Positions 1-64,000 of a stretch of 64,000 nucleotides of DNA are shown here, piece after piece. The DNA lies in assembly GCA_022226935.1 (NCBI GenBank), contig CP092081.1:2814181-2878180 (forward strand). The letters are read 5' to 3'. Both the position numbers and the translations under genes were made by a program. Origin of the DNA: Nitrospira sp. (GTDB taxonomy: Bacteria > Nitrospirota > Nitrospiria > Nitrospirales > Nitrospiraceae). The notes below the pieces were generated by a model, which saw only the letters and a program-made list of their open reading frames with translations, was not told the origin of the DNA and ran no database searches. Each line of letters opens with the position of its first letter. Within the stretch, counting starts at the first letter, position 1.

Positions 1-453
1 CATCAAGGCAGTGATGATGCCCAGGATGAATGAAGACATCCCTCGCCAGGTCGCCGGCGCAGAGCCCGGTTGATGACGATACAGCAAGCCGCAGACGAGA
101 CCGAGGAGCAGTATGAGCAAGAGCTCATGCGCGGCCGTGTGGCTCGTGAGAATACCCAGCGCCACACCCAGCAGAATTAGGGTCATCATCCAGGCTGAAC
201 TGTTATCCCGGTGCAAGGGTTGCCCGAGCAAGGTGAGAAACGCCGTGGCCGGGAGCAGGCACAACAGCGACAGGGCGGCAGCCGGTTCACTCTGTGCCAG
301 GGACGTGCTGATGACGGCGAGCAGGCTCACGCCGGTCGTCGACAGGGCCACCGTCTTCATTCGCTGAAGGGAGGCCCTCAGCAGCAGGCCGAGACCTGCG
401 CCCAACAGAGGAATTGCCAGGAGTAGCCAGGGCGTCATCCAACTCTCAATCAT
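1..453 (-). CDS. Membrane subunit, N-terminal part (antiporter-like?), truncated by window edge
   Basis: An open frame starts at the ATG at 453 (complement), with GGAG about eight bases upstream, and runs without a stop to base 1, giving about 151 residues. The product is very hydrophobic, with four or five likely membrane segments beginning WLLLAIPLLGAG, which looks like the start of a NuoL/M/N-type or Mrp-type proton-conducting subunit. It lies 58 bases downstream of the NuoL-like gene and in the same orientation, so they probably share an operon. Without the C-terminal two thirds, which would hold the diagnostic Lys and Glu residues, the family assignment is a guess from position and hydrophobicity. 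Confidence 0.55.
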   Translation of the reverse strand, partial: MIESWMTPWLLLAIPLLGAGLGLLLRASLQRMKTVALSTTGVSLLAVISTSLAQSEPAAALSLLCLLPATAFLTLLGQPLHRDNSSAWMMTLILLGVALGILTSHTAAHELLLILLLGLVCGLLYRHQPGSAPATWRGMSSFILGIITALM

Positions 454-511
454 GACCGGACTCCGATCACGGACGCAGCGGCGCCACAAGAGCTGCGCAA
501 TCTGAGTGTGG

Positions 512-2206
512 TCACGATAGCCGTTTCTCCAGGCGATGGGCGACCTGCGTGACGACGCGACCGATGTTGAGATAGAGCTGATCCAAGTAGAGCCGGTTCA
601 TGAACAGGACATACAGGCGCACGAGGAAGGCCTCGATCCATGCGGGGATGGTGATGGTGCGTCCGTGGGCGTGGGCATACAGATACATCCAGCTCAGAAT
701 CGTCAACAACGTCGTGCCCATGACCAAACTGTCGAACAGTCGTCCGGGCAGCGCGGCGGCCTTGAAATAGGAGGCCACCTCGTCGGGGTTCGGGTACAGA
801 AAATGGGTGAAGCTTTCCACCGCAAAGAGATAGGTGAAGACGACGATCATCAGCGTCACCAGCATGGCGGCGGACACTTTCCAGGAGGCGACGGCGCGGA
901 TGCGCGTCAGCGAGAGGATCGCCTGCGAGGAGGTGACCCAAATAAAGAAGAGAAAAATCACCGTTCCTTGCGATTCGAGCAGTGGGATTCGCAGCACGCC
1001 GTGAGTGACCAACAGAATGACCAGGGGCAGCAACAGAGTCGTGAAAAACCCGGTCGACCAGGTCAGGTTGGAGAATTCGCGTTCCTCCGTCTCGCGGTCG
1101 ATCGGCGGGAACGAAGGCTCCTGGCGGGCCTTATGAATCACGTTGCCGCAGTTCAGGAACACCGTCCCTTTGAACAGGCCGTGCGCGATCAGATGAAAGA
1201 CGGCAAGGGAAAACGCGCCGAGGCCGCATTCCATGATCATGTAGCCCATCTGCCCGATGGTGGAAAATCCGAGAGTCTTCTTGATGTCGTTCTGTGTCAA
1301 CATCATGGTGGCGCCGAGGATCGCGGTCAGCATGCCGATGACGAAGACGACATGCAGCGTCGTCGGGCTCAGGCCGTACAGCGGGGCAAGCCGATTCAGC
1401 AGGAACCCCCCCGCGTTGATGATGCCGGCATGCAGCAGCGCATGGATCGGCGTCGGCGCGTACAACGATCGCGGCAGCCAGGTGTGAATCGGGAATTGCG
1501 CCGATTTTCCCATGGCGCCGCCGAAAATGAGCAGGGTCACCGCGGTGACGCCGTTCATCTCCCAGCCGAGAGCCGGCCAGATCGACAAGGTCACCGGGGT
1601 TTCCGCGGCGCGTGTGAACAGCGTCTGAAACTCGAACGTGCCGTACAGCGAATAGGCCAGGACAATGCCCGCGAGAAAGGCCGCATCGCTCAGTCGCAAC
1701 GTCGTAAACGTATTGGAGGCGCCGGACAATGTCGCCGCATGCCCGTGATTGTGCGCCAGGAGAAACAACAGCCAGGAGAGAATCTGCCAGAAAATGAACA
1801 GCATCACGAGATTGGCGCTGGAGACCATACAGAGCAGGATGGTCGTGGTGATGCCGAGCATGCCCAGATACCGGCGATACCCGCGATCCTGATACATGTA
1901 GCCCATCGAATACCGGTAGATGAGCGTGGTGACGCCCGTGATCAGGACCATCATGACGGCGCTGAGCCGGTCGATGTAGACGCCGATAGGGAAGGCGAGA
2001 TTGGCGATGGCGGCCGGATCATACAATTGGAACATGATCGGCCCGTCCGACGTCACCATGACCAGAATGATGAGGGAGCCGAGGAAGGACGCCGCGATCG
2101 GGAACAGGCCTGATCGGGCGTTCTGTTCTTGGTCCGCTCGATCCCCGGTCATCACGACGAAAGCCGTGAGCAGCGGCAACAGTGGGACGAGGGCGAAGAA
2201 GGACAC
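512..2206 (-). CDS. dabB: NuoL-like proton-conducting subunit, DabB/MpsA type
   Basis: A 564-residue polytopic protein of the proton-conducting membrane transporter family (PF00361), with about 14 hydrophobic segments. The segment HAGIINAGGFLLNRLAPL and the later GQMGYMIMECGLGAFSLAVFHLIAHGLFKG resemble, from memory, the NuoL paralogues that pair with DUF2309 proteins (DabB, MpsA) rather than respiratory NuoL. DabB with DabA takes up CO2/bicarbonate, driven by the cation gradient. The divergent neighbour at 2599 is a DUF2294/MpsC protein, which supports this reading. The start ATG at 2206 begins MSFFALVPLLPLLTAF. A true complex I or Mrp subunit remains possible because the DUF2309 partner is not in the window. 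Confidence 0.75.
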   Translation of the reverse strand: MSFFALVPLLPLLTAFVVMTGDRADQEQNARSGLFPIAASFLGSLIILVMVTSDGPIMFQLYDPAAIANLAFPIGVYIDRLSAVMMVLITGVTTLIYRYSMGYMYQDRGYRRYLGMLGITTTILLCMVSSANLVMLFIFWQILSWLLFLLAHNHGHAATLSGASNTFTTLRLSDAAFLAGIVLAYSLYGTFEFQTLFTRAAETPVTLSIWPALGWEMNGVTAVTLLIFGGAMGKSAQFPIHTWLPRSLYAPTPIHALLHAGIINAGGFLLNRLAPLYGLSPTTLHVVFVIGMLTAILGATMMLTQNDIKKTLGFSTIGQMGYMIMECGLGAFSLAVFHLIAHGLFKGTVFLNCGNVIHKARQEPSFPPIDRETEEREFSNLTWSTGFFTTLLLPLVILLVTHGVLRIPLLESQGTVIFLFFIWVTSSQAILSLTRIRAVASWKVSAAMLVTLMIVVFTYLFAVESFTHFLYPNPDEVASYFKAAALPGRLFDSLVMGTTLLTILSWMYLYAHAHGRTITIPAWIEAFLVRLYVLFMNRLYLDQLYLNIGRVVTQVAHRLEKRLS

Positions 2207-2598
2207 GCGAACCCCATGCGGGTGATGAAAAGAAACAGGCCAGCCGGCGGTCCTTCACACAAGGAACCAACGACTGGCCTGCACTGTCCCCGGCCTTTCC
2301 CGAGAGGGAACACCGGCAAGACCCTACTGCCTGTCTCAGTACATCAATGGAGTGGGTCCGGGCCGCGCACGCATCACGGCCTCTCGTCGGCACCACCGGA
2401 AAACTGGGTTAGATGTATCTGTGAAACCCACGCAATTGCAAGCAAAAAGTCCGCGTAAATGGGCAGAGCAGGTGCGAATGCCGTGGTCGATCGCGACTCG
2501 GGAGTGCCGTGTTGCGGCAGCGGCCTCCGTGGGGGTGGAGTCCTGAAGCGGCCGTGATTATAATCCGGTCGTCCATGTCTGTATCACCAAGGAGCAAG
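2207..2598. promoter_or_regulatory. Divergent intergenic region between dabB-like gene and MpsC-like gene
   Basis: These 392 bases lie between two divergent starts and contain no convincing gene; short frames here lack ribosome sites. A perfect TATAAT at 2559-2564 sits 34 bases before the MpsC-like ATG and is a reasonable -10 box on the plus strand; no good -35 hexamer is visible at 16-18 bases. The minus-strand promoter for the antiporter operon should also be here but I cannot place it. Confidence 0.45.
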
Positions 2599-3000
2599 AT
2601 GACCGTGCCTGTGTCCAGCAAAGGAGAAAAGGAAGCGGCCGTACGCACGGCGATCATCAAATTCGAACAGGAATTTCTGGGACGCGGCCCCGATGAAGTC
2701 CGCGTGTTCATTGTGCGGGACATGCTGGTTGTGCGACTGAAAGGGGTGCTCACACCGGCGGAGCGACAACTGGCCAAAACGGCCGAAGGCGTCGACATGG
2801 TCAAGCGGTTGCGTCAAAACCTGATTGCCCAGGGGCGTGAACGGCTCTGCGAGCAGGTGGCGGATCTGATCGGCGCCAAAATTACCGCGCTGTTCACCGA
2901 CATCGATACGGTGGTCGGCGAGCGCATCTTTGTCTTCACCTTGGAGTCCGATCTTGAAGCCAACTTCCGACAAGGGGAAAACGGGCGGGATCAAAAATGA
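2599..3000 (+). CDS. DUF2294 (MpsC-like) protein
   Basis: 133 residues of the DUF2294/MpsC family (PF10057). Recognisable parts are the central DEVRVFIVRDMLVVRLKGVLTPAE segment and a C-terminal TDIDTVVGERIFVFTLE segment; there is no membrane segment. The family is named after the third gene of the staphylococcal MpsABC system, whose MpsA and MpsB are the NuoL-like and DUF2309 proteins of inorganic-carbon uptake; the molecular role of MpsC is unclear. I chose the ATG at 2599 because AGGAG lies six bases upstream; an in-frame ATG at 2575 has none. The stop is one base before selO, so the two are likely co-transcribed. Confidence 0.75.
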   Translation: MTVPVSSKGEKEAAVRTAIIKFEQEFLGRGPDEVRVFIVRDMLVVRLKGVLTPAERQLAKTAEGVDMVKRLRQNLIAQGRERLCEQVADLIGAKITALFTDIDTVVGERIFVFTLESDLEANFRQGENGRDQK

Positions 3001-3001
3001 T

Positions 3002-4477
3002 ATGACACCACACACGCTCGAAACCCTCACGTTCGACAACAGCTACGCGCGTTTGTCGGAGGTGTTCTACGCCAAGGTGAACCCGACCCCGTTCAGCAGC
3101 GCGCCGGTTCTGATCAGCGCGAACCCCGCAGCGATGGAGTTGCTCGACCTCGACCCTCGGGAAGCGGCGCGACCGGAATTTGCCGGAGTCTTCGGCGGCA
3201 GCCTGCTGGTGCCGGGCATGGAGCCGCTGGCGATGTTGTATTCCGGTCATCAGTTCGGCGTGTACGTGCCGCAGCTCGGCGATGGCCGGGCGATTCTCCT
3301 GGGAGAAATCGTCAACGGGCGGGGCGAGCGCTGGGATCTGCATCTCAAAGGCGCAGGGATGACCCCATTCTCCCGCGATGGAGATGGACGCTCCGTCCTT
3401 CGATCGGCCATTCGGGAATACCTCTGTTGCGAAGCGATGCATGGACTCGGCATTCCGACGACTCGCGCCCTTTGCTTGGTCGGCAGTGATGACAAAGTCT
3501 ATCGCGAACAGGTGGAAACCGGCGCCACCATCGTCCGCATGGCGCCCTCGCACGTGCGATTCGGCAGCTTCGAGATTTTTTATTACCGGAAGCAGCATGA
3601 GCATCTGCAGCGCTTGGCCGATTACGTGATCGAGATGCATTTCCCTGATTTTGCGCGGGCCGCCGACAAATATGTCCGCTTGTTTGCCGCCGTGGTGGAG
3701 CGCACGGCCAAGCTGATCGCACAGTGGCAGGCGGTCGGCTGGTCGCATGGTGTGTTGAACACCGATAACATGTCGATCCTGGGGCTGACGCTCGACTATG
3801 GCCCCTATGGGTTCATGGACGACTATGACCCGGGCTTCATCTGCAACCATTCCGACTACAATGGACGTTATGCGTTCAACCAACAGCCCTACATCGGTCT
3901 CTGGAACCTGAGTTGTCTCGCACAAACCCTGTTGCCCCTCGCGCCCAAGGAAGAGTTAAAAGCGGCGCTCGATGGCTACCAGATCACCGTCGATCGGTGT
4001 TATCGAGATCATATGCGACAGAAACTCGGCCTGCGGGAGGATCGCGGGGAAGATGAAGCGCTGCTCCAAGACCTGAAGTCGCTCATGGTCGGCAGCCGTG
4101 TCGACTACACGATTTTCTGGCGCGAACTCGGCACCTTTTCATCCGATCCAGCGGCGAAGAACGAACGGTTGCGGGAGCATTTCCTGAATCCGGATCGCTT
4201 CGATGTGTGGGCGGGGCAGTATCGCGAACGACTGCAAAGCGAACAGAGTCGGGATGACGAGCGACGAACAGAAATGGATCGCGTCAATCCCAAGTATGTG
4301 CTCCGTAATTATCTCGCTCAAGGGGCCATCGAAAAGGCCCAACAGAAAGACTATGCTGAGATCGATCGCCTGCTGAATCTGCTTCGTGATCCCTATACAG
4401 ACCACCCTGGCATGAATTCCTACGCAGCCGCCCCGCCGAACTGGGGCAAACATCTCAGCGTAAGTTGCTCGTCGTAG
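3002..4477 (+). CDS. selO: Protein adenylyltransferase SelO (YdiU/UPF0061 family)
   Basis: 491 residues, close to the 478 of E. coli YdiU. SelO is a pseudokinase-fold enzyme that transfers AMP from ATP to protein Ser, Thr or Tyr, linked to oxidative stress. Visible motifs are GDGRAILLGE near residue 93, HLKGAGMTPFSRDGDGR near 113, the TDN of GVLNTDNMS at 254-256 (catalytic Asp255 and metal-binding Asn256) and DYGPYGFMD at 265. The C terminus ends in VSCSS, the conserved Cys position that is selenocysteine in some eukaryotic SelO proteins. The ATG at 3002 is one base after the MpsC-like stop; no strong ribosome site is visible, which suggests coupling. Confidence 0.93.
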   Translation: MTPHTLETLTFDNSYARLSEVFYAKVNPTPFSSAPVLISANPAAMELLDLDPREAARPEFAGVFGGSLLVPGMEPLAMLYSGHQFGVYVPQLGDGRAILLGEIVNGRGERWDLHLKGAGMTPFSRDGDGRSVLRSAIREYLCCEAMHGLGIPTTRALCLVGSDDKVYREQVETGATIVRMAPSHVRFGSFEIFYYRKQHEHLQRLADYVIEMHFPDFARAADKYVRLFAAVVERTAKLIAQWQAVGWSHGVLNTDNMSILGLTLDYGPYGFMDDYDPGFICNHSDYNGRYAFNQQPYIGLWNLSCLAQTLLPLAPKEELKAALDGYQITVDRCYRDHMRQKLGLREDRGEDEALLQDLKSLMVGSRVDYTIFWRELGTFSSDPAAKNERLREHFLNPDRFDVWAGQYRERLQSEQSRDDERRTEMDRVNPKYVLRNYLAQGAIEKAQQKDYAEIDRLLNLLRDPYTDHPGMNSYAAAPPNWGKHLSVSCSS

Positions 4478-4695
4478 GGAATCACTTCCGCCGGCTGTCC
4501 TCACCTACCGGTCCTACGGTATCCGATTAGATACGGCCCTGTATCCTCGCCGATACGACATCGACGCAATCAAGTTGCAAAACGCGTTAATTGTACGGCC
4601 CTTCGTACTCTACGTAGTTGGCACGAGAGATGCTGCGTCTACGTATAGTCTGCGAAGTCATCCTCGGCCTTGAGCCACTGAAGCAAGGATTGCGC
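4478..4695. other. Gap between selO and the large membrane protein
   Basis: About 220 bases with lower G+C than the surroundings and several small inverted pairs, for example GTACG/CGTAC around 4593-4608 and CTACGTAG at 4610-4617. It may hold the selO end signal and the promoter of the next gene, but no hexamer pair is convincing. If the next gene starts at TTG 4618 or ATG 4630 instead of ATG 4696 the gap is shorter. Confidence 0.3.
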
Positions 4696-7600
4696 ATGGC
4701 CTTCAAGGGAGACGATTCCACCCTATCTTTGGCCACGACAGTCACCCTGGCCCTCGCAGTGGCCGCCATGGTGTTCGTCAAGGAGCCGCTCAAGAGCTCT
4801 AGGCCGACGGGCAGTGGCACCGATCGAAATAGGGCGACCAGTGAACTGAAGGTTCATGCCAGACTTTGGGAAGATCCATTCGCGGCGGTTCAAAAAGATC
4901 TAGAAGCCAGAAAGCGAGACGGCCTCGTGGTTATGGGGAAGGGCGACATGAGTTTTTCCTACGCCGGACATTCTACGGCCACGTCACTCACGGGAGAGGT
5001 CAGGATTCAATCACGGAAGAATGAGGACGAAAGCAATGGGTTGGATGTCCTGAAAAACAAGATCCGGCAATCCGCCGAACGAGGCGAGCAGGTTACGGCA
5101 CTGATAATGATGACCAGGGGAGGCGCCTATGTGGATGACAGTGAGTGGCGCATCCGCGATCGGTATGCTGTCGAAGCCGCGCTGGAAGTCGGATGTTTCA
5201 AAGCGGCTCAGACGCAATACTTGTCATACTTTATTGCGAATTTTGAATCCGGCCCCAATCACCATTTCTTTGCGGTTCCCTATGAATGGTATCGACATAG
5301 CAAGATCGCCGCATGTCGGAGGTCGAGCGACGCTGAAGGCGAGACAAAGGATCAACAGGTACTCTTGCTGTGGGTGGCGGCCGATGAGTTTGGACCATCG
5401 ATCTTGCAACGCATCGACGAGTTACTTACGAAGATTCAGAAGCACAGCCCCGTTACGGCAAAAATCATCGGCCCACGCAGCTCATCAGAGTTTCGAAGCA
5501 TACTCAAAGAGATTGAGGAGAAAGGGCAAGCACAGCAGGAACGTGCCGGCGCAAAATCGACATCCTTCACTTGGAAAAATAACGGTGGTCATATTGAAAT
5601 CTATTCGCCTTGGGCCACGGCCATGCCGGGGCTTCTCTCTTATAGGCTAAAGAGCCCCACGCAAAACGGAGGGGTTGAATGTCAATCCTACCAAACATGC
5701 AGCCGCATGTTTGACCGCTTACTGTCTGATGCGGGCCTCGATCTTCGATACCACATCGACAACGACCGAGCGCTCTTCGAATCTTTGTTTCATGAACTGA
5801 ACCGCAGGCAAGTGACCGTCGGCGAGGACTCAATTGTTCTTATCGGAGAATGGGATTCTTTCTACGCTCGGGCTCTTCCTCTCACGTTTAGTGCCGTGGC
5901 TTGTAAGTATATTGCCGATAGCAACATTCAGAAGGCCCATCCTCCATCGGACGCCCTTATGAAGCAGTTAGGCGGGAAGTGCGCAACGACGGAAGACGGC
6001 ATCGATCAAATTAAGACAGGAGCGGTCTCGCCGCAAGCCTTGCAAATCAGGCAATACAGCTACTTGAGCGGATTGGACGGAGAGGTGCTGGAGGAACGAC
6101 CGAGCAAGCTCATGCCTAAGAAAGAGGAAAAGGAGAAGGACGACGGCGCCAAGGAAAAGCTTCGCGATATTGCCTCGTATGAAAAGCCTGAAGGGTCCTC
6201 GCAGCTTGATTATATTCGAAGACTCGTCGCACGCATCAAATCCGAGGAGCAAGGTAAGAAAGTCAAGGCAATCGGCATCCTTGGATCAGACATGTATGAT
6301 GCGCTTCTGATCCTACAGGCCGTGCGCGAGCAATTTCCCACCGTCCAGTTTTTTACAACCGATTTGGACGCGCGCTATTTCGATGAAAGCGAACGCAAGT
6401 GGGCTCGTAATGTCCTTGTCGTTTCGCACTTCGGCTTGCAGTTGGCGCCTGAACTCCAACAGAGTATTCCTCCATTTCGAACGAGTTATCAAACCTCTGC
6501 GTTCTTCGCTGTCTTGACGGCAATCGGCCATATCGCCTTTCCTGCATCTCGGGGTATGGATGAAAAAAAGAAGCCTTCCTATACCTTGCAGCTCGGCAAT
6601 GAAAAACAAATTGAATATAGTCTTGCGATACTGCCTCGCCTGTTTGAAATCGGACGACGTGGAGCCGTGGACATAAGCGTGGACGCGTTTGACGAAGGCC
6701 TGAGCAATATCCATCCCGCGCGAAGTGACGTGGATATTCGCACCGGAAGAGTCAGCATTCCGCCGAGAATCGAGTCACTTTGGATCGTCGGTGTGGTCCT
6801 GGGGTTCTTGGCTCTATGGGGGTACGGACGGTACTGGAATTGGCTCACCGCGCGGGATGAACAGGATAGCCGTTTGCAAACTTTCCAGCGCACCTTGCGT
6901 CCGGCCTGGGTGCCGCTGGTCGTGATCGGAGGGGTGCTCCTCTGGTGCCAGATCCGACATTTCAACTACGCAGAAGATGAGCCCTTTTCCTGGTTCGACG
7001 GGGTCAGCATATGGCCCACTGAGGTGTTGCGGCTGTTCGCCACCCTCCTATCCATTTTCTTTCTATTCAAGGCTTGGGCGGACTTGGCTGCGAACACCAC
7101 AGATCTCAGCGCGAAATTCTTCGCGCCTGGACAGTCGATCGGCAGAGAGGCCGGATGGCGAGGAAGTCTGAAAAAGTTCTGGGGCGACCTGGACTGGATG
7201 TTTCATGGCTCCAAGCGAGATCATCCAGGCGAGGCAGTAACGCTGTGGATTCGCTACTGCCGAGCCCACACATGCCCACAACGGGCGGCCAGGGTGGTGC
7301 TGTGGCTGGTCCTGTATCTGGTGATGATCCTTCCGGTGTGGAGATTTATGAACGACGGCGAGTGGAGGTTGTATGTTCCCTGCCGCGGAACATTCAGTTG
7401 CCGCGCCGATGCGATTCTCACGTCTCTGAGTGTGTTTTCGCTGATCATTCTGAATCTCGCCGTCTTGGACGCCGTGATTCTCTGCACCAAGTGGATACAG
7501 GAAATGCCGTTAACAACCGGGCTCAATCCCATAAGGCAGGTTCGCCTCATCATCGAGCGGACGAGAATCGTCAATCGCAGAATCCTTTACCCCTTCTTGT

Positions 7601-7983
7601 CGTTATTTCTTCTCATCGCCGCACGGAGCCACTACTTCGACAACTGGGACTTCCCGCCTGTGCTGATTCTAGTCCTTACGGTCAATAGCCTGGTGGCCAT
7701 CACCAGTGCCAGCCTGTTATATCTAGCAGCCGTACAGGCGAAACGGCGAATACTGGCATCTATTCAAGAACAACTTGATCGCGCCATGGATCAAATTGAA
7801 GGTACAGGTCTTACACCGATTCAAGCAGCGTCAGGCCATTCGATTGAACGCTTACGCCAGATCATCACCGACATCGACGGCATACAACAAGGCGCCTTCG
7901 TGCCCTTCTATCAGCAGCCGATGGTACAGGCGACGCTGGTTGCCGCGCTTGCCTTCCTGCAATACTGGTATCTCGGCCAATAA
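4696..7983 (+). CDS. Large uncharacterised membrane protein with receptor-like soluble region
   Basis: I do not recognise a named family. The protein is 1,095 residues from ATG 4696, chosen because AAGGA lies six bases upstream; the frame extends to ATG 4630 and TTG 4618. Layout: one membrane segment near residues 10-28, a soluble region of about 650 residues, a Lys/Glu-rich linker near 475-490, then about eight membrane segments from roughly residue 695 to the end. The soluble part holds alternating hydrophobic strands reminiscent of periplasmic-binding Rossmann folds, including GILGSDMYDALLILQAV and FFTTDLDARYFDE followed by ARNVLVVSHFGLQL. I have seen similar unannotated proteins in proteobacteria, with no function attached. 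The gene is visibly less GC-rich than its neighbours and stands alone, which hints at transfer. A sensor or receptor role is inference. Confidence 0.7.
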   Translation: MAFKGDDSTLSLATTVTLALAVAAMVFVKEPLKSSRPTGSGTDRNRATSELKVHARLWEDPFAAVQKDLEARKRDGLVVMGKGDMSFSYAGHSTATSLTGEVRIQSRKNEDESNGLDVLKNKIRQSAERGEQVTALIMMTRGGAYVDDSEWRIRDRYAVEAALEVGCFKAAQTQYLSYFIANFESGPNHHFFAVPYEWYRHSKIAACRRSSDAEGETKDQQVLLLWVAADEFGPSILQRIDELLTKIQKHSPVTAKIIGPRSSSEFRSILKEIEEKGQAQQERAGAKSTSFTWKNNGGHIEIYSPWATAMPGLLSYRLKSPTQNGGVECQSYQTCSRMFDRLLSDAGLDLRYHIDNDRALFESLFHELNRRQVTVGEDSIVLIGEWDSFYARALPLTFSAVACKYIADSNIQKAHPPSDALMKQLGGKCATTEDGIDQIKTGAVSPQALQIRQYSYLSGLDGEVLEERPSKLMPKKEEKEKDDGAKEKLRDIASYEKPEGSSQLDYIRRLVARIKSEEQGKKVKAIGILGSDMYDALLILQAVREQFPTVQFFTTDLDARYFDESERKWARNVLVVSHFGLQLAPELQQSIPPFRTSYQTSAFFAVLTAIGHIAFPASRGMDEKKKPSYTLQLGNEKQIEYSLAILPRLFEIGRRGAVDISVDAFDEGLSNIHPARSDVDIRTGRVSIPPRIESLWIVGVVLGFLALWGYGRYWNWLTARDEQDSRLQTFQRTLRPAWVPLVVIGGVLLWCQIRHFNYAEDEPFSWFDGVSIWPTEVLRLFATLLSIFFLFKAWADLAANTTDLSAKFFAPGQSIGREAGWRGSLKKFWGDLDWMFHGSKRDHPGEAVTLWIRYCRAHTCPQRAARVVLWLVLYLVMILPVWRFMNDGEWRLYVPCRGTFSCRADAILTSLSVFSLIILNLAVLDAVILCTKWIQEMPLTTGLNPIRQVRLIIERTRIVNRRILYPFLSLFLLIAARSHYFDNWDFPPVLILVLTVNSLVAITSASLLYLAAVQAKRRILASIQEQLDRAMDQIEGTGLTPIQAASGHSIERLRQIITDIDGIQQGAFVPFYQQPMVQATLVAALAFLQYWYLGQ

Positions 7984-8073
7984 TTTCATTACACTGGTCA
8001 CGATGCTTGTTATGTGAGACCACCTTTCCTGGCATCGACCACGGGATCGGTTTGACCAAGGAGTTGTCGTCAC

Positions 8074-8787
8074 ATGCGTTTTGAAAAGCTCGGTGGCCTC
8101 ACGGTGCGCCTGACCGGCGGGACCGACGGTAAGGGCGGCGGCAATGGCCCCTGGGTCGTGCTGCTCCATGGATTCGGCGCGCTGGGTGACGACTTGGTGC
8201 CGCTCAGTGAATATCTGGACGCGCCTGCAGGCACGCGCTTTCTTTTTCCCGAAGCGCCGATTCAGATTCCGATGGGCTTCGGCGATTCGCGCGCCTGGTG
8301 GATGATCGATATGGCCCGTATCCAGGCCGATCGGGCGGCGGGTAAGATCCGGGACATGTCCGGCGAAATCCCGCGTGGGCTGCCTGAAGCCCGTGACCGG
8401 GTGAAAGCGTTGCTGGAGGACGTGCACAAGAAATTGGGGGCCGATCCTGCCCGGACCCTGCTGGGAGGGTTTTCGCAAGGCGCAATGTTGTCCTGCGATG
8501 CACTGCTGCATAGCACGCAGCCCTATGCCGGGCTCATCCAACTGTCGAGCACGCTGGTGGCAAGGCAGGAATGGGCGCCGCTTCTCACGAAGCGGAAGGG
8601 GCTGCCGCTCTATCAAAGTCATGGCACGCAGGATCCGATTCTCCCGTTCAGCATGGCGGAGCGGTTGCGGGATGAATTCCGTCAGGCAGGGCTGGTCGTC
8701 GATTGGCAGCCGTTCCGGGGAGGCCATGAAATTCCGGAGCCCATACTGCGCCGCCTCGGAAGCTTCATCCTGAAAACCCTCGTCTAA
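8074..8787 (+). CDS. Alpha/beta hydrolase, phospholipase/carboxylesterase family
   Basis: 237 residues of the small carboxylesterase/thioesterase family (PF02230), like YpfH and acyl-protein thioesterases. The nucleophile is in GGFSQGAM, the acid in GTQDPIL and the histidine in GGHEIPE, so the triad is complete. The strand-turn LLHGFGALGDDLVPL supplies the oxyanion hole. No signal peptide, so it acts in the cytoplasm on short acyl esters or acyl-proteins; the natural substrate cannot be told. AAGGAG lies eleven bases before the ATG. It stands about 110 bases upstream of a methyltransferase gene in the same direction. Confidence 0.88.
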   Translation: MRFEKLGGLTVRLTGGTDGKGGGNGPWVVLLHGFGALGDDLVPLSEYLDAPAGTRFLFPEAPIQIPMGFGDSRAWWMIDMARIQADRAAGKIRDMSGEIPRGLPEARDRVKALLEDVHKKLGADPARTLLGGFSQGAMLSCDALLHSTQPYAGLIQLSSTLVARQEWAPLLTKRKGLPLYQSHGTQDPILPFSMAERLRDEFRQAGLVVDWQPFRGGHEIPEPILRRLGSFILKTLV

Positions 8788-8896
8788 AAAATGTGTGCAC
8801 CCCCATGGCAAACCATTTCTGATTCCACCCGGAACCCCCTCCGGCGAATGGTTCGGATCCAGGTAAGTGCAGGTCAGGTCGTGCATGGTGAGGACT

Positions 8897-9601
8897 ATGG
8901 CAGATGACCACAAGACGGGAGGATTCCTCTCCACCCAGTCGGCCTACGATGAATGGGCCGAGCATTATGACGACGAGGATCCCACCGTGCTTCTCGATGA
9001 GCCGTTTCTCCAATCCATGCTGCAGCCGTTTGCAGGATGCCGAATTCTGGACTTGGGTTGTGGAACCGGCCGCTACCTCCGTTTGGCGAGTCGCGATGCC
9101 GCTGTGGTCGGCCTGGATTTGTCTCGGAACATGTTGGCGCGCGCCAGACGCCAAACGTCGCCCAGGATCGGGGTCCAGTGGGTGCAAGGGTCGGTTGAGC
9201 GCATGCCGTTTGGTTCACAGATCTTCGACCGCATTGTCTCCGGGTTAGTTCTGGACCATGTCGGGGATCTGACGGCCTTTTTTCTAGGGATTGCGGCAGC
9301 GCTCCGGCCAGGGGGGCGTGCGATCGTGACGGCGGTCCATCCGGAGATGCAACGGAAAACGGGCCCGACGGTGCGATTCACGGCAGCGGGACGGGAATAT
9401 CGTACGGAAGGAACCATTCATGAGAAGGCCGATATCCTCACTGCCGTTCAGCAGGCAGGGCTGTCGATCGATCAGATTGAGGAACCACCGGTGACGGAGC
9501 CACTCATCGCTCGCCGCGAAGTTTGGAGAGATCGGCTCGGCTGCCCGGCGCTGTTATTATTGGCTCTTACACGTGGGGCGGATCATCGTCATGACCATTG
9601 A
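8897..9601 (+). CDS. Class I SAM-dependent methyltransferase
   Basis: 234 residues with a UbiE/methyltransferase-11 type Rossmann fold. The SAM-binding motif I is ILDLGCGTGRYLRLA and the acidic end of strand 2 is VVGLDLSRNML; FDRIVSGLVLDHV and LRPGGRAIVTAVHP are motifs III/IV. The N-terminal AYDEWAEHYDDEDPT is typical of the family. Of three in-frame ATGs I chose 8897 because GTGAGG lies just upstream. The stop overlaps the next gene by eleven bases, so the two are translated together. The substrate is unknown. Confidence 0.88.
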   Translation: MADDHKTGGFLSTQSAYDEWAEHYDDEDPTVLLDEPFLQSMLQPFAGCRILDLGCGTGRYLRLASRDAAVVGLDLSRNMLARARRQTSPRIGVQWVQGSVERMPFGSQIFDRIVSGLVLDHVGDLTAFFLGIAAALRPGGRAIVTAVHPEMQRKTGPTVRFTAAGREYRTEGTIHEKADILTAVQQAGLSIDQIEEPPVTEPLIARREVWRDRLGCPALLLLALTRGADHRHDH

Positions 9602-10346
9602 CTCGACCGTGTTCGAATTAGAGGGCGCCGATCACAAGCGCATCCGCGGCAATCGTATTGTAGGTAAAGACCGCCAGATTCTGTTCATCACCGGCTTTCT
9701 CTCCAAACGCTGGGGCAACAAGAGCAAGGCGCTTGCGCAATGGTGCCAGGAGCGGGGATGGGGATTCTGTTGTTTCGATTTTCGCGGATGGGGCGATTCC
9801 GAAGGACAATGGGGAGACTATCGCCTGCTGCAATGGCTGGAAGATGCCGAAGCGGTTATGAGGTTATTGGTCGATGGGCCGCCGGTGACGATCGTCGGCA
9901 ATTCCCTGGGCGGCTGGCTGGCCTGGCTGGTGGCGCAGAAGCAGCCGGCGGTAGAAGAACTCATTTTGATTGCCCCGGCCTTCAATATGATGGATCTCCG
10001 GGCGGCGCAAATTTCAGAGGAACGACGCGAGCGGTGGCAATCCATGGGGGCTATGCCCTGGGATGACGAGCCCTTGCACCGGGAGGCGCCGATTCCCTGG
10101 CATTGGGTCGAAGACAGCCAGACCCTCTGGCGCCGTCGCTTCACCATGCCGCGCCGTGTGAAGACGACCATTCTGCATGGCCTGCAGGATACCGTGATCA
10201 ATCCGGAGGGCAGCTGGGCCTTCGTGCAGCATGTGTTGTCGCAGGACCCGGAGTTTCCGATCGAGCTACTGTTGAAAACCGGCGATCATCGGCTGAGTAG
10301 TCCGGAGCATTTGGAAACGTTCCGGCGGCTGGTAGTGAAGGAATAA
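9591..10346 (+). CDS. Alpha/beta hydrolase, ABHD10-like
   Basis: 251 residues, cytoplasmic. The nucleophile elbow is VGNSLGGW, the acid is in GLQDTVI and the histidine in GDHRLSS. The N-terminal block FITGFLSKRWGNKSKAL followed by FDFRGWGDSEG resembles the ABHD10/acyl-protein thioesterase-like branch. The start at ATG 9591 lies inside the methyltransferase gene; a GTG at 9573 is the alternative. It is followed after two bases by a 55-residue Cys protein, forming a three-gene run of unknown pathway. Confidence 0.85.
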   Translation: MTIDSTVFELEGADHKRIRGNRIVGKDRQILFITGFLSKRWGNKSKALAQWCQERGWGFCCFDFRGWGDSEGQWGDYRLLQWLEDAEAVMRLLVDGPPVTIVGNSLGGWLAWLVAQKQPAVEELILIAPAFNMMDLRAAQISEERRERWQSMGAMPWDDEPLHREAPIPWHWVEDSQTLWRRRFTMPRRVKTTILHGLQDTVINPEGSWAFVQHVLSQDPEFPIELLLKTGDHRLSSPEHLETFRRLVVKE

Positions 10347-10348
10347 CC

Positions 10349-10516
10349 ATGCTCGTCTTGATCCATAAAGAGTGCGGCGGTCCGGCGCTGGAGGAATCGC
10401 CTGTCGGCGAAGTCTGTGCGATCCCGGTCGACCGGTTTCCATTTCCATGCTTCACCTGCCTGGAAGAAATCGTCGACGAATCGGAGTTGCGGCTCACTGA
10501 GGATTTGGGCATCTGA
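10349..10516 (+). CDS. Small Cys-containing protein (55 aa)
   Basis: A 56-codon frame starting ATG two bases after the hydrolase stop and ending TGA at 10514-10516. The product contains HKECGG near residue 6 and PFPCFTCLEE near residue 34, so three Cys and one His could bind zinc or iron. It also has an acidic C terminus. Tight spacing behind the hydrolase and near-perfect codon use argue for a real gene. I do not recognise the family. It falls below common length cut-offs and is easily missed. Confidence 0.6.
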   Translation: MLVLIHKECGGPALEESPVGEVCAIPVDRFPFPCFTCLEEIVDESELRLTEDLGI

Positions 10517-10546
10517 TCCTCACGTGCCGTGCGAGGCAAACAAACC

Positions 10547-10737
10547 GCAGGATGCGGAAAAAGGCGTCCAGCAAGGCCGCAGCAAGCGAAGGGGCGAGTC
10601 GTACCCTCGCGGTACGGTGAGTCTCTGAGGTTCACGACGCGCGGAATAACGCGCGTTACGTTTGTGAACGCCGCCGAGCCGGTGAGGCGGCCGAGTCTCG
10701 CGAGAACGCTGCTGGGGGCCTTTTCCCCGCATCCTGC
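10547..10737. repeat. Dispersed palindromic repeat, copy A
   Basis: Terminal inverted repeats GCAGGATGCGG...AAAAAGGC at the left and GGCCTTTTCCCCGCATCCTGC at the right enclose an imperfect palindrome with a central GTACCC/GGTAC hairpin at 10601-10615 and a second GC-rich hairpin near 10650-10672 (CGCG...CGCG). Inner blocks AGCAAGGCCGCAGC and GAGAACGCTGCTGG match copies B-D in inverted orientation. It fills the gap between the 55-residue gene and the HugZ-like gene, whose ribosome site follows at once. Confidence 0.8.
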
Positions 10738-10755
10738 TAGGAAAGCGAGGAGTTC

Positions 10756-11562
10756 ATGTCATCGTTAGGCGCACATAACAGCGGACCAGACTCAGAAGGT
10801 CCGGACGTTCCCGAACCGTCTCATGCCGAAAAGGCCAGGACCTTGGTGTATCTGCAACAGACGGGCGGGCTTTCGACCCTGTCGCGCAAGCAGCCCGGCT
10901 GGCCCTTCGGATCGGTCATGCCTTACGGCTTGGACGATCAAGGGCAGCCAAGTTTCCTCATCAGCACCATGGCGATGCACACGCAGAATCTGTTGGGCGA
11001 TCCGCGGGCGAGCCTGCTCATCACGCCGCCGGAGAGTCAGCGGGATCCGCTGGGCGCGGCGAGGGTGACCTTGATGGGATCGGTCACGAAGGTCCCGAAA
11101 GGCGAAGTCGCACCGGTGCGCGAGCGGTACCTGGCCCGTCACGCCAATGCCGCCTACTGGGTAGACTTCGATGACTTCGCCTTTTTTCGCATGGCGCTGG
11201 CGGATATCTATTTTGTCGGTGGGTTCGGCTCGATGGGATGGGTGGCGCCGGCAGATTATATGGCGGCGGCAGTCGATCCATTAGCAAACATCGCTGCGGA
11301 TCTCATCCGCGAGATCAATACACAGCAACAGGAGACGCTGCTGTTGCTCGCCCGCGAATGTGGCAAGCTGGATGCCGAGCAGGCGAGTATCACGACGATG
11401 GACCGGTTGGGGTTTCATCTGCGGGTCAAAACACCCGATCGGATGCAGGGCGGGAGATTCGCCTTCACAGCCTCTGTTCGCAATGCCGGGGAAGCTCGGG
11501 CTGCGCTGGCCGATCTGGCTGCGAAGGCAAGGGCGGGAAATCCGGTGCTGCACTCCCTGTAA
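10756..11562 (+). CDS. HugZ-like pyridoxamine-phosphate-oxidase-fold protein with DUF2470 tail
   Basis: 268 residues. The N-terminal half has the split-barrel flavin/haem-binding fold of the PNPOx-like family (AEKARTLVYLQQTGGLSTLS, then MHTQNLLGDPRASLLI), and the C-terminal 85 residues look like DUF2470 (ITTMDRLGFHLRV). Such two-domain proteins include HugZ/HutZ haem-degrading enzymes, but many members have other or unknown roles. GAGGAG lies just before the ATG, directly after repeat copy A. There is no signal peptide. Haem utilisation is a family-level guess; no haem transport gene is nearby. Confidence 0.8.
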   Translation: MSSLGAHNSGPDSEGPDVPEPSHAEKARTLVYLQQTGGLSTLSRKQPGWPFGSVMPYGLDDQGQPSFLISTMAMHTQNLLGDPRASLLITPPESQRDPLGAARVTLMGSVTKVPKGEVAPVRERYLARHANAAYWVDFDDFAFFRMALADIYFVGGFGSMGWVAPADYMAAAVDPLANIAADLIREINTQQQETLLLLARECGKLDAEQASITTMDRLGFHLRVKTPDRMQGGRFAFTASVRNAGEARAALADLAAKARAGNPVLHSL

Positions 11563-11586
11563 CTGCACATGGGCCAGGCTGGGATG

Positions 11587-11614
11587 TGGCCTGCCAGAAG
11601 GCCAATCTTATTTT
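11587..11614 (+). terminator. Probable intrinsic terminator after HugZ-like gene
   Basis: A six-base stem TGGCCT (11587-11592) and AGGCCA (11599-11604) with a six-base loop is followed by ATCTTATTTT. It lies 25 bases after the HugZ-like stop, in a convergent gap, and its T-tract touches the end of the SYLF gene on the other strand. Confidence 0.45.
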
Positions 11615-12330
11615 CGGTCAGTCGCTCGAACGATTTCCGCGCGCAACGTTTCCGAGTGCGGGTTCTTCACTTCACGGCGAATGACGATATCGGTCGGTGA
11701 CACTGGCTTGCCATAATAGGCTCGACTCCACTCGTCTCGCGAAATGAGTGCCGCTCCTTCCAGCGACACCCCCGCAAACAAACCCTTGGCCCGCACGAAT
11801 GACAACAGGTCCGCACTAAGGTTGGGCGTTGTCGCACCGGAGACACCTGCGCCGACCGGGCCGACGGCGACCGATCCATCCGCGCCCAGTTTGAAATTGC
11901 CGAGCAACAATGAATCGACACCCCGCTGCGTCAGAACCAGCAACACCACTTCCGACATCTGCGCGCCGAACTGAAAGCCGAAGCTAGCAGCCCCCATCGT
12001 GAAGAAGGCCGGCTCGCTCCATTCGCCGGTCTTCTCGTCTTTGGCCACGAAGACGCCGCTGCCACCGGCTGCGCCATAGATCAATGCGCCCTTCATGTAT
12101 TGCGGCACGATGAACAGGCCCTTGGCGTCTTGGATGTGGTCGCGAAACCAGGCCATGTTGGGATCGGCCACGAAGTTGGCAAGGGTCATGCGCGACTGGT
12201 CCACCAGATCGCGCTGCTCGCGGTCGTCCGCAAGGGCGGAAACGACGCCCATCCAGGCGGACAGGGTGAGGAGCAGCGCCGCCATGAAGGTCCGGCAGGA
12301 TCGGCTTTGAGTTGGATAGTTGCGAATCAT
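11608..12330 (-). CDS. SYLF (YSC84/DUF500) lipid-binding domain protein, exported
   Basis: 240 residues. An N-terminal signal peptide (hydrophobic MAALLLTLSAWMGVVSALA, then DDRE) precedes a SYLF domain from about residue 60 to the end, with the typical GLFIVPQ, YGAAGGSGVFV and FGFQFGAQ segments and a conserved TPNLSADLLSF-type region. SYLF domains bind phosphoinositides in eukaryotes; bacterial members are periplasmic or envelope proteins of unclear role. It is divergent from ettA across 100 bases. Confidence 0.88.
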   Translation of the reverse strand: MIRNYPTQSRSCRTFMAALLLTLSAWMGVVSALADDREQRDLVDQSRMTLANFVADPNMAWFRDHIQDAKGLFIVPQYMKGALIYGAAGGSGVFVAKDEKTGEWSEPAFFTMGAASFGFQFGAQMSEVVLLVLTQRGVDSLLLGNFKLGADGSVAVGPVGAGVSGATTPNLSADLLSFVRAKGLFAGVSLEGAALISRDEWSRAYYGKPVSPTDIVIRREVKNPHSETLRAEIVRATDRK

Positions 12331-12353
12331 GTCGATGAGTGCCCCTCGCGCGG

Positions 12354-12382
12354 TTGTGAATAACGCCGCGCTTTGTTATGGT
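12354..12382 (+). promoter_or_regulatory. Putative sigma-70 promoter of ettA
   Basis: TTGTGA (12354-12359) and TATGGT (12377-12382) are separated by exactly 17 bases, and the ettA ATG follows 50 bases later. Four or more positions of each hexamer fit the consensus. It sits in the divergent gap with the SYLF gene. Confidence 0.45.
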
Positions 12383-12431
12383 CATCGATTGCACGATCGA
12401 ACAGACGGTTCACACTCTACTGAGGATGGCT

Positions 12432-14114
12432 ATGGCGACGAACGATAAGCAAGTGATTTTTTCATTGGTCGGAGTGGGCAAGGTCTATCCGCCCAAGAAA
12501 CAGGTTTTGCGGGATATCTATCTCGGTTTTTACTACGGCGCCAAAATCGGCGTGCTGGGTTTGAACGGATCCGGAAAAAGCTCGCTCCTGAAAATCATCG
12601 CTGGGGTGGATCCCAACTACGTCGGCGAGATCACTCGCTCGAAAGGCTACAGCGTCGGGTTGCTCGAGCAGGAACCGCAGCTCGATCCGAACAAGACCGT
12701 CAAAGAGGTCGTGGAGGAAGGTAAGAAGGAACTGGTGGCGCTGCTGCACGAATATGAGGCGGTCAGCAACAGCATGGGCGACGCGAGCCCGGATGAGATG
12801 GAAAAACTCATCGACAAGCAAGCGCAACTGCAAGAGAAGATCGAGGCGGCGAATGGCTGGGAACTCGAAAGCGAACTCGAGATCGCCATGGACGCACTGC
12901 GCTGCCCGCCCGCCGATCAGAAGATCAGCGTGCTGTCGGGCGGGGAAAAACGCCGGGTCGCCCTCTGCCGGCTCATGATCCAGGAACCCGACATTTTGCT
13001 GCTCGACGAGCCGACCAACCATCTCGATGCCGAATCCGTCCAATGGCTGGAACAGCATCTACAGCAGTACAAGGGGACGGTCATTGCCGTCACCCACGAC
13101 CGGTACTTTCTCGACAATGTCGCGGGCTGGATTCTGGAACTCGATCGCGGGCACGGCATTCCGTTTCAAGGCAACTACACCTCTTGGCTGGAGCAGAAAC
13201 AGGATCGGCTGGAGAAGGAAGAGAAGGCCGAATCGAAACGCAAGAAGACGTTGGAGCACGAGTTGGAATGGATCCGGATGTCGCCGAAGGCTCGCCAATC
13301 GAAGGGGAAGGCGCGCCTCAATCGTTACGAAGAACTGGTCAATCAAAAACAGGATCAGCTGGCCGCCGAACTGGAAATCTATATTCCGCCGGGACCGCGC
13401 CTGGGCGACGTCGTTGTGGAGGCCAAGGGGATCAGTAAGGCGTTTGGCGACAATGTGCTCTATGAAAATGTGGAATTCAGCCTGCCGAAAGGCGGCATCG
13501 TGGGAGTCGTGGGTCCCAACGGAGCGGGCAAGACGACCATGTTCCGCATGATCATCGGCAAGGAGAAGCCGGATACGGGCAGCATCCGGATCGGCGAAAC
13601 CGTCAAGCTCGGCTATGTTGATCAGGACCGCAGCCTCGATCCCAACAAAACCGTCTACGAAATTATTTCAGATGGGCAGGACACGGTGATGCTGGGTAAG
13701 GCCGAGGTCAATGCCCGCGGCTACTGCGCCCGCTTCAATTTCGCCGGAACCGACCAGCAGAAAAAAGTGAAAGACCTGTCGGGCGGGGAACGCAATCGTG
13801 TGCATCTGGCTCGCATGCTGAAAGAAGGCGCCAACCTGATCATCCTCGACGAGCCGACCAACGACCTCGACGTGAACACGCTTCGCGCCTTGGAAGAAGG
13901 GCTGGAAGGGTTTGCCGGCTGCGCGGTCATCAGCAGCCACGACCGCTGGTTCCTGGATCGTATCGCCACGCATATCATGGCCTTCGAAGGCGACAGCAAA
14001 GTGGTGTGGTACGAGGGCAACTACAGCGAATACGAAGCCGATCGGAAGCGGCGGCTGGGCAAAGAGGCCGACCAGCCGCACCGGATTCGGTATCGTAAGC
14101 TGACCAGAAATTAG
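12432..14114 (+). CDS. ettA: Energy-dependent translational throttle protein EttA (ABC-F)
   Basis: 560 residues, matching the usual 555. Two ABC ATPase domains: Walker [10 protein letters not shown] and GPNGAGKTT, signatures [11 protein letters not shown] and [11 protein letters not shown], Walker [12 protein letters not shown] and [11 protein letters not shown]. Between them lies the charged ABC-F linker ([18 protein letters not shown]), and the arm insertion in domain 1 is present. There is no membrane segment. EttA binds the ribosomal E site and gates entry into the elongation cycle according to ATP/ADP level. The ATG at 12432 follows TGAGG by six bases; 12426 is the alternative. The stop codon touches repeat copy B. 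Confidence 0.95.
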
Positions 14115-14320
14115 CAGGCTGTTGAAAAGGGCTTCCAGCAGCGTTCTCAGTCGCACGCCTCCCTGCGACGTACAAGTGGGAAAACGGAACTACTAGAGGG
14201 GTTTATCCGTTCGCCGGGAATATGCAGAGTGGCGAACGGGTCAAACGAAGTTTGGTATGTACCTCCTCAGTCGGCATGCTTCCTGCGGCCTTGCTGGACA
14301 CCCCTTTTGAACAAGCCTGC
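14114..14320. repeat. Dispersed palindromic repeat, copy B
   Basis: Starts at the last base of the ettA stop codon with GCAGGCTGTTGAAAAGGGC and ends with CCCCTTTTGAACAAGCCTGC, its near-perfect inverse. Inner blocks TCCAGCAGCGTTCTC and CTGCGGCCTTGCTGGA match the other copies. The centre differs: about 110 bases between GACGTAC and TATGTACC replace the short GTACC hairpin loop, so this copy carries an insert or a diverged core. Confidence 0.78.
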
Positions 14321-14404
14321 GATGATCAGTTCAGGGGACTGGTTCGTGATCGCTTTTCTTCTCAGCCGCACATCCATTCACCGCATTCGCCCGTAGATTC
14401 ACAC

Positions 14405-15661
14405 ATGAGCATGTTACCGGGACGTTTCCTCGGCTGTTGCCTCGCGACGTTGCTGTTGACTTCGGTCTCCTGCACGACTACCGATCCTCCTCGAGCCCTC
14501 TCCACGGACCCTCGTCCTACAGCCACCAGGGCAACCCTGCAGTTGGGACACAAGGAATTGGCGGATGGCCGGTTCGTCGGACTGGCATTCTCCGGCGGAG
14601 GGAGCCGCGCGGCTGTCTTCGGGGCGGCGGTCATGAAGGAACTCGATCGGATTGGCCTGTTATCGCAGGTCGACGTGCTTTCGGCCGTCTCCGGCGGCGC
14701 GCTCCCGGCTGCCTCCTATGCGCTGGAGGGATACCGGGACTTCCGTTTTCAACAGGGGTTCGTCGAGCAGATCGGCAGCGATATTCAAGGGGCAGTGGCG
14801 GGGCCCTGGTATGCCGCTCCGCACAATCTGATCCGGTACGCCTTCACGGACACGATCCCCGCTGAACCCGTGATCCGTGCTCTGGACGACCAACTGTTTC
14901 ACGGCGCCACGTTCGCCGACCTCAATCCCTCGCGACCGATCTTGCTCTTGAACGCCACGGATGCCCTGACCGGCGATCCCCTGATCATTGCCGAGGAACG
15001 GTTGGCACCGTTGGGCATTCCCTTGGCGCCGTTCAGTATGGCCAGGGCCGTCTACATGTCTGCGGCCTACCCCGGCGTGCTGGAACCTTTGAAGCTGACA
15101 GATGCCCGCGCGGGCACGAACGGCGCATCTGCCGATCCGGTCTTGGCCTATGATGGAGGCGCGGCCGACAATTTAGGGATTCGGACGCTCATGCAGGTGG
15201 TGGAGGGTGCCTTGGTCAACCGTGCCATGACGGATCTGTTTCCGCAGGGTTGCCTGGTGATCTCCATCGATGCGACGGGCCGCCAGAGGAATGAGGCACA
15301 GACTCCGCTTTCCGCTGCCGCGGCCCTGCTGCGAGGGCATCGTCGCAATGTGTTGGAGCTGGCCGGAATTCCTGCCTCCCAGCAGGACGCGGCGCAGTTC
15401 GGCACCTTTCGAGTGGGCCAAGACGGTGCCGGAGGATCCTGCCGATTCTGGCATGTCGCGCTACGCCAATTGCCGGACAGTGACCCCTTAGGCAAGCAGG
15501 TCACACACATCAAAACGAATCTGGGCCTGCCGGCGGAGGATCAGTCTGCGTTGATCGCGGCGGCAGCCCGCCTCGTGGCAAAGGGTCGCGAGGAGATGAA
15601 TGGGACGGCTGGTTGGGCCGGTTTTCTGGAGCGCAAGCCGGCGCTGCTTTCCCATCCATGA
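14405..15661 (+). CDS. Patatin-like phospholipase lipoprotein
   Basis: 418 residues from ATG 14405 (14411 is possible). An export signal ends LLLTSVSC, a slightly unusual lipobox, followed by a Thr/Pro-rich spacer. The patatin domain has the oxyanion motif GGGSRA at 64-69, the nucleophile Ser96 in AVSGG and the catalytic Asp250 in DGG, so a Ser-Asp dyad acyl hydrolase acting in the periplasm on phospholipid or acylglycerol is expected. The frame runs upstream into repeat copy B, but that part has no coding character. Its stop overlaps the next start as ATGA. Confidence 0.88.
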   Translation: MSMLPGRFLGCCLATLLLTSVSCTTTDPPRALSTDPRPTATRATLQLGHKELADGRFVGLAFSGGGSRAAVFGAAVMKELDRIGLLSQVDVLSAVSGGALPAASYALEGYRDFRFQQGFVEQIGSDIQGAVAGPWYAAPHNLIRYAFTDTIPAEPVIRALDDQLFHGATFADLNPSRPILLLNATDALTGDPLIIAEERLAPLGIPLAPFSMARAVYMSAAYPGVLEPLKLTDARAGTNGASADPVLAYDGGAADNLGIRTLMQVVEGALVNRAMTDLFPQGCLVISIDATGRQRNEAQTPLSAAAALLRGHRRNVLELAGIPASQQDAAQFGTFRVGQDGAGGSCRFWHVALRQLPDSDPLGKQVTHIKTNLGLPAEDQSALIAAAARLVAKGREEMNGTAGWAGFLERKPALLSHP

Positions 15662-16332
15662 CCAAGTCGATGGATAGGCATCGCATCTTTGTCACGGGCG
15701 CCACCGGATACCTTGGATCCAGGCTCGTTCCGTTGCTGCTTGAACGGGGCCATGACGTGACGGCGTTGATTCGCCCGGAATCCGCGAGGAAGGTTCCGGC
15801 CGGATGCGGGGTCGTGGTCGGCGATCCGTTGAATGAGGAGACGTTCGCGGAACCTATGCGGGGACACGAGATACTCGTGCAGCTGATCGGCGTGCCGAAA
15901 CCATCACCCTGGAAAGGGGCGCAGTTTCGCGCCATCGACGGGCCTTCCGCCATGGCCGCGGCGCGAGCCGCCGGTTCAACCGGTGTGAAGCATTTCGTCT
16001 ACGTCAGCGTCGCCCATCCCGCGCCCATCATGCGGGACTACATCGCCGTGCGCCGTGACTGTGAAGCGGCCATCAGCAAAGCCGGATTGGTCGCCACCAT
16101 CCTCAGGCCTTGGTACATTCTCGGCCCGGGCCATTGGTGGCCCTTGGCGCTGGTGCCTGTCTATCGGGTATTTGAACGACTGTCCGGTACAAGAGAGGCG
16201 GCCATGCGCTTGGGATTGGTCACGCTTCGGGAGATGCTGGCGGCCTTGCTGTGGTCCATCGATCATCCTCCTGCGACGACGAGAGTCATCGAGGTGCCGG
16301 AGATCCGACGCCTGGGCCGGGGTTGGGCATGA
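15658..16332 (+). CDS. NmrA/atypical SDR-type NAD(P)-binding protein
   Basis: 224 residues with an N-terminal nucleotide-binding motif VTGATGYLGSRLV and the block HFVYVSVAHPAP followed by RPWYILGPGHWWP, as in complex I NDUFA9-like atypical short-chain dehydrogenases. The classical YxxxK pair is replaced by YIAVRRDCE, so catalysis is uncertain. Start ATG overlaps the patatin stop (ATGA) and its own stop overlaps the next start (ATGA), so the three genes are translated as a unit. Confidence 0.82.
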   Translation: MTKSMDRHRIFVTGATGYLGSRLVPLLLERGHDVTALIRPESARKVPAGCGVVVGDPLNEETFAEPMRGHEILVQLIGVPKPSPWKGAQFRAIDGPSAMAAARAAGSTGVKHFVYVSVAHPAPIMRDYIAVRRDCEAAISKAGLVATILRPWYILGPGHWWPLALVPVYRVFERLSGTREAAMRLGLVTLREMLAALLWSIDHPPATTRVIEVPEIRRLGRGWA

Positions 16333-17213
16333 AACAGACGGTGTTGATTACCGGCGCCGCCGGCCTGATCGGTGGCTATCTCGTCAGAACCGCGCCACGC
16401 TGGGTGCCTGATCGGGATGTGCGAGGTGTGACTAGAAACGAGGTCGATCTTACCGATGGGCCGGAAGTGCAACGGCTCTGGGATCGTCACCGACCGGACC
16501 TCGTCATCCACTGTGCGGCGTTGAGCCGGACCGGGCTGTGTGAACAGAATCCCGCGCAGGCGAGGCGGATCAATGTCGAAGCGACCCGCCTCCTGGCCGA
16601 CCTTGCGCGAGACGTGCCGTTTATTTTTCTCTCCACTGACCAAGTCTTCGATGGCGCGAAGGGGCGGTATGTCGAAACCGATGCGGTCCATCCGTTAAAC
16701 GTCTACGCGCAGACGAAGGCCGAGGCGGAACAGATTGTGCTCGCAAATCCGGCCCATGTAGTCGTGCGTATCGCCTTGACAGCGGGAACCTCACCGACAC
16801 GCGACCGGAGTTTCGTCGAAGATATGGTGCGGACCGCGGCGAAGAAAATGACAATGACGCTCTTCACGGACGAGTTTCGCTGCCCCATTTCGGCTGGAGC
16901 CTTGGTTCGAGCCTTGTGGGAATTTGCCGTTCAGCCGCGCGGAGGCCTCTATCATCTGGGCGGCCGTGAGCGATTGTCTCGATGGGAAATCGGCGAATTG
17001 TTGGCGGGGCGCTATCCGGAACTCCGGCCCTGGATTCACCCAGGCTTGGTCGCTGACTATCATGGCCCGCCGCGCCCCCCGGATCTCTCGATGCGAAGCG
17101 ACAAGATACAGGCACTCCTCTCGTTCCCCCTGCCGGGATTTCGCGAATGGCTGACGGATGAGTCGCCGGACGGTGGTGATCTCTGGGATTATCCCCCCAC
17201 AGAATCTCGTTAG
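16329..17213 (+). CDS. RmlD-like NAD-dependent sugar-nucleotide reductase/epimerase
   Basis: 294 residues of the extended SDR/RmlD group. Nucleotide binding: LITGAAGLIGGYL; then VIHCAALSRTGLCEQNP, the catalytic Ser/Thr area FLSTDQVFDG and YAQTKAEAE as YxxxK. RmlD reduces dTDP-4-keto-rhamnose; no other dTDP-rhamnose genes are adjacent, so the substrate is open. It is the third gene of the patatin-led run and is followed, convergently and one base later, by a cytochrome c. Confidence 0.85.
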   Translation: MKQTVLITGAAGLIGGYLVRTAPRWVPDRDVRGVTRNEVDLTDGPEVQRLWDRHRPDLVIHCAALSRTGLCEQNPAQARRINVEATRLLADLARDVPFIFLSTDQVFDGAKGRYVETDAVHPLNVYAQTKAEAEQIVLANPAHVVVRIALTAGTSPTRDRSFVEDMVRTAAKKMTMTLFTDEFRCPISAGALVRALWEFAVQPRGGLYHLGGRERLSRWEIGELLAGRYPELRPWIHPGLVADYHGPPRPPDLSMRSDKIQALLSFPLPGFREWLTDESPDGGDLWDYPPTESR

Positions 17214-17214
17214 A

Positions 17215-17571
17215 TCAGTGCGGCAGCGTGCGAATGTAAGCCAGCACGTTTTGGATGTCGTGATTGGAGAGGAGTCCCTTCCACGAGGGCATGTTCGGTT
17301 TGCCTTCGTGGATGGTCGCGAGTAGCGCGCTGTCTGATTTCTTCCTCGTCGCAGGCGCCGTCAGATTCGCCGGATCGGGTCCGAGGAGTTTGTAGCCATC
17401 CCCTTTTCCTTCCGCCCCATGGCAGCCGGCGCAGTGCCTGGTGAACAGCCGCTTCCCTTTTGCAAGAGGATCGGTTTTTCGCGCAGCGTCACTACTCGCG
17501 CTTGACTGATTCAGTAACGCGCCGGCCATCGTCAAGATGATCACCAGCGCAGTGACGAATGTTCTGTTCAT
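17215..17571 (-). CDS. Exported monohaem cytochrome c
   Basis: 118 residues. A signal peptide (MNRTFVTALVIILTMAGALL) leads a class I cytochrome c domain with the haem attachment CAGCH and a likely axial Met in KPNMPSW. The form GKRLFTRHCAGCHG...GKGDG is common in small electron carriers or oxidase-linked domains. AAGGA lies six to nine bases before the ATG at 17571. It is convergent with the RmlD-like gene. The redox partner cannot be told from the neighbours. Confidence 0.92.
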   Translation of the reverse strand: MNRTFVTALVIILTMAGALLNQSSASSDAARKTDPLAKGKRLFTRHCAGCHGAEGKGDGYKLLGPDPANLTAPATRKKSDSALLATIHEGKPNMPSWKGLLSNHDIQNVLAYIRTLPH

Positions 17572-17750
17572 ATTGATTCCTTCGGTGAGCGGAGCCGAGT
17601 CCGCGCGGGATGTGAACAATCATACGCTCACCGAGAGGGTAATGCCATTCGATCTCCTCCATCGTGTGTTGCGGTGGCCGTCGTAGTACAATCGTTCGAC
17701 CACATATCATACGTGCTGTCCCTTTGCGTTTCACGTCGATCACTGATCGC

Positions 17751-18548
17751 ATGACGGCGACAGATCCACTGTCCCTTCTCCTGACCGCCTGGGCCGCTTC
17801 GGCGCTCCTGATGGTGGCGCTCTGGCTGCTCGAACGCCGCCTGCACAATCTTTCCCTCGCCGATGTGGGCTGGTGTTATGGACTGGCCTTGGCCGTACTG
17901 TGGTACGCCACTGCGGCTTCAGGCGAACCGGCGAGGCGTCTGCTAGTCGGTGTCATGATCGCGCTCTACGCAACACGCCTCGGCACGCATGTGCTCATTG
18001 ATCGGCTGTGGGGGAAATCGGAAGACGGTCGCTACCGCGCCCTGCGCGCGCAATGGGGCGAGCAGGGCCCACTGCGCCGGTTCTGGTATTTTCAACTGCA
18101 GGCTGCGGCCGTCATGTGGTTCTCCCTTCCTCCTCTGGTCGTTATGCAGAACCCCCATCCGCCCTTTCATCTCGTGGAACTACTCGGTGTCCTCCTCTGG
18201 CTAATCGCGGTGACCGGCGAGGCGGTGGCCGATCGGCAGTTGGCGTCCTTTCGGCATCAGCCCTGGAACAGGGGTCGCGTGTGCCGGGAGGGGCTCTGGT
18301 ACTACTCGCGCCACCCCAATTACTTTTTCGAATGGTTGCACTGGTGGAGTTATGTGGTGATGGGATTGGCGAGTCCGCTGGGCAATTGGGGGCTGACCCT
18401 GATCGGCCCGCTGACGATGGGCTGGGCGCTCCTGAAAGTCACGGGCATTCCCTGGACTGAAACCCACACCATGACAAGCCGGAGTGACGAATATGCAAGT
18501 TATCGCCGCACGACGAACGCATTTATACCGTGGTTTCCGCGCCGGTAA
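17751..18548 (+). CDS. DUF1295 membrane protein (steroid 5-alpha-reductase-like)
   Basis: 265 residues with about six membrane segments. The C-terminal WYYSRHPNYFFEWLHWWSY block is the signature of DUF1295 and the related isoprenylcysteine methyltransferase/steroid reductase fold, which binds NADPH or SAM. The true substrate of the bacterial proteins is unknown. The ATG at 17751 lacks a clear ribosome site; no better start is present. Divergent from the cytochrome c gene across 180 bases. Confidence 0.85.
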   Translation: MTATDPLSLLLTAWAASALLMVALWLLERRLHNLSLADVGWCYGLALAVLWYATAASGEPARRLLVGVMIALYATRLGTHVLIDRLWGKSEDGRYRALRAQWGEQGPLRRFWYFQLQAAAVMWFSLPPLVVMQNPHPPFHLVELLGVLLWLIAVTGEAVADRQLASFRHQPWNRGRVCREGLWYYSRHPNYFFEWLHWWSYVVMGLASPLGNWGLTLIGPLTMGWALLKVTGIPWTETHTMTSRSDEYASYRRTTNAFIPWFPRR

Positions 18549-18571
18549 TCATCGTCGGCACCACCGCATGA

Positions 18572-18793
18572 TTACTTCCCGGCGAGTTCCATCAGCCGCG
18601 CGCGAGCCGTTTTGGCGGCGGGGCTGTCGGGATAATGACGGATGATCTCTTCGTAGAGTTCCTTGGCGTGGGCCATATTGGTTTGTCGTTCTTCAAACTG
18701 GGCGGTGTCAAGCATTTGCGACGCCTGATCCGGGCCGCAGGCCGATGCGCTCAAGAGCAGGACGAGACTGGCCCAGGTCAGCACTCTGTTCAT
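18572..18793 (-). CDS. Small TPR-like lipoprotein
   Basis: 73 residues. A signal peptide with lipobox SASAC is followed by one TPR-like helix pair (AKELYEEIIRHYPDSPAAKTARARL) that fits the outer-membrane YfgL/BamD-style repeat. AAAGGA lies nine bases before the ATG at 18793. It is probably an envelope adaptor; function unknown. It is convergent with the DUF1295 gene, 23 bases apart. Confidence 0.75.
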   Translation of the reverse strand: MNRVLTWASLVLLLSASACGPDQASQMLDTAQFEERQTNMAHAKELYEEIIRHYPDSPAAKTARARLMELAGK

Positions 18794-18893
18794 GCGGCGG
18801 TCCTTTCGGTGATCGATCGCGCGGCGTTCTCCTTGCAGTGTGTGCCAGGTCCGCAGCGGTTTCAAGTGGGACGACTGAGACAAGGGTACGGTC

Positions 18894-19205
18894 TCACGAG
18901 GCGGCTTCTTCGCGGATGCCGAAGCGCGGAGAGGTAAGAGCTTCGCTGCGGCAGCGGGGACACCGGCTTGGCCGTGTGAGCCTGGTGCGATCGCGGAAGG
19001 TGTACGTACAGTCCTGGCAGTGCGACGGTTCCAGCAGAAATGTTCGTGACGCGTCGCGAGCCAGCGTTTTGACAATGTGGGTCAAATGATCTTCGACCTG
19101 GCGCTCCGGCATGCCGAGGAGCTGGGCCAATTGGTGAGACGATAACAATGTGCCGGTCAGCAGCGTCATGATTCGCTGCCGGGGGGTCTGTTCGGAAGAA
19201 CGCAT
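18894..19205 (-). CDS. Winged-HTH plus zinc-ribbon transcriptional regulator
   Basis: 103 residues. N-terminal helix-turn-helix (TGTLLSSHQLAQLLGMPERQVEDHLTHI, cut here to its key elements LSSHQLAQLLGMPE and VEDHL) followed by a C-terminal zinc ribbon with Cys pairs CQDC and CPRC. This combination matches the COG3357-type predicted regulators common in archaea and in some deep-branching bacteria. It is divergent from tldD and may regulate it, but nothing in the sequence shows an operator. Confidence 0.8.
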   Translation of the reverse strand: MRSSEQTPRQRIMTLLTGTLLSSHQLAQLLGMPERQVEDHLTHIVKTLARDASRTFLLEPSHCQDCTYTFRDRTRLTRPSRCPRCRSEALTSPRFGIREEAAS

Positions 19206-19267
19206 ACGGCGACCATCATAGGTGAACGGCCTATCGATGAAAAGGCAAGAATCGACCCGCGCGATCT

Positions 19268-19276
19268 TGTTATACT
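19268..19276 (+). promoter_or_regulatory. Extended -10 promoter before tldD
   Basis: TGTTATACT fits an extended -10 element (TGnTATAAT with one change) 44 bases before the tldD ATG. No -35 hexamer is visible at the expected distance, which extended -10 promoters can do without. Confidence 0.4.
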
Positions 19277-19319
19277 ACGCAGGACTGCCTGTGTGTTTCC
19301 CGCAACGAAAGATGCCGCT

Positions 19320-20783
19320 ATGAGTGGATCGCAGTGGGATGAGTTGGCCGAATTGGCGCTGTCTCGTGTGCGCGCGGCCGGGGTCGAGTATGCGGATATC
19401 CGCCTGCTCGATACGACGACGCGGACGATCAGCGGCGAGGATCGGCGCATCGCGCACATCCGTGAGTCCACCGATCGTGGGTTCGGCATCCGCGTGCTGC
19501 ACCGCGGCGCCTGGGGCTTTGCCGCCAGCTCCATCATTTCACTCGAAGAAATTCCACGTGTCGCCGACCTCGCCGTAGAAATTGCCAAAGGATCAGCCTC
19601 GCTTGCGATCACGAAGGTGCATCTGGCGCCTGAGCCCGTGCATCGCGATCGTATCGTCACGCCCTGCCGCGTGGACCCCTTCGCGGTTCCGCTGGAAGAA
19701 CAGACCGCGCTGTTGCTGAGCACGATGGAGATGATCCAGCGGCATCCGGGTGTGGTCAGAAGTCACGCGAGCCTGTGGGCTCAACGGGATCGCAAACTGT
19801 TCGTCTCGACCGAAGGCTCGCATCTTGAGTTCGACCTGCTGGCGATGCAGGGCGATGGCAGCGCCACGGCGGTTCAGGACGGTCGCTTTGCCACCCGTTC
19901 CTTCAACACCCCCTATTTACGAACCGGGTATGAATTGATCCGCGACACCGACTTTGCCCGCGAAGGCGCGCGCATTGCCGAACAGGCCGTGGAGAAGGTG
20001 CAAGCGCCGGTGATCGAGGCCGGGCGCTACGATCTGGTGCTCGATCCGGAGCATCTGTCGTTGACGATGCACGAATCCTGCGGACATCCGAGCGAACTGG
20101 ATCGCGCGCTCGGCTACGAGGCGAATTATGCCGGCACGAGTTTTCTGACACCCGACAAACGCGGCACCTACCGGTATGGTTCGACCCACGTGAATCTGGT
20201 GGCCGATAACACTGAGCCGCAGACGCTGGCGGCGACGGGGTACGATGATGATGGCGTGAGTTGCCAGAAGTGGGACATCGTGCGGGAGGGACTCTTCGTC
20301 GGGTATTGCACGAACCGCGAGGTGGCGCCGCGTATCAACGAGGAGCGTTCGCGTGGTTCCAATCGGGCCGATAGCTGGGGGAGCGTGCCGATGGTGCGGA
20401 TCGCGAACATCGGCTTGGAGCCGGGCACCGCAAGCCTCGATGGGCTCCTGTCCGATGTGAAGCGGGGCATCTACATCGAAGGCCACGGCTCCTACAGCAT
20501 CGATCAGCGGCGGTACAATTTTCAGTTCGGGGGTGATGCGTTCTGGCTGATTGAAAACGGCCGCCGCACGCACATGGTACGGGACGTGATCTATCACGGC
20601 ATTACCCCGGAGTTTTGGGGGCGGTGCGACGGCGTGGCCGATCGCAGCCACCGACGCCGGTACGGATTCATTAGCTGCGGCAAAGGTCAGCCTGGTCAAG
20701 CGGGCTGGATGACCCATGCCGCCTCCCATGCCAGGTTCAGGCGTGTGGATGTCATTGCCGGAGAGGCCAAGGCGAACGAATGA
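19320..20783 (+). CDS. tldD: Metalloprotease TldD
   Basis: 487 residues of the TldD/PmbA family. The zinc site HESCGH at residues 251-256 (HExxxH) is intact, so this is the catalytic partner. TldD and TldE form a heterodimer that degrades unfolded peptides and, in some bacteria, matures microcins or other modified peptides in the cytoplasm. ATG 19320 is preferred over GTG 19293 because homologues begin near this point. The last bases overlap tldE as ATGA. No peptide-modification gene is adjacent. Confidence 0.93.
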   Translation: MSGSQWDELAELALSRVRAAGVEYADIRLLDTTTRTISGEDRRIAHIRESTDRGFGIRVLHRGAWGFAASSIISLEEIPRVADLAVEIAKGSASLAITKVHLAPEPVHRDRIVTPCRVDPFAVPLEEQTALLLSTMEMIQRHPGVVRSHASLWAQRDRKLFVSTEGSHLEFDLLAMQGDGSATAVQDGRFATRSFNTPYLRTGYELIRDTDFAREGARIAEQAVEKVQAPVIEAGRYDLVLDPEHLSLTMHESCGHPSELDRALGYEANYAGTSFLTPDKRGTYRYGSTHVNLVADNTEPQTLAATGYDDDGVSCQKWDIVREGLFVGYCTNREVAPRINEERSRGSNRADSWGSVPMVRIANIGLEPGTASLDGLLSDVKRGIYIEGHGSYSIDQRRYNFQFGGDAFWLIENGRRTHMVRDVIYHGITPEFWGRCDGVADRSHRRRYGFISCGKGQPGQAGWMTHAASHARFRRVDVIAGEAKANE

Positions 20784-22126
20784 CGTCGTCGATCACTCCA
20801 TCGTGGCCGAAGTTGACTGGACGGAAGGAATTCGAGTTCCTGGCCGACCTGGTGATGAGCCATTCGACCGGCGATCACACCTTTTTCTCGTTGCGCGATA
20901 GTCACGGCGGCACCACGCGGTTCGCCAACAACCAGATCATTCAGAATGTGAACCAGCGGCGCGGAACGTTGTCGATCACGGTGGCCTTCGGGCGACAACA
21001 TGGCACAGCCAGCACGACGGATTTTACCGCGGGGGCGGTGCGTGAAACGCTCAAGCAGGCCGAGTGCATCGCCCGTCTCTCGCCAGAAGATCCCGAATAT
21101 CTTTCCCCCGTGGGACCGCAGACCTATCTATCGCTGCCGACCTCCCGCTCCGAAACGAGCGTCGCCGGACCGGCACGGCGGCTCGACTATGCGCGTGAAG
21201 CGATCGGGCAGTGCAAAATGGAGAATCTGAATGCGGCCGGGACGGTATCCTCCAGCACGGCGATCGTGGGATTGGCCGCCGATACGGGATTGCGGGCTTA
21301 CGAGGAACGCACGGAGGCGCGGTTCAGCCTGACCGTGCAGGCCGGCGAAGCCACCGGCTGGTCGGCGGCGGCCCATCGATCCATCGATCGGTTGCATGTG
21401 CAAGAGCGCACGCTGGCGGCCATCATCAAAGCCAAGCGGGGGGCGGATGAGCCGCAGGAGTTGCCGCCGGGCCGGTACACGGTCATCTTGGAACCGGCTG
21501 CCGTCGCCGGACTCCTGAGCTGGATGATCTGGATGTTGGACGCCAAATCCTTTTATAAGGGGACCAGCCCGTTCAGCGGAAAGTTGGGGTCGCGAATCAT
21601 CGATCGCCGGCTCTCCCTGTTGAATCAACCGGCTCATGCGGACCTCCTGGGAAACGGTTTTACACATGAAGGGTTGCCGGTGATCGAGTCCGGCTGGATC
21701 GAGTCGGGCGTCCTGACCCAGCTCCTGCACGATCGATATACGGCTCGCGAACACCAGGTCGATCCCCTCGCGACATTGGAGTCGCCCCACTTCTCAGGCG
21801 AACGTCCGATCGGCACCAGGGTGGACGACCTCGTTCGCACGACACAACGAGGGATTCTCGTGACAAATTTCTGGTACATCCGCCCTGTCAATCCCTCCGA
21901 CCTGACGCTGACCGGGATGACGAGGGACGGCACATTCCTCATAGAAAACGGGGAGATCACCTCGGCTGTCCGAAACTTTCGATTTCACGAGAGCCCCTTG
22001 CGCGCGTTTAATCAGGTGGAGGCGTATACCGCGCCGGTTGAGGCGGTGACATCAGAAACCGGAAAAGCGCTCGTGCCGGCCATGCGGATCCACGATTTTC
22101 ACTTCTCGAGCGTGACCAAATTTTAG
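20780..22126 (+). CDS. tldE: TldE/PmbA, non-catalytic partner of TldD
   Basis: 448 residues of the same family but without the HExxxH site, as expected for TldE/PmbA. The conserved C-terminal block LTGMTRDGTFLIENGEITSAVRNFRF is present (key part GTFLIENGEI). The start overlaps the tldD stop by four bases, so the heterodimer is made in equal amounts. Confidence 0.92.
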   Translation: MTSSITPSWPKLTGRKEFEFLADLVMSHSTGDHTFFSLRDSHGGTTRFANNQIIQNVNQRRGTLSITVAFGRQHGTASTTDFTAGAVRETLKQAECIARLSPEDPEYLSPVGPQTYLSLPTSRSETSVAGPARRLDYAREAIGQCKMENLNAAGTVSSSTAIVGLAADTGLRAYEERTEARFSLTVQAGEATGWSAAAHRSIDRLHVQERTLAAIIKAKRGADEPQELPPGRYTVILEPAAVAGLLSWMIWMLDAKSFYKGTSPFSGKLGSRIIDRRLSLLNQPAHADLLGNGFTHEGLPVIESGWIESGVLTQLLHDRYTAREHQVDPLATLESPHFSGERPIGTRVDDLVRTTQRGILVTNFWYIRPVNPSDLTLTGMTRDGTFLIENGEITSAVRNFRFHESPLRAFNQVEAYTAPVEAVTSETGKALVPAMRIHDFHFSSVTKF

Positions 22127-22268
22127 GCAGGCCTCTCACGGAGACTCCGTCTCTGCCCGGGACGTTTCAGGAGGCGAGGGGGAGAAAAACCGGCATCGGC
22201 CATTGACTCGGACTATGGGAAAGAGTAATGAATTGAGAAAAGTTCGCCGATAGGACCTCGATAGCGCT

Positions 22269-22976
22269 ATGACGCGAAAACAGCAACGTTTGGCCGAAAA
22301 ACCCATTCATCTCCTGACGCTCGCCCCTGACAAGGGTGATAAAGGGGCGGTGAATCCGTTCGCGCCTTCGCCGTTGCGCGCCGCGATCGGCAAGGTGTTC
22401 GTCAAGCTGGAAGACATGACCGAGCGGTTCGAGGATTGGTGCCAGTATGGCAGCTCCGAAGATCGGACGGAACAGCCGTTGGGGCAACGGGTCTCGAAGT
22501 GGCTGGGTGCTCCTGTCGCGCGGCATATTGAACATCAAGTTCAAGCGGAACATGGGTTGGTGCCGGCGCGCCGATGGGATGGCGCCGTGGGGGATCTCCT
22601 TTTCCGGTTGCGCGACCGAGCAGGTTTTGTGCAGCGTGCCTTGACCGCCCAAGCCCGTGAACTCAAGGACTGGGTCATTCAGCATACCCAATCCACTCAG
22701 GCGGAACTCCATGATCTGCGCGAGCAGGTGGCCACGCAGCAAGTGCAGATGGAAGATCTGTCGGCGCAACTTCAAGACCTGCGCGCTTTGGTGAAGTCCC
22801 AGCAACAAGTCTTGATGTACATGGGCAAGGACATGGAGATGGCGCCGCCCGCGGAGATGGAGCTGTCCCTTGTATCTCCCCGATCGATTCCCTATCGCGA
22901 ACGGGAGAAGAAATCGTCGCGCGATCGACGAGATGCATCCAGCGAAGCCTCCCAGATTCCCTACCTCAACGCCTAG
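22269..22976 (+). CDS. Hypothetical coiled-coil protein
   Basis: 235 residues with no domain I recognise. An N-terminal proline-rich stretch (NPFAPSPLRAAIGKVF) is followed by a globular part and then a coiled coil from about residue 135 to 180 (heptads in QAELHDLREQVATQQVQME), ending in a charged disordered tail. There is no signal peptide. The tail motif IPYREREKK and IPYLNA repeats IPY. It is preceded by a 140-base gap and followed by repeat copy C. A structural or adaptor role is possible. Confidence 0.65.
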   Translation: MTRKQQRLAEKPIHLLTLAPDKGDKGAVNPFAPSPLRAAIGKVFVKLEDMTERFEDWCQYGSSEDRTEQPLGQRVSKWLGAPVARHIEHQVQAEHGLVPARRWDGAVGDLLFRLRDRAGFVQRALTAQARELKDWVIQHTQSTQAELHDLREQVATQQVQMEDLSAQLQDLRALVKSQQQVLMYMGKDMEMAPPAEMELSLVSPRSIPYREREKKSSRDRRDASSEASQIPYLNA

Positions 22977-22991
22977 ATTTCTGCCGATCGG

Positions 22992-23117
22992 GCAGGACGC
23001 TGAAAACGACCGTCAGCGTTGTTCTCGCATCGTTCGGAACTTCAACGTACCCCAGAGGGTACGTCTCCGGTCCTTCAATCGCTGCGGCCTCGGCGGACGG
23101 TCGGTTTGAGCGTCCTG
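22992..23117. repeat. Dispersed palindromic repeat, copy C
   Basis: Left end GCAGGACGCTGAAAACGACCGTC and right end GGACGGTCGGTTTGAGCGTCCTG are near-inverse (each cut to key bases). The centre ACGTACCCCAGAGGGTACGT forms a strong hairpin. Inner blocks CAGCGTTGTTCTCGC and GCTGCGGCC match the other copies. It begins 15 bases after the coiled-coil gene. The rest of the 300-base gap to the next gene (23118-23277) holds no gene I can support. Confidence 0.78.
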
Positions 23118-23277
23118 TATTCAGGCTCTTCCCACCCATCTTCTCTTATAAACATGCTCCGACTAGCAACTTCTCGGCGGGACTGCTAATTTGGGCCTCC
23201 GCGCGCGAGGGTGACGTCGCGGAAGGATGACGGCGGCATCCGTCTTCTCCTCAATCACACGATCAGGAGTGTCGTTG

Positions 23278-24912
23278 ATGGTGACTGCACGATATGCATG
23301 GGTGATGATCCAAGGAGCCATGCTCGCAGGGCTGCTAGGTTTCGTTGGGGTTGGATCGGCGCAGGCCGAGGCGACATTGTTCGAGAATCTCGGCACCTGG
23401 CGCCATGAGATGACGACGACGTCCGATCTCGCGCAGAAATATTTCGACCAGGGGCTGAGACTGGTCTATGCCTTCAATCATGAGGAAGCCAGGGCGGCCT
23501 TCACCGAGGCGTCCCGTCTCGACCCCGATGCGCCCATGCCCTATTGGGGCCTGGCGCTGAGCTTGGGGCCGAACATCAATGCGGCGATGGATTCCAAGGC
23601 CGAATTGCGGGCCGCAGAGGCCGTGCAGAAAGCGACGGCACGGCTCGCGCATGCCGCTCCCAGGGAGCGGGCCTATGTGGAGGCGCTTGCCGCGCGGTAT
23701 TCGGTCAAGAAATCTGCGACCCGGAAAGGCAAGGACGAAGCCTATGCCAAGGCCATGCGACGGCTGGCCCACGAGTATCCCGATGATGCGGATGCATCGA
23801 CCTTATTCGCCGAGGCCTTGATGGTGCTTCGCCCATGGGACTATTGGCGGGCCGATGGCCGTCCGCAGCCGGGGACCGAGGAAATCGTGACGACGTTGGA
23901 GGCGGCGCTGCAGCAACATCCGGATCACCCCGGCGCCTGCCACTACTACATTCATGCCGTCGAAGCGTCTCCCGACCCTCAACGAGGCTTGCCTTGCGCC
24001 AAGCGCCTGCCGTCGCTCATGCCGGGGGCGGGGCATCTGGTGCATATGCCCGCGCACATTTATATGCGGGTGGGGCGTTATCGGGACGCCTCGGAGCGGA
24101 ATGCCAATGCTGCGACCGTCGATCATGAGTATTTGCTTCGCCACCCCCTTGAGGGCAACTACGCATCGGGATACTATGCGCACAACCTTCATTTCTTGAA
24201 TGCGTCCTTGGTGATGGAGGGGCGAAGCGCGGAAGCGCTGCAGGCCGCACGGGACCTCTTGAGCAAGATTTCAGTAGACGAGATCCTCAAAGAGTCCTCG
24301 CTGGAGTGGTATGCGCCGACGGTCCTGTTCACAATGGCCCGGTTCGGTCAGTGGGGCGAGTTGATCAGGCAACCCCCGCCTCCCAAAGAACTGCGATACA
24401 CCACGGGCGTCTGGCATTACGTGCGCGGTCTGGCCTTTGCGGCCACGACCCGGTTCGGCAGCGCGGAGGGCGAGCTCTCGAATCTCAGAAAGTCGTTGAA
24501 GGCGCTGGCCAGGGCGAAGACCGCTGAGGCCAAGATCAGCCGCACGCTTTTGAAGATCGCCGAGCGGGTATTGGTCGGAGAAATCGCCGCGCGCAAAGGG
24601 GATTTCGACGCCGGGATCAAGGCCTTGCGCGAAGCCCTCCAGCTGGAAGCCACGGTGCCGTACAGCGAACCGCCGTTCTGGTTTCAGCCGGTTCGCCACA
24701 ACCTGGGAGCGGTGTTGCTCCTGGCAGGGCGTGCGGAGGAAGCAGAGTCCGTCTACCGGGAAGATTTGCGCCTCAATCCAGAAAACGGATGGGCCCTCCA
24801 CGGATTAGTTCACAGTCTGCAGGCTCAGCGGAAAGAGGCTGCTCAAGAGAGTGCGCGGTTGCAGACCGCCTGGGCTCAGGCCGACATCACACTGATCGGG
24901 TCTCGCTTCTAG
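23278..24912 (+). CDS. Exported tetratricopeptide-repeat protein
   Basis: 544 residues. A signal peptide ends VGSAQA near residue 29. TPR-like helix pairs follow, including YFDQGLRLVYAFNHEEARAAF and SRLDPDAPMPYWGLAL, a pattern seen in large conserved proteins annotated only as TPR. The motif HPDHPGACHYYIHAVEAS lies near residue 225 and MPAHIYMRVGRY near 262; these His-rich conserved blocks suggest a metal or ligand site. AGGAG lies nine bases before ATG 23278. Function unknown, likely periplasmic. Confidence 0.85.
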   Translation: MVTARYAWVMIQGAMLAGLLGFVGVGSAQAEATLFENLGTWRHEMTTTSDLAQKYFDQGLRLVYAFNHEEARAAFTEASRLDPDAPMPYWGLALSLGPNINAAMDSKAELRAAEAVQKATARLAHAAPRERAYVEALAARYSVKKSATRKGKDEAYAKAMRRLAHEYPDDADASTLFAEALMVLRPWDYWRADGRPQPGTEEIVTTLEAALQQHPDHPGACHYYIHAVEASPDPQRGLPCAKRLPSLMPGAGHLVHMPAHIYMRVGRYRDASERNANAATVDHEYLLRHPLEGNYASGYYAHNLHFLNASLVMEGRSAEALQAARDLLSKISVDEILKESSLEWYAPTVLFTMARFGQWGELIRQPPPPKELRYTTGVWHYVRGLAFAATTRFGSAEGELSNLRKSLKALARAKTAEAKISRTLLKIAERVLVGEIAARKGDFDAGIKALREALQLEATVPYSEPPFWFQPVRHNLGAVLLLAGRAEEAESVYREDLRLNPENGWALHGLVHSLQAQRKEAAQESARLQTAWAQADITLIGSRF

Positions 24913-24969
24913 CGACCGCCTGCGCCTCGACCACGGAGTCGCATCATGTTGCCGAACAAAGGACACGAC

Positions 24970-25791
24970 ATGCTGAAGACGGAGTATGTGTTTCAGGCTA
25001 CCGAGGAAGCGCGCGAATTGCAGCGCTTGCAGATGCTGGAACGTATCTTCGATGCCGGCACGCAACGCCGGATGTTGGCTACCGGCCTAACGACCGGCTG
25101 GCATTGTCTGGAAGTGGGAGCCGGAGCCGGCTCCATTGTGCGCTGGTTGGAACAGCGTGTCGGGCCATCGGGCAAAGTGGTGGCGCTCGATACGAACCCG
25201 CGATTTTTGCGGGGGAGCAGCACCTCGACCATTGATATCCTCCAAGGGGATATCTGCGACACGGATCTTCCGCTTGCCATGTTTGATCTGGTGCATGCGC
25301 GATACGTCATGATTCATATCGCCGACCATCACAAGGCGTTTGAGCGGATGTTGCGCTGCGTCAAGCCGGGTGGGTGGGTCGTGATCGAAGAGCCGGATTT
25401 CGAGGCGGCCCGCGCCGTCACCGCGCCGGATGACGCCCGAGCGTCGTTCGCACGCGTCACGGCTGCGATCGAACGGATGTTCACGTCGCTTGGGATGGAC
25501 TATGCGCGGGGGGCGAAGTTGCCTGCCTTGTTTCAGCGGCAGAATCTGAGTCATTTGACGGTGGAGCATGAAGGACATTTGTCGGCGGGTGGCGGAGCGA
25601 TTGCGCAGTTGATGAAACTCTCCGCCGAACAATTGCGGGAGAAATACGTGGCCACCGGGCTGGTGACGGAGGCGGATATCGAGCAGTATTGCCGGCTTGC
25701 CGACGATCCCGATTCCTGGGCTATTTATTATGCGACCGTGGCCGTGACTGGCTGGTGGCAGCCGCAGTGCGGCGGGAGCACGCAAGGATAG
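24970..25791 (+). CDS. SAM-dependent methyltransferase
   Basis: 273 residues. The N-terminal YVFQATEEARELQRLQMLE lead and motif I CLEVGAGAGSIVRWL, then VVALDTNPRFL and FDLVHARYVMIHI, place it in the class I family near those that methylate small molecules. The segment CVKPGGWVVIEEPDFE is the post-motif strand. AAAGGA is six bases before ATG 24970, so I prefer it to ATG 24946. Stop and next start are two bases apart. Substrate unknown. Confidence 0.87.
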   Translation: MLKTEYVFQATEEARELQRLQMLERIFDAGTQRRMLATGLTTGWHCLEVGAGAGSIVRWLEQRVGPSGKVVALDTNPRFLRGSSTSTIDILQGDICDTDLPLAMFDLVHARYVMIHIADHHKAFERMLRCVKPGGWVVIEEPDFEAARAVTAPDDARASFARVTAAIERMFTSLGMDYARGAKLPALFQRQNLSHLTVEHEGHLSAGGGAIAQLMKLSAEQLREKYVATGLVTEADIEQYCRLADDPDSWAIYYATVAVTGWWQPQCGGSTQG

Positions 25792-25793
25792 GC

Positions 25794-26324
25794 ATGCGAT
25801 ACATTGTCGGAGTCATGGGGCCGGCCAAGGCCAGGAAAAAGGATGTCGATAATGCCCGGGTCTTGGGTGAATTGATCGCGCGACGGGAATGGGTGGTGTT
25901 GACGGGCGGCCGCGATGTCGGTGTCATGGACGCGGCCTGTCAAGGCGCCAAGAAAGTCCCCGGCAGTTTGACGATCGGGGTGCTGCCGTCAGCGCGCGAG
26001 CGCGTGTCGAAGTATGTCGATCTGGCGATCATTACGGAAATGGGCAACGCGCGGAATAACGTCAACGTGATGTCCAGCAACGTCGTCGTGGTGTGCGGAT
26101 TGCTGGGTGCAGGGACGGTGTCGGAAGTCGCCTTGGCGCTCAAGGCGGGGAAGCCGGTCATTCTGGTCGGGGCCACGCCGGCCGAGGAAAAATTCTTCAA
26201 GAAATTGGGCGGTCGACTGATTGCCTCGGTGGAAAGCCCAGAAGAAGCCATCACCCTGATGATGAAACAGTTCGAGCAGCAGCAGCCGGACTTAGTCCAG
26301 GGCGCGCGCTCTTGGGGCGTCTGA
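25794..26324 (+). CDS. TIGR00725/LOG-like nucleotide-binding protein
   Basis: 176 residues of the Rossmann-fold SLOG/LOG superfamily. It begins MRYIVGVMGPAKA and has VLTGGRDVGVMDAACQGAK and later GLLGAGTVSEVALALKAGKP, a changed form of the PGGxGTxxE motif of LOG phosphoribohydrolases; the second Gly-Gly is missing, so cytokinin-type hydrolysis is doubtful. SLOG proteins may bind nucleotides or NAD derivatives. Repeat copy D begins at the base after the stop codon. Confidence 0.82.
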   Translation: MRYIVGVMGPAKARKKDVDNARVLGELIARREWVVLTGGRDVGVMDAACQGAKKVPGSLTIGVLPSARERVSKYVDLAIITEMGNARNNVNVMSSNVVVVCGLLGAGTVSEVALALKAGKPVILVGATPAEEKFFKKLGGRLIASVESPEEAITLMMKQFEQQQPDLVQGARSWGV

Positions 26325-26449
26325 CAAGCTGTTGAAACAGCCCGCCAGCGGCGTTCTCGCGTCGCTCCGAGGCTCGACGTACCGCAAGGGTACGCCTCGC
26401 CTCCTCGCATGGCTGCGGCCTTGCTGGATAGGCTGTTTGAGCCACCTGC
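26325..26449. repeat. Dispersed palindromic repeat, copy D
   Basis: Begins directly after a TGA stop with CAAGCTGTTGAAACAGCC; the right side GGCTGTTTGAGCC is its inverse. The central hairpin is CGTACCGCAAGGGTACG. Inner blocks GCCAGCGGCGTTCTCGCG and GGCTGCGGCCTTGCTGGA match copies A-C. It ends about 30 bases before the end of the convergent LEA14-like gene. Confidence 0.8.
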
Positions 26450-26478
26450 ATACGCTAGTCGATTGTGAATGGCTTCTG

Positions 26479-26952
26479 TTACTGAGCAGCGGGAGATCCG
26501 GACAACGCTCCCTTTTCCAACAACACTCCGGAGCTGTCGAAGGGCAAGCGGCCTTCCTTGGTGTGCACGACGCCTGTTAGGTGGTAGGTCAGCGACTGAT
26601 TGCCGGAGAACGACAGCAATTGTCTGACGACCTGTAGAGTGGACGTGCTCGTTTCAACGGAAGTCACGGCGTCGCTCAAGCGCGGCACGACCAATTCTTT
26701 GTTCCCCAGCCCGCGGGCGAGACGGTTCCCATTCAGGTCTAGACGGAAATCGATTCCTGTGACGGCGAGGTCGAAATCGTTGGGATTGCGGATACGAAGA
26801 TCGACCTGAAGCCGCTGCTCAAAAGCGCTGGCTTCCAGTGGGGTCACATTCGTGACCAGCACTTCCGGTGGCTCGCCTTTCATCATCCACGAGGCGCAAC
26901 CGGAAACCATCAGCGCTGCCAGTAGTCCTGCCACTACACGTAGTCGGTTCAT
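26479..26952 (-). CDS. LEA14/WHy-domain lipoprotein
   Basis: 157 residues. Signal with lipobox VSGC at about residue 19, then a WHy/LEA type 2 domain: RLQVDLRIRNPNDFDLAVTGIDF (key part RIRNPNDFDLAV) and LDLNGNRLARG are typical. LEA14-like proteins are water-stress associated; in bacteria they are outer-membrane or periplasmic lipoproteins of unknown function. ATG 26952 starts MNRLRVV; an upstream ATG at 26964 is possible. Confidence 0.85.
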   Translation of the reverse strand: MNRLRVVAGLLAALMVSGCASWMMKGEPPEVLVTNVTPLEASAFEQRLQVDLRIRNPNDFDLAVTGIDFRLDLNGNRLARGLGNKELVVPRLSDAVTSVETSTSTLQVVRQLLSFSGNQSLTYHLTGVVHTKEGRLPFDSSGVLLEKGALSGSPAAQ

Positions 26953-27090
26953 CTGGCCTATCATACACACACATCCAATTGATTGCGACGCGCGTAAAGA
27001 GTTGAAGAGGGCTGAGCTCTCTGGATCGCCGCGGTCCTGGTGCTCTGGTAAGATGATCGAAAGTCGCTCAGGTTCGAGAGGAGGCGTCCC

Positions 27091-27711
27091 ATGAGGTTCA
27101 TCATAGGTCGGATCGGTGCCTTCGGGGTGTTACCGATGGTGCTGGCAGGATTGCTGGTCTTGCAGAGTCAGGCGGCTGATTCAGTCGGCGCGGCAAAAGC
27201 CTATTTCGCCGGAGGCTGTTTCTGGTGCATGGAGGAAGTGTTCGAGAAGGTTCCCGGCGTCACGGCCGTGGTCAGCGGATATATGGGCGGACGAGTGGAG
27301 AATCCCAGTTACGAGCAGGTATCTGCAGGGGGGACGGGGCATGCCGAGTCCGTTGAAGTGGTGTATGACCCGGCGAAGGCGAGTTACACCACGTTGCTCG
27401 ATGCCTTTTGGCATAATGTGGATCCGGTAACGCCGAACGCACAGTTTTGTGACCATGGCAGCCAGTACCGGTCAGTCATTTTCTATCAAGGGGAAGAACA
27501 GAAGCGCCTGGCGGAGGAATCAAAGCGCGCGCTTGAACAATCTCAGCGCCTGACGCAACCGATCGTCACCGAACTGACCAAGGCCTCGCAGTTCTACCCG
27601 GCTGAAGAGTATCACCAGGATTTTTATAAGAAAAATCCGATCCGGTACAAGTTCTATAAATTTAATTGCGGTCGCGCGCAGCGGCTCGAAGAAGTCTGGG
27701 GTGCGCCGTGA
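27091..27711 (+). CDS. msrA: Peptide methionine-S-sulfoxide reductase MsrA, exported form
   Basis: 206 residues. The active-site GGCFWCMEEVF has Cys43 and Cys46, followed by GYMGGRVENPSYEQVS and GTGHAESVEV, with HDFYKKNP-type EEYHQDFY near the C terminus and a resolving Cys in FNCGRA. An N-terminal hydrophobic segment (FGVLPMVLAGLLVLQSQAAD) is a signal peptide, so this enzyme repairs oxidised Met in the periplasm. GAGGAGG precedes the ATG. The stop overlaps the next gene as GTGA. Confidence 0.93.
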   Translation: MRFIIGRIGAFGVLPMVLAGLLVLQSQAADSVGAAKAYFAGGCFWCMEEVFEKVPGVTAVVSGYMGGRVENPSYEQVSAGGTGHAESVEVVYDPAKASYTTLLDAFWHNVDPVTPNAQFCDHGSQYRSVIFYQGEEQKRLAEESKRALEQSQRLTQPIVTELTKASQFYPAEEYHQDFYKKNPIRYKFYKFNCGRAQRLEEVWGAP

Positions 27712-28127
27712 CGGATCAGGCCTCTTCCCAGGAGGAGATCACACGTCTGTTGCGGGAGTGCCGGACCATTGCTGTGGTCGGATTATCATCGAATCCGGCC
27801 CGCCCGTCCTATCGTGTGGCCAGCTATATGCGGCAGCAGGGCAAGGTCGTGATCCCGGTGAATCCGTGTGAGACTGGCGTGTTAGGTGAGCGGGCCTATC
27901 CCTCGCTATCGGCGGTACCCGGTGCAATCGATCTCGTGAATGTCTTTCGACGATCCGAGGAGGCTGGCGCCGTGGTCGATGAAGCGATACGTATTCAGGC
28001 GAAGGCTGTCTGGCTCCAGGAGGGGGTGGTCGATGAGGCAGCCGCCCTGCGGGCACGCCAGGCCGGATTACAAGTCGTCATGGATCGCTGTTGGCTCAAA
28101 GAATATGCTCGATGTGTCGGTGAATAG
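27708..28127 (+). CDS. CoA-binding domain protein (YccU-like)
   Basis: 139 residues with the CoA-binding Rossmann motif IAVVGLSSNPARPSYRVASYM and the later KAVWLQEGVVDE. YccU-type proteins bind CoA but their role is unknown. The start is GTG 27708, overlapping the msrA stop by four bases (GTGA); no ATG fits. Translation is coupled to msrA. Confidence 0.85.
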   Translation: MTDQASSQEEITRLLRECRTIAVVGLSSNPARPSYRVASYMRQQGKVVIPVNPCETGVLGERAYPSLSAVPGAIDLVNVFRRSEEAGAVVDEAIRIQAKAVWLQEGVVDEAAALRARQAGLQVVMDRCWLKEYARCVGE

Positions 28128-28348
28128 GGGCCTTCGGGCTGTGGTCCGCCGCTAAGACAAGAGCCCTCCATCGCCGATCGCGCCCGAGTGCCGGCTAAAC
28201 ATTCAGTCTCTTCGGTGCTCCGCGTAATCCCGCGTCAGTTTCCCTCATTTTCTTGAGCATTCCGCCGCTCCATGGAATAGTGACGTGACGGTGCGCTCAA
28301 CCCGTCCTGCACCGTTCACCACGCCATTTATCGATGGAGGTTCCGGCC

Positions 28349-28735
28349 ATGATGCGTTTGCTCGCGGATTGTCGTGCGGTGATGCTTATCCTGCCCTTGA
28401 TGATTGGTGTGACCGGCTGCGCCGAGTCTGCGCTTCAGGGGCATTCCCCTCAGGAAGACCTCGGGATGGGGATCGTGTCCGGAACATTGGGTGCGCAAAG
28501 CCGGTCTGCCGTCTCCTCCGGTGAACAATCCACCGTGTCAGTCGTCGGTCAGGTGCAGGCCGTCGAGGGCGGCGCCTACCTGGTTCGAGATGTCCGCGGA
28601 CAGGAACACCGTATTCCCCATGATGAAAACACGAGAATCGATCGACCGGCGCATGTGGGCGACCGCATTCAATCCTGGTTCGATCGGCATGGCCGTGCCG
28701 TCCTCATTCGGAGTCTTGATGAGGAAGGCCGCTAG
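28349..28735 (+). CDS. Hypothetical lipoprotein with OB-like/SH3-like region
   Basis: 128 residues. Signal peptide with lipobox VTGC, then a low-complexity Ser/Gln-rich spacer, then a small beta-rich region VVGQVQAVEGGAYLVRDVRGQEHR ending HDENTRIDRPAHVGDRIQSWFDRHGRA; the pattern of short strands and a conserved HDENT looks like a small OB-type fold used in many envelope lipoproteins. GGAGG is eight bases before the chosen ATG 28349. Function unknown. Confidence 0.7.
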   Translation: MMRLLADCRAVMLILPLMIGVTGCAESALQGHSPQEDLGMGIVSGTLGAQSRSAVSSGEQSTVSVVGQVQAVEGGAYLVRDVRGQEHRIPHDENTRIDRPAHVGDRIQSWFDRHGRAVLIRSLDEEGR

Positions 28736-28764
28736 GGCTTGTCCGGTCGAGGCCGCTCCTCCCT

Positions 28765-29385
28765 ATGATGCAACAGCCTGAATGGAACACCCGCTGGAGT
28801 CGAGTGGCCCGCGCACTCTTCCCCTTAGCGGTGGCGGGATGCCTGATTGCCCTGATGCCTCCTGCCAGCCGAGTCGCTTTCGATCCGGTCATGAAGGATG
28901 CGGAAGGCCGGCCTTCCGCCGAACCCATCGCTTCGCTCATTGCGACCTACGCCGAGCAATATGCCCTTGACCCTGCTCTCCTACAGGCGATCATCAAGGT
29001 CGAGTCGAATTTCAATTCGGACGCCGTGTCCTCGAAAGGGGCGATCGGGCTCATGCAACTGATGCCGCTGACGGCGGCCGCGTTCCACGTCTTGGATCCG
29101 TTTGATCCGAAAGACAACATTCGTGCGGGTGCTGCGCTGCTGCGCGGGCTGCTGGACCGGTTCGGTGGAGACCTGGCGTTGGCGTTGGCCGCCTATCATC
29201 TCGGCGAAACACGTGTCCGGCAGGCCATCGGTGTGCCGGCTCTCCCCGCGACTCAGCTGTATGTCGATCGCGTACTCGGCCACTATGATCGGTTTCGGTC
29301 CGGAACCAGCCGGCTTCCCTCTCGAGTGACGGCGCGCCGGGAAGAACGTCATACGCTCTGGTCCCCACAGCAGGTCCCTGAATAA
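28765..29385 (+). CDS. Lytic transglycosylase (SLT domain)
   Basis: 206 residues. A single N-terminal hydrophobic segment (FPLAVAGCLIALMPPAS) may be an uncleaved anchor or signal peptide. The SLT fold starts near residue 55: the catalytic Glu is in KVESNFNSDAVS and GAIGLMQLMP, with NIRAGAALLR and AAYHLGE as the later motifs. Such enzymes cut peptidoglycan to 1,6-anhydro-muropeptides. It follows the lipoprotein gene by 29 bases. Confidence 0.88.
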   Translation: MMQQPEWNTRWSRVARALFPLAVAGCLIALMPPASRVAFDPVMKDAEGRPSAEPIASLIATYAEQYALDPALLQAIIKVESNFNSDAVSSKGAIGLMQLMPLTAAAFHVLDPFDPKDNIRAGAALLRGLLDRFGGDLALALAAYHLGETRVRQAIGVPALPATQLYVDRVLGHYDRFRSGTSRLPSRVTARREERHTLWSPQQVPE

Positions 29386-29547
29386 CCGGAATCGCAATGG
29401 ATCGTGAGGCAGCCGGTTTTCCCTGAATCTTCGAAGGGGCCGTTCGCCTGTTGCATTTTCCGTGAGAACGGGGTAGGGACATCTGCCTCGTGAGGCAAGA
29501 TTTGTGAGCCTCATCAATCAACACGCGATGTAGATATTGAGGGTGTG

Positions 29548-30702
29548 ATGAAGAAGAGTGATCGTACAGCCCGATTGGCTCAATCCGATATCCGAGCGAT
29601 GACTCTTGCCTGCGCGAAGGTCAACGGCATCAATATGTCGCAAGGGGTGTGCGACACCCCTGTCCCTCCGGTGGTGGTAGAAGGCGCGCAGCAAGCGATG
29701 TCGCAGGGGCACAACATTTATGCCCGGTTTGACGGGATTGCGGAATTGCGGCAGGCGATCGCGGCCAAGCTGGCCGCCTTCAATCGAATCACCGCAGATC
29801 CGGAAACTCATATTACCGTGAGTGCCGGCGCGACCGGATCGTTCCAAGCCACCTGCATGGCGCTCCTCAATCCCGGCGACGAAGTGATTCTGTTTGAGCC
29901 GTTTTATGCCTACCATATCCAGGCGATCCTCGCCGTCGAGGGCGTGCCTCGGTATGTGACGATGCGGCCGCCGGATTGGACCATGGATGTGAAGAGCCTG
30001 GAACAGGCCGTAACGTCCAAGACCAAGGCCATCGTAGTCAATACGCCGGGCAATCCATCCGGCAAGGTCTTCACGCGGCGTGAATTGGAGCAGATCGCCG
30101 AGATCGCCTGCCGGCGTGACCTGCTGGTGATCACCGACGAGATCTATGAGTATTTTGTGTTCGATGGGCGGGAACATGTCAGCATGGCCTCGTTGCCCGG
30201 CATGGCCGACCGGACGATTACCATCGGCGGTTATTCAAAAACCTTCAGCATCACCGGCTGGCGCATCGGATACAGTGTGGCGGAGGCCTCATGGGCGAAG
30301 GCCATCGGCGCGATGAGCGATGTGTTGTATGTCTGCGCTCCGACGCCCTTACAGTACGGCGTGGCTGCCGGCATCCGTGCCCTCGGTCCGTCCTACTACA
30401 ACGAGCTGGCGCTGGACCATCAACGGAAGCGCGATCGTTTCTGCGGGGCCTTGGTGAAAGCGGGGTTGCCTCCGGCCGTGCCGCAAGGGGCCTACTATGT
30501 ATTGGCGGACGTGTCCCGACTCCCCGGGAAAACCAGCCGCGAGCGCGCGATGTACTTGCTGGACAAGACCGGCGTGGCGGGCGTGCCGGGAGAAGCATTT
30601 TTTGAAGGGACTGAGGGCAGCCGTTTTATGCGGTTTTGTATGGCGAAGACCGACGCCGATTTGGAACGAGCCAGTCAGGCCATCGAACGATTCACGTCAT
30701 GA
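29548..30702 (+). CDS. PLP-dependent aminotransferase (class I/II)
   Basis: 384 residues of fold-type I. The Schiff-base Lys is in GGYSKTFSITGWRIGY, the phosphate-binding and substrate parts in NTPGNPSGKVFT and ITDEIYEYFVFDG, and Arg in the C-terminal region MRFCMAK. The family includes aspartate/aromatic and kynurenine aminotransferases; substrate cannot be told. I prefer ATG 29548 to the overlapping GTG 29545; GAGGG lies just upstream. Confidence 0.9.
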   Translation: MKKSDRTARLAQSDIRAMTLACAKVNGINMSQGVCDTPVPPVVVEGAQQAMSQGHNIYARFDGIAELRQAIAAKLAAFNRITADPETHITVSAGATGSFQATCMALLNPGDEVILFEPFYAYHIQAILAVEGVPRYVTMRPPDWTMDVKSLEQAVTSKTKAIVVNTPGNPSGKVFTRRELEQIAEIACRRDLLVITDEIYEYFVFDGREHVSMASLPGMADRTITIGGYSKTFSITGWRIGYSVAEASWAKAIGAMSDVLYVCAPTPLQYGVAAGIRALGPSYYNELALDHQRKRDRFCGALVKAGLPPAVPQGAYYVLADVSRLPGKTSRERAMYLLDKTGVAGVPGEAFFEGTEGSRFMRFCMAKTDADLERASQAIERFTS

Positions 30703-30725
30703 GCGCGGTGAATAACTCCGCATTC

Positions 30726-32132
30726 TCATCGTGCCTGCCAGGATGCGGTTCTCGTCATGGTTCCCCACGTCGCTTGTTTCCCGCACACCCATCGATACAA
30801 GCCGATTAATTTCCAGACGGAATTCAGCTGGCGGAAACCGAAGTTTTCCAGGATGGCCGCTAGCAACAGTTTCAGCACGTCGCGCTGATTGGGGTAGACG
30901 TGGAACGACATTTCTTCCAGTAAGAGCGCACTCACCGACAACAACACGCCGAGTCCGATCGCCGCGACGAGCAGGATCAGCCACGCCTGCATCGAGACGA
31001 ATCCCATGACAAAGCTGAGGGTCAGGAAACAATAACCGAAGACCTCAATCGCCGGCCCGATCCACTCGAAGACCGCCATAAAAGGAAACGCCAGCCATCC
31101 GATCGTGCCGCCTTTCGGGTGCCACAAGAGATCGACGTTGTTTATCAGGCTTTCGCACAACCCGCGCTGCCAGCGGATGCGCTGATTCTTCAACGTGCGC
31201 AGGTCTTCAGGCGCTTCGGTCCAGCAGACGGAATCGGGGACGAACGTAATGCGATAGGGTTTGTCGCCCAGTCGCAGATGGCGATGCAGGCGCACGACCA
31301 GTTCCATGTCTTCCCCGATGGTATCCGATCGATAGCCCCCCACAGTGACCACCGCTTCTTTTCGGAAAATGCCGAATGCGCCGGAAATGATCAGCATGGC
31401 GTTCATCGGCGACCAGCCCAGCCGTCCGAAGAGGAAGGCGCGGAGGTACTCCACGATTTGGAACAGGGCCAGCAGATTTGAGGGCAATCCGATTTTGGTC
31501 AAGAAGCCGTTTTCGACACGGCAGCCGTTCGCGATGCGCACGGTCCCTCCGCTGGCCACCGTGCGATGGTCGTCTAGAAACGGTTGCACGGCCCGCCGCA
31601 GGCTGTCGGGCTGGAGAATGGAATCCGCATCGATGCAGCAGAACAGGGGATAGAGCGACAGGTTGATGCCCGCATTCAGCGAGTCGGCCTTGCCGCCGTT
31701 CTCTTTGTCGATGACGCGCAGGTTGGCGTGAAGCGATGAATGGTAAATCGCCCGGATTTCCGCCGTCGGCAGCTGAGTATGACAGGCCTCGGGAAACGGA
31801 AACAGCTCAAATTCTTTGCGGAGCACCTCGATCGTGGCATCCTTTGATCCATCGTTGATCACGACGATTTCATATTCCGAGTAGCTGAGTTGCAGCAATG
31901 AACGAATGGAGCCTGCAATGGTGGCGGCCTCGTTATAGGCGGGGACCAGAATGCTGATCTGCGGTTCGAAACCGGTGTAACTGGTCGGCAGGCTCTCGAG
32001 CACACGCTCCTGCAGATACTGCCGCAAGTATACGATGGCGATCAGGTCCAGCATCAAGTATCCGGCGGTCAGGCCGAGAACGTAGAGCAGGAACAGCCAC
32101 TCAGAAATTGAAATGAGCTTGTCTAACCACAT
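30726..32132 (-). CDS. Processive glycosyltransferase family 2, PgaC/IcaA-like
   Basis: 468 residues. Membrane segments near the N terminus (LFLLYVLGLTAGYLMLDLIA) and two or three at the C terminus flank a GT2 domain. Catalytic signs: ISILVPAYNEA, Asp94 in VINDGS, the DxD-type DAD at 168-170, GEDMEL and QRIRW (QxxRW), the mark of processive synthases such as PgaC/IcaA, BcsA and hyaluronan synthase. No PilZ domain. It should polymerise a sugar at the inner membrane. It is divergent from the GH-like gene and the two starts overlap by 20 bases. Confidence 0.9.
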   Translation of the reverse strand: MWLDKLISISEWLFLLYVLGLTAGYLMLDLIAIVYLRQYLQERVLESLPTSYTGFEPQISILVPAYNEAATIAGSIRSLLQLSYSEYEIVVINDGSKDATIEVLRKEFELFPFPEACHTQLPTAEIRAIYHSSLHANLRVIDKENGGKADSLNAGINLSLYPLFCCIDADSILQPDSLRRAVQPFLDDHRTVASGGTVRIANGCRVENGFLTKIGLPSNLLALFQIVEYLRAFLFGRLGWSPMNAMLIISGAFGIFRKEAVVTVGGYRSDTIGEDMELVVRLHRHLRLGDKPYRITFVPDSVCWTEAPEDLRTLKNQRIRWQRGLCESLINNVDLLWHPKGGTIGWLAFPFMAVFEWIGPAIEVFGYCFLTLSFVMGFVSMQAWLILLVAAIGLGVLLSVSALLLEEMSFHVYPNQRDVLKLLLAAILENFGFRQLNSVWKLIGLYRWVCGKQATWGTMTRTASWQAR

Positions 32133-33792
32133 CGATCAATGCGCCTCCGCCAACGGTGGTGTCGCTCGAGAGAGGATTTCCGGAACATCCTCCGGTGATC
32201 CATACGCACAGGCAGCGGGGCGGGGTGTCTTCGCGAAGGTGTTGTGCGGTACGGCAGTCGGTTCCATGGTCTGGCTTTCTGTTGCGCAGGCGAATGACAT
32301 TCCCCTGTCCTCGCCGATTCCTCCCACGGTCCATGAGATCGAACTGACCTATGCCGGGAAGGGTCCCGATCCGACCGTGGCGTTCAGCGGGCCTGCGCCG
32401 GCTGCGGGCCTTCTTCCTTATCGACCGTTTGTACCCATTCTTGAACTGCGCCCAGGCTTAGGGGCAACCCAGGTCTTCGGTCCCTGCCTGGGTCATGCGG
32501 TCCGAAGCGACTCGAGTCTTGAGTTGGAATGGACTGCCGACCAAGCGACACGTTGCGGCCAGCGTATCGAGCTGCGTCCAGGGGGAAGGCCGGTGGACCT
32601 CATGTCCTACCAGATGCTGCGGCTTCGTGGACGAGCCACAGGCCAGGTGGTGGTAGCTATAGAAGATGTGGCTGGTCATGAACGTGAGCACAATCACCCG
32701 CTGACGACGGTCACCGGGACATTCGACCTCTCCATTCCATTGAAAGAAATCGGCCGCGGGGTGGACCTTCGATATGTGACGGCTCTCGTCGTGTCTTCTG
32801 AGGGACACAGCGGACAGATCCAACTCGAGCAGCTGAGGGTGACGCAAAGGGAAGCGGGGAAGACGCGACCCGCCGGCACCGGTTTTTGGGTGTGGAACTA
32901 CCGCGCGGCGATACAGGAGTCACAGACGCTCCTGGACACGTGCCGCAAGCAAGCCTGTTCGAGGATGCTGATCCAAATGCCGTCACTCAATGATGATGAG
33001 GCGATCTGGCGCGACTATGGGCGGCTCTTGGGTCTGGTGCAGGAGGCCGGAATTGATGCGCTGGCGTTGGACGGGTACCCAGAAGCCATTCAGGAACCTC
33101 ATCTCTTGGCCGATAAAGTACAGAGACTGCTTCAGCTCGTGCGGCCTGGTGCGTTGTCGGGCATCCAGCTCGATATTGAGCCGTATCTCCTGCCGGGGTT
33201 TCTCGACGATGACGCGCAGCTCCGGCGCTATCTGGGCACGATCGAGACGGTGCACGAGGCCATTCACGGCCGCGCCAGGTTGTCGATGGTGATTCCCTTC
33301 TGGCTCGCAACCCCCACCGTGGGTGGTCGACCCTTGGCATACGCCGTGATGGATCGGGCCGATGAAGTGGCGGTCATGAGTTATCGCACCGATCTCGATG
33401 AGGTGCAGGACATCGCCGAAGACATTCTGCGGTATGGCGATGTGATCGAGAAACCCGTCTGGTTGGCCATTGAGACAACCCTGTTGCCGCTCGAACAGCA
33501 TGTCGTGTTGCGGCGCGATCTGCGGCCTGATCGCGCCGATGCGTTTCTGGATCGCGAGCACCGACGGCTACGGTGGAAGCCGATCTCCGAACCGGACGCG
33601 CCGACAGGAGCCGGAGAATGGTTCCGCATTCATCGTCGATTTGCAGTCAGGCCTGAACGTCTGACGTTTGCCGGACGTTCCCGTGTTGAGGTCTCCAAGG
33701 CGATCAGTCAGATGCTCGACCGCACGCTGCATCCCAGTTTTGCCGGGGTGATGATTCACGATCTCGATGGATTCCGAGCCCTCCCCGAATAG
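32113..33792 (+). CDS. Exported TIM-barrel protein, glycoside-hydrolase-like
   Basis: 559 residues. A long N-terminal region leads a hydrophobic segment ending SVAQA near residue 61 (signal peptide). Residues 100-245 are beta-rich with SLELEW and YQMLRLRGRATGQVVVAI, like a CBM11/galactose-binding jelly roll. From about 260 a TIM-barrel follows: SRMLIQMPS, ALALDGYP, GIQLDIEPY (the DxE pair expected of a GH18-type acid/base), SMVIPFWLA, EVAVMSYRT. The DIE and VMSY blocks resemble glycosidases. It lies between a polysaccharide synthase and export genes, so it may trim or cleave the polymer, like the hydrolase domains of PgaB or PelA. The ATG at 32113 is the only good start. Confidence 0.72.
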   Translation: MSLSNHIDQCASANGGVARERISGTSSGDPYAQAAGRGVFAKVLCGTAVGSMVWLSVAQANDIPLSSPIPPTVHEIELTYAGKGPDPTVAFSGPAPAAGLLPYRPFVPILELRPGLGATQVFGPCLGHAVRSDSSLELEWTADQATRCGQRIELRPGGRPVDLMSYQMLRLRGRATGQVVVAIEDVAGHEREHNHPLTTVTGTFDLSIPLKEIGRGVDLRYVTALVVSSEGHSGQIQLEQLRVTQREAGKTRPAGTGFWVWNYRAAIQESQTLLDTCRKQACSRMLIQMPSLNDDEAIWRDYGRLLGLVQEAGIDALALDGYPEAIQEPHLLADKVQRLLQLVRPGALSGIQLDIEPYLLPGFLDDDAQLRRYLGTIETVHEAIHGRARLSMVIPFWLATPTVGGRPLAYAVMDRADEVAVMSYRTDLDEVQDIAEDILRYGDVIEKPVWLAIETTLLPLEQHVVLRRDLRPDRADAFLDREHRRLRWKPISEPDAPTGAGEWFRIHRRFAVRPERLTFAGRSRVEVSKAISQMLDRTLHPSFAGVMIHDLDGFRALPE

Positions 33793-33826
33793 GATCGCAC
33801 ATGTCGGCAGAACAGGATCGTCACGG

Positions 33827-36190
33827 ATGAACGATCCCCTCACATGGATGACTCGAAGGACTTCCGTAGCCGGTCTGCTGGCGGGGCTGGTGCTCGCCGC
33901 GGGCTGGTTCTCTGCGCCCGCCACGATGATTGCGGCGATGGCGCCCGACGTCTCTCCACGCCAGATTCTCCAGCAAGCCAGAGCGTTGGAGGAGGAGAAG
34001 CGCTACGAGGAGGCCATCGCAGCGTACCGGCAATACCTTCTGGCCAAACCCGACCATGACGAGGTGCGCGCATCGGTAGCCAGGCTGCTGTCCTGGCAGG
34101 GCCAATTTGACGAATCTGTTGCCGGCTATCGCGAGCTCCTGACCCGCCACCCGCTCGATCACGACTTCCGAGTCGGTCTCGCCCAAGTTCTTTCGTGGCA
34201 GAAGCAGTTTGATCAGGCGCGAGCCGAGTATGAGCAGGTGCTCCAAGATGAACCGGACCATGTCGAGGCGCTCACGGGGCTTGCCAATGTGCTGTGGTGG
34301 AGCGGCCACCAGGAACAGGCCATTCCATACTATGAGCGTGTCGTGGCGGCGACCGGCGATGCGGAGGTGGCGGCGCGTCTGACGGCATTGAAGGCTGCGT
34401 CTGGTTCAGCCGGTACCCCTGTCCGTCCGTCTGGAACTGCTCAGGAAGATGACCCCGTGACCGTTCACGCCGCTCAGGCATTGGAGCGGGGCGGCCGATT
34501 GGAAACTATGCGCCAATATGCTGATGCAGTGACCGTCTATCGCGAGGAACTGCAGCAGTCGCCCGCGAATGACGAGGTGCGCGCCGCGTTGGCACGGGTG
34601 CTCTCCTGGCAAGGAGTTCACACGGAAGCCACGACGCTGTATCGAGAGATCCTAGCGCGCCATCCCCAGGATCAGGATATTCGTGTGGCATTAGGACAAG
34701 TCCTGTCGTGGCAGAACCAATTCGAGGAAGCCGGCCGCCTGTACCGGGAAGCGCTGCAATCCGAGCCGACCCTGGTCGAGGCACGGCGCGGCCTCGCCGA
34801 TTTAGCCTATTGGCAGGGACATCACGCAGAAGCGGTCCAACATTATGAGGCGCTGCTTGCCGAGACGCACGATCCCGAGATTGAAGCCCAACTGAAGACC
34901 GTTCGATCGGAATGGCGTGCGACCTCGCCGCAGGTTGCCGAGCCACCTTCTTCAACTCAGATCCCAGAGGACAGGGACGTGCGCGCGATCGCGGCCGCGA
35001 TGGAGCACGCCACGAAACTCGAAGTGGCCAAACAATATCCTGAAGCGGAACGGGTCTACCGCGACATCTTGCGCCGGCACCCTGACAACGACGAAATCCG
35101 CACGGCCCTGGCTCGGGTGCTCTCATGGCAGGGGGCTCATGCGGAAGCGACGACCCTCTATCGTGAGGTGCTGGCACGCCACCCTGACGATCAGGACATT
35201 CGCGTCGCGCTGGCGCAAGTCTTGTCGTGGCAGAAACAGTTCGATGAAGCGGGACGATTGTACGAGGAGATCTTGCAGGCCGAGCCAAGGCAGATCGAAG
35301 CCCGGCGCGGCCTCGCCGAGGTAGCCCATTGGCGTGGCGATCGGTCCGAAGCGTTGCAGCGGTATGAGGCCCTGCTGGCCGACACGCACGACCCGGCCAT
35401 TGAACAACAGATCAACGCCGTGAAATCAGAATTGCTCGTGTCGCCGCGCGCCGCCGTCGGACAAGGGCTGACCGGGCTGCGTCTTCCCTACCGAGACTAC
35501 GCCAAGATCGGCTACGGTCACTATACCTATACGAAGAATCAGCCGGACGAACGCGACCTCTTGTTTGAACTCGCCAAACCGCTCGGCAACCAAACACTGG
35601 TACTGCGAGTGGAACCGATCAATCGGTTTGGATTTCACGACACGCCGATGTCAGCCGAGCTCTATAGCCCCTTGTGGTCGCGAGCCTGGGGGTATATCGC
35701 GGGGCAAGCCACGGTGAATCCGCATTTTTCACCCGATTACTCGTTTATCGGTGAAGTGGCCCAGGGCCTGGGCGGATTGCACGCCGCACTGGCACCCCTG
35801 GAGGTTTCGTTTGGCTACCGCCGGTTGAATTACAAACATGACGACATAGATCTCCTGATGCCGGGGCTCACCATCTTTCTTCCGTTCAATGTGTGGCTGA
35901 CGGAAAAGATCTATCTGATTCCGAATACGGGGGCGGTCACACTCGCGTCTCAGCTCACCTGGCGGCCGGCCGATCGGCTGCAGTTCTTCGCTTCCGGTTC
36001 CTTCGGCACGTCAGGCGAACGCATCGTGGCGGCGCAAGATTTTACTCGCGTCGGGAGTCGCACGGTTCAGGGCGGGGTCACCTTTCCGATCAACGAACGC
36101 TTCTCCGCCGAAACCTCCGGATACTACGAAGACCGGGGCTTCCTCTATGTCCGGCGAGGCGGAAACTTCAACCTCATCTATCATTGGTAG
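33827..36190 (+). CDS. TPR-rich outer-membrane protein with YaiO-type beta-barrel
   Basis: 787 residues. Signal peptide (LLAGLVLAAGWFSAPATMIAA), then three homologous TPR blocks near residues 45-190, 210-360 and 385-535, each with the phrases LARVLSWQG and ALAQVLSWQ, and a C-terminal barrel of about 250 residues with the YaiO-family (TIGR04390) features: RDYAKIGYGHYTY, ELYSPLWSRAWGY and a terminal aromatic (YHW). It corresponds in design to PgaA, which has TPR plus porin, and likely exports or guides the polymer. The repeat is also visible in DNA: near-identical VLSWQ stretches recur at about 34.19, 34.70 and 35.22 kb. The next gene starts four bases after its stop. Confidence 0.85.
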   Translation: MNDPLTWMTRRTSVAGLLAGLVLAAGWFSAPATMIAAMAPDVSPRQILQQARALEEEKRYEEAIAAYRQYLLAKPDHDEVRASVARLLSWQGQFDESVAGYRELLTRHPLDHDFRVGLAQVLSWQKQFDQARAEYEQVLQDEPDHVEALTGLANVLWWSGHQEQAIPYYERVVAATGDAEVAARLTALKAASGSAGTPVRPSGTAQEDDPVTVHAAQALERGGRLETMRQYADAVTVYREELQQSPANDEVRAALARVLSWQGVHTEATTLYREILARHPQDQDIRVALGQVLSWQNQFEEAGRLYREALQSEPTLVEARRGLADLAYWQGHHAEAVQHYEALLAETHDPEIEAQLKTVRSEWRATSPQVAEPPSSTQIPEDRDVRAIAAAMEHATKLEVAKQYPEAERVYRDILRRHPDNDEIRTALARVLSWQGAHAEATTLYREVLARHPDDQDIRVALAQVLSWQKQFDEAGRLYEEILQAEPRQIEARRGLAEVAHWRGDRSEALQRYEALLADTHDPAIEQQINAVKSELLVSPRAAVGQGLTGLRLPYRDYAKIGYGHYTYTKNQPDERDLLFELAKPLGNQTLVLRVEPINRFGFHDTPMSAELYSPLWSRAWGYIAGQATVNPHFSPDYSFIGEVAQGLGGLHAALAPLEVSFGYRRLNYKHDDIDLLMPGLTIFLPFNVWLTEKIYLIPNTGAVTLASQLTWRPADRLQFFASGSFGTSGERIVAAQDFTRVGSRTVQGGVTFPINERFSAETSGYYEDRGFLYVRRGGNFNLIYHW

Positions 36191-36194
36191 GCGT

Positions 36195-38135
36195 ATGCAA
36201 CGGTCCACCCTTGTGCGCGTGTCGGGTATTGCCCTGCTGTTTGTCTCTCTGGTGATCGGCGTCCGAATTCTCGTCGGCTCTCCTTCTGTCGAACACATGG
36301 AGATTCCGGAGAAAGACTTTCACCGTTTCCCGGGGGTGTCCGGTCCCAATGACGCGACGGTAATGCCGGATCGCGTATCGGCGGCGTGGAGTGCGTATGA
36401 ACAAGGCTCGGCAAGCCGGTTGGCAATTCTCTTGACCGATCCGGACTCATCGTGGCTCGGATTGGCTCACGGACTCAAATCCATCGGTGTTCCGTTTCGT
36501 ATCACGCGTGATGTCCATGAGGCCCTGGCGCATAAGGTGGTGCTGGTCTACCCCATGATATCCGGGAAGGTCCTGGGACCGGAGGCGTTGCAAGCTCTGG
36601 CGGAATTTCCGAAAACAGGCGGTACCCTGATCGGCGTGCAAGTCCTGGGGGGTGGACTGAACCAGGTCTTCGGGTTTCGTGATGCCGTTGCGTCGCGCCA
36701 GCGCTATGACATGACCTTGACCTCGACCGATCCTTTGCTGGCGGACCTGACTGATCCTCGAGAGCGACAGCTGCGGGTCGGCATCCGTGACAAAGGTATG
36801 GACGTGATGGGAACCTATGGGTATACCGAGGCGTCGGCTCCTCTCGCGCGCTTCGATGATGGAACCGCCGCCATCACGCAGGTCGTTCATGGACGAGGCC
36901 GAGCCTATGCCATTGGACTCGATCTCGGGTTTCTCCTGTTGAAGGGATACAACAACCGCGGTGAGGAGCTGGTCAAGACATTCGACAATGAGTTCGACCC
37001 GACGCTCGATGTCTGGCTGCGGCTCACCAAATCGATATATCGCACGGCGCAGGAAGCGGCGGTGACGTTGGGGACGGTGCCTTTCGGCAAGTCGTTGTCG
37101 GTCATGATGACGCACGATGTCGATTTTACGCAGTCCATCAAAAATGCGGTCGAGTATGCCGCGTATGAGAAAAGTCAGGGTCTGATCGGCACCTATTTCA
37201 TTCAGGTGAAATATATTCGCGATTATAACGACGACATTTTTTTTAACGACGAGGGTGTGCAGTATGTGAAGCAATTAGCGGATCTGGGGATGGAGCTGGG
37301 CAGCCATACGATTGCCCATTCGCGGGTGTTCAATCAGTTCCCTCTGGGGACCGGACGGGAAACCTATCCATCGTATGCCCCGTTCGTGAAAGACCGGACG
37401 ACGGCTTACAACGCAAGCATTCTGGGCGAGTTGCGGGTGAGCAAGTTTCTCATCGATCATTTTTCCGGGCAGTCGATCGTCTCCTTCAGGCCCGGCGAAT
37501 TGTCCAATCCCTTCGGGCTCCCGCAAGCGCTCCTGGCAACCGGCTATCGGTACAGTTCCACGGCGACGGCCAATAACTCGCTGACCCATTTGCCGTATCA
37601 GCTGAACTACGACCGTCTCATCGACAGTGAGGTCGAGGTGTTTGAGTTTCCCGTGACCATCGAAGATGAAGCGTTGCCGAAGATGGGCGACCGTCTCCCG
37701 CAGGCGCTGGAGGTGGCGAAACGTATCAGCCGGTATGGGGGTTCCGTCGTGGTGCTCATCCATCCGAATATTCTGGATCATAAGCTCGCCTTCGAAAAAG
37801 GGTTCGTCGAGGGCGTGCGCCCCTACGCCTGGTTCGGCTCGGTGAGGGAGTTCGGGCGATGGTGGGCGGCGCGTAATCGGGTGGAAGTGGATGTCGCGCG
37901 CGATCCAACTGCCATGCGGGTGACGTTGAAGGTTCCCGTTTCCGTGGCCGGCTTGACGCTCGAGGTGCCGGCCGGATGGGAAGTGGCGCGCTCGGGAAAC
38001 TCCCTGCGGGGAGTGGAACAACACGGAACGATGGTGACGTTCCCCGAATTACAAGGTGTTCACACCGTTTTCTTCACGCCAAGTTCCGCTGCTCCTTCCA
38101 ATCGAAGTGCTTCCTCTGCGAGACATCGCACGTAA
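36195..38135 (+). CDS. Membrane-anchored polysaccharide deacetylase (NodB-like)
   Basis: 646 residues. One N-terminal membrane segment (VSGIALLFVSLVIGVRILV) and a GATase-like N-terminal half (LAILLTDPDSSWLGLAHGL, GTLIGVQVLGGG). The NodB deacetylase follows: motif 1 THDVD at 306-310 (Asp as catalytic base), metal ligands HTIAH at 371-375, RPGELSNP at 432 and a HPN late motif. Catalytic residues appear intact, so it likely removes acetyl groups from a hexosamine polymer in the periplasm. It follows the TPR/YaiO gene by four bases. Confidence 0.85.
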   Translation: MQRSTLVRVSGIALLFVSLVIGVRILVGSPSVEHMEIPEKDFHRFPGVSGPNDATVMPDRVSAAWSAYEQGSASRLAILLTDPDSSWLGLAHGLKSIGVPFRITRDVHEALAHKVVLVYPMISGKVLGPEALQALAEFPKTGGTLIGVQVLGGGLNQVFGFRDAVASRQRYDMTLTSTDPLLADLTDPRERQLRVGIRDKGMDVMGTYGYTEASAPLARFDDGTAAITQVVHGRGRAYAIGLDLGFLLLKGYNNRGEELVKTFDNEFDPTLDVWLRLTKSIYRTAQEAAVTLGTVPFGKSLSVMMTHDVDFTQSIKNAVEYAAYEKSQGLIGTYFIQVKYIRDYNDDIFFNDEGVQYVKQLADLGMELGSHTIAHSRVFNQFPLGTGRETYPSYAPFVKDRTTAYNASILGELRVSKFLIDHFSGQSIVSFRPGELSNPFGLPQALLATGYRYSSTATANNSLTHLPYQLNYDRLIDSEVEVFEFPVTIEDEALPKMGDRLPQALEVAKRISRYGGSVVVLIHPNILDHKLAFEKGFVEGVRPYAWFGSVREFGRWWAARNRVEVDVARDPTAMRVTLKVPVSVAGLTLEVPAGWEVARSGNSLRGVEQHGTMVTFPELQGVHTVFFTPSSAAPSNRSASSARHRT

Positions 38136-38197
38136 GTGATTCTCCAAGCCAGGAATAGCCGCGCGATTTATGGATCAGGAGCATGCGCACATGTGCG

Positions 38198-39310
38198 CTA
38201 GGCCGTGCGTGCTTGCTGTGGAACGATAGGCGCCGGTTCAGGAGTTTTCATTTTCGATTGAGCGATGAAGGACACCAACTGTTCCTGCGATTCGACCGTG
38301 CTCAGCGTGTCGTACAGCTTGGTCAGCCGTTGCGGGGTCATCCAGGGAAGATTCGATAGCGCTTCAGCGGCCCGGTAGCGCACCCACCAATGCTCATCAT
38401 CCAGAAGGGCGATCAGCCGCGCTTCATCTTCTTCCATCCCCACCTTGCCCAATGCTGATGCCGCTTGGAGCCGTATATACCAGGTTGGATGAGAGAGGTG
38501 TGCCCGGATCGTGACGACGTCCCGGGGATCGCTGCATTCCCCGAACAGAAACAGGCAGGCCGCCAACAGGTCATCCGACAGGGCTCCTTTCTGGAGCAGG
38601 GCCCGCAGCGTCGGCAAGGCGTGCTGGCTTTGCGTAGCCGCCAAGTGACGAATCAGCCGCGAACCGATTTCCGGGCTGGCCAGGCAGGCGGCTTCGGCAA
38701 TGGCCTCGGCCGCGATGTCCGCGCCGGCTGGCTCGAATATCGCGACGACTTTGAGCGGAGACCAGTCTTTTCGTGTGCTGATCACCGGGATGATCAGCGG
38801 CACGGCTGCTTGGGCGTCGATATGCAGCAGGGCTTTGGCTGCGACCAATGAGACAAACGCGTTGTCGGCCTGCAGCATTGCGGCCAACTCGTTCCAGATG
38901 GACCGTTCCTGAAGGTGCCCAAGCGTCACGATCGCGAGCAATCGGCGCCGGAGCAGTCTGGCATGAAGGAGGTCCTTCGCAAACAGGTCACTGCCCGTTC
39001 TGCGCGCCAGCTCCTTCAAGTTCGCGCGCGCGTCTCCCCGAATGGACTCATAGCAATGATTCCAGAGATAGAGCAGGACGAGGTGATCGCGAGTGGTGAG
39101 CGGAGGAAGCGTTTCGGGCACCTCGACCACACATTCTGCGAGTAAGGGCCGCCAGATCTCGGTGACGGCGCGCCGCCGCCGGTCTTTGTGATGGCGGATG
39201 TATCGAAGCAGGAGAATGCCCAGCAGGAGCAAACAGACGGCGGAATAGATGGAAATGGCGGCGATGGTGCCGATGCGAAGCGTCAGGTCTGACTGATCGA
39301 GGCCCAGCAC
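38198..39310 (-). CDS. Membrane-anchored HEAT-repeat protein
   Basis: 370 residues from GTG 39310 (AGAGG seven bases upstream). One membrane segment near residues 15-37 (AAISIYSAVCLLLLGILLLRY), a basic stretch, then about six HEAT repeats, for example SIWNELAAMLQADNAFVSLVAAKALLHID (key part FVSLVAAKALLHI) and WYIRLQAASALGKVG, and a Pro-rich tail. The repeats form a cytoplasmic scaffold. It lies between the polysaccharide genes and the receiver genes, 21 bases downstream of the receiver gene, so it may link them. Confidence 0.8.
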   Translation of the reverse strand: MLGLDQSDLTLRIGTIAAISIYSAVCLLLLGILLLRYIRHHKDRRRRAVTEIWRPLLAECVVEVPETLPPLTTRDHLVLLYLWNHCYESIRGDARANLKELARRTGSDLFAKDLLHARLLRRRLLAIVTLGHLQERSIWNELAAMLQADNAFVSLVAAKALLHIDAQAAVPLIIPVISTRKDWSPLKVVAIFEPAGADIAAEAIAEAACLASPEIGSRLIRHLAATQSQHALPTLRALLQKGALSDDLLAACLFLFGECSDPRDVVTIRAHLSHPTWYIRLQAASALGKVGMEEDEARLIALLDDEHWWVRYRAAEALSNLPWMTPQRLTKLYDTLSTVESQEQLVSFIAQSKMKTPEPAPIVPQQARTA

Positions 39311-39331
39311 GCCATTCCTCTCGGCGATCGC

Positions 39332-39727
39332 TCAGGCCGCATGCGCGACGAAGCGCTTCAACCGACTGGTCAGTTCGCGCGGGTTGAACGGCTTAATCAT
39401 GTAATCATTGGCGCCGTTCTCCAATGCGCGCTTGATATCATGCTCGCTCCCGTCGGCCGTCAACATGACGATCGGCACCTTTTTCCAGCCCTCGCGCTTT
39501 CTGATCACGGTGAGCACTTGGAGTCCGCTCAAGAACGGCAACATCACGTCCAACAGCACGATATCCGGGGGAGCCATGGTATTGACGAGTTCTTGCGCCT
39601 GCCGGCCATCTTTGGCGTGGACGACTTCATAACTTGCCCGCTCCAGCAGAAATTTCAATAAGCTCGCCGTGTCTTCCTCATCTTCGACCATCAGAACTCT
39701 GAGTTTGGGTGTTTCGGGGGTATCCAT
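39332..39727 (-). CDS. CheY-like response regulator receiver
   Basis: 131 residues, one receiver domain and nothing else. Acidic pocket EDEED at 15-19, phospho-acceptor Asp60 in LLDVMLP, switch Thr in MLTADG and Lys112 in MIKPF. With no output domain it should act by protein contact. AAGGAG sits ten bases before ATG 39727. It is followed by the HEAT gene and preceded, after 114 bases, by the HPt gene. Confidence 0.92.
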   Translation of the reverse strand: MDTPETPKLRVLMVEDEEDTASLLKFLLERASYEVVHAKDGRQAQELVNTMAPPDIVLLDVMLPFLSGLQVLTVIRKREGWKKVPIVMLTADGSEHDIKRALENGANDYMIKPFNPRELTSRLKRFVAHAA

Positions 39728-39841
39728 GCATCGCTCCTTAGGTGTCGATGAGTGAGGGGCCTGAATGTTCAGATTGTCCTGACCCGGACGAGTTCATTCT
39801 TTTCTAGCACGGATTCCTACAAACACGCGCATACTTCTTCA

Positions 39842-40177
39842 TTATTCGTACGTGATCTCAACTCGTTTCAGGTATGACGCCAGCTCCACCAGGTCCTGGC
39901 GGATCGATGCTCCATTAGCGGCCTTGGCCGCTTCCTCTACTCGACCGGCGAGAATGGTCATGCCGTGAAAGCCATAACTGCCGCTGACACCCTTCATGCC
40001 ATGAGCTACTTGCCTGATGGTCTCGAAGTCGTTCTGGGCAATCGCCTCACTCATGGTCCCAATTTCTTTGTTCCGATTGGCCATGAATTTGGGAATCAGT
40101 GGCTCGAATGCAGAGTCGACGATGACGACTACCGATCCGGCTCCGCAATCCGACGGCGGGGGTATGGTGTCGCTCAT
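39842..40177 (-). CDS. HPt (histidine phosphotransfer) protein
   Basis: 111 residues of the Hpt family. The phosphorylated His59 is in RQVAHGMKGVSGSYG, the usual HxxKG signature. HPt proteins pass phosphate between receivers. The start overlaps the GAF-PAS-receiver gene as ATGA, so they are translated together. Confidence 0.9.
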   Translation of the reverse strand: MSDTIPPPSDCGAGSVVVIVDSAFEPLIPKFMANRNKEIGTMSEAIAQNDFETIRQVAHGMKGVSGSYGFHGMTILAGRVEEAAKAANGASIRQDLVELASYLKRVEITYE

Positions 40178-41535
40178 GAGGCCAATTCCTTCAGCGACGG
40201 ACTGATCGCATAACGTTGGATCGTCTCCAGGAGCGTGTTTTTTTTCAGCGGTTTGGTCACGTGGGCGGTGAACCCGGCCGCCCGGGTCTTCTCAATGTCT
40301 TCTTCACGGGTATTGCCGGTCAGGGCGATAATCGGCGTCGTGCCGCGCTGCTGCGTCTCTTCCCATAGTCTGATAAGACGGATGGCCTCGTAGCCATCCA
40401 TGACTGGCATCTGAATATCCATCAGAACGAGGTCGTACCGGCCGGCTTGAAACTTCTCAACGCCTGCAGCGCCCTGTTCAGCCAGATCCAGTCGATAGGG
40501 CAAAGCTTTCAGAAAGACCGAGACCAGTACTCGATTGTCTTCCATATCTTCCACGAGCAGGATGCGCAGAGGAGAAGGCTGAGAGGGCTTGAGCTGATCC
40601 GGAGCCGGCGGGGGGGCCGGTCGGGCGGCCGGCATGACAGAAGCCGCATGCGGCGGCCGAGGGTCGTGGCAGATCCAGAGCAGCCAGTCGCTCGATTGCG
40701 CGTGGCCGGGAAGCACAGCCAGAGATACGTCGGCGGCCAGAGCGTTCCCGTTTTTCTGCCGGCCGACAATGTCGCCGGTCCAGCGTCCCTCTTTCAGCAG
40801 AACAGGAAACACCTTCGTCTCAATGGTCTCGATGCAGGATGCGGTATGGAAATCTTTCCAGGATTTCCCGATGAGCTCGGCCGGTTCGTACCCGTACATC
40901 GCCGCATGCGCGCGGTTCACATAGGTATAGCGGCCTGTTTGATCGAGAAAGGCGATGGCGTTGTTTGTTTGTTCGAAGGCAAACAGACATGTCGCCCGCA
41001 TCGCGTCGGCCCGTTCCCCATTCGCCAAGCGTTGTGTCAGTTGTCGGTTTCGCAGGCGAAGCTCGAGTTGGGCAACCACTTGCCGACCCAGCACCGTGAG
41101 CGCCTGCTTCTGTTGCCACGACAACCGCCTCGGGACCCGGTCGATGAGGCATAGCGTTCCAAGGGCATAACCATCCCTGTCGATGAGTGGGACGCCGGCA
41201 TAAAACCGAATGTGCGGATCGCCCGTGACCAGGGGATTGGTGGCAAATCGATCGTCGCCGAGCGCGTCGGGCACTTCAAAAATATCCCGCTGAAGGATCG
41301 CATGGGCGCAAAAGGCGATATCGCGGGAAGTTTGGCAGACGCCCACTCCCGTTTTGGCTTTGAACCATTGCCGGAGGGGATCAATGAGACTGATGAGCGC
41401 GATCGGCACCTGGCAGACCTGAGCGGCCAAATGCACCAGATCGTCAAATGGTGCTTCTGGTTCGGTATCGAGGATCTCGTATCGTCGTAACGCTTCGACA
41501 CGTTCCGGTTCATTCTCTGGGTGTGGCGCGATCAC
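40174..41535 (-). CDS. GAF-PAS-receiver signalling protein without kinase domain
   Basis: 453 residues from GTG 41535 with GGGAG six bases upstream. A GAF domain covers about 20-160 (CQVPIALISLID, SRDIAFCAHAI), a PAS domain about 185-290 (FLDQTGRYTYVNRAHAAMYGY), a Pro-rich linker, and a C-terminal receiver about 323-440 with Asp373 in LMDIQMP. There is no HisKA or HATPase domain in the gene or next to it, so the phosphoryl donor must be a kinase elsewhere. The HPt gene overlaps its end. Confidence 0.9.
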   Translation of the reverse strand: MIAPHPENEPERVEALRRYEILDTEPEAPFDDLVHLAAQVCQVPIALISLIDPLRQWFKAKTGVGVCQTSRDIAFCAHAILQRDIFEVPDALGDDRFATNPLVTGDPHIRFYAGVPLIDRDGYALGTLCLIDRVPRRLSWQQKQALTVLGRQVVAQLELRLRNRQLTQRLANGERADAMRATCLFAFEQTNNAIAFLDQTGRYTYVNRAHAAMYGYEPAELIGKSWKDFHTASCIETIETKVFPVLLKEGRWTGDIVGRQKNGNALAADVSLAVLPGHAQSSDWLLWICHDPRPPHAASVMPAARPAPPPAPDQLKPSQPSPLRILLVEDMEDNRVLVSVFLKALPYRLDLAEQGAAGVEKFQAGRYDLVLMDIQMPVMDGYEAIRLIRLWEETQQRGTTPIIALTGNTREEDIEKTRAAGFTAHVTKPLKKNTLLETIQRYAISPSLKELAS

Positions 41536-41882
41536 CTGGATCTCCCGAGTTGCATGTGGATGTCATCTGCCCGATGCCACCGAAGCCACTTCCGCGGAGC
41601 GCAACACCTAGGCGCATCGGAAACCGGCTCCGCGCAGATCTGTTCTGCCAATTCCTTATCGGATAAGAGCGTCTGAGCTTGAGAAATCTTCAGGATGAGC
41701 GATTTCTCAATTTCTTAGACCGAAGTTCGTTGCGCGGTTGGCACATTGCTTTCGATAGGCTGATCAGCCGTAATTGGTGGATATGAGCAAAAATTCATTG
41801 CAGTCTTGAGCACATGGGATACGCATGGTATGTAAAGTATTGCCCTAGAACAGGTCGTGAGTGGAACATGAGGATGTACAGC
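41536..41882. promoter_or_regulatory. Intergenic region with a promoter and a small hairpin
   Basis: This 347-base gap holds no gene I can support. TTGAGC (41806-41811) and TATGTA (41829-41834) are 17 bases apart, a good plus-strand promoter for the lipoprotein gene. An 8-base inverted pair GAGAAATC (41681-41688) and GATTTCTC (41701-41708) with a 12-base loop is also present; it has no T-tract and may be an operator or chance. Confidence 0.4.
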
Positions 41883-42359
41883 ATGAAATCGTACCGATGG
41901 TCTTTTTTCGTCATAGGTCTGAGCCTCTTGAGCATGCAGGCCTGCAGTCATGCGCCGCGGCCTCAAGAAACCACCTGGTCTGAGCCGGTCGCGGGGGAAA
42001 TTTCGTTGCATCGCGGGGAGCATCCGGTCCTCGCCGGTGAATGGGAATATGAAGAAGGCGGGATGGTGGTGCCCTTGAGATTAGACCGATTCGGAAACGG
42101 GTCATACGATTTTAAGGATGGGCGATTCCGAACGGATCTGTTGTCCGACCACCAATGGGCTGGGGCCTGGACTCAACGGGAGAATGATCGCGAAGGGGGA
42201 TTTGAGATTACCCTGTCTCCCGACTATTCGGAAGGTGAAGGGCGCTGGTGGTATACACGCATTGAAGGCGACAGGGCTCCGACCAAGGCCGGCGGCCGGT
42301 TCCATGTGATGAAGGTGCAATCCTTCGTCGATAATCAGTCCTGGCCGGCCGCGCACTGA
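41883..42359 (+). CDS. Hypothetical lipoprotein
   Basis: 158 residues with signal peptide and lipobox LSMQAC. The mature part is beta-rich with GEWEYEEGGMVVPLRL, GSYDFKDGRF and GAWTQRENDREGGFEI, a lipocalin- or META-like small barrel pattern; I do not recognise a family. ATG 41883 is chosen because AGGA is eight bases upstream; ATG 41868 is an alternative. Confidence 0.7.
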   Translation: MKSYRWSFFVIGLSLLSMQACSHAPRPQETTWSEPVAGEISLHRGEHPVLAGEWEYEEGGMVVPLRLDRFGNGSYDFKDGRFRTDLLSDHQWAGAWTQRENDREGGFEITLSPDYSEGEGRWWYTRIEGDRAPTKAGGRFHVMKVQSFVDNQSWPAAH

Positions 42360-42371
42360 CGGGTACAATCG

Positions 42372-43238
42372 CTACGACGCAAGAGGATCGATCTGTTCGT
42401 AGATCGCCGAGTAGTCCACTTCTCCCAGACCAGCAGCGATCGTCTTGATGAGCAGGGACCGTACTCCCTCAAGTCCGACCGGGGACAGGTGGGCCGTCTC
42501 GGCCGCACTGAGCGCGAGGTCCACATCCTTCAGCAGATGGCGGGTGGAAAAGTTCGGCTGCGCATAGTTGCGTTTCTCCAACCGAGGCAGTTTTTTCTCG
42601 AACATCGGCGCGTAGAGCGCGCTCTTTCGTGCCACTTCCATAAAGTCTTCCACATCCACGCCTCCTCGGCGGACCAGTCCCAGACTGAACGCGAACGCGG
42701 CCATTTCGGCGGCGATGAGCTGATTGAGCGCGAGCTTCAGCACGGCTGCTTTTCCGACCGGCCCGATGAGACGCACCTCTTCTCCGAGATGGCGCAGCAG
42801 CGGAGCCCATTTGTCATAGTGCTCCCGGGTCGCGCCGACCATGACCAAGAGCGTGCCGGCTTTGGCTTCCGCAATGCTGCCGAGCACCGGCGCTTCAAGA
42901 TACCGGCCGCCGAGACGGGTGACGTCTTTCTCGAGTGAGCAACTGTCGGCCGGTCCGATTGTCCCCATTTGAATGATCGTACGCCCATCAATCGCGCGAC
43001 TAGTTGCGGGATCGAACAATACCGCACGGATGGCTGCGGCATCCGACAGCAGCAGGAGCACGACGTCAGCGGCCGACATGGCCTCTGCGGCAGTCGGAGC
43101 GATACGAATGCCTTGCTGCCCGAGTGCCTGAGTCTTTTCGATAGAACGGTTATAGGCCGTCAGGTTGTGGCCGGTTGCATGCACCCGTTCTGCCACGCCC
43201 TGGCCCAACAATCCTGTGCCTAACAAGGCGACGTTCAT
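42372..43238 (-). CDS. Beta-hydroxyacid dehydrogenase (GLYR/HIBADH-like)
   Basis: 288 residues. N-terminal Rossmann motif LLGTGLLGQGVAERV and C-terminal helical domain. The substrate-binding region GTIGPADSCSLEKDV, then APVLGSIAEAKAGTLLVMVGA, and the catalytic Lys in GKAAVLKLALNQL are typical. Family members reduce glyoxylate or succinic semialdehyde, or oxidise 3-hydroxyisobutyrate or tartronate semialdehyde. AGAGGAA lies six bases before ATG 43238. No neighbour fixes the substrate. Confidence 0.88.
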   Translation of the reverse strand: MNVALLGTGLLGQGVAERVHATGHNLTAYNRSIEKTQALGQQGIRIAPTAAEAMSAADVVLLLLSDAAAIRAVLFDPATSRAIDGRTIIQMGTIGPADSCSLEKDVTRLGGRYLEAPVLGSIAEAKAGTLLVMVGATREHYDKWAPLLRHLGEEVRLIGPVGKAAVLKLALNQLIAAEMAAFAFSLGLVRRGGVDVEDFMEVARKSALYAPMFEKKLPRLEKRNYAQPNFSTRHLLKDVDLALSAAETAHLSPVGLEGVRSLLIKTIAAGLGEVDYSAIYEQIDPLAS

Positions 43239-43301
43239 GGAATTCCTCTCGGGTCTAGACGATGCGGCTATCGTACAGAGAAGTGGGAGCCTTGAAAAGG
43301 G

Positions 43302-44105
43302 TCAAAGCGGATTGGATGCGGCCGCGAGACTATGTTCAATCAGGCGCGTGCGCGCGGGCGCGGGCAGGTCCGACCCCATAGCCAGCGTTCCCGGCAAACG
43401 TGGGTCGGGGCGGTTGAAGGTGACGGGATGACCAGCGGCGGTCGTGGCGCGTCCTCCGCTTTCTTCAACCAACAGGACTCCCGCAGCCACGTCCCATTCA
43501 TTCCCCCCGGCCAGGGTAATCACCGCATCCGCTTGACCGGCTGCCACGAGCGCCAGCGCATAGGCGATGGATCCGATCGGGCGGCAGTGGAGATGGTCCT
43601 GCAGGCCTTCAAGGCGGCCGACACGGAGTTCCCACGGATTGACGAGCGCGACCGGACGTTCGGGTGACGTGAAGAGTGGCTGAGCAGAGTCCAACAGGCG
43701 CTCGACACGGAGGCCCCGCCCGCGAATGGCGGAAAAAAACTCGCCGGTCGCGGGGTTGAAGATGGCGGCCACGGTCGGTACCCCGTTCTCGACCAGTGCG
43801 ACCGAAAGGCAGAATTCCGGCAAGCCCTTTACGAAGGCACGCGTTCCATCGATCGGATCGACGATCCAGACGCGTGTTCTGCGCAAGCGTTCATCGTTGT
43901 CCGCGGTTTCCTCAGAAAGCCATCCATCTTCGGGAAAGGCCGTCGATAACCTATCATGAAGGATGCGATTCACGGCCAGGTCCGCGGAGGTCACCGGCGA
44001 CTGATCCGGTTTGGTAAACGTTTCAAATCCTGCGGCTGCCAACCGGAGGGCTTCACGGCCCGCCTCGGACATGACTTCGGACAGGATGGTGAGTTCATGA
44101 TCCAT
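43302..44105 (-). CDS. cysQ: 3'(2'),5'-bisphosphate nucleotidase CysQ-like (inositol monophosphatase family)
   Basis: 267 residues. Lithium-sensitive phosphatase motifs WIVDPIDGTRAFVKGLPEF, DGWLSEETADN and GGNEWDVAAGVLLVEESGG. CysQ hydrolyses phosphoadenosine phosphate (PAP) made during sulfate assimilation; inositol-1-phosphatase or NADP phosphatase activity is the alternative. ATG 44105 has GGGAG nine bases upstream. Confidence 0.87.
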   Translation of the reverse strand: MDHELTILSEVMSEAGREALRLAAAGFETFTKPDQSPVTSADLAVNRILHDRLSTAFPEDGWLSEETADNDERLRRTRVWIVDPIDGTRAFVKGLPEFCLSVALVENGVPTVAAIFNPATGEFFSAIRGRGLRVERLLDSAQPLFTSPERPVALVNPWELRVGRLEGLQDHLHCRPIGSIAYALALVAAGQADAVITLAGGNEWDVAAGVLLVEESGGRATTAAGHPVTFNRPDPRLPGTLAMGSDLPAPARTRLIEHSLAAASNPL

Positions 44106-44209
44106 GATTGTGGGCTCCCGAGCATGGCGGTGATTCACCCATTCTTCAACCTACCAGGTCTTGCGACGGGAACAAAGCCCGGAGTCGCTTCAGGCGGATA
44201 CCGCGGCTC

Positions 44210-44238
44210 TTGACCCTCCGGCAGGTTCCGCGTACAAG
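44210..44238 (+). promoter_or_regulatory. Possible promoter of corA
   Basis: TTGACC (44210-44215) and TACAAG (44233-44238) are 17 bases apart. The ATG at 44250 leaves a leader of only a few bases, and the ribosome site is weak, so a near-leaderless mRNA would be needed. It lies between divergent cysQ and corA. Confidence 0.35.
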
Positions 44239-44249
44239 CTGGCAGTACG

Positions 44250-45308
44250 ATGAAACTGAAGCACAAACGTTCTCGCAAAGCTGGCCTGCCGCCCGGCACC
44301 CTGGTCCATATCGGCGAAAAGCGGTCGGAGACGGTCACCATCGACGTCTACGAATATGGCGAAGGCCAGTATCAGGAACGCAGGGTGGCGAAGCCGGACG
44401 AGGTGGTCGCGGCGGCGGAGCCGACTGTCCGCTGGGTCGACGTCGGAGGCATCCATAAGATGGAGGTACTGGAGGCCTTCGGAAAAATGTTTGGCCTACA
44501 TCCGCTGTTGCTGGAGGATATCGCCAATACCGACCAACGTCCGAAACTCGACGATTACGGCACCTACGGCTATCTGGTCTTGAAGATGCTATACGAAGGC
44601 AAAAACGAGGGTGACATCAATGTCGAACAGGTCAGCCTGGTGTTCGGGGAAAATTTTGTGCTCTCGTTCCAGGAAAACGGCGGAGATGTCTTTCAGGGAG
44701 TGAAGGAACGGTTGCGTAACGGGAAGGGCCGTTTGCGCCATGCCGGCGCGGATTATCTCCTCTATGCGCTGATGGACTCGATCGTAGACCGGTACTTCGT
44801 CATCCTGGAAACATTGGGAGAGAAAATTGAGATGCTGCAGGATGTCTGCGTCACGAATCCCGGGCCGGAAACGCTGCGGGATATCCATGCGCTCAAGCGG
44901 CAACTGCTCTTTTTCCGCCGCTCAGTCTGGCCCCTCCGGGACGTGATGAACAACCTGTCGCGATCGGATGGGCAGTTTCTGCAAGGGTCCACCAAGGTCT
45001 TCTTCCGCGACGTGTATGACCACATCATTCAAATCGGCGACACGATCGAAACCCTGCGAGAAATGGTCTCCTCCATGATGGAGGTGTATCTCTCCAGCGT
45101 GAGTTATCGCTTGAACGGCGTCATGAAGGTACTGACGATCATCACGACGATTTTTATGCCGCTCAGCTTTATCGCCAGTATCTATGGGATGAATTTCGAA
45201 CACATGCCGGAATTGAAGTCGCCTTGGGGCTACCCGGCGGTGCTGGGCGTCATGGCCACTACCGGGTTGGCGATGCTCTATTTTTTCAAGCAAAAGAAAT
45301 GGCTCTGA
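44250..45308 (+). CDS. corA: CorA magnesium/cobalt transporter
   Basis: 352 residues. A long cytoplasmic N-terminal domain with KLDDYGTYGYLVLKML is followed by two C-terminal membrane segments; the pore loop SIYGMNFEHMPE holds the YGMN signature, and the protein ends in a positive KQKKWL tail. It imports Mg2+ (also Co2+ or Ni2+) as a pentamer. The next gene on the other strand ends six bases away. Confidence 0.95.
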   Translation: MKLKHKRSRKAGLPPGTLVHIGEKRSETVTIDVYEYGEGQYQERRVAKPDEVVAAAEPTVRWVDVGGIHKMEVLEAFGKMFGLHPLLLEDIANTDQRPKLDDYGTYGYLVLKMLYEGKNEGDINVEQVSLVFGENFVLSFQENGGDVFQGVKERLRNGKGRLRHAGADYLLYALMDSIVDRYFVILETLGEKIEMLQDVCVTNPGPETLRDIHALKRQLLFFRRSVWPLRDVMNNLSRSDGQFLQGSTKVFFRDVYDHIIQIGDTIETLREMVSSMMEVYLSSVSYRLNGVMKVLTIITTIFMPLSFIASIYGMNFEHMPELKSPWGYPAVLGVMATTGLAMLYFFKQKKWL

Positions 45309-45314
45309 GGAGGA

Positions 45315-45704
45315 TCAGTCTAGGACTTCGACACGATCCACGAAGTAGGGCGTTTCGCCGAAACAGGTCGTAGGAATGTAGCGAAACTCCTTGTAGTGCA
45401 CGACGACCCGCTTGCCCATCTGCCCATCGAGTTTTTTGGCCACGTTCTCATCCCACACCGTGAAATTCCAGAGCACCGGGGCCACGCCGGGCACGGTCGT
45501 CATCGCCAACTCACCTTCCTGCGTCTTGCAGAACCAGCCCTTTCGAGACAGCTTCTGCAGATACCCCGCGCGATCGCCGTCCGAGTAGCTCCAGTTAAAG
45601 ACGACCAGCAGATACGCTGCGCCGCCGAAAAACAACAACGTGAAGAGAAGTTTGGGTCTCCAGAGCCAGGCTACAGGAAACAGGAGGGTTTCCCACCACG
45701 TCAT
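45315..45704 (-). CDS. Conserved hypothetical membrane-anchored protein
   Basis: 129 residues. One membrane segment near residues 17-36 (LLFTLLFFGGAAYLLVVF) then a soluble domain with GDRAGYLQKLSRKGWFCKTQEGELA (key part KLSRKGWFCKTQEGE) and TTCFGETPYFVDRVEV. Homologues are sometimes mislabelled 6-phosphogluconate dehydrogenase, which nothing here supports. AAGGAG precedes ATG. Function unknown. Confidence 0.8.
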   Translation of the reverse strand: MTWWETLLFPVAWLWRPKLLFTLLFFGGAAYLLVVFNWSYSDGDRAGYLQKLSRKGWFCKTQEGELAMTTVPGVAPVLWNFTVWDENVAKKLDGQMGKRVVVHYKEFRYIPTTCFGETPYFVDRVEVLD

Positions 45705-45723
45705 AGGTCTCCTTTTCTGACGG

Positions 45724-46344
45724 TTACTTCACGTCTTGAAACAGCCAGGGAGCTTGAGTGCGGCGGCGTTGTTCGTACTCGCCGATGCGTGCCGCGTGTT
45801 GGAGTGTCAGGCCGATTGCGTCCAATCCTCGATACAGACAATCCTTTCGGAACGGATCGATCTCGAAATGATAGGCCGTGCCCTCCGGCGTCGTGACTTG
45901 CTGGGCCGCCAAATCGACCGTCACGCGGTAGCCCTCATGTGCCGCCACGCCCTCGAAGAGCGCTTGGATTTCCGATCCTTTCAGGACCACCGGAAGAATG
46001 CCGTTTTGGAAACAGTTGTTGTAGAAAATATCGGCGAAGCTGGGTGCGAGAATGCATCGGAATCCCTGATCGAGTAACGCCCAAGGGGCATGTTCGCGAG
46101 AAGATCCGCAGCCGAAGTTATCCCGCGTGAGGAGGATCGAAGCCTGTTGATAGCGCGGCTGGTTCAGGAAAAACTCAGGATCCTGGGATCCGTCCTTTCG
46201 CCGCCGCCAATCATAGAACAACCCTTCACGCAGACCGGTGCGCTTGATGGTTTTCAGGAACTGCTTCGGAATGATTTGATCGGTATCGACGTTGAGCCGG
46301 TCCAGTGGGGCGACCAGGCCGGTGACTGTTGTGAATGCGTCCAT
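45724..46344 (-). CDS. leuD: 3-isopropylmalate dehydratase small subunit
   Basis: 206 residues, the swivel domain of isopropylmalate isomerase. [31 protein letters not shown] and [17 protein letters not shown] are the family signatures. LeuD with LeuC isomerises 2- to 3-isopropylmalate in leucine synthesis. AAGGA is six bases before the ATG at 46344; leuC ends 77 bases upstream. Confidence 0.96.
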
Positions 46345-46421
46345 GGTATGTCCTTTTGTGCGTCGTGTCTTCAGGCCGCTGTCCCAACGGGCTCGGCCTC
46401 AGGATCGAACTGCCTTCCCGC

Positions 46422-47825
46422 TTATGACCACTGGCGGATATCGACGAAATGTCCCTCGATGGCCGCTGCCACCGCCATGGCGGGAGACACCAGATGAGTT
46501 CGGCCCCCGGCTCCCTGACGACCTTCGAAGTTCCGGTTGCTGGTCGAGGCGCAGCGTTCGCCCGGCTGTAACACGTCGGCATTCATGGCCAGACACATGC
46601 TGCAGCCTGCCTCGCGCCATTCGAATCCGGACTCCTTGAAAATGCGATCCAGGCCCTCTTGTTCCGCCTGTTGCTTCACGAGGCCGGAGCCGGGGACGAC
46701 CATGGCGTGCACGCTGCCGGCGACTTTCTTGCCTTTGGCGAACGAGGCGGCCAGCCGCAGGTCTTCGATTCGGGAATTGGTGCAGGACCCGATAAACACC
46801 TTGTCGATCTTGATGTCACGAATCGGCATGCCTGGCTTCAGCGCCATATATTCGATGGCGCGCTCAGTGGCTTGGCGGAGTTTGTCATCGCGCATGGTGC
46901 TGGGGTCCGGCACATTGCCATCCACTCCGGTCACCATGCCGGGGCTGGTTCCCCACGTCACCTGCGGCGCAATCATTTCGGCGCGCAATTCCACGACGGC
47001 ATCATACTTCGCGCCGGCATCGGTGTGGAGACTTCGCCAGGCTGCCACGGCCTGGTCCCACAGCGCGCCCTTCGGCGCCATCGGGCGACCCTTGATGTAG
47101 TTGAATGTGGTCTCGTCCGGGGCGACCATGCCGGCGCGCGCTCCACCTTCGATCGACATGTTGCAGAGCGTCATGCGCCCTTCCATGCTGAGTGCGCGAA
47201 TGGCTGACCCCGTATATTCGATGACATAGCCCGTTCCACCGGCAGTTCCGATCTTGCCGATGATGGCCAGGATGATGTCCTTCGCGGAACAGCGCGGCGA
47301 GAGTTGGCCGTCGACACGGACCTCCATCGTTTTCGGGCGCTTCTGAACAAGACATTGCGTGGCCAGCACATGCTCGACTTCGCTGGTGCCGATCCCAAAG
47401 GCGAGTGCGCCGAACGCGCCGTGCGTCGACGTATGGGAGTCCCCGCAGACGATCGTCATGCCCGGCAGGGTGAATCCCTGCTCGGGACCGATGACATGCA
47501 CCACGCCTTGCCGGATGTCGTTCATCCCAAAGAGGGTAATGCCAAACGTCTTGCAGTTATCATCCAATGTTTGAATTTGTTTGGCGCTAATGGGATCGGC
47601 AATGGCGACGCGGCGGTCGGTCGTCGGAACATTGTGATCGGGAACCGCCAGTGCGGCGGCCGATCGGCGTGGAGTGCGACCCGCGACCGTCAATCCTTCG
47701 AAGGCCTGCGGCGAGGTGACTTCGTGTACCAAATGGCGGTCGATATAGAGCAACGTGGTTCCATCTGGTTCCGCCCGAACCACGTGGTCGTTCCAAATTT
47801 TTTCGAACAGCGTCTGTGCAGCCAT
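46422..47825 (-). CDS. leuC: 3-isopropylmalate dehydratase large subunit
   Basis: 467 residues. The 4Fe-4S ligands are in [11 protein letters not shown] and GCSMCLAMN, near residues 350 and 410, with [11 protein letters not shown] and [12 protein letters not shown]. Of two ATGs (47831 and 47825) the second has the better spacing from AAGGAG. It is upstream of leuD in a two-gene leucine operon; leuA and leuB are not in the window. Confidence 0.96.
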
Positions 47826-47890
47826 GGCCATGCTCCTTATAAACCCGCGCCCTTGCGAGAGATTGAGAGTGCGGTGCTCATCGCGGAGCT

Positions 47891-47921
47891 ATTATATATG
47901 CGACCAGGCCTATCGCATCAA
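47891..47921 (-). promoter_or_regulatory. Putative leuCD promoter
   Basis: On the minus strand TTGATG (47916-47921) is followed 17 bases later by TATATA overlapping a TATAAT at 47891-47896. Transcription would start about 60 bases before the leuC start. No attenuator peptide with Leu codons is clear. Confidence 0.5.
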
Positions 47922-47985
47922 GGGCAAAGGGGCGCCGGAAAAAATGCCTCTTCAGGTTTCACCACCGCACACCGATAAGGTTTCC

Positions 47986-48219
47986 ATGGAACAGGAACCC
48001 ATCAACGCGGAACACATCAGCATCCCCCGCTGGACGATCAAGCGCGATCCCCGGGCGCTGGGGTGCTCCATCTGCGGTTCGGCGATTGTGAAGATTACCG
48101 CTGAATGGCGGCAGGTCTCGTTCTGCACCTGCAGGCTGATCGAGTATCGCGTCTTGCCGCGAGCTCCCAAGGCCTTACCTGCTCCCTCCCCTGCGGCAGA
48201 TTCCCGCAAAGATCCTTGA
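47986..48219 (+). CDS. Small Cys-rich (zinc-finger-like) protein
   Basis: 77 residues from ATG 47986 (AAGG seven bases upstream) or 91 from ATG 47944. Contains DPRALGCSICGSAIV and later QVSFCTCRL, four Cys in a CxxC...CxC pattern, and a Pro/Ala-rich tail. A zinc-ribbon is likely; I cannot name the family. It is divergent from leuC and precedes an exported protein gene. Confidence 0.6.
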   Translation: MEQEPINAEHISIPRWTIKRDPRALGCSICGSAIVKITAEWRQVSFCTCRLIEYRVLPRAPKALPAPSPAADSRKDP

Positions 48220-48242
48220 TCTCGTCTGAGATGGAGATTCAT

Positions 48243-48794
48243 ATGGCGCGATGGCAGTGGGCGCTTCTGACGGCGTGCTGCTCGATCATGCTTGCATCGG
48301 GATCGGCCGTAGCCAGTGATCGCGCGCATGCGAAGTCGCTGACGCGATCCGGCGTGACCATTCCACTATCCTCATCGCGGTCCTGCACCGGCGAGGATCT
48401 TCCCGGCACCTGGAGTCTGGTGACCTTCGGTTCTTCCTATCGCTTCAAAAATCCCCAGGCCCCTTACCTGTTTCCCTATCAAATCTTCCAGTACTCACGT
48501 GAGCAGGGAGTCAAGTCAGCTCACTCGCGCATCCCGCTGCTCGACAGCCCGGAGCGGGTATTCGAGGGCGTGCCGATGGATCTGACCTATCAGGTCGAGC
48601 CGGGAGGCCGCGTGGTGCTCAAGACGAAGGGGCAGGACGCGGCAGTGGAAGTGTGGTCTTGCTCGGTCGTCGGGCAAGCCTCACGGGCGAAGAATGACGG
48701 AACTGCTCTCCGGCCAGGCGATGTGGTCATGACTCTCCTCGGTAGCCACGGACAAGCCTTGTTCGTGCGGCATCTGCGAAAATCCCCGGCCTAA
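48243..48794 (+). CDS. Hypothetical exported protein
   Basis: 183 residues. Signal peptide (WALLTACCSIMLASGSAVAS) then a domain starting CTGEDLPGTWSLVTFGSSYRF, with VPMDLTYQVEPGGRVVLKTKG (key part VEPGGRVVLK) and a Cys in EVWSCSVV. The GTW...and beta-strand pattern looks like a small lipocalin-like fold. GGAG lies seven bases before the ATG. No family recognised. Confidence 0.72.
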   Translation: MARWQWALLTACCSIMLASGSAVASDRAHAKSLTRSGVTIPLSSSRSCTGEDLPGTWSLVTFGSSYRFKNPQAPYLFPYQIFQYSREQGVKSAHSRIPLLDSPERVFEGVPMDLTYQVEPGGRVVLKTKGQDAAVEVWSCSVVGQASRAKNDGTALRPGDVVMTLLGSHGQALFVRHLRKSPA

Positions 48795-48837
48795 CAGATC
48801 TTGGCAGGCAGTAAGCCGTCGTGCTACTACCCACGGC

Positions 48838-49359
48838 ATGGGGAGGGCGGGCCCGCTTGCGCCCGATCCTTTTGCCGAGGAGGCCGTGGACAATTCAATT
48901 CAGGTGTGGAGGCGACCGGAGGTGGTCGAGTGGTCTCAGTGGCTGCTCGACAGCTATCGCCATTGTGTCGGCCGAGAACTGATGGAGCAGGTGGGTGGGG
49001 CTGAAGCCCAGGCCCAGGCGCTGTTCACCGCCCCAATGGTGGTAGTGTCACATGGGACGCAAGACGATCCGATCCTGAATTATGGGTCGCAACTCGCGCT
49101 CACGCTCTGGGAGATGACCTGGGAGCAGCTGGTACACACGCCATCCCGTCTGACGGCGGAACCGGTGAACCGCGTGGAGCGTGAAGAGATGCTCGAACGC
49201 GCTCTGACGCAGGGATATATCGACAATTATCGAGGCGTCAGAATCTCCAGCAGCGGGCGCCGGTTTCTGATTGAGCAGGCCGTCGTGTGGAATGTGGTCG
49301 ACTCAACCGGGCGTCGTCAGGGGCAAGCGGCGACGTTCTCACGCTGGACCTTCCTCTAG
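48838..49359 (+). CDS. MEKHLA-domain protein
   Basis: 173 residues. Matches the MEKHLA domain (PF08670): VVSHGTQDDPILNYGSQLALTLWEMTWEQL (key HGTQDDPILNYG), TPSRLTAEP and YRGVRISSSGRRF, ending QAATFSRW. The domain is PAS-like and in plants follows homeodomains; bacterial stand-alone proteins have no known role. The start is uncertain; ATG 48838 has no clear ribosome site. The 3' end overlaps the DUF1653 gene by 21 bases on the other strand. Confidence 0.8.
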   Translation: MGRAGPLAPDPFAEEAVDNSIQVWRRPEVVEWSQWLLDSYRHCVGRELMEQVGGAEAQAQALFTAPMVVVSHGTQDDPILNYGSQLALTLWEMTWEQLVHTPSRLTAEPVNRVEREEMLERALTQGYIDNYRGVRISSSGRRFLIEQAVVWNVVDSTGRRQGQAATFSRWTFL

Positions 49360-49557
49360 CCGCCGGAATCTGGGCACCAGCTCGCCGCCGATGGGGACCG
49401 ATTCCGAAAACATGGTCATCGGTCTGATCCACAAGCCGCCTGCTCCATAGAGTTGACGATAGACGACGTATTCCTCCTCGGTTTCTGAATGCCGGGCTAC
49501 GCCGAGCACTTCATAGTCGTTCCCTTTATAGTGACGATAGCGACCGGGTTTGATCAT
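49339..49557 (-). CDS. DUF1653 protein
   Basis: 72 residues. MIKPGRYRHYKGNDYEVLGVARHSETEE and VVYRQLYG are the DUF1653 pattern, a small domain also found fused to pseudouridine and other enzymes. AGGA is seven bases before ATG 49557. Convergent overlap with MEKHLA at its 3' end. Function unknown. Confidence 0.82.
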   Translation of the reverse strand: MIKPGRYRHYKGNDYEVLGVARHSETEEEYVVYRQLYGAGGLWIRPMTMFSESVPIGGELVPRFRRLEEGPA

Positions 49558-49606
49558 GGTGTATCCTTGCGGTTTCGAACCTGCGAGTGAGTCTATCGAA
49601 TCAGGC

Positions 49607-51016
49607 ATGCCATCACAACTCTCTCAGAAGAACGAGCGTCGGCATGATGTCGTGGTCATCGGCGGCGGGTCGGCTGGTTATGCTGCTGCGCGGACGGCCT
49701 GCGACGCCGGGGCCGATGTGGCGATCGTCGATCAGGGGCCGTTGGGAGGCTTGTGTATTTTGCGTGGCTGCATGCCGACCAAAACCATTCTCCGCTCGGC
49801 CGAAATCATGGCGCTGATGAAACGCGCGCGGGAGTTCGGGTTGGTGCCTGTCACCGCACGGGCTGATCTCTCGGCCATCGTCGATCGGAAGAATCGGTTG
49901 GTGCAGGAGTTTGCCGATTATCGCATCGCCGCTTTGCGCGACCCGCGCTTTACGCTGTACGAATCGCGCGCCGAATTCGTCTCTCCCCATGAGATTTGTG
50001 CCGGAGGGGTGCGCATCCGAGGTGAAGCGTTTGTGATAGCCACCGGATCACGGGTGTCGGAGGTGGCCATTCCTGGATTATCTGAGGCGGGATACGTAAC
50101 CAGCGACGAAATGCTCGATGTGCGCCAGGCGCCTGCCTCGCTGCTGGTGTTGGGCGGCGGCCTGGTTGCGGTGGAGTTCGCGCAGTTCTTTTCTCGGATC
50201 GGCACCAAGGTTACCCTGCTGCAGCGTGGCGCCACGCTGCTCTCCGATATGGATCAAGATGTCGGCGAGGCGTTGGCATCTGCCTTTCAGGGTGAAGGCA
50301 TCGAAGTGCTCACCGGGGTCTCTTTCGAGCAGGTGACCTCGTCGCCAACCACTAAGACTGTGCACTTCCGACAAAATGGTGTCTCGCAGATTAGGTCGGC
50401 CGATGTCATTTTTCACGCGTTGGGGCGTCGTCCTAACCTGAACGGGCTTAATGTGGGGGCAGCCGGGGTGGCGCTCCTCGACGGTCGTTTGGTCGTGGGC
50501 GCCGATATGCGGACCTCACAACCGCATATTTTTGCCGTCGGTGATGTGAACGATCTCACGCCCATTGTCCATTTGGCGATTCAACAAGGCGAAACGGCGG
50601 CCTTCAATGCGACTCATCCGGATGTGCCAGCCCGGGTCATCGAGCACCGGTTAGATAGCGAGATGGTCTTTACGGATCCGCAAGTGGCCATTGCCGGACT
50701 CAGTGAACGGCAGTGCCGTGAACAAGCGATTCCCTACCTGTCAGCTTCATATCCATTCGCTGATCATGGGAAGGCGATGTGCCTGGGGGCTCTCGCAGGA
50801 TTTGTGAAACTGCTGTGTCGCCCGGACAACGGCGAGCTGATCGGGGCGCAGATTGTGGGGCCTGAAGCGGCGGAACTCATTCACGAACTCATCGCCGTCA
50901 TGTATTTCCACGGGACGGCGCAGGACTTGTTGCGCATCCCGCATTACCATCCGACGCTGGCAGAGATCGTGACCTATCCAGCCGAATCCATCCTCGAACA
51001 GATGGGGCGGATATGA
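49607..51016 (+). CDS. Class I flavin disulfide oxidoreductase (dihydrolipoamide dehydrogenase/mercuric reductase family)
   Basis: 469 residues. FAD site VVIGGGSAGYAAARTA at about 16, redox disulfide GGLCILRGCMPTK with Cys50 and Cys55, NAD motif VLGGGLVAVEFAQFF, FAVGDVND and the C-terminal HYHPTLAEI His-Glu pair. It lacks the N-terminal heavy-metal domain and the C-terminal Cys pair of MerA, so mercuric reductase is unlikely. No pyruvate or 2-oxo-acid dehydrogenase genes are near, so the partner disulfide is open. Stop overlaps the next start as ATGA. Confidence 0.9.
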   Translation: MPSQLSQKNERRHDVVVIGGGSAGYAAARTACDAGADVAIVDQGPLGGLCILRGCMPTKTILRSAEIMALMKRAREFGLVPVTARADLSAIVDRKNRLVQEFADYRIAALRDPRFTLYESRAEFVSPHEICAGGVRIRGEAFVIATGSRVSEVAIPGLSEAGYVTSDEMLDVRQAPASLLVLGGGLVAVEFAQFFSRIGTKVTLLQRGATLLSDMDQDVGEALASAFQGEGIEVLTGVSFEQVTSSPTTKTVHFRQNGVSQIRSADVIFHALGRRPNLNGLNVGAAGVALLDGRLVVGADMRTSQPHIFAVGDVNDLTPIVHLAIQQGETAAFNATHPDVPARVIEHRLDSEMVFTDPQVAIAGLSERQCREQAIPYLSASYPFADHGKAMCLGALAGFVKLLCRPDNGELIGAQIVGPEAAELIHELIAVMYFHGTAQDLLRIPHYHPTLAEIVTYPAESILEQMGRI

Positions 51017-51699
51017 GACGGCATGCTCTCGTCGGTCTGTGCGTGCTGCTGTTCATGGTCTGGTCCTGTGGGCAGCAGACATGGGAGGCCGCCATGCAGG
51101 CCGGTGAAGCGGCCGTGCAACGGGGGCAATTAGGGGAAGCCGAACAGATTTATGCCGCAGCGGTGAAGAAGGCGGAAGAGTTCGGCCCGCATGATCGGCG
51201 TGTCGCCGTCACCTTGTCGCATCTGGCGCAAGTGTATAGCACGCAAGGGAAATTCGTTGAGGCCGAACCAGTCTATCTGGAAGCGCTCAAAATTTATCAG
51301 GAGGTTCACGGGGAGAACCACCTCGATGTCGCGGCCATGTTGAACAATCTCGGCGTGCTGCATCGCAAGCATGGCCAATTTGCCGATGCGCAGCGCCTTC
51401 TGACTCGGGCGCTCGCGATCAAAGAAAAGCTGTTGGGCCCCGATCATCTCGAAGTGGCATTGGCTGTCAGTAATCTGGCGGCGATGTATGCGGCTCAAGG
51501 GGATGGAGAGCAGGCGGCGGCGCTCTTTGCGCGCGCGTTGGCGATCAGGGAAAAACAATTAGGGCCTGACCATCCGGATGTCGCCAAGAGTTTGATCGAT
51601 TATGCAGGAGTGTTACGAAAGATCGGTCGGGGTTCTGAAGCAGATGTGTTCGAGGGGAGAGCTGCTGCGATTCGCTCGAAGACGAAGACGAAGACGTAG
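51013..51699 (+). CDS. Exported TPR (kinesin-light-chain-type) protein
   Basis: 228 residues. Signal peptide with possible lipobox VWSC, then four 42-residue repeats of the kinesin-light-chain style, e.g. YSTQGKFVEAEPVYLEAL and LGPDHLEVALAVSNLAAMY. It ends in a KTKTKT tail encoded by a short tandem repeat. Start ATG overlaps the oxidoreductase stop (ATGA), so the two genes are translated together. Function unknown. Confidence 0.85.
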   Translation: MRRHALVGLCVLLFMVWSCGQQTWEAAMQAGEAAVQRGQLGEAEQIYAAAVKKAEEFGPHDRRVAVTLSHLAQVYSTQGKFVEAEPVYLEALKIYQEVHGENHLDVAAMLNNLGVLHRKHGQFADAQRLLTRALAIKEKLLGPDHLEVALAVSNLAAMYAAQGDGEQAAALFARALAIREKQLGPDHPDVAKSLIDYAGVLRKIGRGSEADVFEGRAAAIRSKTKTKT

Positions 51700-51706
51700 A
51701 CGTAGA
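51677..51706 (+). repeat. Hexanucleotide tandem repeat at a stop codon
   Basis: GAAGAC-type units (cgaagacgaagacgaagac then gtagac twice) run across the 3' end of the TPR gene; the first TAG stop lies in a unit changed from GAA to GTA. A change in the last units would move the stop. Short perfect tracts like this can slip. Confidence 0.6.
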
Positions 51707-51776
51707 TGAATGACAGAGTTGAACCGACCTCATGCGCCGGTGTAGCGTAACAGATTCGTGAGATACGAGGGATACC

Positions 51777-51992
51777 ATGTCTGATTTGCGGACCAATGCA
51801 CTCATTGCGCGCGGAATGGGCATCGTCTTTATTGCCGGAGGCTTTATGCTCGGTATCTACGGGCTGGAGTTTCCGAATACCATGTGGCTGCAAACGGCAT
51901 TGGGCCTGCTGATTACCGGGATGATGGCTCAGGGGTATGCGATGTATTGCTCGATTCGCTGGGTTCGGGAACAACGTGATTCGGAACGGTAA
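51777..51992 (+). CDS. Small membrane protein (two segments)
   Basis: 71 residues, two hydrophobic segments (GMGIVFIAGGFMLGIYGLEF and LQTALGLLITGMMAQGYAMY, quoted at key length) and a basic C-terminal tail. GAGGG is near the ATG. No family recognised. Confidence 0.65.
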   Translation: MSDLRTNALIARGMGIVFIAGGFMLGIYGLEFPNTMWLQTALGLLITGMMAQGYAMYCSIRWVREQRDSER

Positions 51993-52008
51993 CCGCTTGA
52001 GAGCCGAG

Positions 52009-52467
52009 ATGCCCCACCTCCCGTTGTTTTCATTTCGATGGAAACACGTGGCTACCCTGTGTTGCCTTGTCCTGCTGGCAGGCTGCGGCGGACCCTGGCG
52101 GGACACCTATCTGAATAAGGGCGTCAATAAGCTCACCCAGGCTGATATCGAAGAAAAGTTCGGGCCACCGAGCACAGCCAAGACGCCGGTGCTTGGCGGC
52201 GATACCGTTTGGACCTACCGCGTGCCGATGGGAGATCGAGAAGTCCATCCCTGGGATCCCAGTAGCTTGGCCGCCGGAAAAAAAACGAAAGCCCCGCCTT
52301 CGCCGTCGCCTTTTGGGAAAAGTCTGGCCGGCAATGACGAACCCTATCGGGAACCGCTGTATTGCTACCGCTACACCTTGTCGTTTGACGAGCAAAAACG
52401 GCTGAAAGAATGGAAAAGAGAAGAATGCGTGCCACGCACGAGTGAGGATGGTACCGTAGTGCAGTGA
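52009..52467 (+). CDS. Hypothetical lipoprotein
   Basis: 152 residues. Lipobox VLLAGCGG, then LTQADIEEKFGPPSTAKTPVLGGDTVWTYRV (key part IEEKFGPPSTAK), a SmpA/BamE-like start pattern with a signal-linked GPP motif, and a Pro/Ser-rich middle. A YCYRYTLSFDEQKRLKEW segment closes the fold. BamE-like assembly factors have this length, but the match is weak. It is followed by the MscS-type channel. Confidence 0.68.
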   Translation: MPHLPLFSFRWKHVATLCCLVLLAGCGGPWRDTYLNKGVNKLTQADIEEKFGPPSTAKTPVLGGDTVWTYRVPMGDREVHPWDPSSLAAGKKTKAPPSPSPFGKSLAGNDEPYREPLYCYRYTLSFDEQKRLKEWKREECVPRTSEDGTVVQ

Positions 52468-52469
52468 CC

Positions 52470-53309
52470 ATGACGGAAAAAACCATGCAAGATATGCTGC
52501 CGGTGATCGGCTCCAGTGTCTTCTTCGATCTGCTCAAGTCCATTCTTCTTCTCCTCATCCTCCTCATTGCGCGAACGGTGCTGGTTCGATGGATTAAGGG
52601 CAATCAAGCCCTGACCATCGACGCCAGGCGCCGTTGGATCGTCACGACCCGAAATAGCATGGTGTTGTGCCTCTTCGTGGGCCTGGTGGTCATTTGGGCG
52701 CATGAGCTGGAGGCCTTCGCGGTCTCATTGGTCGCATTGGCGGCCACCCTGGTACTGGCCACAAAGGAGCTGATTCTCTGTTGGAGCGGCGCCGCGTTAC
52801 GCGTCGGCGGCGGAGTCTATGGAGTCGGGGATCGGATTCAGCTCGGTACGTACCGTGGCGTCGTCCTCGAATATGATGTGTTTGCCACGAAACTTCTGGA
52901 GATTGGCCCTGGGCAGACATCACACCTGTACACGGGTCGAACCGTCGTCTTTCCCAACAGTCTTCTGTTCGGAAATCCGCTGATCAAAGAAAGTCCGTCG
53001 CAGGAGTATGGTTTGTATGTTTTGTCGGTTCCGCTATTGAGCACTGACAATTGGCAGGCCGCCGAACAAGCGCTGCTCAGCGCGGCAAAGGTCGAGTGCG
53101 CACCGTTTATGGATCAAATGGGCCGGCAAATGAAGTTGTTGGAACAACGCAATTTGCTGGAAGCGCCCTCTCCGGAACCACGTATCACCATCCAACTTCC
53201 CGAGGCGGGGCGTCTTCACCTGGTGCTCCGATTTCCCGCACCGGACCGCGGCCGGTCGAGAGTGGAGCAAGCCATTCTCCGGCGGTACCTCACGACCATT
53301 CGTCAGTGA
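52470..53309 (+). CDS. MscS-family small-conductance mechanosensitive channel-like protein
   Basis: 279 residues. Three hydrophobic segments (SVFFDLLKSILLLLILLIA, NSMVLCLFVGLVVIW, AVSLVALAATLVLATKEL) precede a beta domain with GGGVYGVGDRIQLGTYRGVV and VFPNSLLFGNPL, the VPN-type motif of MscS. The pore helix lacks the typical Ala/Gly pattern in full, so gating or role is unclear. ATG 52470 is chosen over GTG 52464. Confidence 0.82.
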   Translation: MTEKTMQDMLPVIGSSVFFDLLKSILLLLILLIARTVLVRWIKGNQALTIDARRRWIVTTRNSMVLCLFVGLVVIWAHELEAFAVSLVALAATLVLATKELILCWSGAALRVGGGVYGVGDRIQLGTYRGVVLEYDVFATKLLEIGPGQTSHLYTGRTVVFPNSLLFGNPLIKESPSQEYGLYVLSVPLLSTDNWQAAEQALLSAAKVECAPFMDQMGRQMKLLEQRNLLEAPSPEPRITIQLPEAGRLHLVLRFPAPDRGRSRVEQAILRRYLTTIRQ

Positions 53310-53503
53310 CACGGCCCGCAGTGGGCTGGAGCGGTCTCCATTGCGGAGCACTGCTCCGTCGAGAAGGGAACATCCTCCGGGCAACCGTAAAAACGGCAAA
53401 AAAAATTGGCAAACGAAACCCTTCAGGGTATTGATGGATGCTGCATGCCCGCCGGTTTGCCCGGGATGCCTGAGCCATATTTCAACCAAGAGGGGGGTTG
53501 TTG

Positions 53504-53908
53504 ATGAGAAGGTCAATCGCTGTGATGGTCGCTGCCGCATTTGTGGGCATGAGCTCATTCGCCGCCGCCGACGATCTGGGCATGGGGAAAATGTCCGAGG
53601 GGATGAAGCAGGATCTGGGTACCCTGTCCGACGAGGTGAATGCCCATAAAGAAGAGTTGAAGAGTGATCTCAAGGCCAAGAAAGAGTCCGTCAAGAGTGA
53701 ACTCAAGGCCAAGCGGGACGAAGCGAAGGCCAAAAAGAAACAAGCCAAGGCTGATGCGAAGGCCAAGAAAGAACACGTCAAAGCGAAGGTGAAAGCGAAG
53801 AAGGACGCGGCCCATGCGAAAGCGGCCGACATGAAAAGTACTGCGGCCGATGCCGTCCAAGAGATGGGCGCCATGAAAAACGAGCTGAAGGAAGCGACCC
53901 GGTATTAA
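53504..53908 (+). CDS. Exported Lys/Ala-rich helical repeat protein
   Basis: 134 residues. Signal peptide ends FAAADD at about residue 23. The mature part is almost one long amphipathic helix of Lys, Ala, Glu with repeats such as KSDLKAKKESVKSELKAKRDEAKAKKKQAK (key units ELKAKRDEAK and AKKKQAKADAK), similar in composition to histone H1 tails or apolipoprotein-like proteins. Few such exported proteins have a known function; it may bind DNA, lipid or polyanions in the periplasm. AGGGG precedes ATG 53504. A terminator follows. Confidence 0.78.
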   Translation: MRRSIAVMVAAAFVGMSSFAAADDLGMGKMSEGMKQDLGTLSDEVNAHKEELKSDLKAKKESVKSELKAKRDEAKAKKKQAKADAKAKKEHVKAKVKAKKDAAHAKAADMKSTAADAVQEMGAMKNELKEATRY

Positions 53909-53949
53909 CGTCTAACGGCGGATGGTTCTCGTTGGTCTGTCACACCTGC

Positions 53950-53992
53950 GGCCTGTGATTGGGAGCGTTCCGGTCACAGGCCACAGTCTTTT
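53950..53992 (+). terminator. Intrinsic terminator after the Lys/Ala-rich gene
   Basis: A nine-base perfect stem GGCCTGTGA (53950-53958) and TCACAGGCC (53974-53982) with a 15-base loop is followed by ACAGTCTTTT. It sits 42 bases after the stop at 53908. Confidence 0.6.
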
Positions 53993-54043
53993 GAAGACCT
54001 CAGTTGTTGCGAGAGGTGGGCTCTGGTAGAATTCGCGCCCACT

Positions 54044-54817
54044 ATGAAAGTCGCCACTTTTAACGTCAACTCACTCCGGAAACGCCTTCCCATCGTCTTA
54101 CAGTGGCTTGAGCGTCATCAGCCCGATGTGCTGTGCTTGCAGGAAACCAAAGTTCAGGATAGTGAATTTCCTTTGGCGGCCCTTGCGACCTCGGGATATG
54201 AGATCACCTTTCGAGGCATGAAGGCCTACAACGGCGTCGCCGTGCTCAGTCGTACCAAGCCGGAATCAGTCTGTTACGGGTTTGACGACGGAGGAGATGT
54301 TGAGGATGCTCGCCTGCTGCGGGTGGTCATTCAAGGCATTCCCATCATCAACACGTACGTACCACAGGGGTTTGAGATCGATTCGCCGAAATATCAATAT
54401 AAACTGGGTTGGTACGAGCGCTTACTGAAGCATTTTGACATGCATCTTTCCCCGAAGGAGCCGGCGATCTGGTGTGGAGACATGAATGTGGCCCCAAGAC
54501 CCATTGATGTCCACAGCCCGGAGAAACATCTGAAACATGTCTGCTATCACGAAGACGCGCGCAAGGCCTATGGGAAGACGATTGCGTGGGGCTTCGAAGA
54601 TGTGTTCTGCAAACTGTATCCAGATCGCCAGCAATTCACGTTTTTTGACTACCGTGCGCCCAGTGCCCTCGCGGCGAATAAAGGGTGGCGCATCGATCAT
54701 ATTCTTGCGACGGCGCCCCTGGCTCATAAGTGTCAGCGTGTCGAAGTTGATTTAGACCCTCGCCGTGCGACGGATGCGTCGGATCACACGGTGCTCTGGG
54801 CCGACTTCGCCATATAG
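54044..54817 (+). CDS. xthA: Exodeoxyribonuclease III
   Basis: 257 residues. MKVATFNVNSLRKR, QETKVQD, CGDMNVAP, IDHILAT and DHTVLWADF are the ExoIII/APE1-type motifs with the metal ligands and the catalytic Asp/His. It cleaves abasic sites and degrades 3' ends in base-excision repair. Starts 51 bases after the terminator stem. Confidence 0.95.
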   Translation: MKVATFNVNSLRKRLPIVLQWLERHQPDVLCLQETKVQDSEFPLAALATSGYEITFRGMKAYNGVAVLSRTKPESVCYGFDDGGDVEDARLLRVVIQGIPIINTYVPQGFEIDSPKYQYKLGWYERLLKHFDMHLSPKEPAIWCGDMNVAPRPIDVHSPEKHLKHVCYHEDARKAYGKTIAWGFEDVFCKLYPDRQQFTFFDYRAPSALAANKGWRIDHILATAPLAHKCQRVEVDLDPRRATDASDHTVLWADFAI

Positions 54818-54842
54818 TTCAGCCTCGCGTTATCAGCTTGCT

Positions 54843-54875
54843 GCAGGGCAGGAGCAGTGACTGCCTCTGCCCTGC
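54843..54875. terminator. Possible terminator hairpin after xthA
   Basis: A nine-base perfect stem GCAGGGCAG (54843-54851) and CTGCCCTGC (54867-54875) with a 15-base loop, between convergent xthA and the zinc-ribbon gene. There is no T-tract on either strand, so it may rely on Rho or act on both strands. Confidence 0.4.
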
Positions 54876-54882
54876 GGTTGAG

Positions 54883-55062
54883 TTACTGCAACACTTCGAC
54901 CGGTTCCAGCAATAATTGCTCGGCCATCCGCGTGCGCCGATTCTGTTCGATCAACGGATCGACGATCGATCCACAATTAATACACCGCCAAACAAACGTT
55001 TCCGGCGAAAAATCGGGCCGCCACTCATCCACCATCAATCCTTGGCATCGTCCGCATGTCAT
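54883..55062 (-). CDS. Small zinc-ribbon protein (59 aa)
   Basis: 59 residues starting MTCGRCQGLMVDEWR, with a second pair CINCGS about 22 residues later, so a CxxC...CxxC zinc ribbon. A perfect AAGGAGGT ribosome site lies seven bases before ATG 55062, strong evidence that it is translated. It is one residue below the usual length cut-off. Similar small proteins are known in Nitrospira-type genomes, from memory, without a function. Confidence 0.72.
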   Translation of the reverse strand: MTCGRCQGLMVDEWRPDFSPETFVWRCINCGSIVDPLIEQNRRTRMAEQLLLEPVEVLQ

Positions 55063-55561
55063 GATGTCTACCTCCTTAGGATTGGACCCTCAAATGCGTG
55101 AAGGTCATGCCCTTGTGAAGGAGAGAGTAGCAACGCGAGATTAAAGAGGTGTTAGTGCGACGTTAAAATGAATTAATCAAAATTTCGTCGCGATATCATG
55201 GCCTTCATGCGTCTGGCTTGGACAAATTGAGAAGCAGAGAGGAACATTCTGTATAAAATCTCATATGAAATGTGAATTGAGTTGGCGTGGCGCATGCGGC
55301 AAGCCGTCGAATGCGTCCCTCTTTCAGATCAAGACCAGGTTCCTTCATGGTCGATCGCGTGGAACCGTTGAGTTTCTTGACAGAACTTCGACCATCCTTT
55401 ATCGATTGAACTGGCGGCAGAAGTGGCTGCGGCAGACAAAATTCGTGAGGATGTGCCGCATCATCACGTCTGCGCAAGAGTTGCAGATTATCGCGCGAGC
55501 GATTACCCGCCAGCCTACGAGTGTGAAGGAGAGCGGCACTGAAAGGCGCCGATCATTCAAT
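55063..55561. promoter_or_regulatory. AT-richer intergenic region before the PilZ gene
   Basis: Almost 500 bases without a convincing gene. The first part carries the ribosome site of the zinc-ribbon gene. An AT-rich stretch follows from about 55140 to 55270. TTGAGA (55227-55232) and TATAAA (55252-55257) are 19 bases apart and may be a plus-strand promoter, leaving a 300-base leader. A frame open from ATG 55265 continues into the PilZ gene; its 99 extra residues look like chance. Confidence 0.4.
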
Positions 55562-56062
55562 ATGGCACAACCATTGACCTGCCCGCAGTGTAGCCAAGAT
55601 AAAGTCTTCCGTTCCCGCTGCTCGACGCTCATGGAGCGGTTGCAGTCGCTCGCCGGCATGTCACCGTTTCATTGCCAGTCGTGCAGCTTTCGTTTCTCGG
55701 CGTCCCGCTTCGGATACAGTTATCCGGCTCGCATGATCGATCGTCGCGAGCATCTGCGTATCCCTGTGCGACTTTTTCTGTCGTTTTCTGGGGGGAAAGT
55801 GCGGGGGGAGGGGATGGTCCGGGATATTTCAATGGGCGGATGCATCATTGAAAGCCAGGCGTCGGTGCATGTGGACGATATTTTTTACCTGCAAATAGTT
55901 CTGGAAAATGAACAGGCCCCGATCGAGGTCGCTGCAATGGTCCGATCGGTGAGTTCTCGCGGTATCGCCTTCAAATTTCTACGGTCGGCCCAAGAAAATA
56001 AACGGTTGCTGGCATTCGTGCAAGCCAAGACGGATTCGTTCGGACCTCGCTTCCTCGCCTAA
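55562..56062 (+). CDS. PilZ-domain protein with N-terminal zinc ribbon
   Basis: 166 residues. Cys pairs CPQC and CQSC form an N-terminal zinc ribbon (residues 7-46). The PilZ domain follows: the RxxxR c-di-GMP motif RREHLRIPVR near 62 and the second motif DISMGGCIIES near 94. It may bind c-di-GMP and act on motility or polymer production. No ribosome site is clear at ATG 55562; a long leader or the upstream in-frame start remain possible. Confidence 0.83.
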   Translation: MAQPLTCPQCSQDKVFRSRCSTLMERLQSLAGMSPFHCQSCSFRFSASRFGYSYPARMIDRREHLRIPVRLFLSFSGGKVRGEGMVRDISMGGCIIESQASVHVDDIFYLQIVLENEQAPIEVAAMVRSVSSRGIAFKFLRSAQENKRLLAFVQAKTDSFGPRFLA

Positions 56063-56145
56063 TCGACTTCATCTACGCAGCATCGTATGGCAACACCTGC
56101 GAGGCTTCGGAAGTCCTCAAGGCAGCCATCCTGCTGGCCATTCTG

Positions 56146-56451
56146 TTAGAGTGGAGTTTCCCAGGCAGAGGCCTGGGGGTATTCCGTCGTGAGACGCTCG
56201 TGTTCCGCGTGGTCGAAGTCTTCGATGACGAGGTCGGCCCGGCTCAATGGTTCCGGGCATGCGGGTGAAGACAGGAAATCGACATAGTCTTGAGCCTTTG
56301 CCCGAGAGGCGAAGCGGCAGAGTCCATATTCCGGCATGTGGGAAGAAGGGTGCCAGAAGGCCAGTCCGATCGAGCTGCCTTGAAAGATTCCCAAGGAACG
56401 ATGTCGAACCTGAAACCCGCCCGGACTATCGGTAGAACGATCGAGTGCCAT
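56146..56451 (-). CDS. Hypothetical protein (101 aa)
   Basis: 101 residues from ATG 56451, chosen over TTG 56499. No domain recognised; contains FWHPSSHMPEYGLCRFASRAKAQDYVDFL (key part MPEYGLCRFASRAKAQ) and an acidic C-terminal half. GGAA is near the start. It is divergent from the LemA gene across about 170 bases. Confidence 0.5.
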   Translation of the reverse strand: MALDRSTDSPGGFQVRHRSLGIFQGSSIGLAFWHPSSHMPEYGLCRFASRAKAQDYVDFLSSPACPEPLSRADLVIEDFDHAEHERLTTEYPQASAWETPL

Positions 56452-56618
56452 AAGGTTCCGGTTTGGGACAAATAACCTTCCAGCCGTGAAGTATAGCAAG
56501 GTTCCGCGCGAAGCGACATCTCAAGTGGGGGCTGTAGGCCGGATGATTGACTTCGTCGACAAAAGCCTTAGGTCTTCTTGAAGACGCGCTGTCGCATGGT
56601 CGGCGCGGAGGAGGAGCG

Positions 56619-57218
56619 ATGATGTCTGTTGCACGATTGCTGAGCGCGAGTGTGGTATTCGGGGTTTTGCTGGCCCTGTCCGGCTGCGGCTATAACGATC
56701 TCCAAGGCCTCGATGAGGACACCAAGGCTGCGTGGAGCGAAGTGATCAACCAGTATCAACGCCGGGCCGATCTCATTCCGAATTTAGTGAATACGGTCAA
56801 AGGTTATGCGGCGCATGAAAAGGATACGTTGGAAGGAGTGGTACAGGCGCGCGCCAAGGCGACCAGTGTTCAGATCACGCCTGAGCTGCTCAAAGACGAA
56901 GCCGCCTTCAAGAGGTTTCAAGAAGCGCAGCAGAGTTTGTCGAGTGCCCTGGGACGCCTGCTCGCGTTGGCCGAGAATTATCCCAACCTCAAAGCGGATC
57001 AAGGATTCCGTGACCTTCAAAGCCAGCTCGAAGGGACTGAGAATCGCATCACCGTTGCCCGTAAGCGATACATCGACAAGGTGGCGGAGTTCAATAAGAT
57101 GGTCCGCTACTTCCCCACGAACCTGACTGCCAAGTTTCTCCTCCATTTGGACGAGAAGGCCAACTTCACTGTGGCCGACGAAAACGCTGTGGCCAAGCCG
57201 CCGGAAGTGAAGTTTTAA
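56619..57218 (+). CDS. LemA family lipoprotein
   Basis: 199 residues. Lipobox LSGC, then the LemA helical domain: NDLQGLDEDTKAAWSEVINQYQRRADLIPNLVNTVKGYA (key part QYQRRADLIPNLV) and ENYPNLKADQGFRDLQSQLEGTENRI. The strong GGAGGAGG lies just upstream of ATG 56619. LemA proteins pair with TPM-domain proteins, as here. Role unclear. Confidence 0.9.
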   Translation: MMSVARLLSASVVFGVLLALSGCGYNDLQGLDEDTKAAWSEVINQYQRRADLIPNLVNTVKGYAAHEKDTLEGVVQARAKATSVQITPELLKDEAAFKRFQEAQQSLSSALGRLLALAENYPNLKADQGFRDLQSQLEGTENRITVARKRYIDKVAEFNKMVRYFPTNLTAKFLLHLDEKANFTVADENAVAKPPEVKF

Positions 57219-57248
57219 CGTCGGCCGCGTGCGGCAGGAGCGATGGCA

Positions 57249-58154
57249 ATGCGGCTGATGCGCCGAGCAGGGTGGGCTATCCTTGCCGGATGGCTGTGGT
57301 TCACGCTGGTGGCTAGCCTTCCGGCCTTGGCGCTGGATGTGCCGCCGCTCAGCGGCCGCGTGGTCGATCTCGCGCAAGTCCTGCCGCCGGCCACTATAGC
57401 TCAATTGTCTGAGGCGCTCCAGGCGCATGAAGCGAAGACCTCCAATCAGGTCGCGGTGCTGATTGTGCCTTCATTAGACGACGAACCACTGTTCGATTTT
57501 TCCCACCGCGTCGCGACGACATGGAAGTTGGGCGTCAAAGGCACCGACAACGGCGTCCTGCTTCTCATTGCGATCAAAGAACGCAAAATTCGTCTGGAAG
57601 TCGGATACGGACTGGAAGGAGTGCTGACGGATGCGCGTTCAGCGCAAATCATCCGCAATGACATCGCGCCCAAATTTCGAGCCGGCGATGTGCCGGGCGG
57701 CGTCACGGCCGGTGTGCTGGCGGTCCTACACACCATCGAGGGGACCTACCAGGCACCGGAACAGACGACCACTGTTCGTTCCGATGGTGAGGTGATCACC
57801 AATACGATTTTTGCCGTCATTCTGGGCTTGGTCGTAGGTCTCTTTTTCTCTCGCGCTCACCGCGTAGTAGGTCCCGTGGTAGGAGGAGGCCTGTCGTTTC
57901 TCGTTGCACCCTGGGTGATGCCCGCCCTCATCGCCGGGGCGGTCAGCGTGATACTGGTCAGCCTGATGGGTGGGATGGGGCAAGGGAGCGGGGGAAGACG
58001 ACGAAGCAGCAACAGCCCGTTCGATGATACCTGGTTCAGTACGCGTCATGGGGGGTGGGGATCGGGTGGCCTGGGCGATTCGTTCGGAGGATCGGGCGGC
58101 TTCTCAGGCGGCGGCGGTGATTTCGGAGGAGGAGGCGCCAGTGGCGACTGGTAG
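57249..58154 (+). CDS. TPM-domain (YgcG-type) membrane protein
   Basis: 301 residues. Signal peptide then a TPM domain (GRVVDLAQVLPPATIAQLSEAL; TDNGVLLLIAIKERKIRLEVGYGLEGVLTD), a transmembrane region near 185-245 and a Gly-rich C-terminal tail SGGGGDFGGGGASGDW. This is the classic LemA partner. ATG 57249 has AGGAG eight bases away. The next gene starts inside its last 14 bases. Confidence 0.9.
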   Translation: MRLMRRAGWAILAGWLWFTLVASLPALALDVPPLSGRVVDLAQVLPPATIAQLSEALQAHEAKTSNQVAVLIVPSLDDEPLFDFSHRVATTWKLGVKGTDNGVLLLIAIKERKIRLEVGYGLEGVLTDARSAQIIRNDIAPKFRAGDVPGGVTAGVLAVLHTIEGTYQAPEQTTTVRSDGEVITNTIFAVILGLVVGLFFSRAHRVVGPVVGGGLSFLVAPWVMPALIAGAVSVILVSLMGGMGQGSGGRRRSSNSPFDDTWFSTRHGGWGSGGLGDSFGGSGGFSGGGGDFGGGGASGDW

Positions 58155-58803
58155 AAGGCCGGCCCTCACCGAAGCCGAACGAGCGCGGGTTGAGGCGGCG
58201 GTACAGGCTGCTGAGCAGCACACGAGCGCGGAAATCGTCCCGCTAATCGTTGGGCGATCAGGGCTCTATCGCGAGGCGCACCATCGCGCCGGGCTCTTGA
58301 GTGCCGTGCTCGCATTGACGGTATTGTTGACGATCGAAACCGCCTGGTTGCCCTGGGGATGGCAGGCGTCGAATGCCGTGTGGTTGCTGGGGATCACCGT
58401 GCTGGCCTATTCCGTTGGAGCCTGGGTCGGCACCTGGCCGGTGATCCTCCGCCTCTTCACTTCCCGGGAGCGTTTACGCCACAAAGTGCAGATGCGGGCG
58501 GAACGAGCCTTTGCCCAGCAGGGCCTCGCACAGACCCGTGAACGGACCGGGTTGTTGCTGATGGTGTCATTGCTTGAGCGACAGGTCTATGTCTTGCCGG
58601 ATCACGCCCTGCAGGGGCGTATTTCAGTGGACCAATGGCAGGACATTGTGTCGGTCGTTGTTGAGCGTATGAAAGTCGGTGACCTCGCTGGTGGCCTGTG
58701 TGATGGAATCGACGCTGCGGGAGTTCTTCTCGCGCGCGCCTGTCCCTCCCGTGACGGCGACAATCCCAATGAGTTGCCGAATGCGGTGATCCAGGATCTG
58801 TGA
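58141..58803 (+). CDS. Second TPM-domain membrane protein
   Basis: 220 residues starting at GTG 58141 with GGAGGAGGAGG seven bases upstream. A TPM-like start (TEAERARVEAAVQAAEQHTSAEIVPLIVGRSG, key part QHTSAEIVPLIV) and two membrane segments followed by a soluble end. It overlaps the first TPM gene by 14 bases, so the three LemA-TPM-TPM proteins are made together. Confidence 0.85.
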   Translation: MATGRRPALTEAERARVEAAVQAAEQHTSAEIVPLIVGRSGLYREAHHRAGLLSAVLALTVLLTIETAWLPWGWQASNAVWLLGITVLAYSVGAWVGTWPVILRLFTSRERLRHKVQMRAERAFAQQGLAQTRERTGLLLMVSLLERQVYVLPDHALQGRISVDQWQDIVSVVVERMKVGDLAGGLCDGIDAAGVLLARACPSRDGDNPNELPNAVIQDL

Positions 58804-58860
58804 CGGTTGGATTTTTTCGGACAATAGACGGCCTCGCTCTGTTCCGCTACAATCCCGGCA

Positions 58861-60489
58861 ATGTCCGAGCCCGCCGCGCCTCCTGAACCATCTCAACCGG
58901 CTGTGGATGAAACCCATTCCGTCGTCAAGGCGGCGGGCCTGATCGGCATCGCCACGTTTTCCAGCCGCATTCTGGGATTTGTCCGGGACATGGTGCTGGC
59001 CAGGCTGTTCGGTGCGACTCCGGCCGCGGACGCGTTTTTTGTCGCCTACCGCGTGCCCAATCTGCTTCGCGAATTGTTCGCCGAAGGATCGATGTCCGCG
59101 GCCTTCATTCCGGTCTTTACCGAATACCACACCTTGAAAGCCAAGCGTGATGCCTGGGAGTTGGCCAGTGCGACTTTCACGACGCTCCTCACCATCGTCA
59201 CCGCCGTGACGCTGATCGGTATTCTGGCCGCGCCCGGCATCGTTTGGCTGCTTGCCCCGGGCTTTCGAGACAGTGTCGACAAGTTGGCCTTAACGACGCT
59301 GTTGACCCAGCTGATGTTTCCCTACCTGATCTTCATCAGCCTGGCGGCTCTGGCGATGGGGATTCTGAATTCGTTGCGTGACTTTGCGGCGCCGGCCTTC
59401 TCTCCGGTCTTCTTCAATATTTTTACGATTGCCTGCATGCTGTTCCTGTCGCCCTGGTTGTCCGAACCGATCATCGCGGTGGCGATCGGCATCGTCGTCG
59501 GCGGATTGGCGCAGTTTGCCATGCAGCTTCCCGGGCTAAAGAGACGCGGCATGTTGTTCGGCCTGTGCTTCAATCCCGGCCATCCCGGAGTCAAACGCAT
59601 CGGACTCTTGATGGTGCCCTCATTGCTGGGATTATCGGTGACGCAAATCAATATTACGGTGAGCACGATCCTCGCGTCGTACTTTGCGGGCGGACCCACC
59701 TATTTGTTTTACGGCATGCGGTTGATCCAGTTTCCACTCGGCATTTTCGGGGTGGCGCTCGCCACGGCTATTCTCCCGACTTTGTCGGCCCAGGCCGCGC
59801 GCGGGGCGCTGGATGAACTGCGGACAACGATCGGGTTCGGCCTCAGGATGATTTTTTTCATCATCCTCCCCGCGATGGCCGGCCTGATCCTTCTGCGGTA
59901 CCCGATCGTGCATCTCGTCTTTGAGCACGGATCATTCACCAAGGCCGACACGTTAGCGACGGCGACCGCGCTGCTTTGTTACGCTGTCGGACTATGGGCG
60001 TTTGCAGGAGTACGTATTATCGTGTCAGCGTTTTATTCGCTGCAGGATACGCGGACGCCGGCGATAACAGCCGGGATTGCCGTCGGAGCGAATATCGGCT
60101 TGTCTCTCTGGTTGATGACGATTCTGGATGCCGCAGGCTTGGCGCTGGCGACGGCATTGGCGTCGATGCTGAACGGAAGTATCCTCGTCGCGGTGTTGCA
60201 CCGGCGGCTGGGCCGTGTGGATTGGAGTGCTGTCGTGCGATCGGCCGGCCGGGTGCTGGCTGCCTGCGTTCCGATGGCCGGTATCTGTGTGTGGGTGGCG
60301 AGTGCGCCCCTGTGGGAGGAAACAGGGCAGTGGATCGTGAAGTCCGTCATGCTGTTTGGTGGGATCGGGTTCAGCGTCATTGCCTACGTGGGCATGCACG
60401 TGATGTTGGGTTCGGACGAGCTGGATGTGGTCATGGGATTGGTCAAGCGCAAACTTGGTCGGGTCGCGCGAAAATTCGGGGTAGCATGA
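58861..60489 (+). CDS. murJ: Lipid II flippase MurJ (MviN)
   Basis: 542 residues, about 14 membrane segments. Signatures ILGFVRDMVLARLFGATPAADAFFVAYRVPNLLRELFAEGSMSAAFIP (key RVPNLLRELFAEGSMSAAFIPV). It moves lipid-linked peptidoglycan precursor to the periplasm. The next gene starts one base after its stop. Confidence 0.96.
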   Translation: MSEPAAPPEPSQPAVDETHSVVKAAGLIGIATFSSRILGFVRDMVLARLFGATPAADAFFVAYRVPNLLRELFAEGSMSAAFIPVFTEYHTLKAKRDAWELASATFTTLLTIVTAVTLIGILAAPGIVWLLAPGFRDSVDKLALTTLLTQLMFPYLIFISLAALAMGILNSLRDFAAPAFSPVFFNIFTIACMLFLSPWLSEPIIAVAIGIVVGGLAQFAMQLPGLKRRGMLFGLCFNPGHPGVKRIGLLMVPSLLGLSVTQINITVSTILASYFAGGPTYLFYGMRLIQFPLGIFGVALATAILPTLSAQAARGALDELRTTIGFGLRMIFFIILPAMAGLILLRYPIVHLVFEHGSFTKADTLATATALLCYAVGLWAFAGVRIIVSAFYSLQDTRTPAITAGIAVGANIGLSLWLMTILDAAGLALATALASMLNGSILVAVLHRRLGRVDWSAVVRSAGRVLAACVPMAGICVWVASAPLWEETGQWIVKSVMLFGGIGFSVIAYVGMHVMLGSDELDVVMGLVKRKLGRVARKFGVA

Positions 60490-60490
60490 C

Positions 60491-60991
60491 ATGACGGAGA
60501 CGAGCACATTTAAAACGCCTTGGGGGTGGATGACCGTCGCGGCTTCTGCAAAGGGCGTGACGTCCATTGACCTGTCGCCGACGGTTCGCACTGCTCGTCA
60601 TGGGCCACAAAAAGACGATGCCGCTGCATCCATTGTGAAAGAAGCGCAAGCCCAGCTGTTGTCCTATCTCGAGGGCGAGCGTCGCGATTTTGCTCTGCCT
60701 CTTGATTGGTCGGCCGGTACCTCGTTTCAGCGCAAGGTGTGGAAGGCGATCGCGCGGATTCCCTACGGGCGCGTGCGATCCTATCAGTGGGTTGCCACGC
60801 GCGTGGGTGGGAAACAGTATGCCAGGGCCGTGGGCATGGCGCTAGGCGCGAATCCGGTACCTATCATCGTGCCCTGTCATCGCATCATTGCGCATGATGG
60901 CTCCTTGGGCGGGTTTTCCTGCGGTTTGCCGATGAAGCGGCGGCTGTTGAGTTTGGAAGGCACGTTGACGCAATTACGCAATGCCCGATAG
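60491..60991 (+). CDS. ogt: Methylated-DNA--protein-cysteine methyltransferase
   Basis: 166 residues. The acceptor Cys129 is in VPCHRIIA, followed by [10 protein letters not shown], with [20 protein letters not shown] before it. It removes O6-alkyl groups from guanine. It lacks the N-terminal Ada domains. Begins right after murJ. Confidence 0.93.
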
Positions 60992-61017
60992 ATGCCAACG
61001 ATGGTGGCGAAGGCAAG

Positions 61018-61488
61018 ATGAAGGCGGTCATTCAGCGTGTCACACGGGCTTCAGTCGAGGCGGACGGGCAGGTTGTCGGTCGGATTGACCTCGGACTGCT
61101 CGTCTTATTGGGCGTGGCAAAGGGTGATGGAGAATGCGATCTCTCTTATGTTGTTGAGAAGCTGCAAACCCTACGGATTTTTAGTGACGATCAGGGCAAG
61201 ATGAACCGCTCGCTGCGCGATGTCGGCGGAGCGCTGTTGGTCGTCTCGCAATTTACGCTGCTGGGTGATACCGCGAAGGGGCGACGCCCGGGGTTTGACC
61301 TAGCTGCTCCGCCGGAGGCCGCGCGTGCATTGTATGAGGAGGCTGTCAGGAGACTACGCCACGAAGGACTGCAGGTGGAGACCGGCGTCTTCGGCGCTCA
61401 CATGCAGGTGGAACTACTCAATGACGGGCCGGTGACGTTTATCGTGGATAGCCGGAAGCAGGGAGAAGTTCAAGACCTCAAGTCTTGA
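61018..61488 (+). CDS. dtd: D-aminoacyl-tRNA deacylase
   Basis: 156 residues. [35 protein letters not shown] and [12 protein letters not shown], with the GP cis motif, identify DTD. It removes D-amino acids (and Gly) from tRNA. 26 bases after ogt. Confidence 0.96.
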
Positions 61489-61586
61489 TCACGGATGCCG
61501 ATAAGGAGTCAGAGAGAAAGTCCCCTCGGATTGAGCATGGTCTGCTATACTATTTTCACAGGGCAAGGATTGCCCGGGAGGTCGAG

Positions 61587-62153
61587 ATGGGAAGTCCCGT
61601 GTCTCGCAGCCATCCGCTCCGGCAGCTCTTCGGAGCATTGACGGAGAAAAGTTTCACCGAACACCTTGGGTGGCCCGATCTGAACGTCACCGAATACGTC
61701 TCCAACCTGCTCGTCGACTTCGCGCACACCGACCAACTCTACAAAATCCAGAATACCCAGGGCCGCCCGATCGACTCGGTCGTCGAAATGTTGTTTGAGT
61801 CCGAAGTGTTGTTGGAGGCACAGTCGTTCGAACGGGAACGTGAAGTGCACCGGCATATCGGCGACTTTACGCTGTTTATGACCGGGCTCTTTCCGGAATA
61901 TCTCCGCCGCCTCAAGAGCGTGGGCCGAATCTATCACAAGGATTTTCTGGTCGATTACGTCAAAACCGGGAAACGGTCCTATGGCCTGGTGGCGGAATTC
62001 GGTCATTACGATCCCGAACAGGATACTCCGTTGTTCCGCAAGCTGTCGGAGAACTTTGAGCTCTGTGTGACCGGACTGGGATTTGTCCGGTCTGACTTGG
62101 ACCGTATGCAAGATCCTGCCTGCCGTCGCGTGAAAGATCTGCTCCTCAATTGA
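61587..62153 (+). CDS. Conserved hypothetical protein
   Basis: 188 residues from ATG 61587 with GGGAGG five bases upstream; TTG 61485 overlaps dtd and is the alternative. Soluble, helical, with HLGWPDLNVTEYVSNLLVDF and DFTLFMTGLFPEYLRRLK. No domain recognised. Its stop overlaps the start of the next gene. Confidence 0.78.
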   Translation: MGSPVSRSHPLRQLFGALTEKSFTEHLGWPDLNVTEYVSNLLVDFAHTDQLYKIQNTQGRPIDSVVEMLFESEVLLEAQSFEREREVHRHIGDFTLFMTGLFPEYLRRLKSVGRIYHKDFLVDYVKTGKRSYGLVAEFGHYDPEQDTPLFRKLSENFELCVTGLGFVRSDLDRMQDPACRRVKDLLLN

Positions 62154-63088
62154 AACGCCTACGACCGGTTCTCCTCATTCACGGGGGCGCGGGACGCCGC
62201 GCCATGACCGTTGACCAAGCCGCCTGCGTTGAAGGCGCATTGGCCGAAGGCCATCGTCTGTTGAAGGCCGGTGTTCCCGCGTTGTCGGTGGTCGAGGAGG
62301 CGATTCGCCTGTTGGAAGACTCCGGCCTGTTTAACGCCGGGCGTGGCTCTAACCGTCAGCTCGACGGCGTGCGCCGGATGGATGCCTCGATCATGGAGGG
62401 CCGCGAGCTTCGGGCCGGAGCCGTGGCATCCATCGAGGGCATCATTCACCCTGTCACCGCCGCCCGGCTCGTCATGGAAAAAACCGCGCATGTACTCCTC
62501 GTCGGGAAGTCCGCCACCCGTTTTGCCGACTATTTTGGATTGGAGCGCGCTCCGCGTTCGAAGCGAACGGCGGCGGCCAAGCCTAAGCAATTGAGACCAT
62601 CTGCCGGCGTGAGCCGCACGTTGCGTCTGCACCGGGCGATCATGACCAGCGGTCGCCTGCGAACCAGGAGCTTAGGGAAAGAAACGGTGGGGGCGGTGGC
62701 CCTGGATCTGACGGGAACGGTGGCGGCCGGCGCATCGACCGGTGGTGTCGATGTGATGTTGCCCGGTCGCGTCGGCGATACGCCGTTGATTGGCTGTGGA
62801 GTCTATGCCGACAATGACGCCGGCGCCGTGTCCATGACCGGATTGGGGGAAAGCATCATTCGCGTCGCGGTCGCCAAGGAAATTGCGGATGGGTTGGCGA
62901 GCGGTCTGAGCCCGGTGGCGGCGGCCAACCGGGTGCTGCGAAAAGTCGTCGAGCGTGTTCAGGGCGCCGCCGGCGTGTTGGTCCTTTCGCCGGACGGCCG
63001 CTGCACGATCCGCCACAGCACCCCGCATATGATCGCCGGCATTGTCGGTCCGGACGGACGAGCGATTGTGCGCGACCGGTTTGCCTAG
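62150..63088 (+). CDS. Isoaspartyl peptidase / plant-type L-asparaginase
   Basis: 312 residues of the Ntn-hydrolase family (IaaA/ASRGL1). LLIHGGAGRRAM at the start, LEDSGLFNAGRGS, and the autocleavage site GKETVGAVALD with nucleophile Thr179, then GASTGGVDVMLPGRVGDTPLIGCGVYAD. A self-cleaving precursor gives alpha and beta subunits that degrade isoAsp dipeptides and Asn. Start is TTG 62150 overlapping the previous stop by four bases. Confidence 0.9.
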   Translation: MKRLRPVLLIHGGAGRRAMTVDQAACVEGALAEGHRLLKAGVPALSVVEEAIRLLEDSGLFNAGRGSNRQLDGVRRMDASIMEGRELRAGAVASIEGIIHPVTAARLVMEKTAHVLLVGKSATRFADYFGLERAPRSKRTAAAKPKQLRPSAGVSRTLRLHRAIMTSGRLRTRSLGKETVGAVALDLTGTVAAGASTGGVDVMLPGRVGDTPLIGCGVYADNDAGAVSMTGLGESIIRVAVAKEIADGLASGLSPVAAANRVLRKVVERVQGAAGVLVLSPDGRCTIRHSTPHMIAGIVGPDGRAIVRDRFA

Positions 63089-63128
63089 CGCTGCCCGCGG
63101 CTGATAGAGTGATACGAGGTCTCAGCCT

Positions 63129-63557
63129 ATGCCGGCGCTGTTTCATCTGGCCTTTCCCGTCCACGATTTGGCGGCTGCCAAACAATTCTACGTCGAGGGT
63201 CTCGGTTGTGTCCTCGGCCGGGAATCGTCAACGGCCGTAACCTTAGGCCTTGCCGGGCATCAACTCGTCGCCCACCTCTCTCTGGACGAAGTCGATCGCC
63301 AGAAGGGCATTTATCCGCGCCATTTCGGGCTGGTGTTGACGCGAGAGGAAGAATGGGAGGCGCTGGCCAATCGCGCGCAGGCCAAGCAGCTCAGTTTTTA
63401 TCAGCAGCCACGCCGCCGGTTTCCCGGGACACGGATCGAGCATCGCACATTTTTCCTGGAAGACCCGTCAGGCAATCTGCTCGAATTCAAATATTACGTC
63501 CATGAGTCGGCGATTTTCGGAGAGCGGGACTACACCGCAGTCGGCGAATTCACGTAG
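63129..63557 (+). CDS. VOC family (glyoxalase/bleomycin-type) protein
   Basis: 142 residues, a two-module VOC metal-binding fold: FHLAFPVHDLAAAKQFYVEGLGC, HFGLVLT and HRTFFLEDPSGNLLEFKYY. His and Glu metal ligands fit. Function unknown; many such proteins are dioxygenase-like or glyoxalase-like. Confidence 0.88.
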   Translation: MPALFHLAFPVHDLAAAKQFYVEGLGCVLGRESSTAVTLGLAGHQLVAHLSLDEVDRQKGIYPRHFGLVLTREEEWEALANRAQAKQLSFYQQPRRRFPGTRIEHRTFFLEDPSGNLLEFKYYVHESAIFGERDYTAVGEFT

Positions 63558-63586
63558 CACTGGCGTCCTGTGTGGCGAGCGGTGTC

Positions 63587-64000
63587 TTATTCCACGGGAA
63601 CCACTTCGAGGCTCTCCGGAGGCATTCGGTTGATCGAGGCTGCTTTCCGGCCGTTCCCTCGCTCCAACCAGCGAACGATGTGGCGTTGCCGTCGAGCGAG
63701 ATAGGCGGTGTGCCGAATCGGGTCATAGCGTCGGGGAGAAGGAAGAATCGCTGCCAATAGGGCCGCCTCCTCAATGGTGAGATCCTCCGCCGATTTCCCG
63801 AAATGGTGCCGCGCCGCCGCTTCCGCTCCAAAGACGCCTTGTCCCCATTCAGCGACATTCAAATAGAGCTCGAGAATCTGCTTCTTCGTCAAATGGTGCT
63901 CCAAAGAACGGGTGATCAAGGCCTCCCGGGCTTTCCGCAGCAGAGACCGTTCGGAAGAGAGATACAAATTTTTCGCCAGCTGCTGGGTGATGGTACTGCC
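63587..64000 (-). CDS. mtgA: Monofunctional peptidoglycan transglycosylase MtgA, C-terminal part
   Basis: About 137 residues open to the window edge; the start is missing. TITQQLAKNLYLSSERSLLRKAREA and EHHLTKKQILELYLNVAEWGQGVFGAEAAARHHFGKSAEDLTIEEAALLAAILPSP are GT51 motifs (key parts GSTITQQLAKN and ELYLNVAEWG). The transpeptidase domain is absent because the protein ends here, so it is the monofunctional form. Confidence 0.92.
   Translation of the reverse strand, partial: GSTITQQLAKNLYLSSERSLLRKAREALITRSLEHHLTKKQILELYLNVAEWGQGVFGAEAAARHHFGKSAEDLTIEEAALLAAILPSPRRYDPIRHTAYLARRQRHIVRWLERGNGRKAASINRMPPESLEVVPVE

Follow-up and report, generated by a model that had tools for sequence, protein, structure and literature searches.

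A Nitrospira locus predicted to encode a synthase-dependent exopolysaccharide pathway with a YaiO-type exporter and a membrane HEAT-repeat partner

A gene set of Nitrospira sp. probably encodes a synthase-dependent pathway for a β-linked, partly de-N-acetylated amino-sugar polymer, which would be trimmed by a GH18-like hydrolase, exported by a YaiO-type barrel and gated by a phosphorelay acting via a HEAT-repeat protein. The set is found in three bacterial phyla. Its parts are of known kinds; what appears to be new is their combination, together with the HEAT partner and the hydrolase family, and no published description of the gene set was found in the open-access literature. More tentative is the proposal that it represents a distinct synthase-dependent class, in which a lone phosphorelay receiver and a membrane HEAT protein replace control by c-di-GMP and in which the hydrolase is GH18-related and the exporter of YaiO type. 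The usual c-di-GMP control in such systems is of the PgaD or PilZ type. The bacterium is a nitrite oxidiser. Nitrospira are key nitrifiers, growing in flocs and biofilms, and the locus provides a testable gene set for a machine that could build their biofilm matrix.

Gene organization

The locus occupies positions 30726-41535 of the window, a stretch of 64,000 nucleotides from the forward strand of contig CP092081.1 (positions 2,814,181-2,878,180; GenBank assembly GCA_022226935.1). The source is Nitrospira sp. (GTDB lineage Bacteria; Nitrospirota; Nitrospiria; Nitrospirales; Nitrospiraceae). All eight genes that a preliminary description had named here are present in their places and match the expected domains (Table 1). 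They form three units: the GT2 gene reads leftward, the genes for the TIM-barrel protein, the TPR/YaiO protein and the deacetylase read rightward with ends that overlap or abut, and the genes for the GAF-PAS-receiver protein, HPt, lone receiver and HEAT protein read leftward in that order. The locus is more than one operon. Scans of the locus for promoters and terminators gave scores no better than those of shuffled sequences. The deacetylase probably starts at 36195 rather than at 36147, since many homologues align from about that point.

Table 1 Genes of the locus and their positions in the window
Predicted product	Position	Strand	Basis
Processive polysaccharide synthase of family GT2 (468 aa) with TM segments at either end	30726..32132	-	Pfam GT2, TM scan
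Secreted TIM-barrel GH-like protein, putative start	32113..33792	+	AlphaFold model, invariant motifs
TPR repeats followed by YaiO-type outer-membrane β-barrel, 807 aa, predicted exporter	33767..36190	+	TPR families, TIGR04390, PF19413
Polysaccharide deacetylase, membrane-anchored or secreted	36195..38135	+	Model, CE motifs, PF01522 borderline
One-helix HEAT-repeat protein, 370 aa, predicted synthase partner	38198..39310	-	HEAT_2, TM scan, co-occurrence
Stand-alone receiver, no output domain	39332..39727	-	PF00072, 98.3 bits
HPt phosphotransfer protein	39842..40177	-	PF01627, 38.7 bits
GAF-PAS-receiver protein without kinase domains	40174..41535	-	No HisKA/HATPase match

The GT2 and TIM open reading frames lie head to head and share 20 bases (window 32113-32132). 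Most Nitrospira loci of the same type keep this overlap at precisely 20 bases. Either one of the two starts has been misassigned, or the transcripts overlap at their 5' ends.

Synthase and outer membrane protein

The nearest NCBIfam model of the GT2 protein is PgaC_IcaA (TIGR03937), which it matches at 155.8 bits against a cut-off of 422.3, and over 299 residues it shares 27% identity with E. coli PgaC. No protein of the whole genome scored above the cut-off of this PgaC model. In an alignment of nine GT2 sequences that share 40-93% identity with the window protein, residues D94, D168-A-D170, E274-D275 and Q317-R-x-R-W321 are invariant; in the pseudomonadotal GT2 the last motif reads QRARW.

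The TPR/YaiO protein belongs to the YaiO type, scoring 70.7 bits with TIGR04390 (cut-off 32; relatives 48.9-82.8 bits) and 33.3 bits with PF19413 (cut-off 23.9). Relatives from two other phyla also carry the YaiO domain. The match to PgaA (TIGR03939) reached 90.1 bits, in the TPR part, against a cut-off of 366.65, and the protein is also far under the cut-off for BcsC.

TIM-barrel hydrolase

The TIM barrel proposed in the preliminary description was confirmed in an AlphaFold model (pLDDT 80), in which it spans residues 250-559 and accompanies a β-sandwich at about 75-245. No Pfam or NCBIfam family matched the protein; a Pfam B5 match was below cut-off and was taken as spurious. Structure comparison by VIA aligned the barrel with Cwp19, with GH18 chitinases and with the C-terminal domain of PgaB at Z 16-20 (about 16-18 for the chitinases, 17 for PgaB), and no GH114 or GH166 entry was present among the matches listed. 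With barrels of these types it shares the fold, an acidic pair ending strand 4 and an MxY motif on strand 6. The acidic pair, D354 and E356, comes after strand 4 (350-353) within GxQxDxE, and Y424 sits in MSYR at strand 6 (418-422). Compared to the canonical strand-4 motif of GH18, DxxDxDxE, the last Asp and the Glu are kept while the earlier Asp is replaced. Putative active-site residues are D354, E356, Y424, E454 and H549; together with M422 and R425 these are invariant in homologues down to 23-26% identity. In two comammox-type loci (L071 and L073) the glycine of GxQxDxE is replaced; the aligned L071 protein retains the D and the E.

Searches of the PDB with single TIM or deacetylase sequences yielded nothing useful, and with profiles the sole matches were a TIM protein of C. 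fimi (10yv, 1.2e-8) and β-galactosidase domains. Profile comparison of either protein with E. coli PgaB by hhalign was not significant. The hydrolase family appears to be new, and the locus contributes a candidate glycoside hydrolase family.

Deacetylase

The deacetylase is borderline for PF01522 (21.5 bits in one search and 24.9 in another; cut-off 23.1). Its model (pLDDT 79) consists of an α/β domain at about 70-250, a CE domain at 298-563 and a C-terminal β domain. Among known structures, the CE core resembles 3rxz most (Z 22.6), followed by the H. pylori enzyme 3qbu (Z 21.5). All CE4-type motifs are present (D308xD310, H371xxxH375, R432 and H523), and the residues H307-D308-V-D310, H371, H375, R432 and H523 are invariant. 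By the preliminary description, a lack of catalytic residues in the hydrolase and the deacetylase would speak against its reading; the alignments show invariant residues in both.

Beyond the CE core, the order of domains is that of PelA and Agd3. Residues 70-630 of the model were aligned by VIA on residues 279-847 of PelA (9cgy), with 445 residues aligned at Z 16.4 and an rmsd of 6.1, and the whole model was aligned by Foldseek and VIA on residues 145-802 of Agd3 (6nwz), with 470 residues aligned at an rmsd of 8.6. Given these high rmsd values, it is the domain order that is shared and not a close superposition. The first motif of the locus enzyme, HDVD, is without the adjacent Asp pair of the CE18 enzyme Agd3, where CM1 contains D377-D378 (PMC7229062). 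At its N terminus Agd3 has a CBM87 domain. Furthermore, the arginine of the third motif (MT3) is kept in the locus deacetylase and is missing from PelA (PMC12022489).

A search of plasmids with the deacetylase gave no match. In one locus (L074, 3760-6992) the deacetylase gene is split in two, with an integrase-core (rve) transposase gene in between. In comammox-type Nitrospira (L025-L034) a deacetylase gene lies at a separate site beside a DUF72 gene, with no GT2, TIM or TPR gene nearby.

Comparison with known systems

The path from synthesis to export that was read from the locus earlier, with hydrolase, deacetylase and YaiO barrel as separate proteins, is supported at the level of predicted parts. 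Having separate enzymes is by itself not new: in Bacillus cereus, the deacetylase PelADA has its own gene in pelDEADAFG (PMC13254593). Nor is a YaiO protein beside a GT2 without precedent. In E. coli yaiO-yaiX-yaiP-yaiS, YaiO likewise adjoins a GT2 and a putative deacetylase. The two GT2 proteins are 26% identical over 231 residues only, E. coli YaiO (257 aa) shows no significant pairwise match to the TPR/YaiO protein of the locus, and no TIM, TPR or HEAT gene is annotated in the E. coli cluster.

The locus resembles the Pga system, which makes PNAG in E. coli, in having a GT2, a periplasmic deacetylase, a TIM-barrel hydrolase domain, and TPR repeats with an outer-membrane barrel. The nearest NCBIfam model of the GT2, its identity to PgaC and the fit of the TIM model to the PgaB C-terminal domain could indicate a divergent pga operon in which PgaB has been split in two and PgaA exchanged for a YaiO barrel. 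This is unlikely. PgaB fuses a CE4 and a GH153 domain, whereas the locus has two separate genes whose products show no profile match to PgaB, and the deacetylase carries extra PelA/Agd3-like domains. The Pga system has PgaD and the PgaA porin, whereas the locus is without PgaD and has a YaiO-type barrel, a HEAT protein and a phosphorelay. PgaD was not found in the genome, the best match being 12.5 bits (cut-off 27) and outside the locus. With the synthase and the TPR protein also far under the PgaC, PgaA and BcsC cut-offs, the earlier view that no standard pga operon is matched holds.

PelA and Agd3, the latter from the fungal GAG cluster, act on α-GalNAc polymers. A Pel- or GAG-like pathway making an α-linked GalNAc polymer would account for the α/β, CE and β-rich domain order of the deacetylase, and relatives of Agd3 have been reported in uncharacterised exopolysaccharide operons of Gram-negative bacteria (PMC7229062). 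Pel, like the locus, also has a TPR exporter. We nevertheless regard such a pathway as quite unlikely. The synthase of the locus is an inverting GT2, whereas Pel uses the PelDEFG complex, and Pfam and NCBIfam domain searches recognised none of PelC-G among the genes of the locus. In PelA the hydrolase (GH166) is fused to the deacetylase; the hydrolase of the locus is a separate protein, and its barrel aligns with GH18-like enzymes, with no GH114 or GH166 entry among the matches listed. The conserved MT3-type arginine also sets the locus enzyme apart from PelA.

Distribution

With the deacetylase as query, a search through species genomes returned 33 loci, mostly from Nitrospira. In 15 of these, all further Nitrospira loci, the eight genes are complete and unchanged in order and orientation. 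The gene set proposed in the preliminary description is thus fully syntenic elsewhere in Nitrospira. The TIM profile matched strongly in 20 of 198 Nitrospirota genomes, and one additional genome (G133) has a distant relative. Matches to the HEAT profile were found in exactly these 20 genomes, on the same contig as the TIM gene and a few kb apart. The hypergeometric probability of this complete overlap is 8e-28, a value that overstates independence because the genomes are related. Several genomes of the same genus lack TIM, HEAT and deacetylase altogether. Overall, this distribution says that TIM and HEAT were gained and lost together.

The deacetylase was found in 15 of the 198 genomes, all of them within the 20 with TIM and HEAT. 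The core is present without a detectable deacetylase in five of the 20, and at least two more have a broken one; in comammox-type clusters the gene is located elsewhere, broken or absent. Deacetylation would therefore not always be needed. In a more distant Nitrospira locus (L035), known from a single metagenome assembly, GT2 and TIM apparently share one frame of 1070 codons; HEAT precedes it, and TPR/YaiO and a deacetylase gene with a broken frame follow. The gene directly upstream of this HEAT gene (2156-4606) combines three receivers with a GGDEF domain, which suggests that the variant has c-di-GMP input.

Outside the Nitrospirota the core five genes (GT2, TIM, TPR/YaiO, deacetylase and HEAT) were found in one pseudomonadotal genome (G473) and, with a weakly supported HEAT-type protein, in two Campylobacterota. 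The pseudomonadotal locus (L077) has on one strand, in order, hybrid kinase-REC-HPt, REC, TPR/YaiO, HEAT, GT2 and deacetylase, with the TIM gene divergent from the remaining set. In the Campylobacterota loci (L041 and L076) one strand carries deacetylase and TIM; the opposite strand encodes a small protein, GT2, TPR/YaiO and, between these two, a one-helix protein of 359-372 aa. The one-helix protein has weak HEAT_2 matches and an equivalent position; homology of the 359-aa protein to the Nitrospira HEAT protein is not claimed, as the profiles do not match. The set is rare outside Nitrospira: the deacetylase was found in 1 of 196 genomes of the order of the pseudomonadotal genome, that genome alone, and the TIM profile in 1 of 299 genomes of its phylum and, for Campylobacterota, in 3 of the 249 genomes searched. 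In two other proteobacterial loci (L037 and L038) a related deacetylase was found, and no TIM gene.

A distant relative of the TIM protein (L075, 8963-13599) is clustered with a sodium:solute symporter (SSF) and a β-N-acetylhexosaminidase (265.8 bits, cut-off 207), and the other genes of the system are absent there. These neighbours fit a HexNAc substrate. They would also fit a role in modification or recycling of envelope polysaccharide, with a product that is not secreted to the surface; to our knowledge no function has been established for E. coli YaiO. We consider this very unlikely, since a processive-type GT2 and a TPR-barrel protein, both kept in three phyla, have the anatomy of an exporter and not of catabolism. 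The locus also points to a role for YaiO barrels.

HEAT protein and phosphorelay

The HEAT protein matches HEAT_2 at 55.8 bits and has a TM segment at residues 9-39 followed by an Arg/Lys-rich stretch; the predicted topology is one N-terminal TM helix with cytoplasmic repeats. No description of a HEAT-repeat membrane protein in any such exopolysaccharide system was found in the open-access literature, and the protein is proposed to be a synthase partner of a new kind. In the lone receiver D60 is the phospho-acceptor and K112 is also present; its LD[VI]MLP and KPF motifs are present in 20 of 20 homologues. The HPt protein has H59, within an AHGMKG motif conserved in all 19 homologues. The GAF-PAS-receiver protein of the window has receiver residue D373 and no HisKA or HATPase match. 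Several relatives at this position are full hybrid kinases with HisKA and HATPase, and the window protein is a probable remnant of such a kinase, so phosphate must come from another kinase.

The preliminary description had treated HEAT, receiver, HPt and GAF-PAS genes alike as attached to the locus. For the phosphorelay genes, which are variable, this stands; for HEAT it does not. In comammox-type clusters HEAT directly follows TPR/YaiO, with no receiver or HPt gene nearby, which argues that HEAT is core and the phosphorelay accessory. That absence could also be taken to mean that the locus does make an exopolysaccharide and that HEAT and phosphorelay are neighbours with an unrelated role, but this is most improbable given that HEAT tracks TIM perfectly and that its gene is flanked by TPR/YaiO and GT2 in the pseudomonadotal locus and found upstream of GT2 in L035.

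Proposed pathway

In the synthase-dependent pathway that we favour, the membrane GT2 would polymerise an activated sugar and move the chain through the membrane portion of the enzyme itself. A β-linked chain is proposed because the GT2 family is inverting. In the periplasm the deacetylase would remove N-acetyl groups and the GH18-like TIM enzyme would cut or trim the chain. Folds and motifs suggest this, as do signal or TM segments, which agree with the proposed compartments. By analogy with PgaA, PelB and BcsC, the TPR domain may guide the chain to the YaiO barrel for export. We infer both the chemistry of the polymer, a β-linked and partly de-N-acetylated HexNAc chain, and the order of modification and export. 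The likeness of the deacetylase to enzymes of α-GalNAc polymers speaks against a β-HexNAc product.

The HEAT protein, with one inner-membrane helix and cytoplasmic repeats, would act as partner of the synthase. Where the phosphorelay is present, phosphate may pass from kinase to receiver, HPt and lone receiver, which would act on HEAT and so switch the synthase. HEAT is the simplest target of the lone receiver because its gene begins 22 bases downstream. The function of HEAT and its gating by the receiver are likewise predictions, and control through HEAT is the least certain step of the mechanism.

Adjoining genes

Other small or adjoining genes accompany the clusters. In Campylobacterota, a small conserved protein with no family match is encoded between TIM and GT2 (L041, 6541-6996; L076, 5407-5973). 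Beside the Sulfurovum cluster (L041, 1040-3262) lies a gene for a lipoprotein with DUF4874 and DUF4832, the N-terminal part of which weakly matches the TIM profile. Next to the cluster, many Nitrospira loci conserve a small gene, at 41814-42359 in the window, that possibly encodes a lipoprotein and has no family match.
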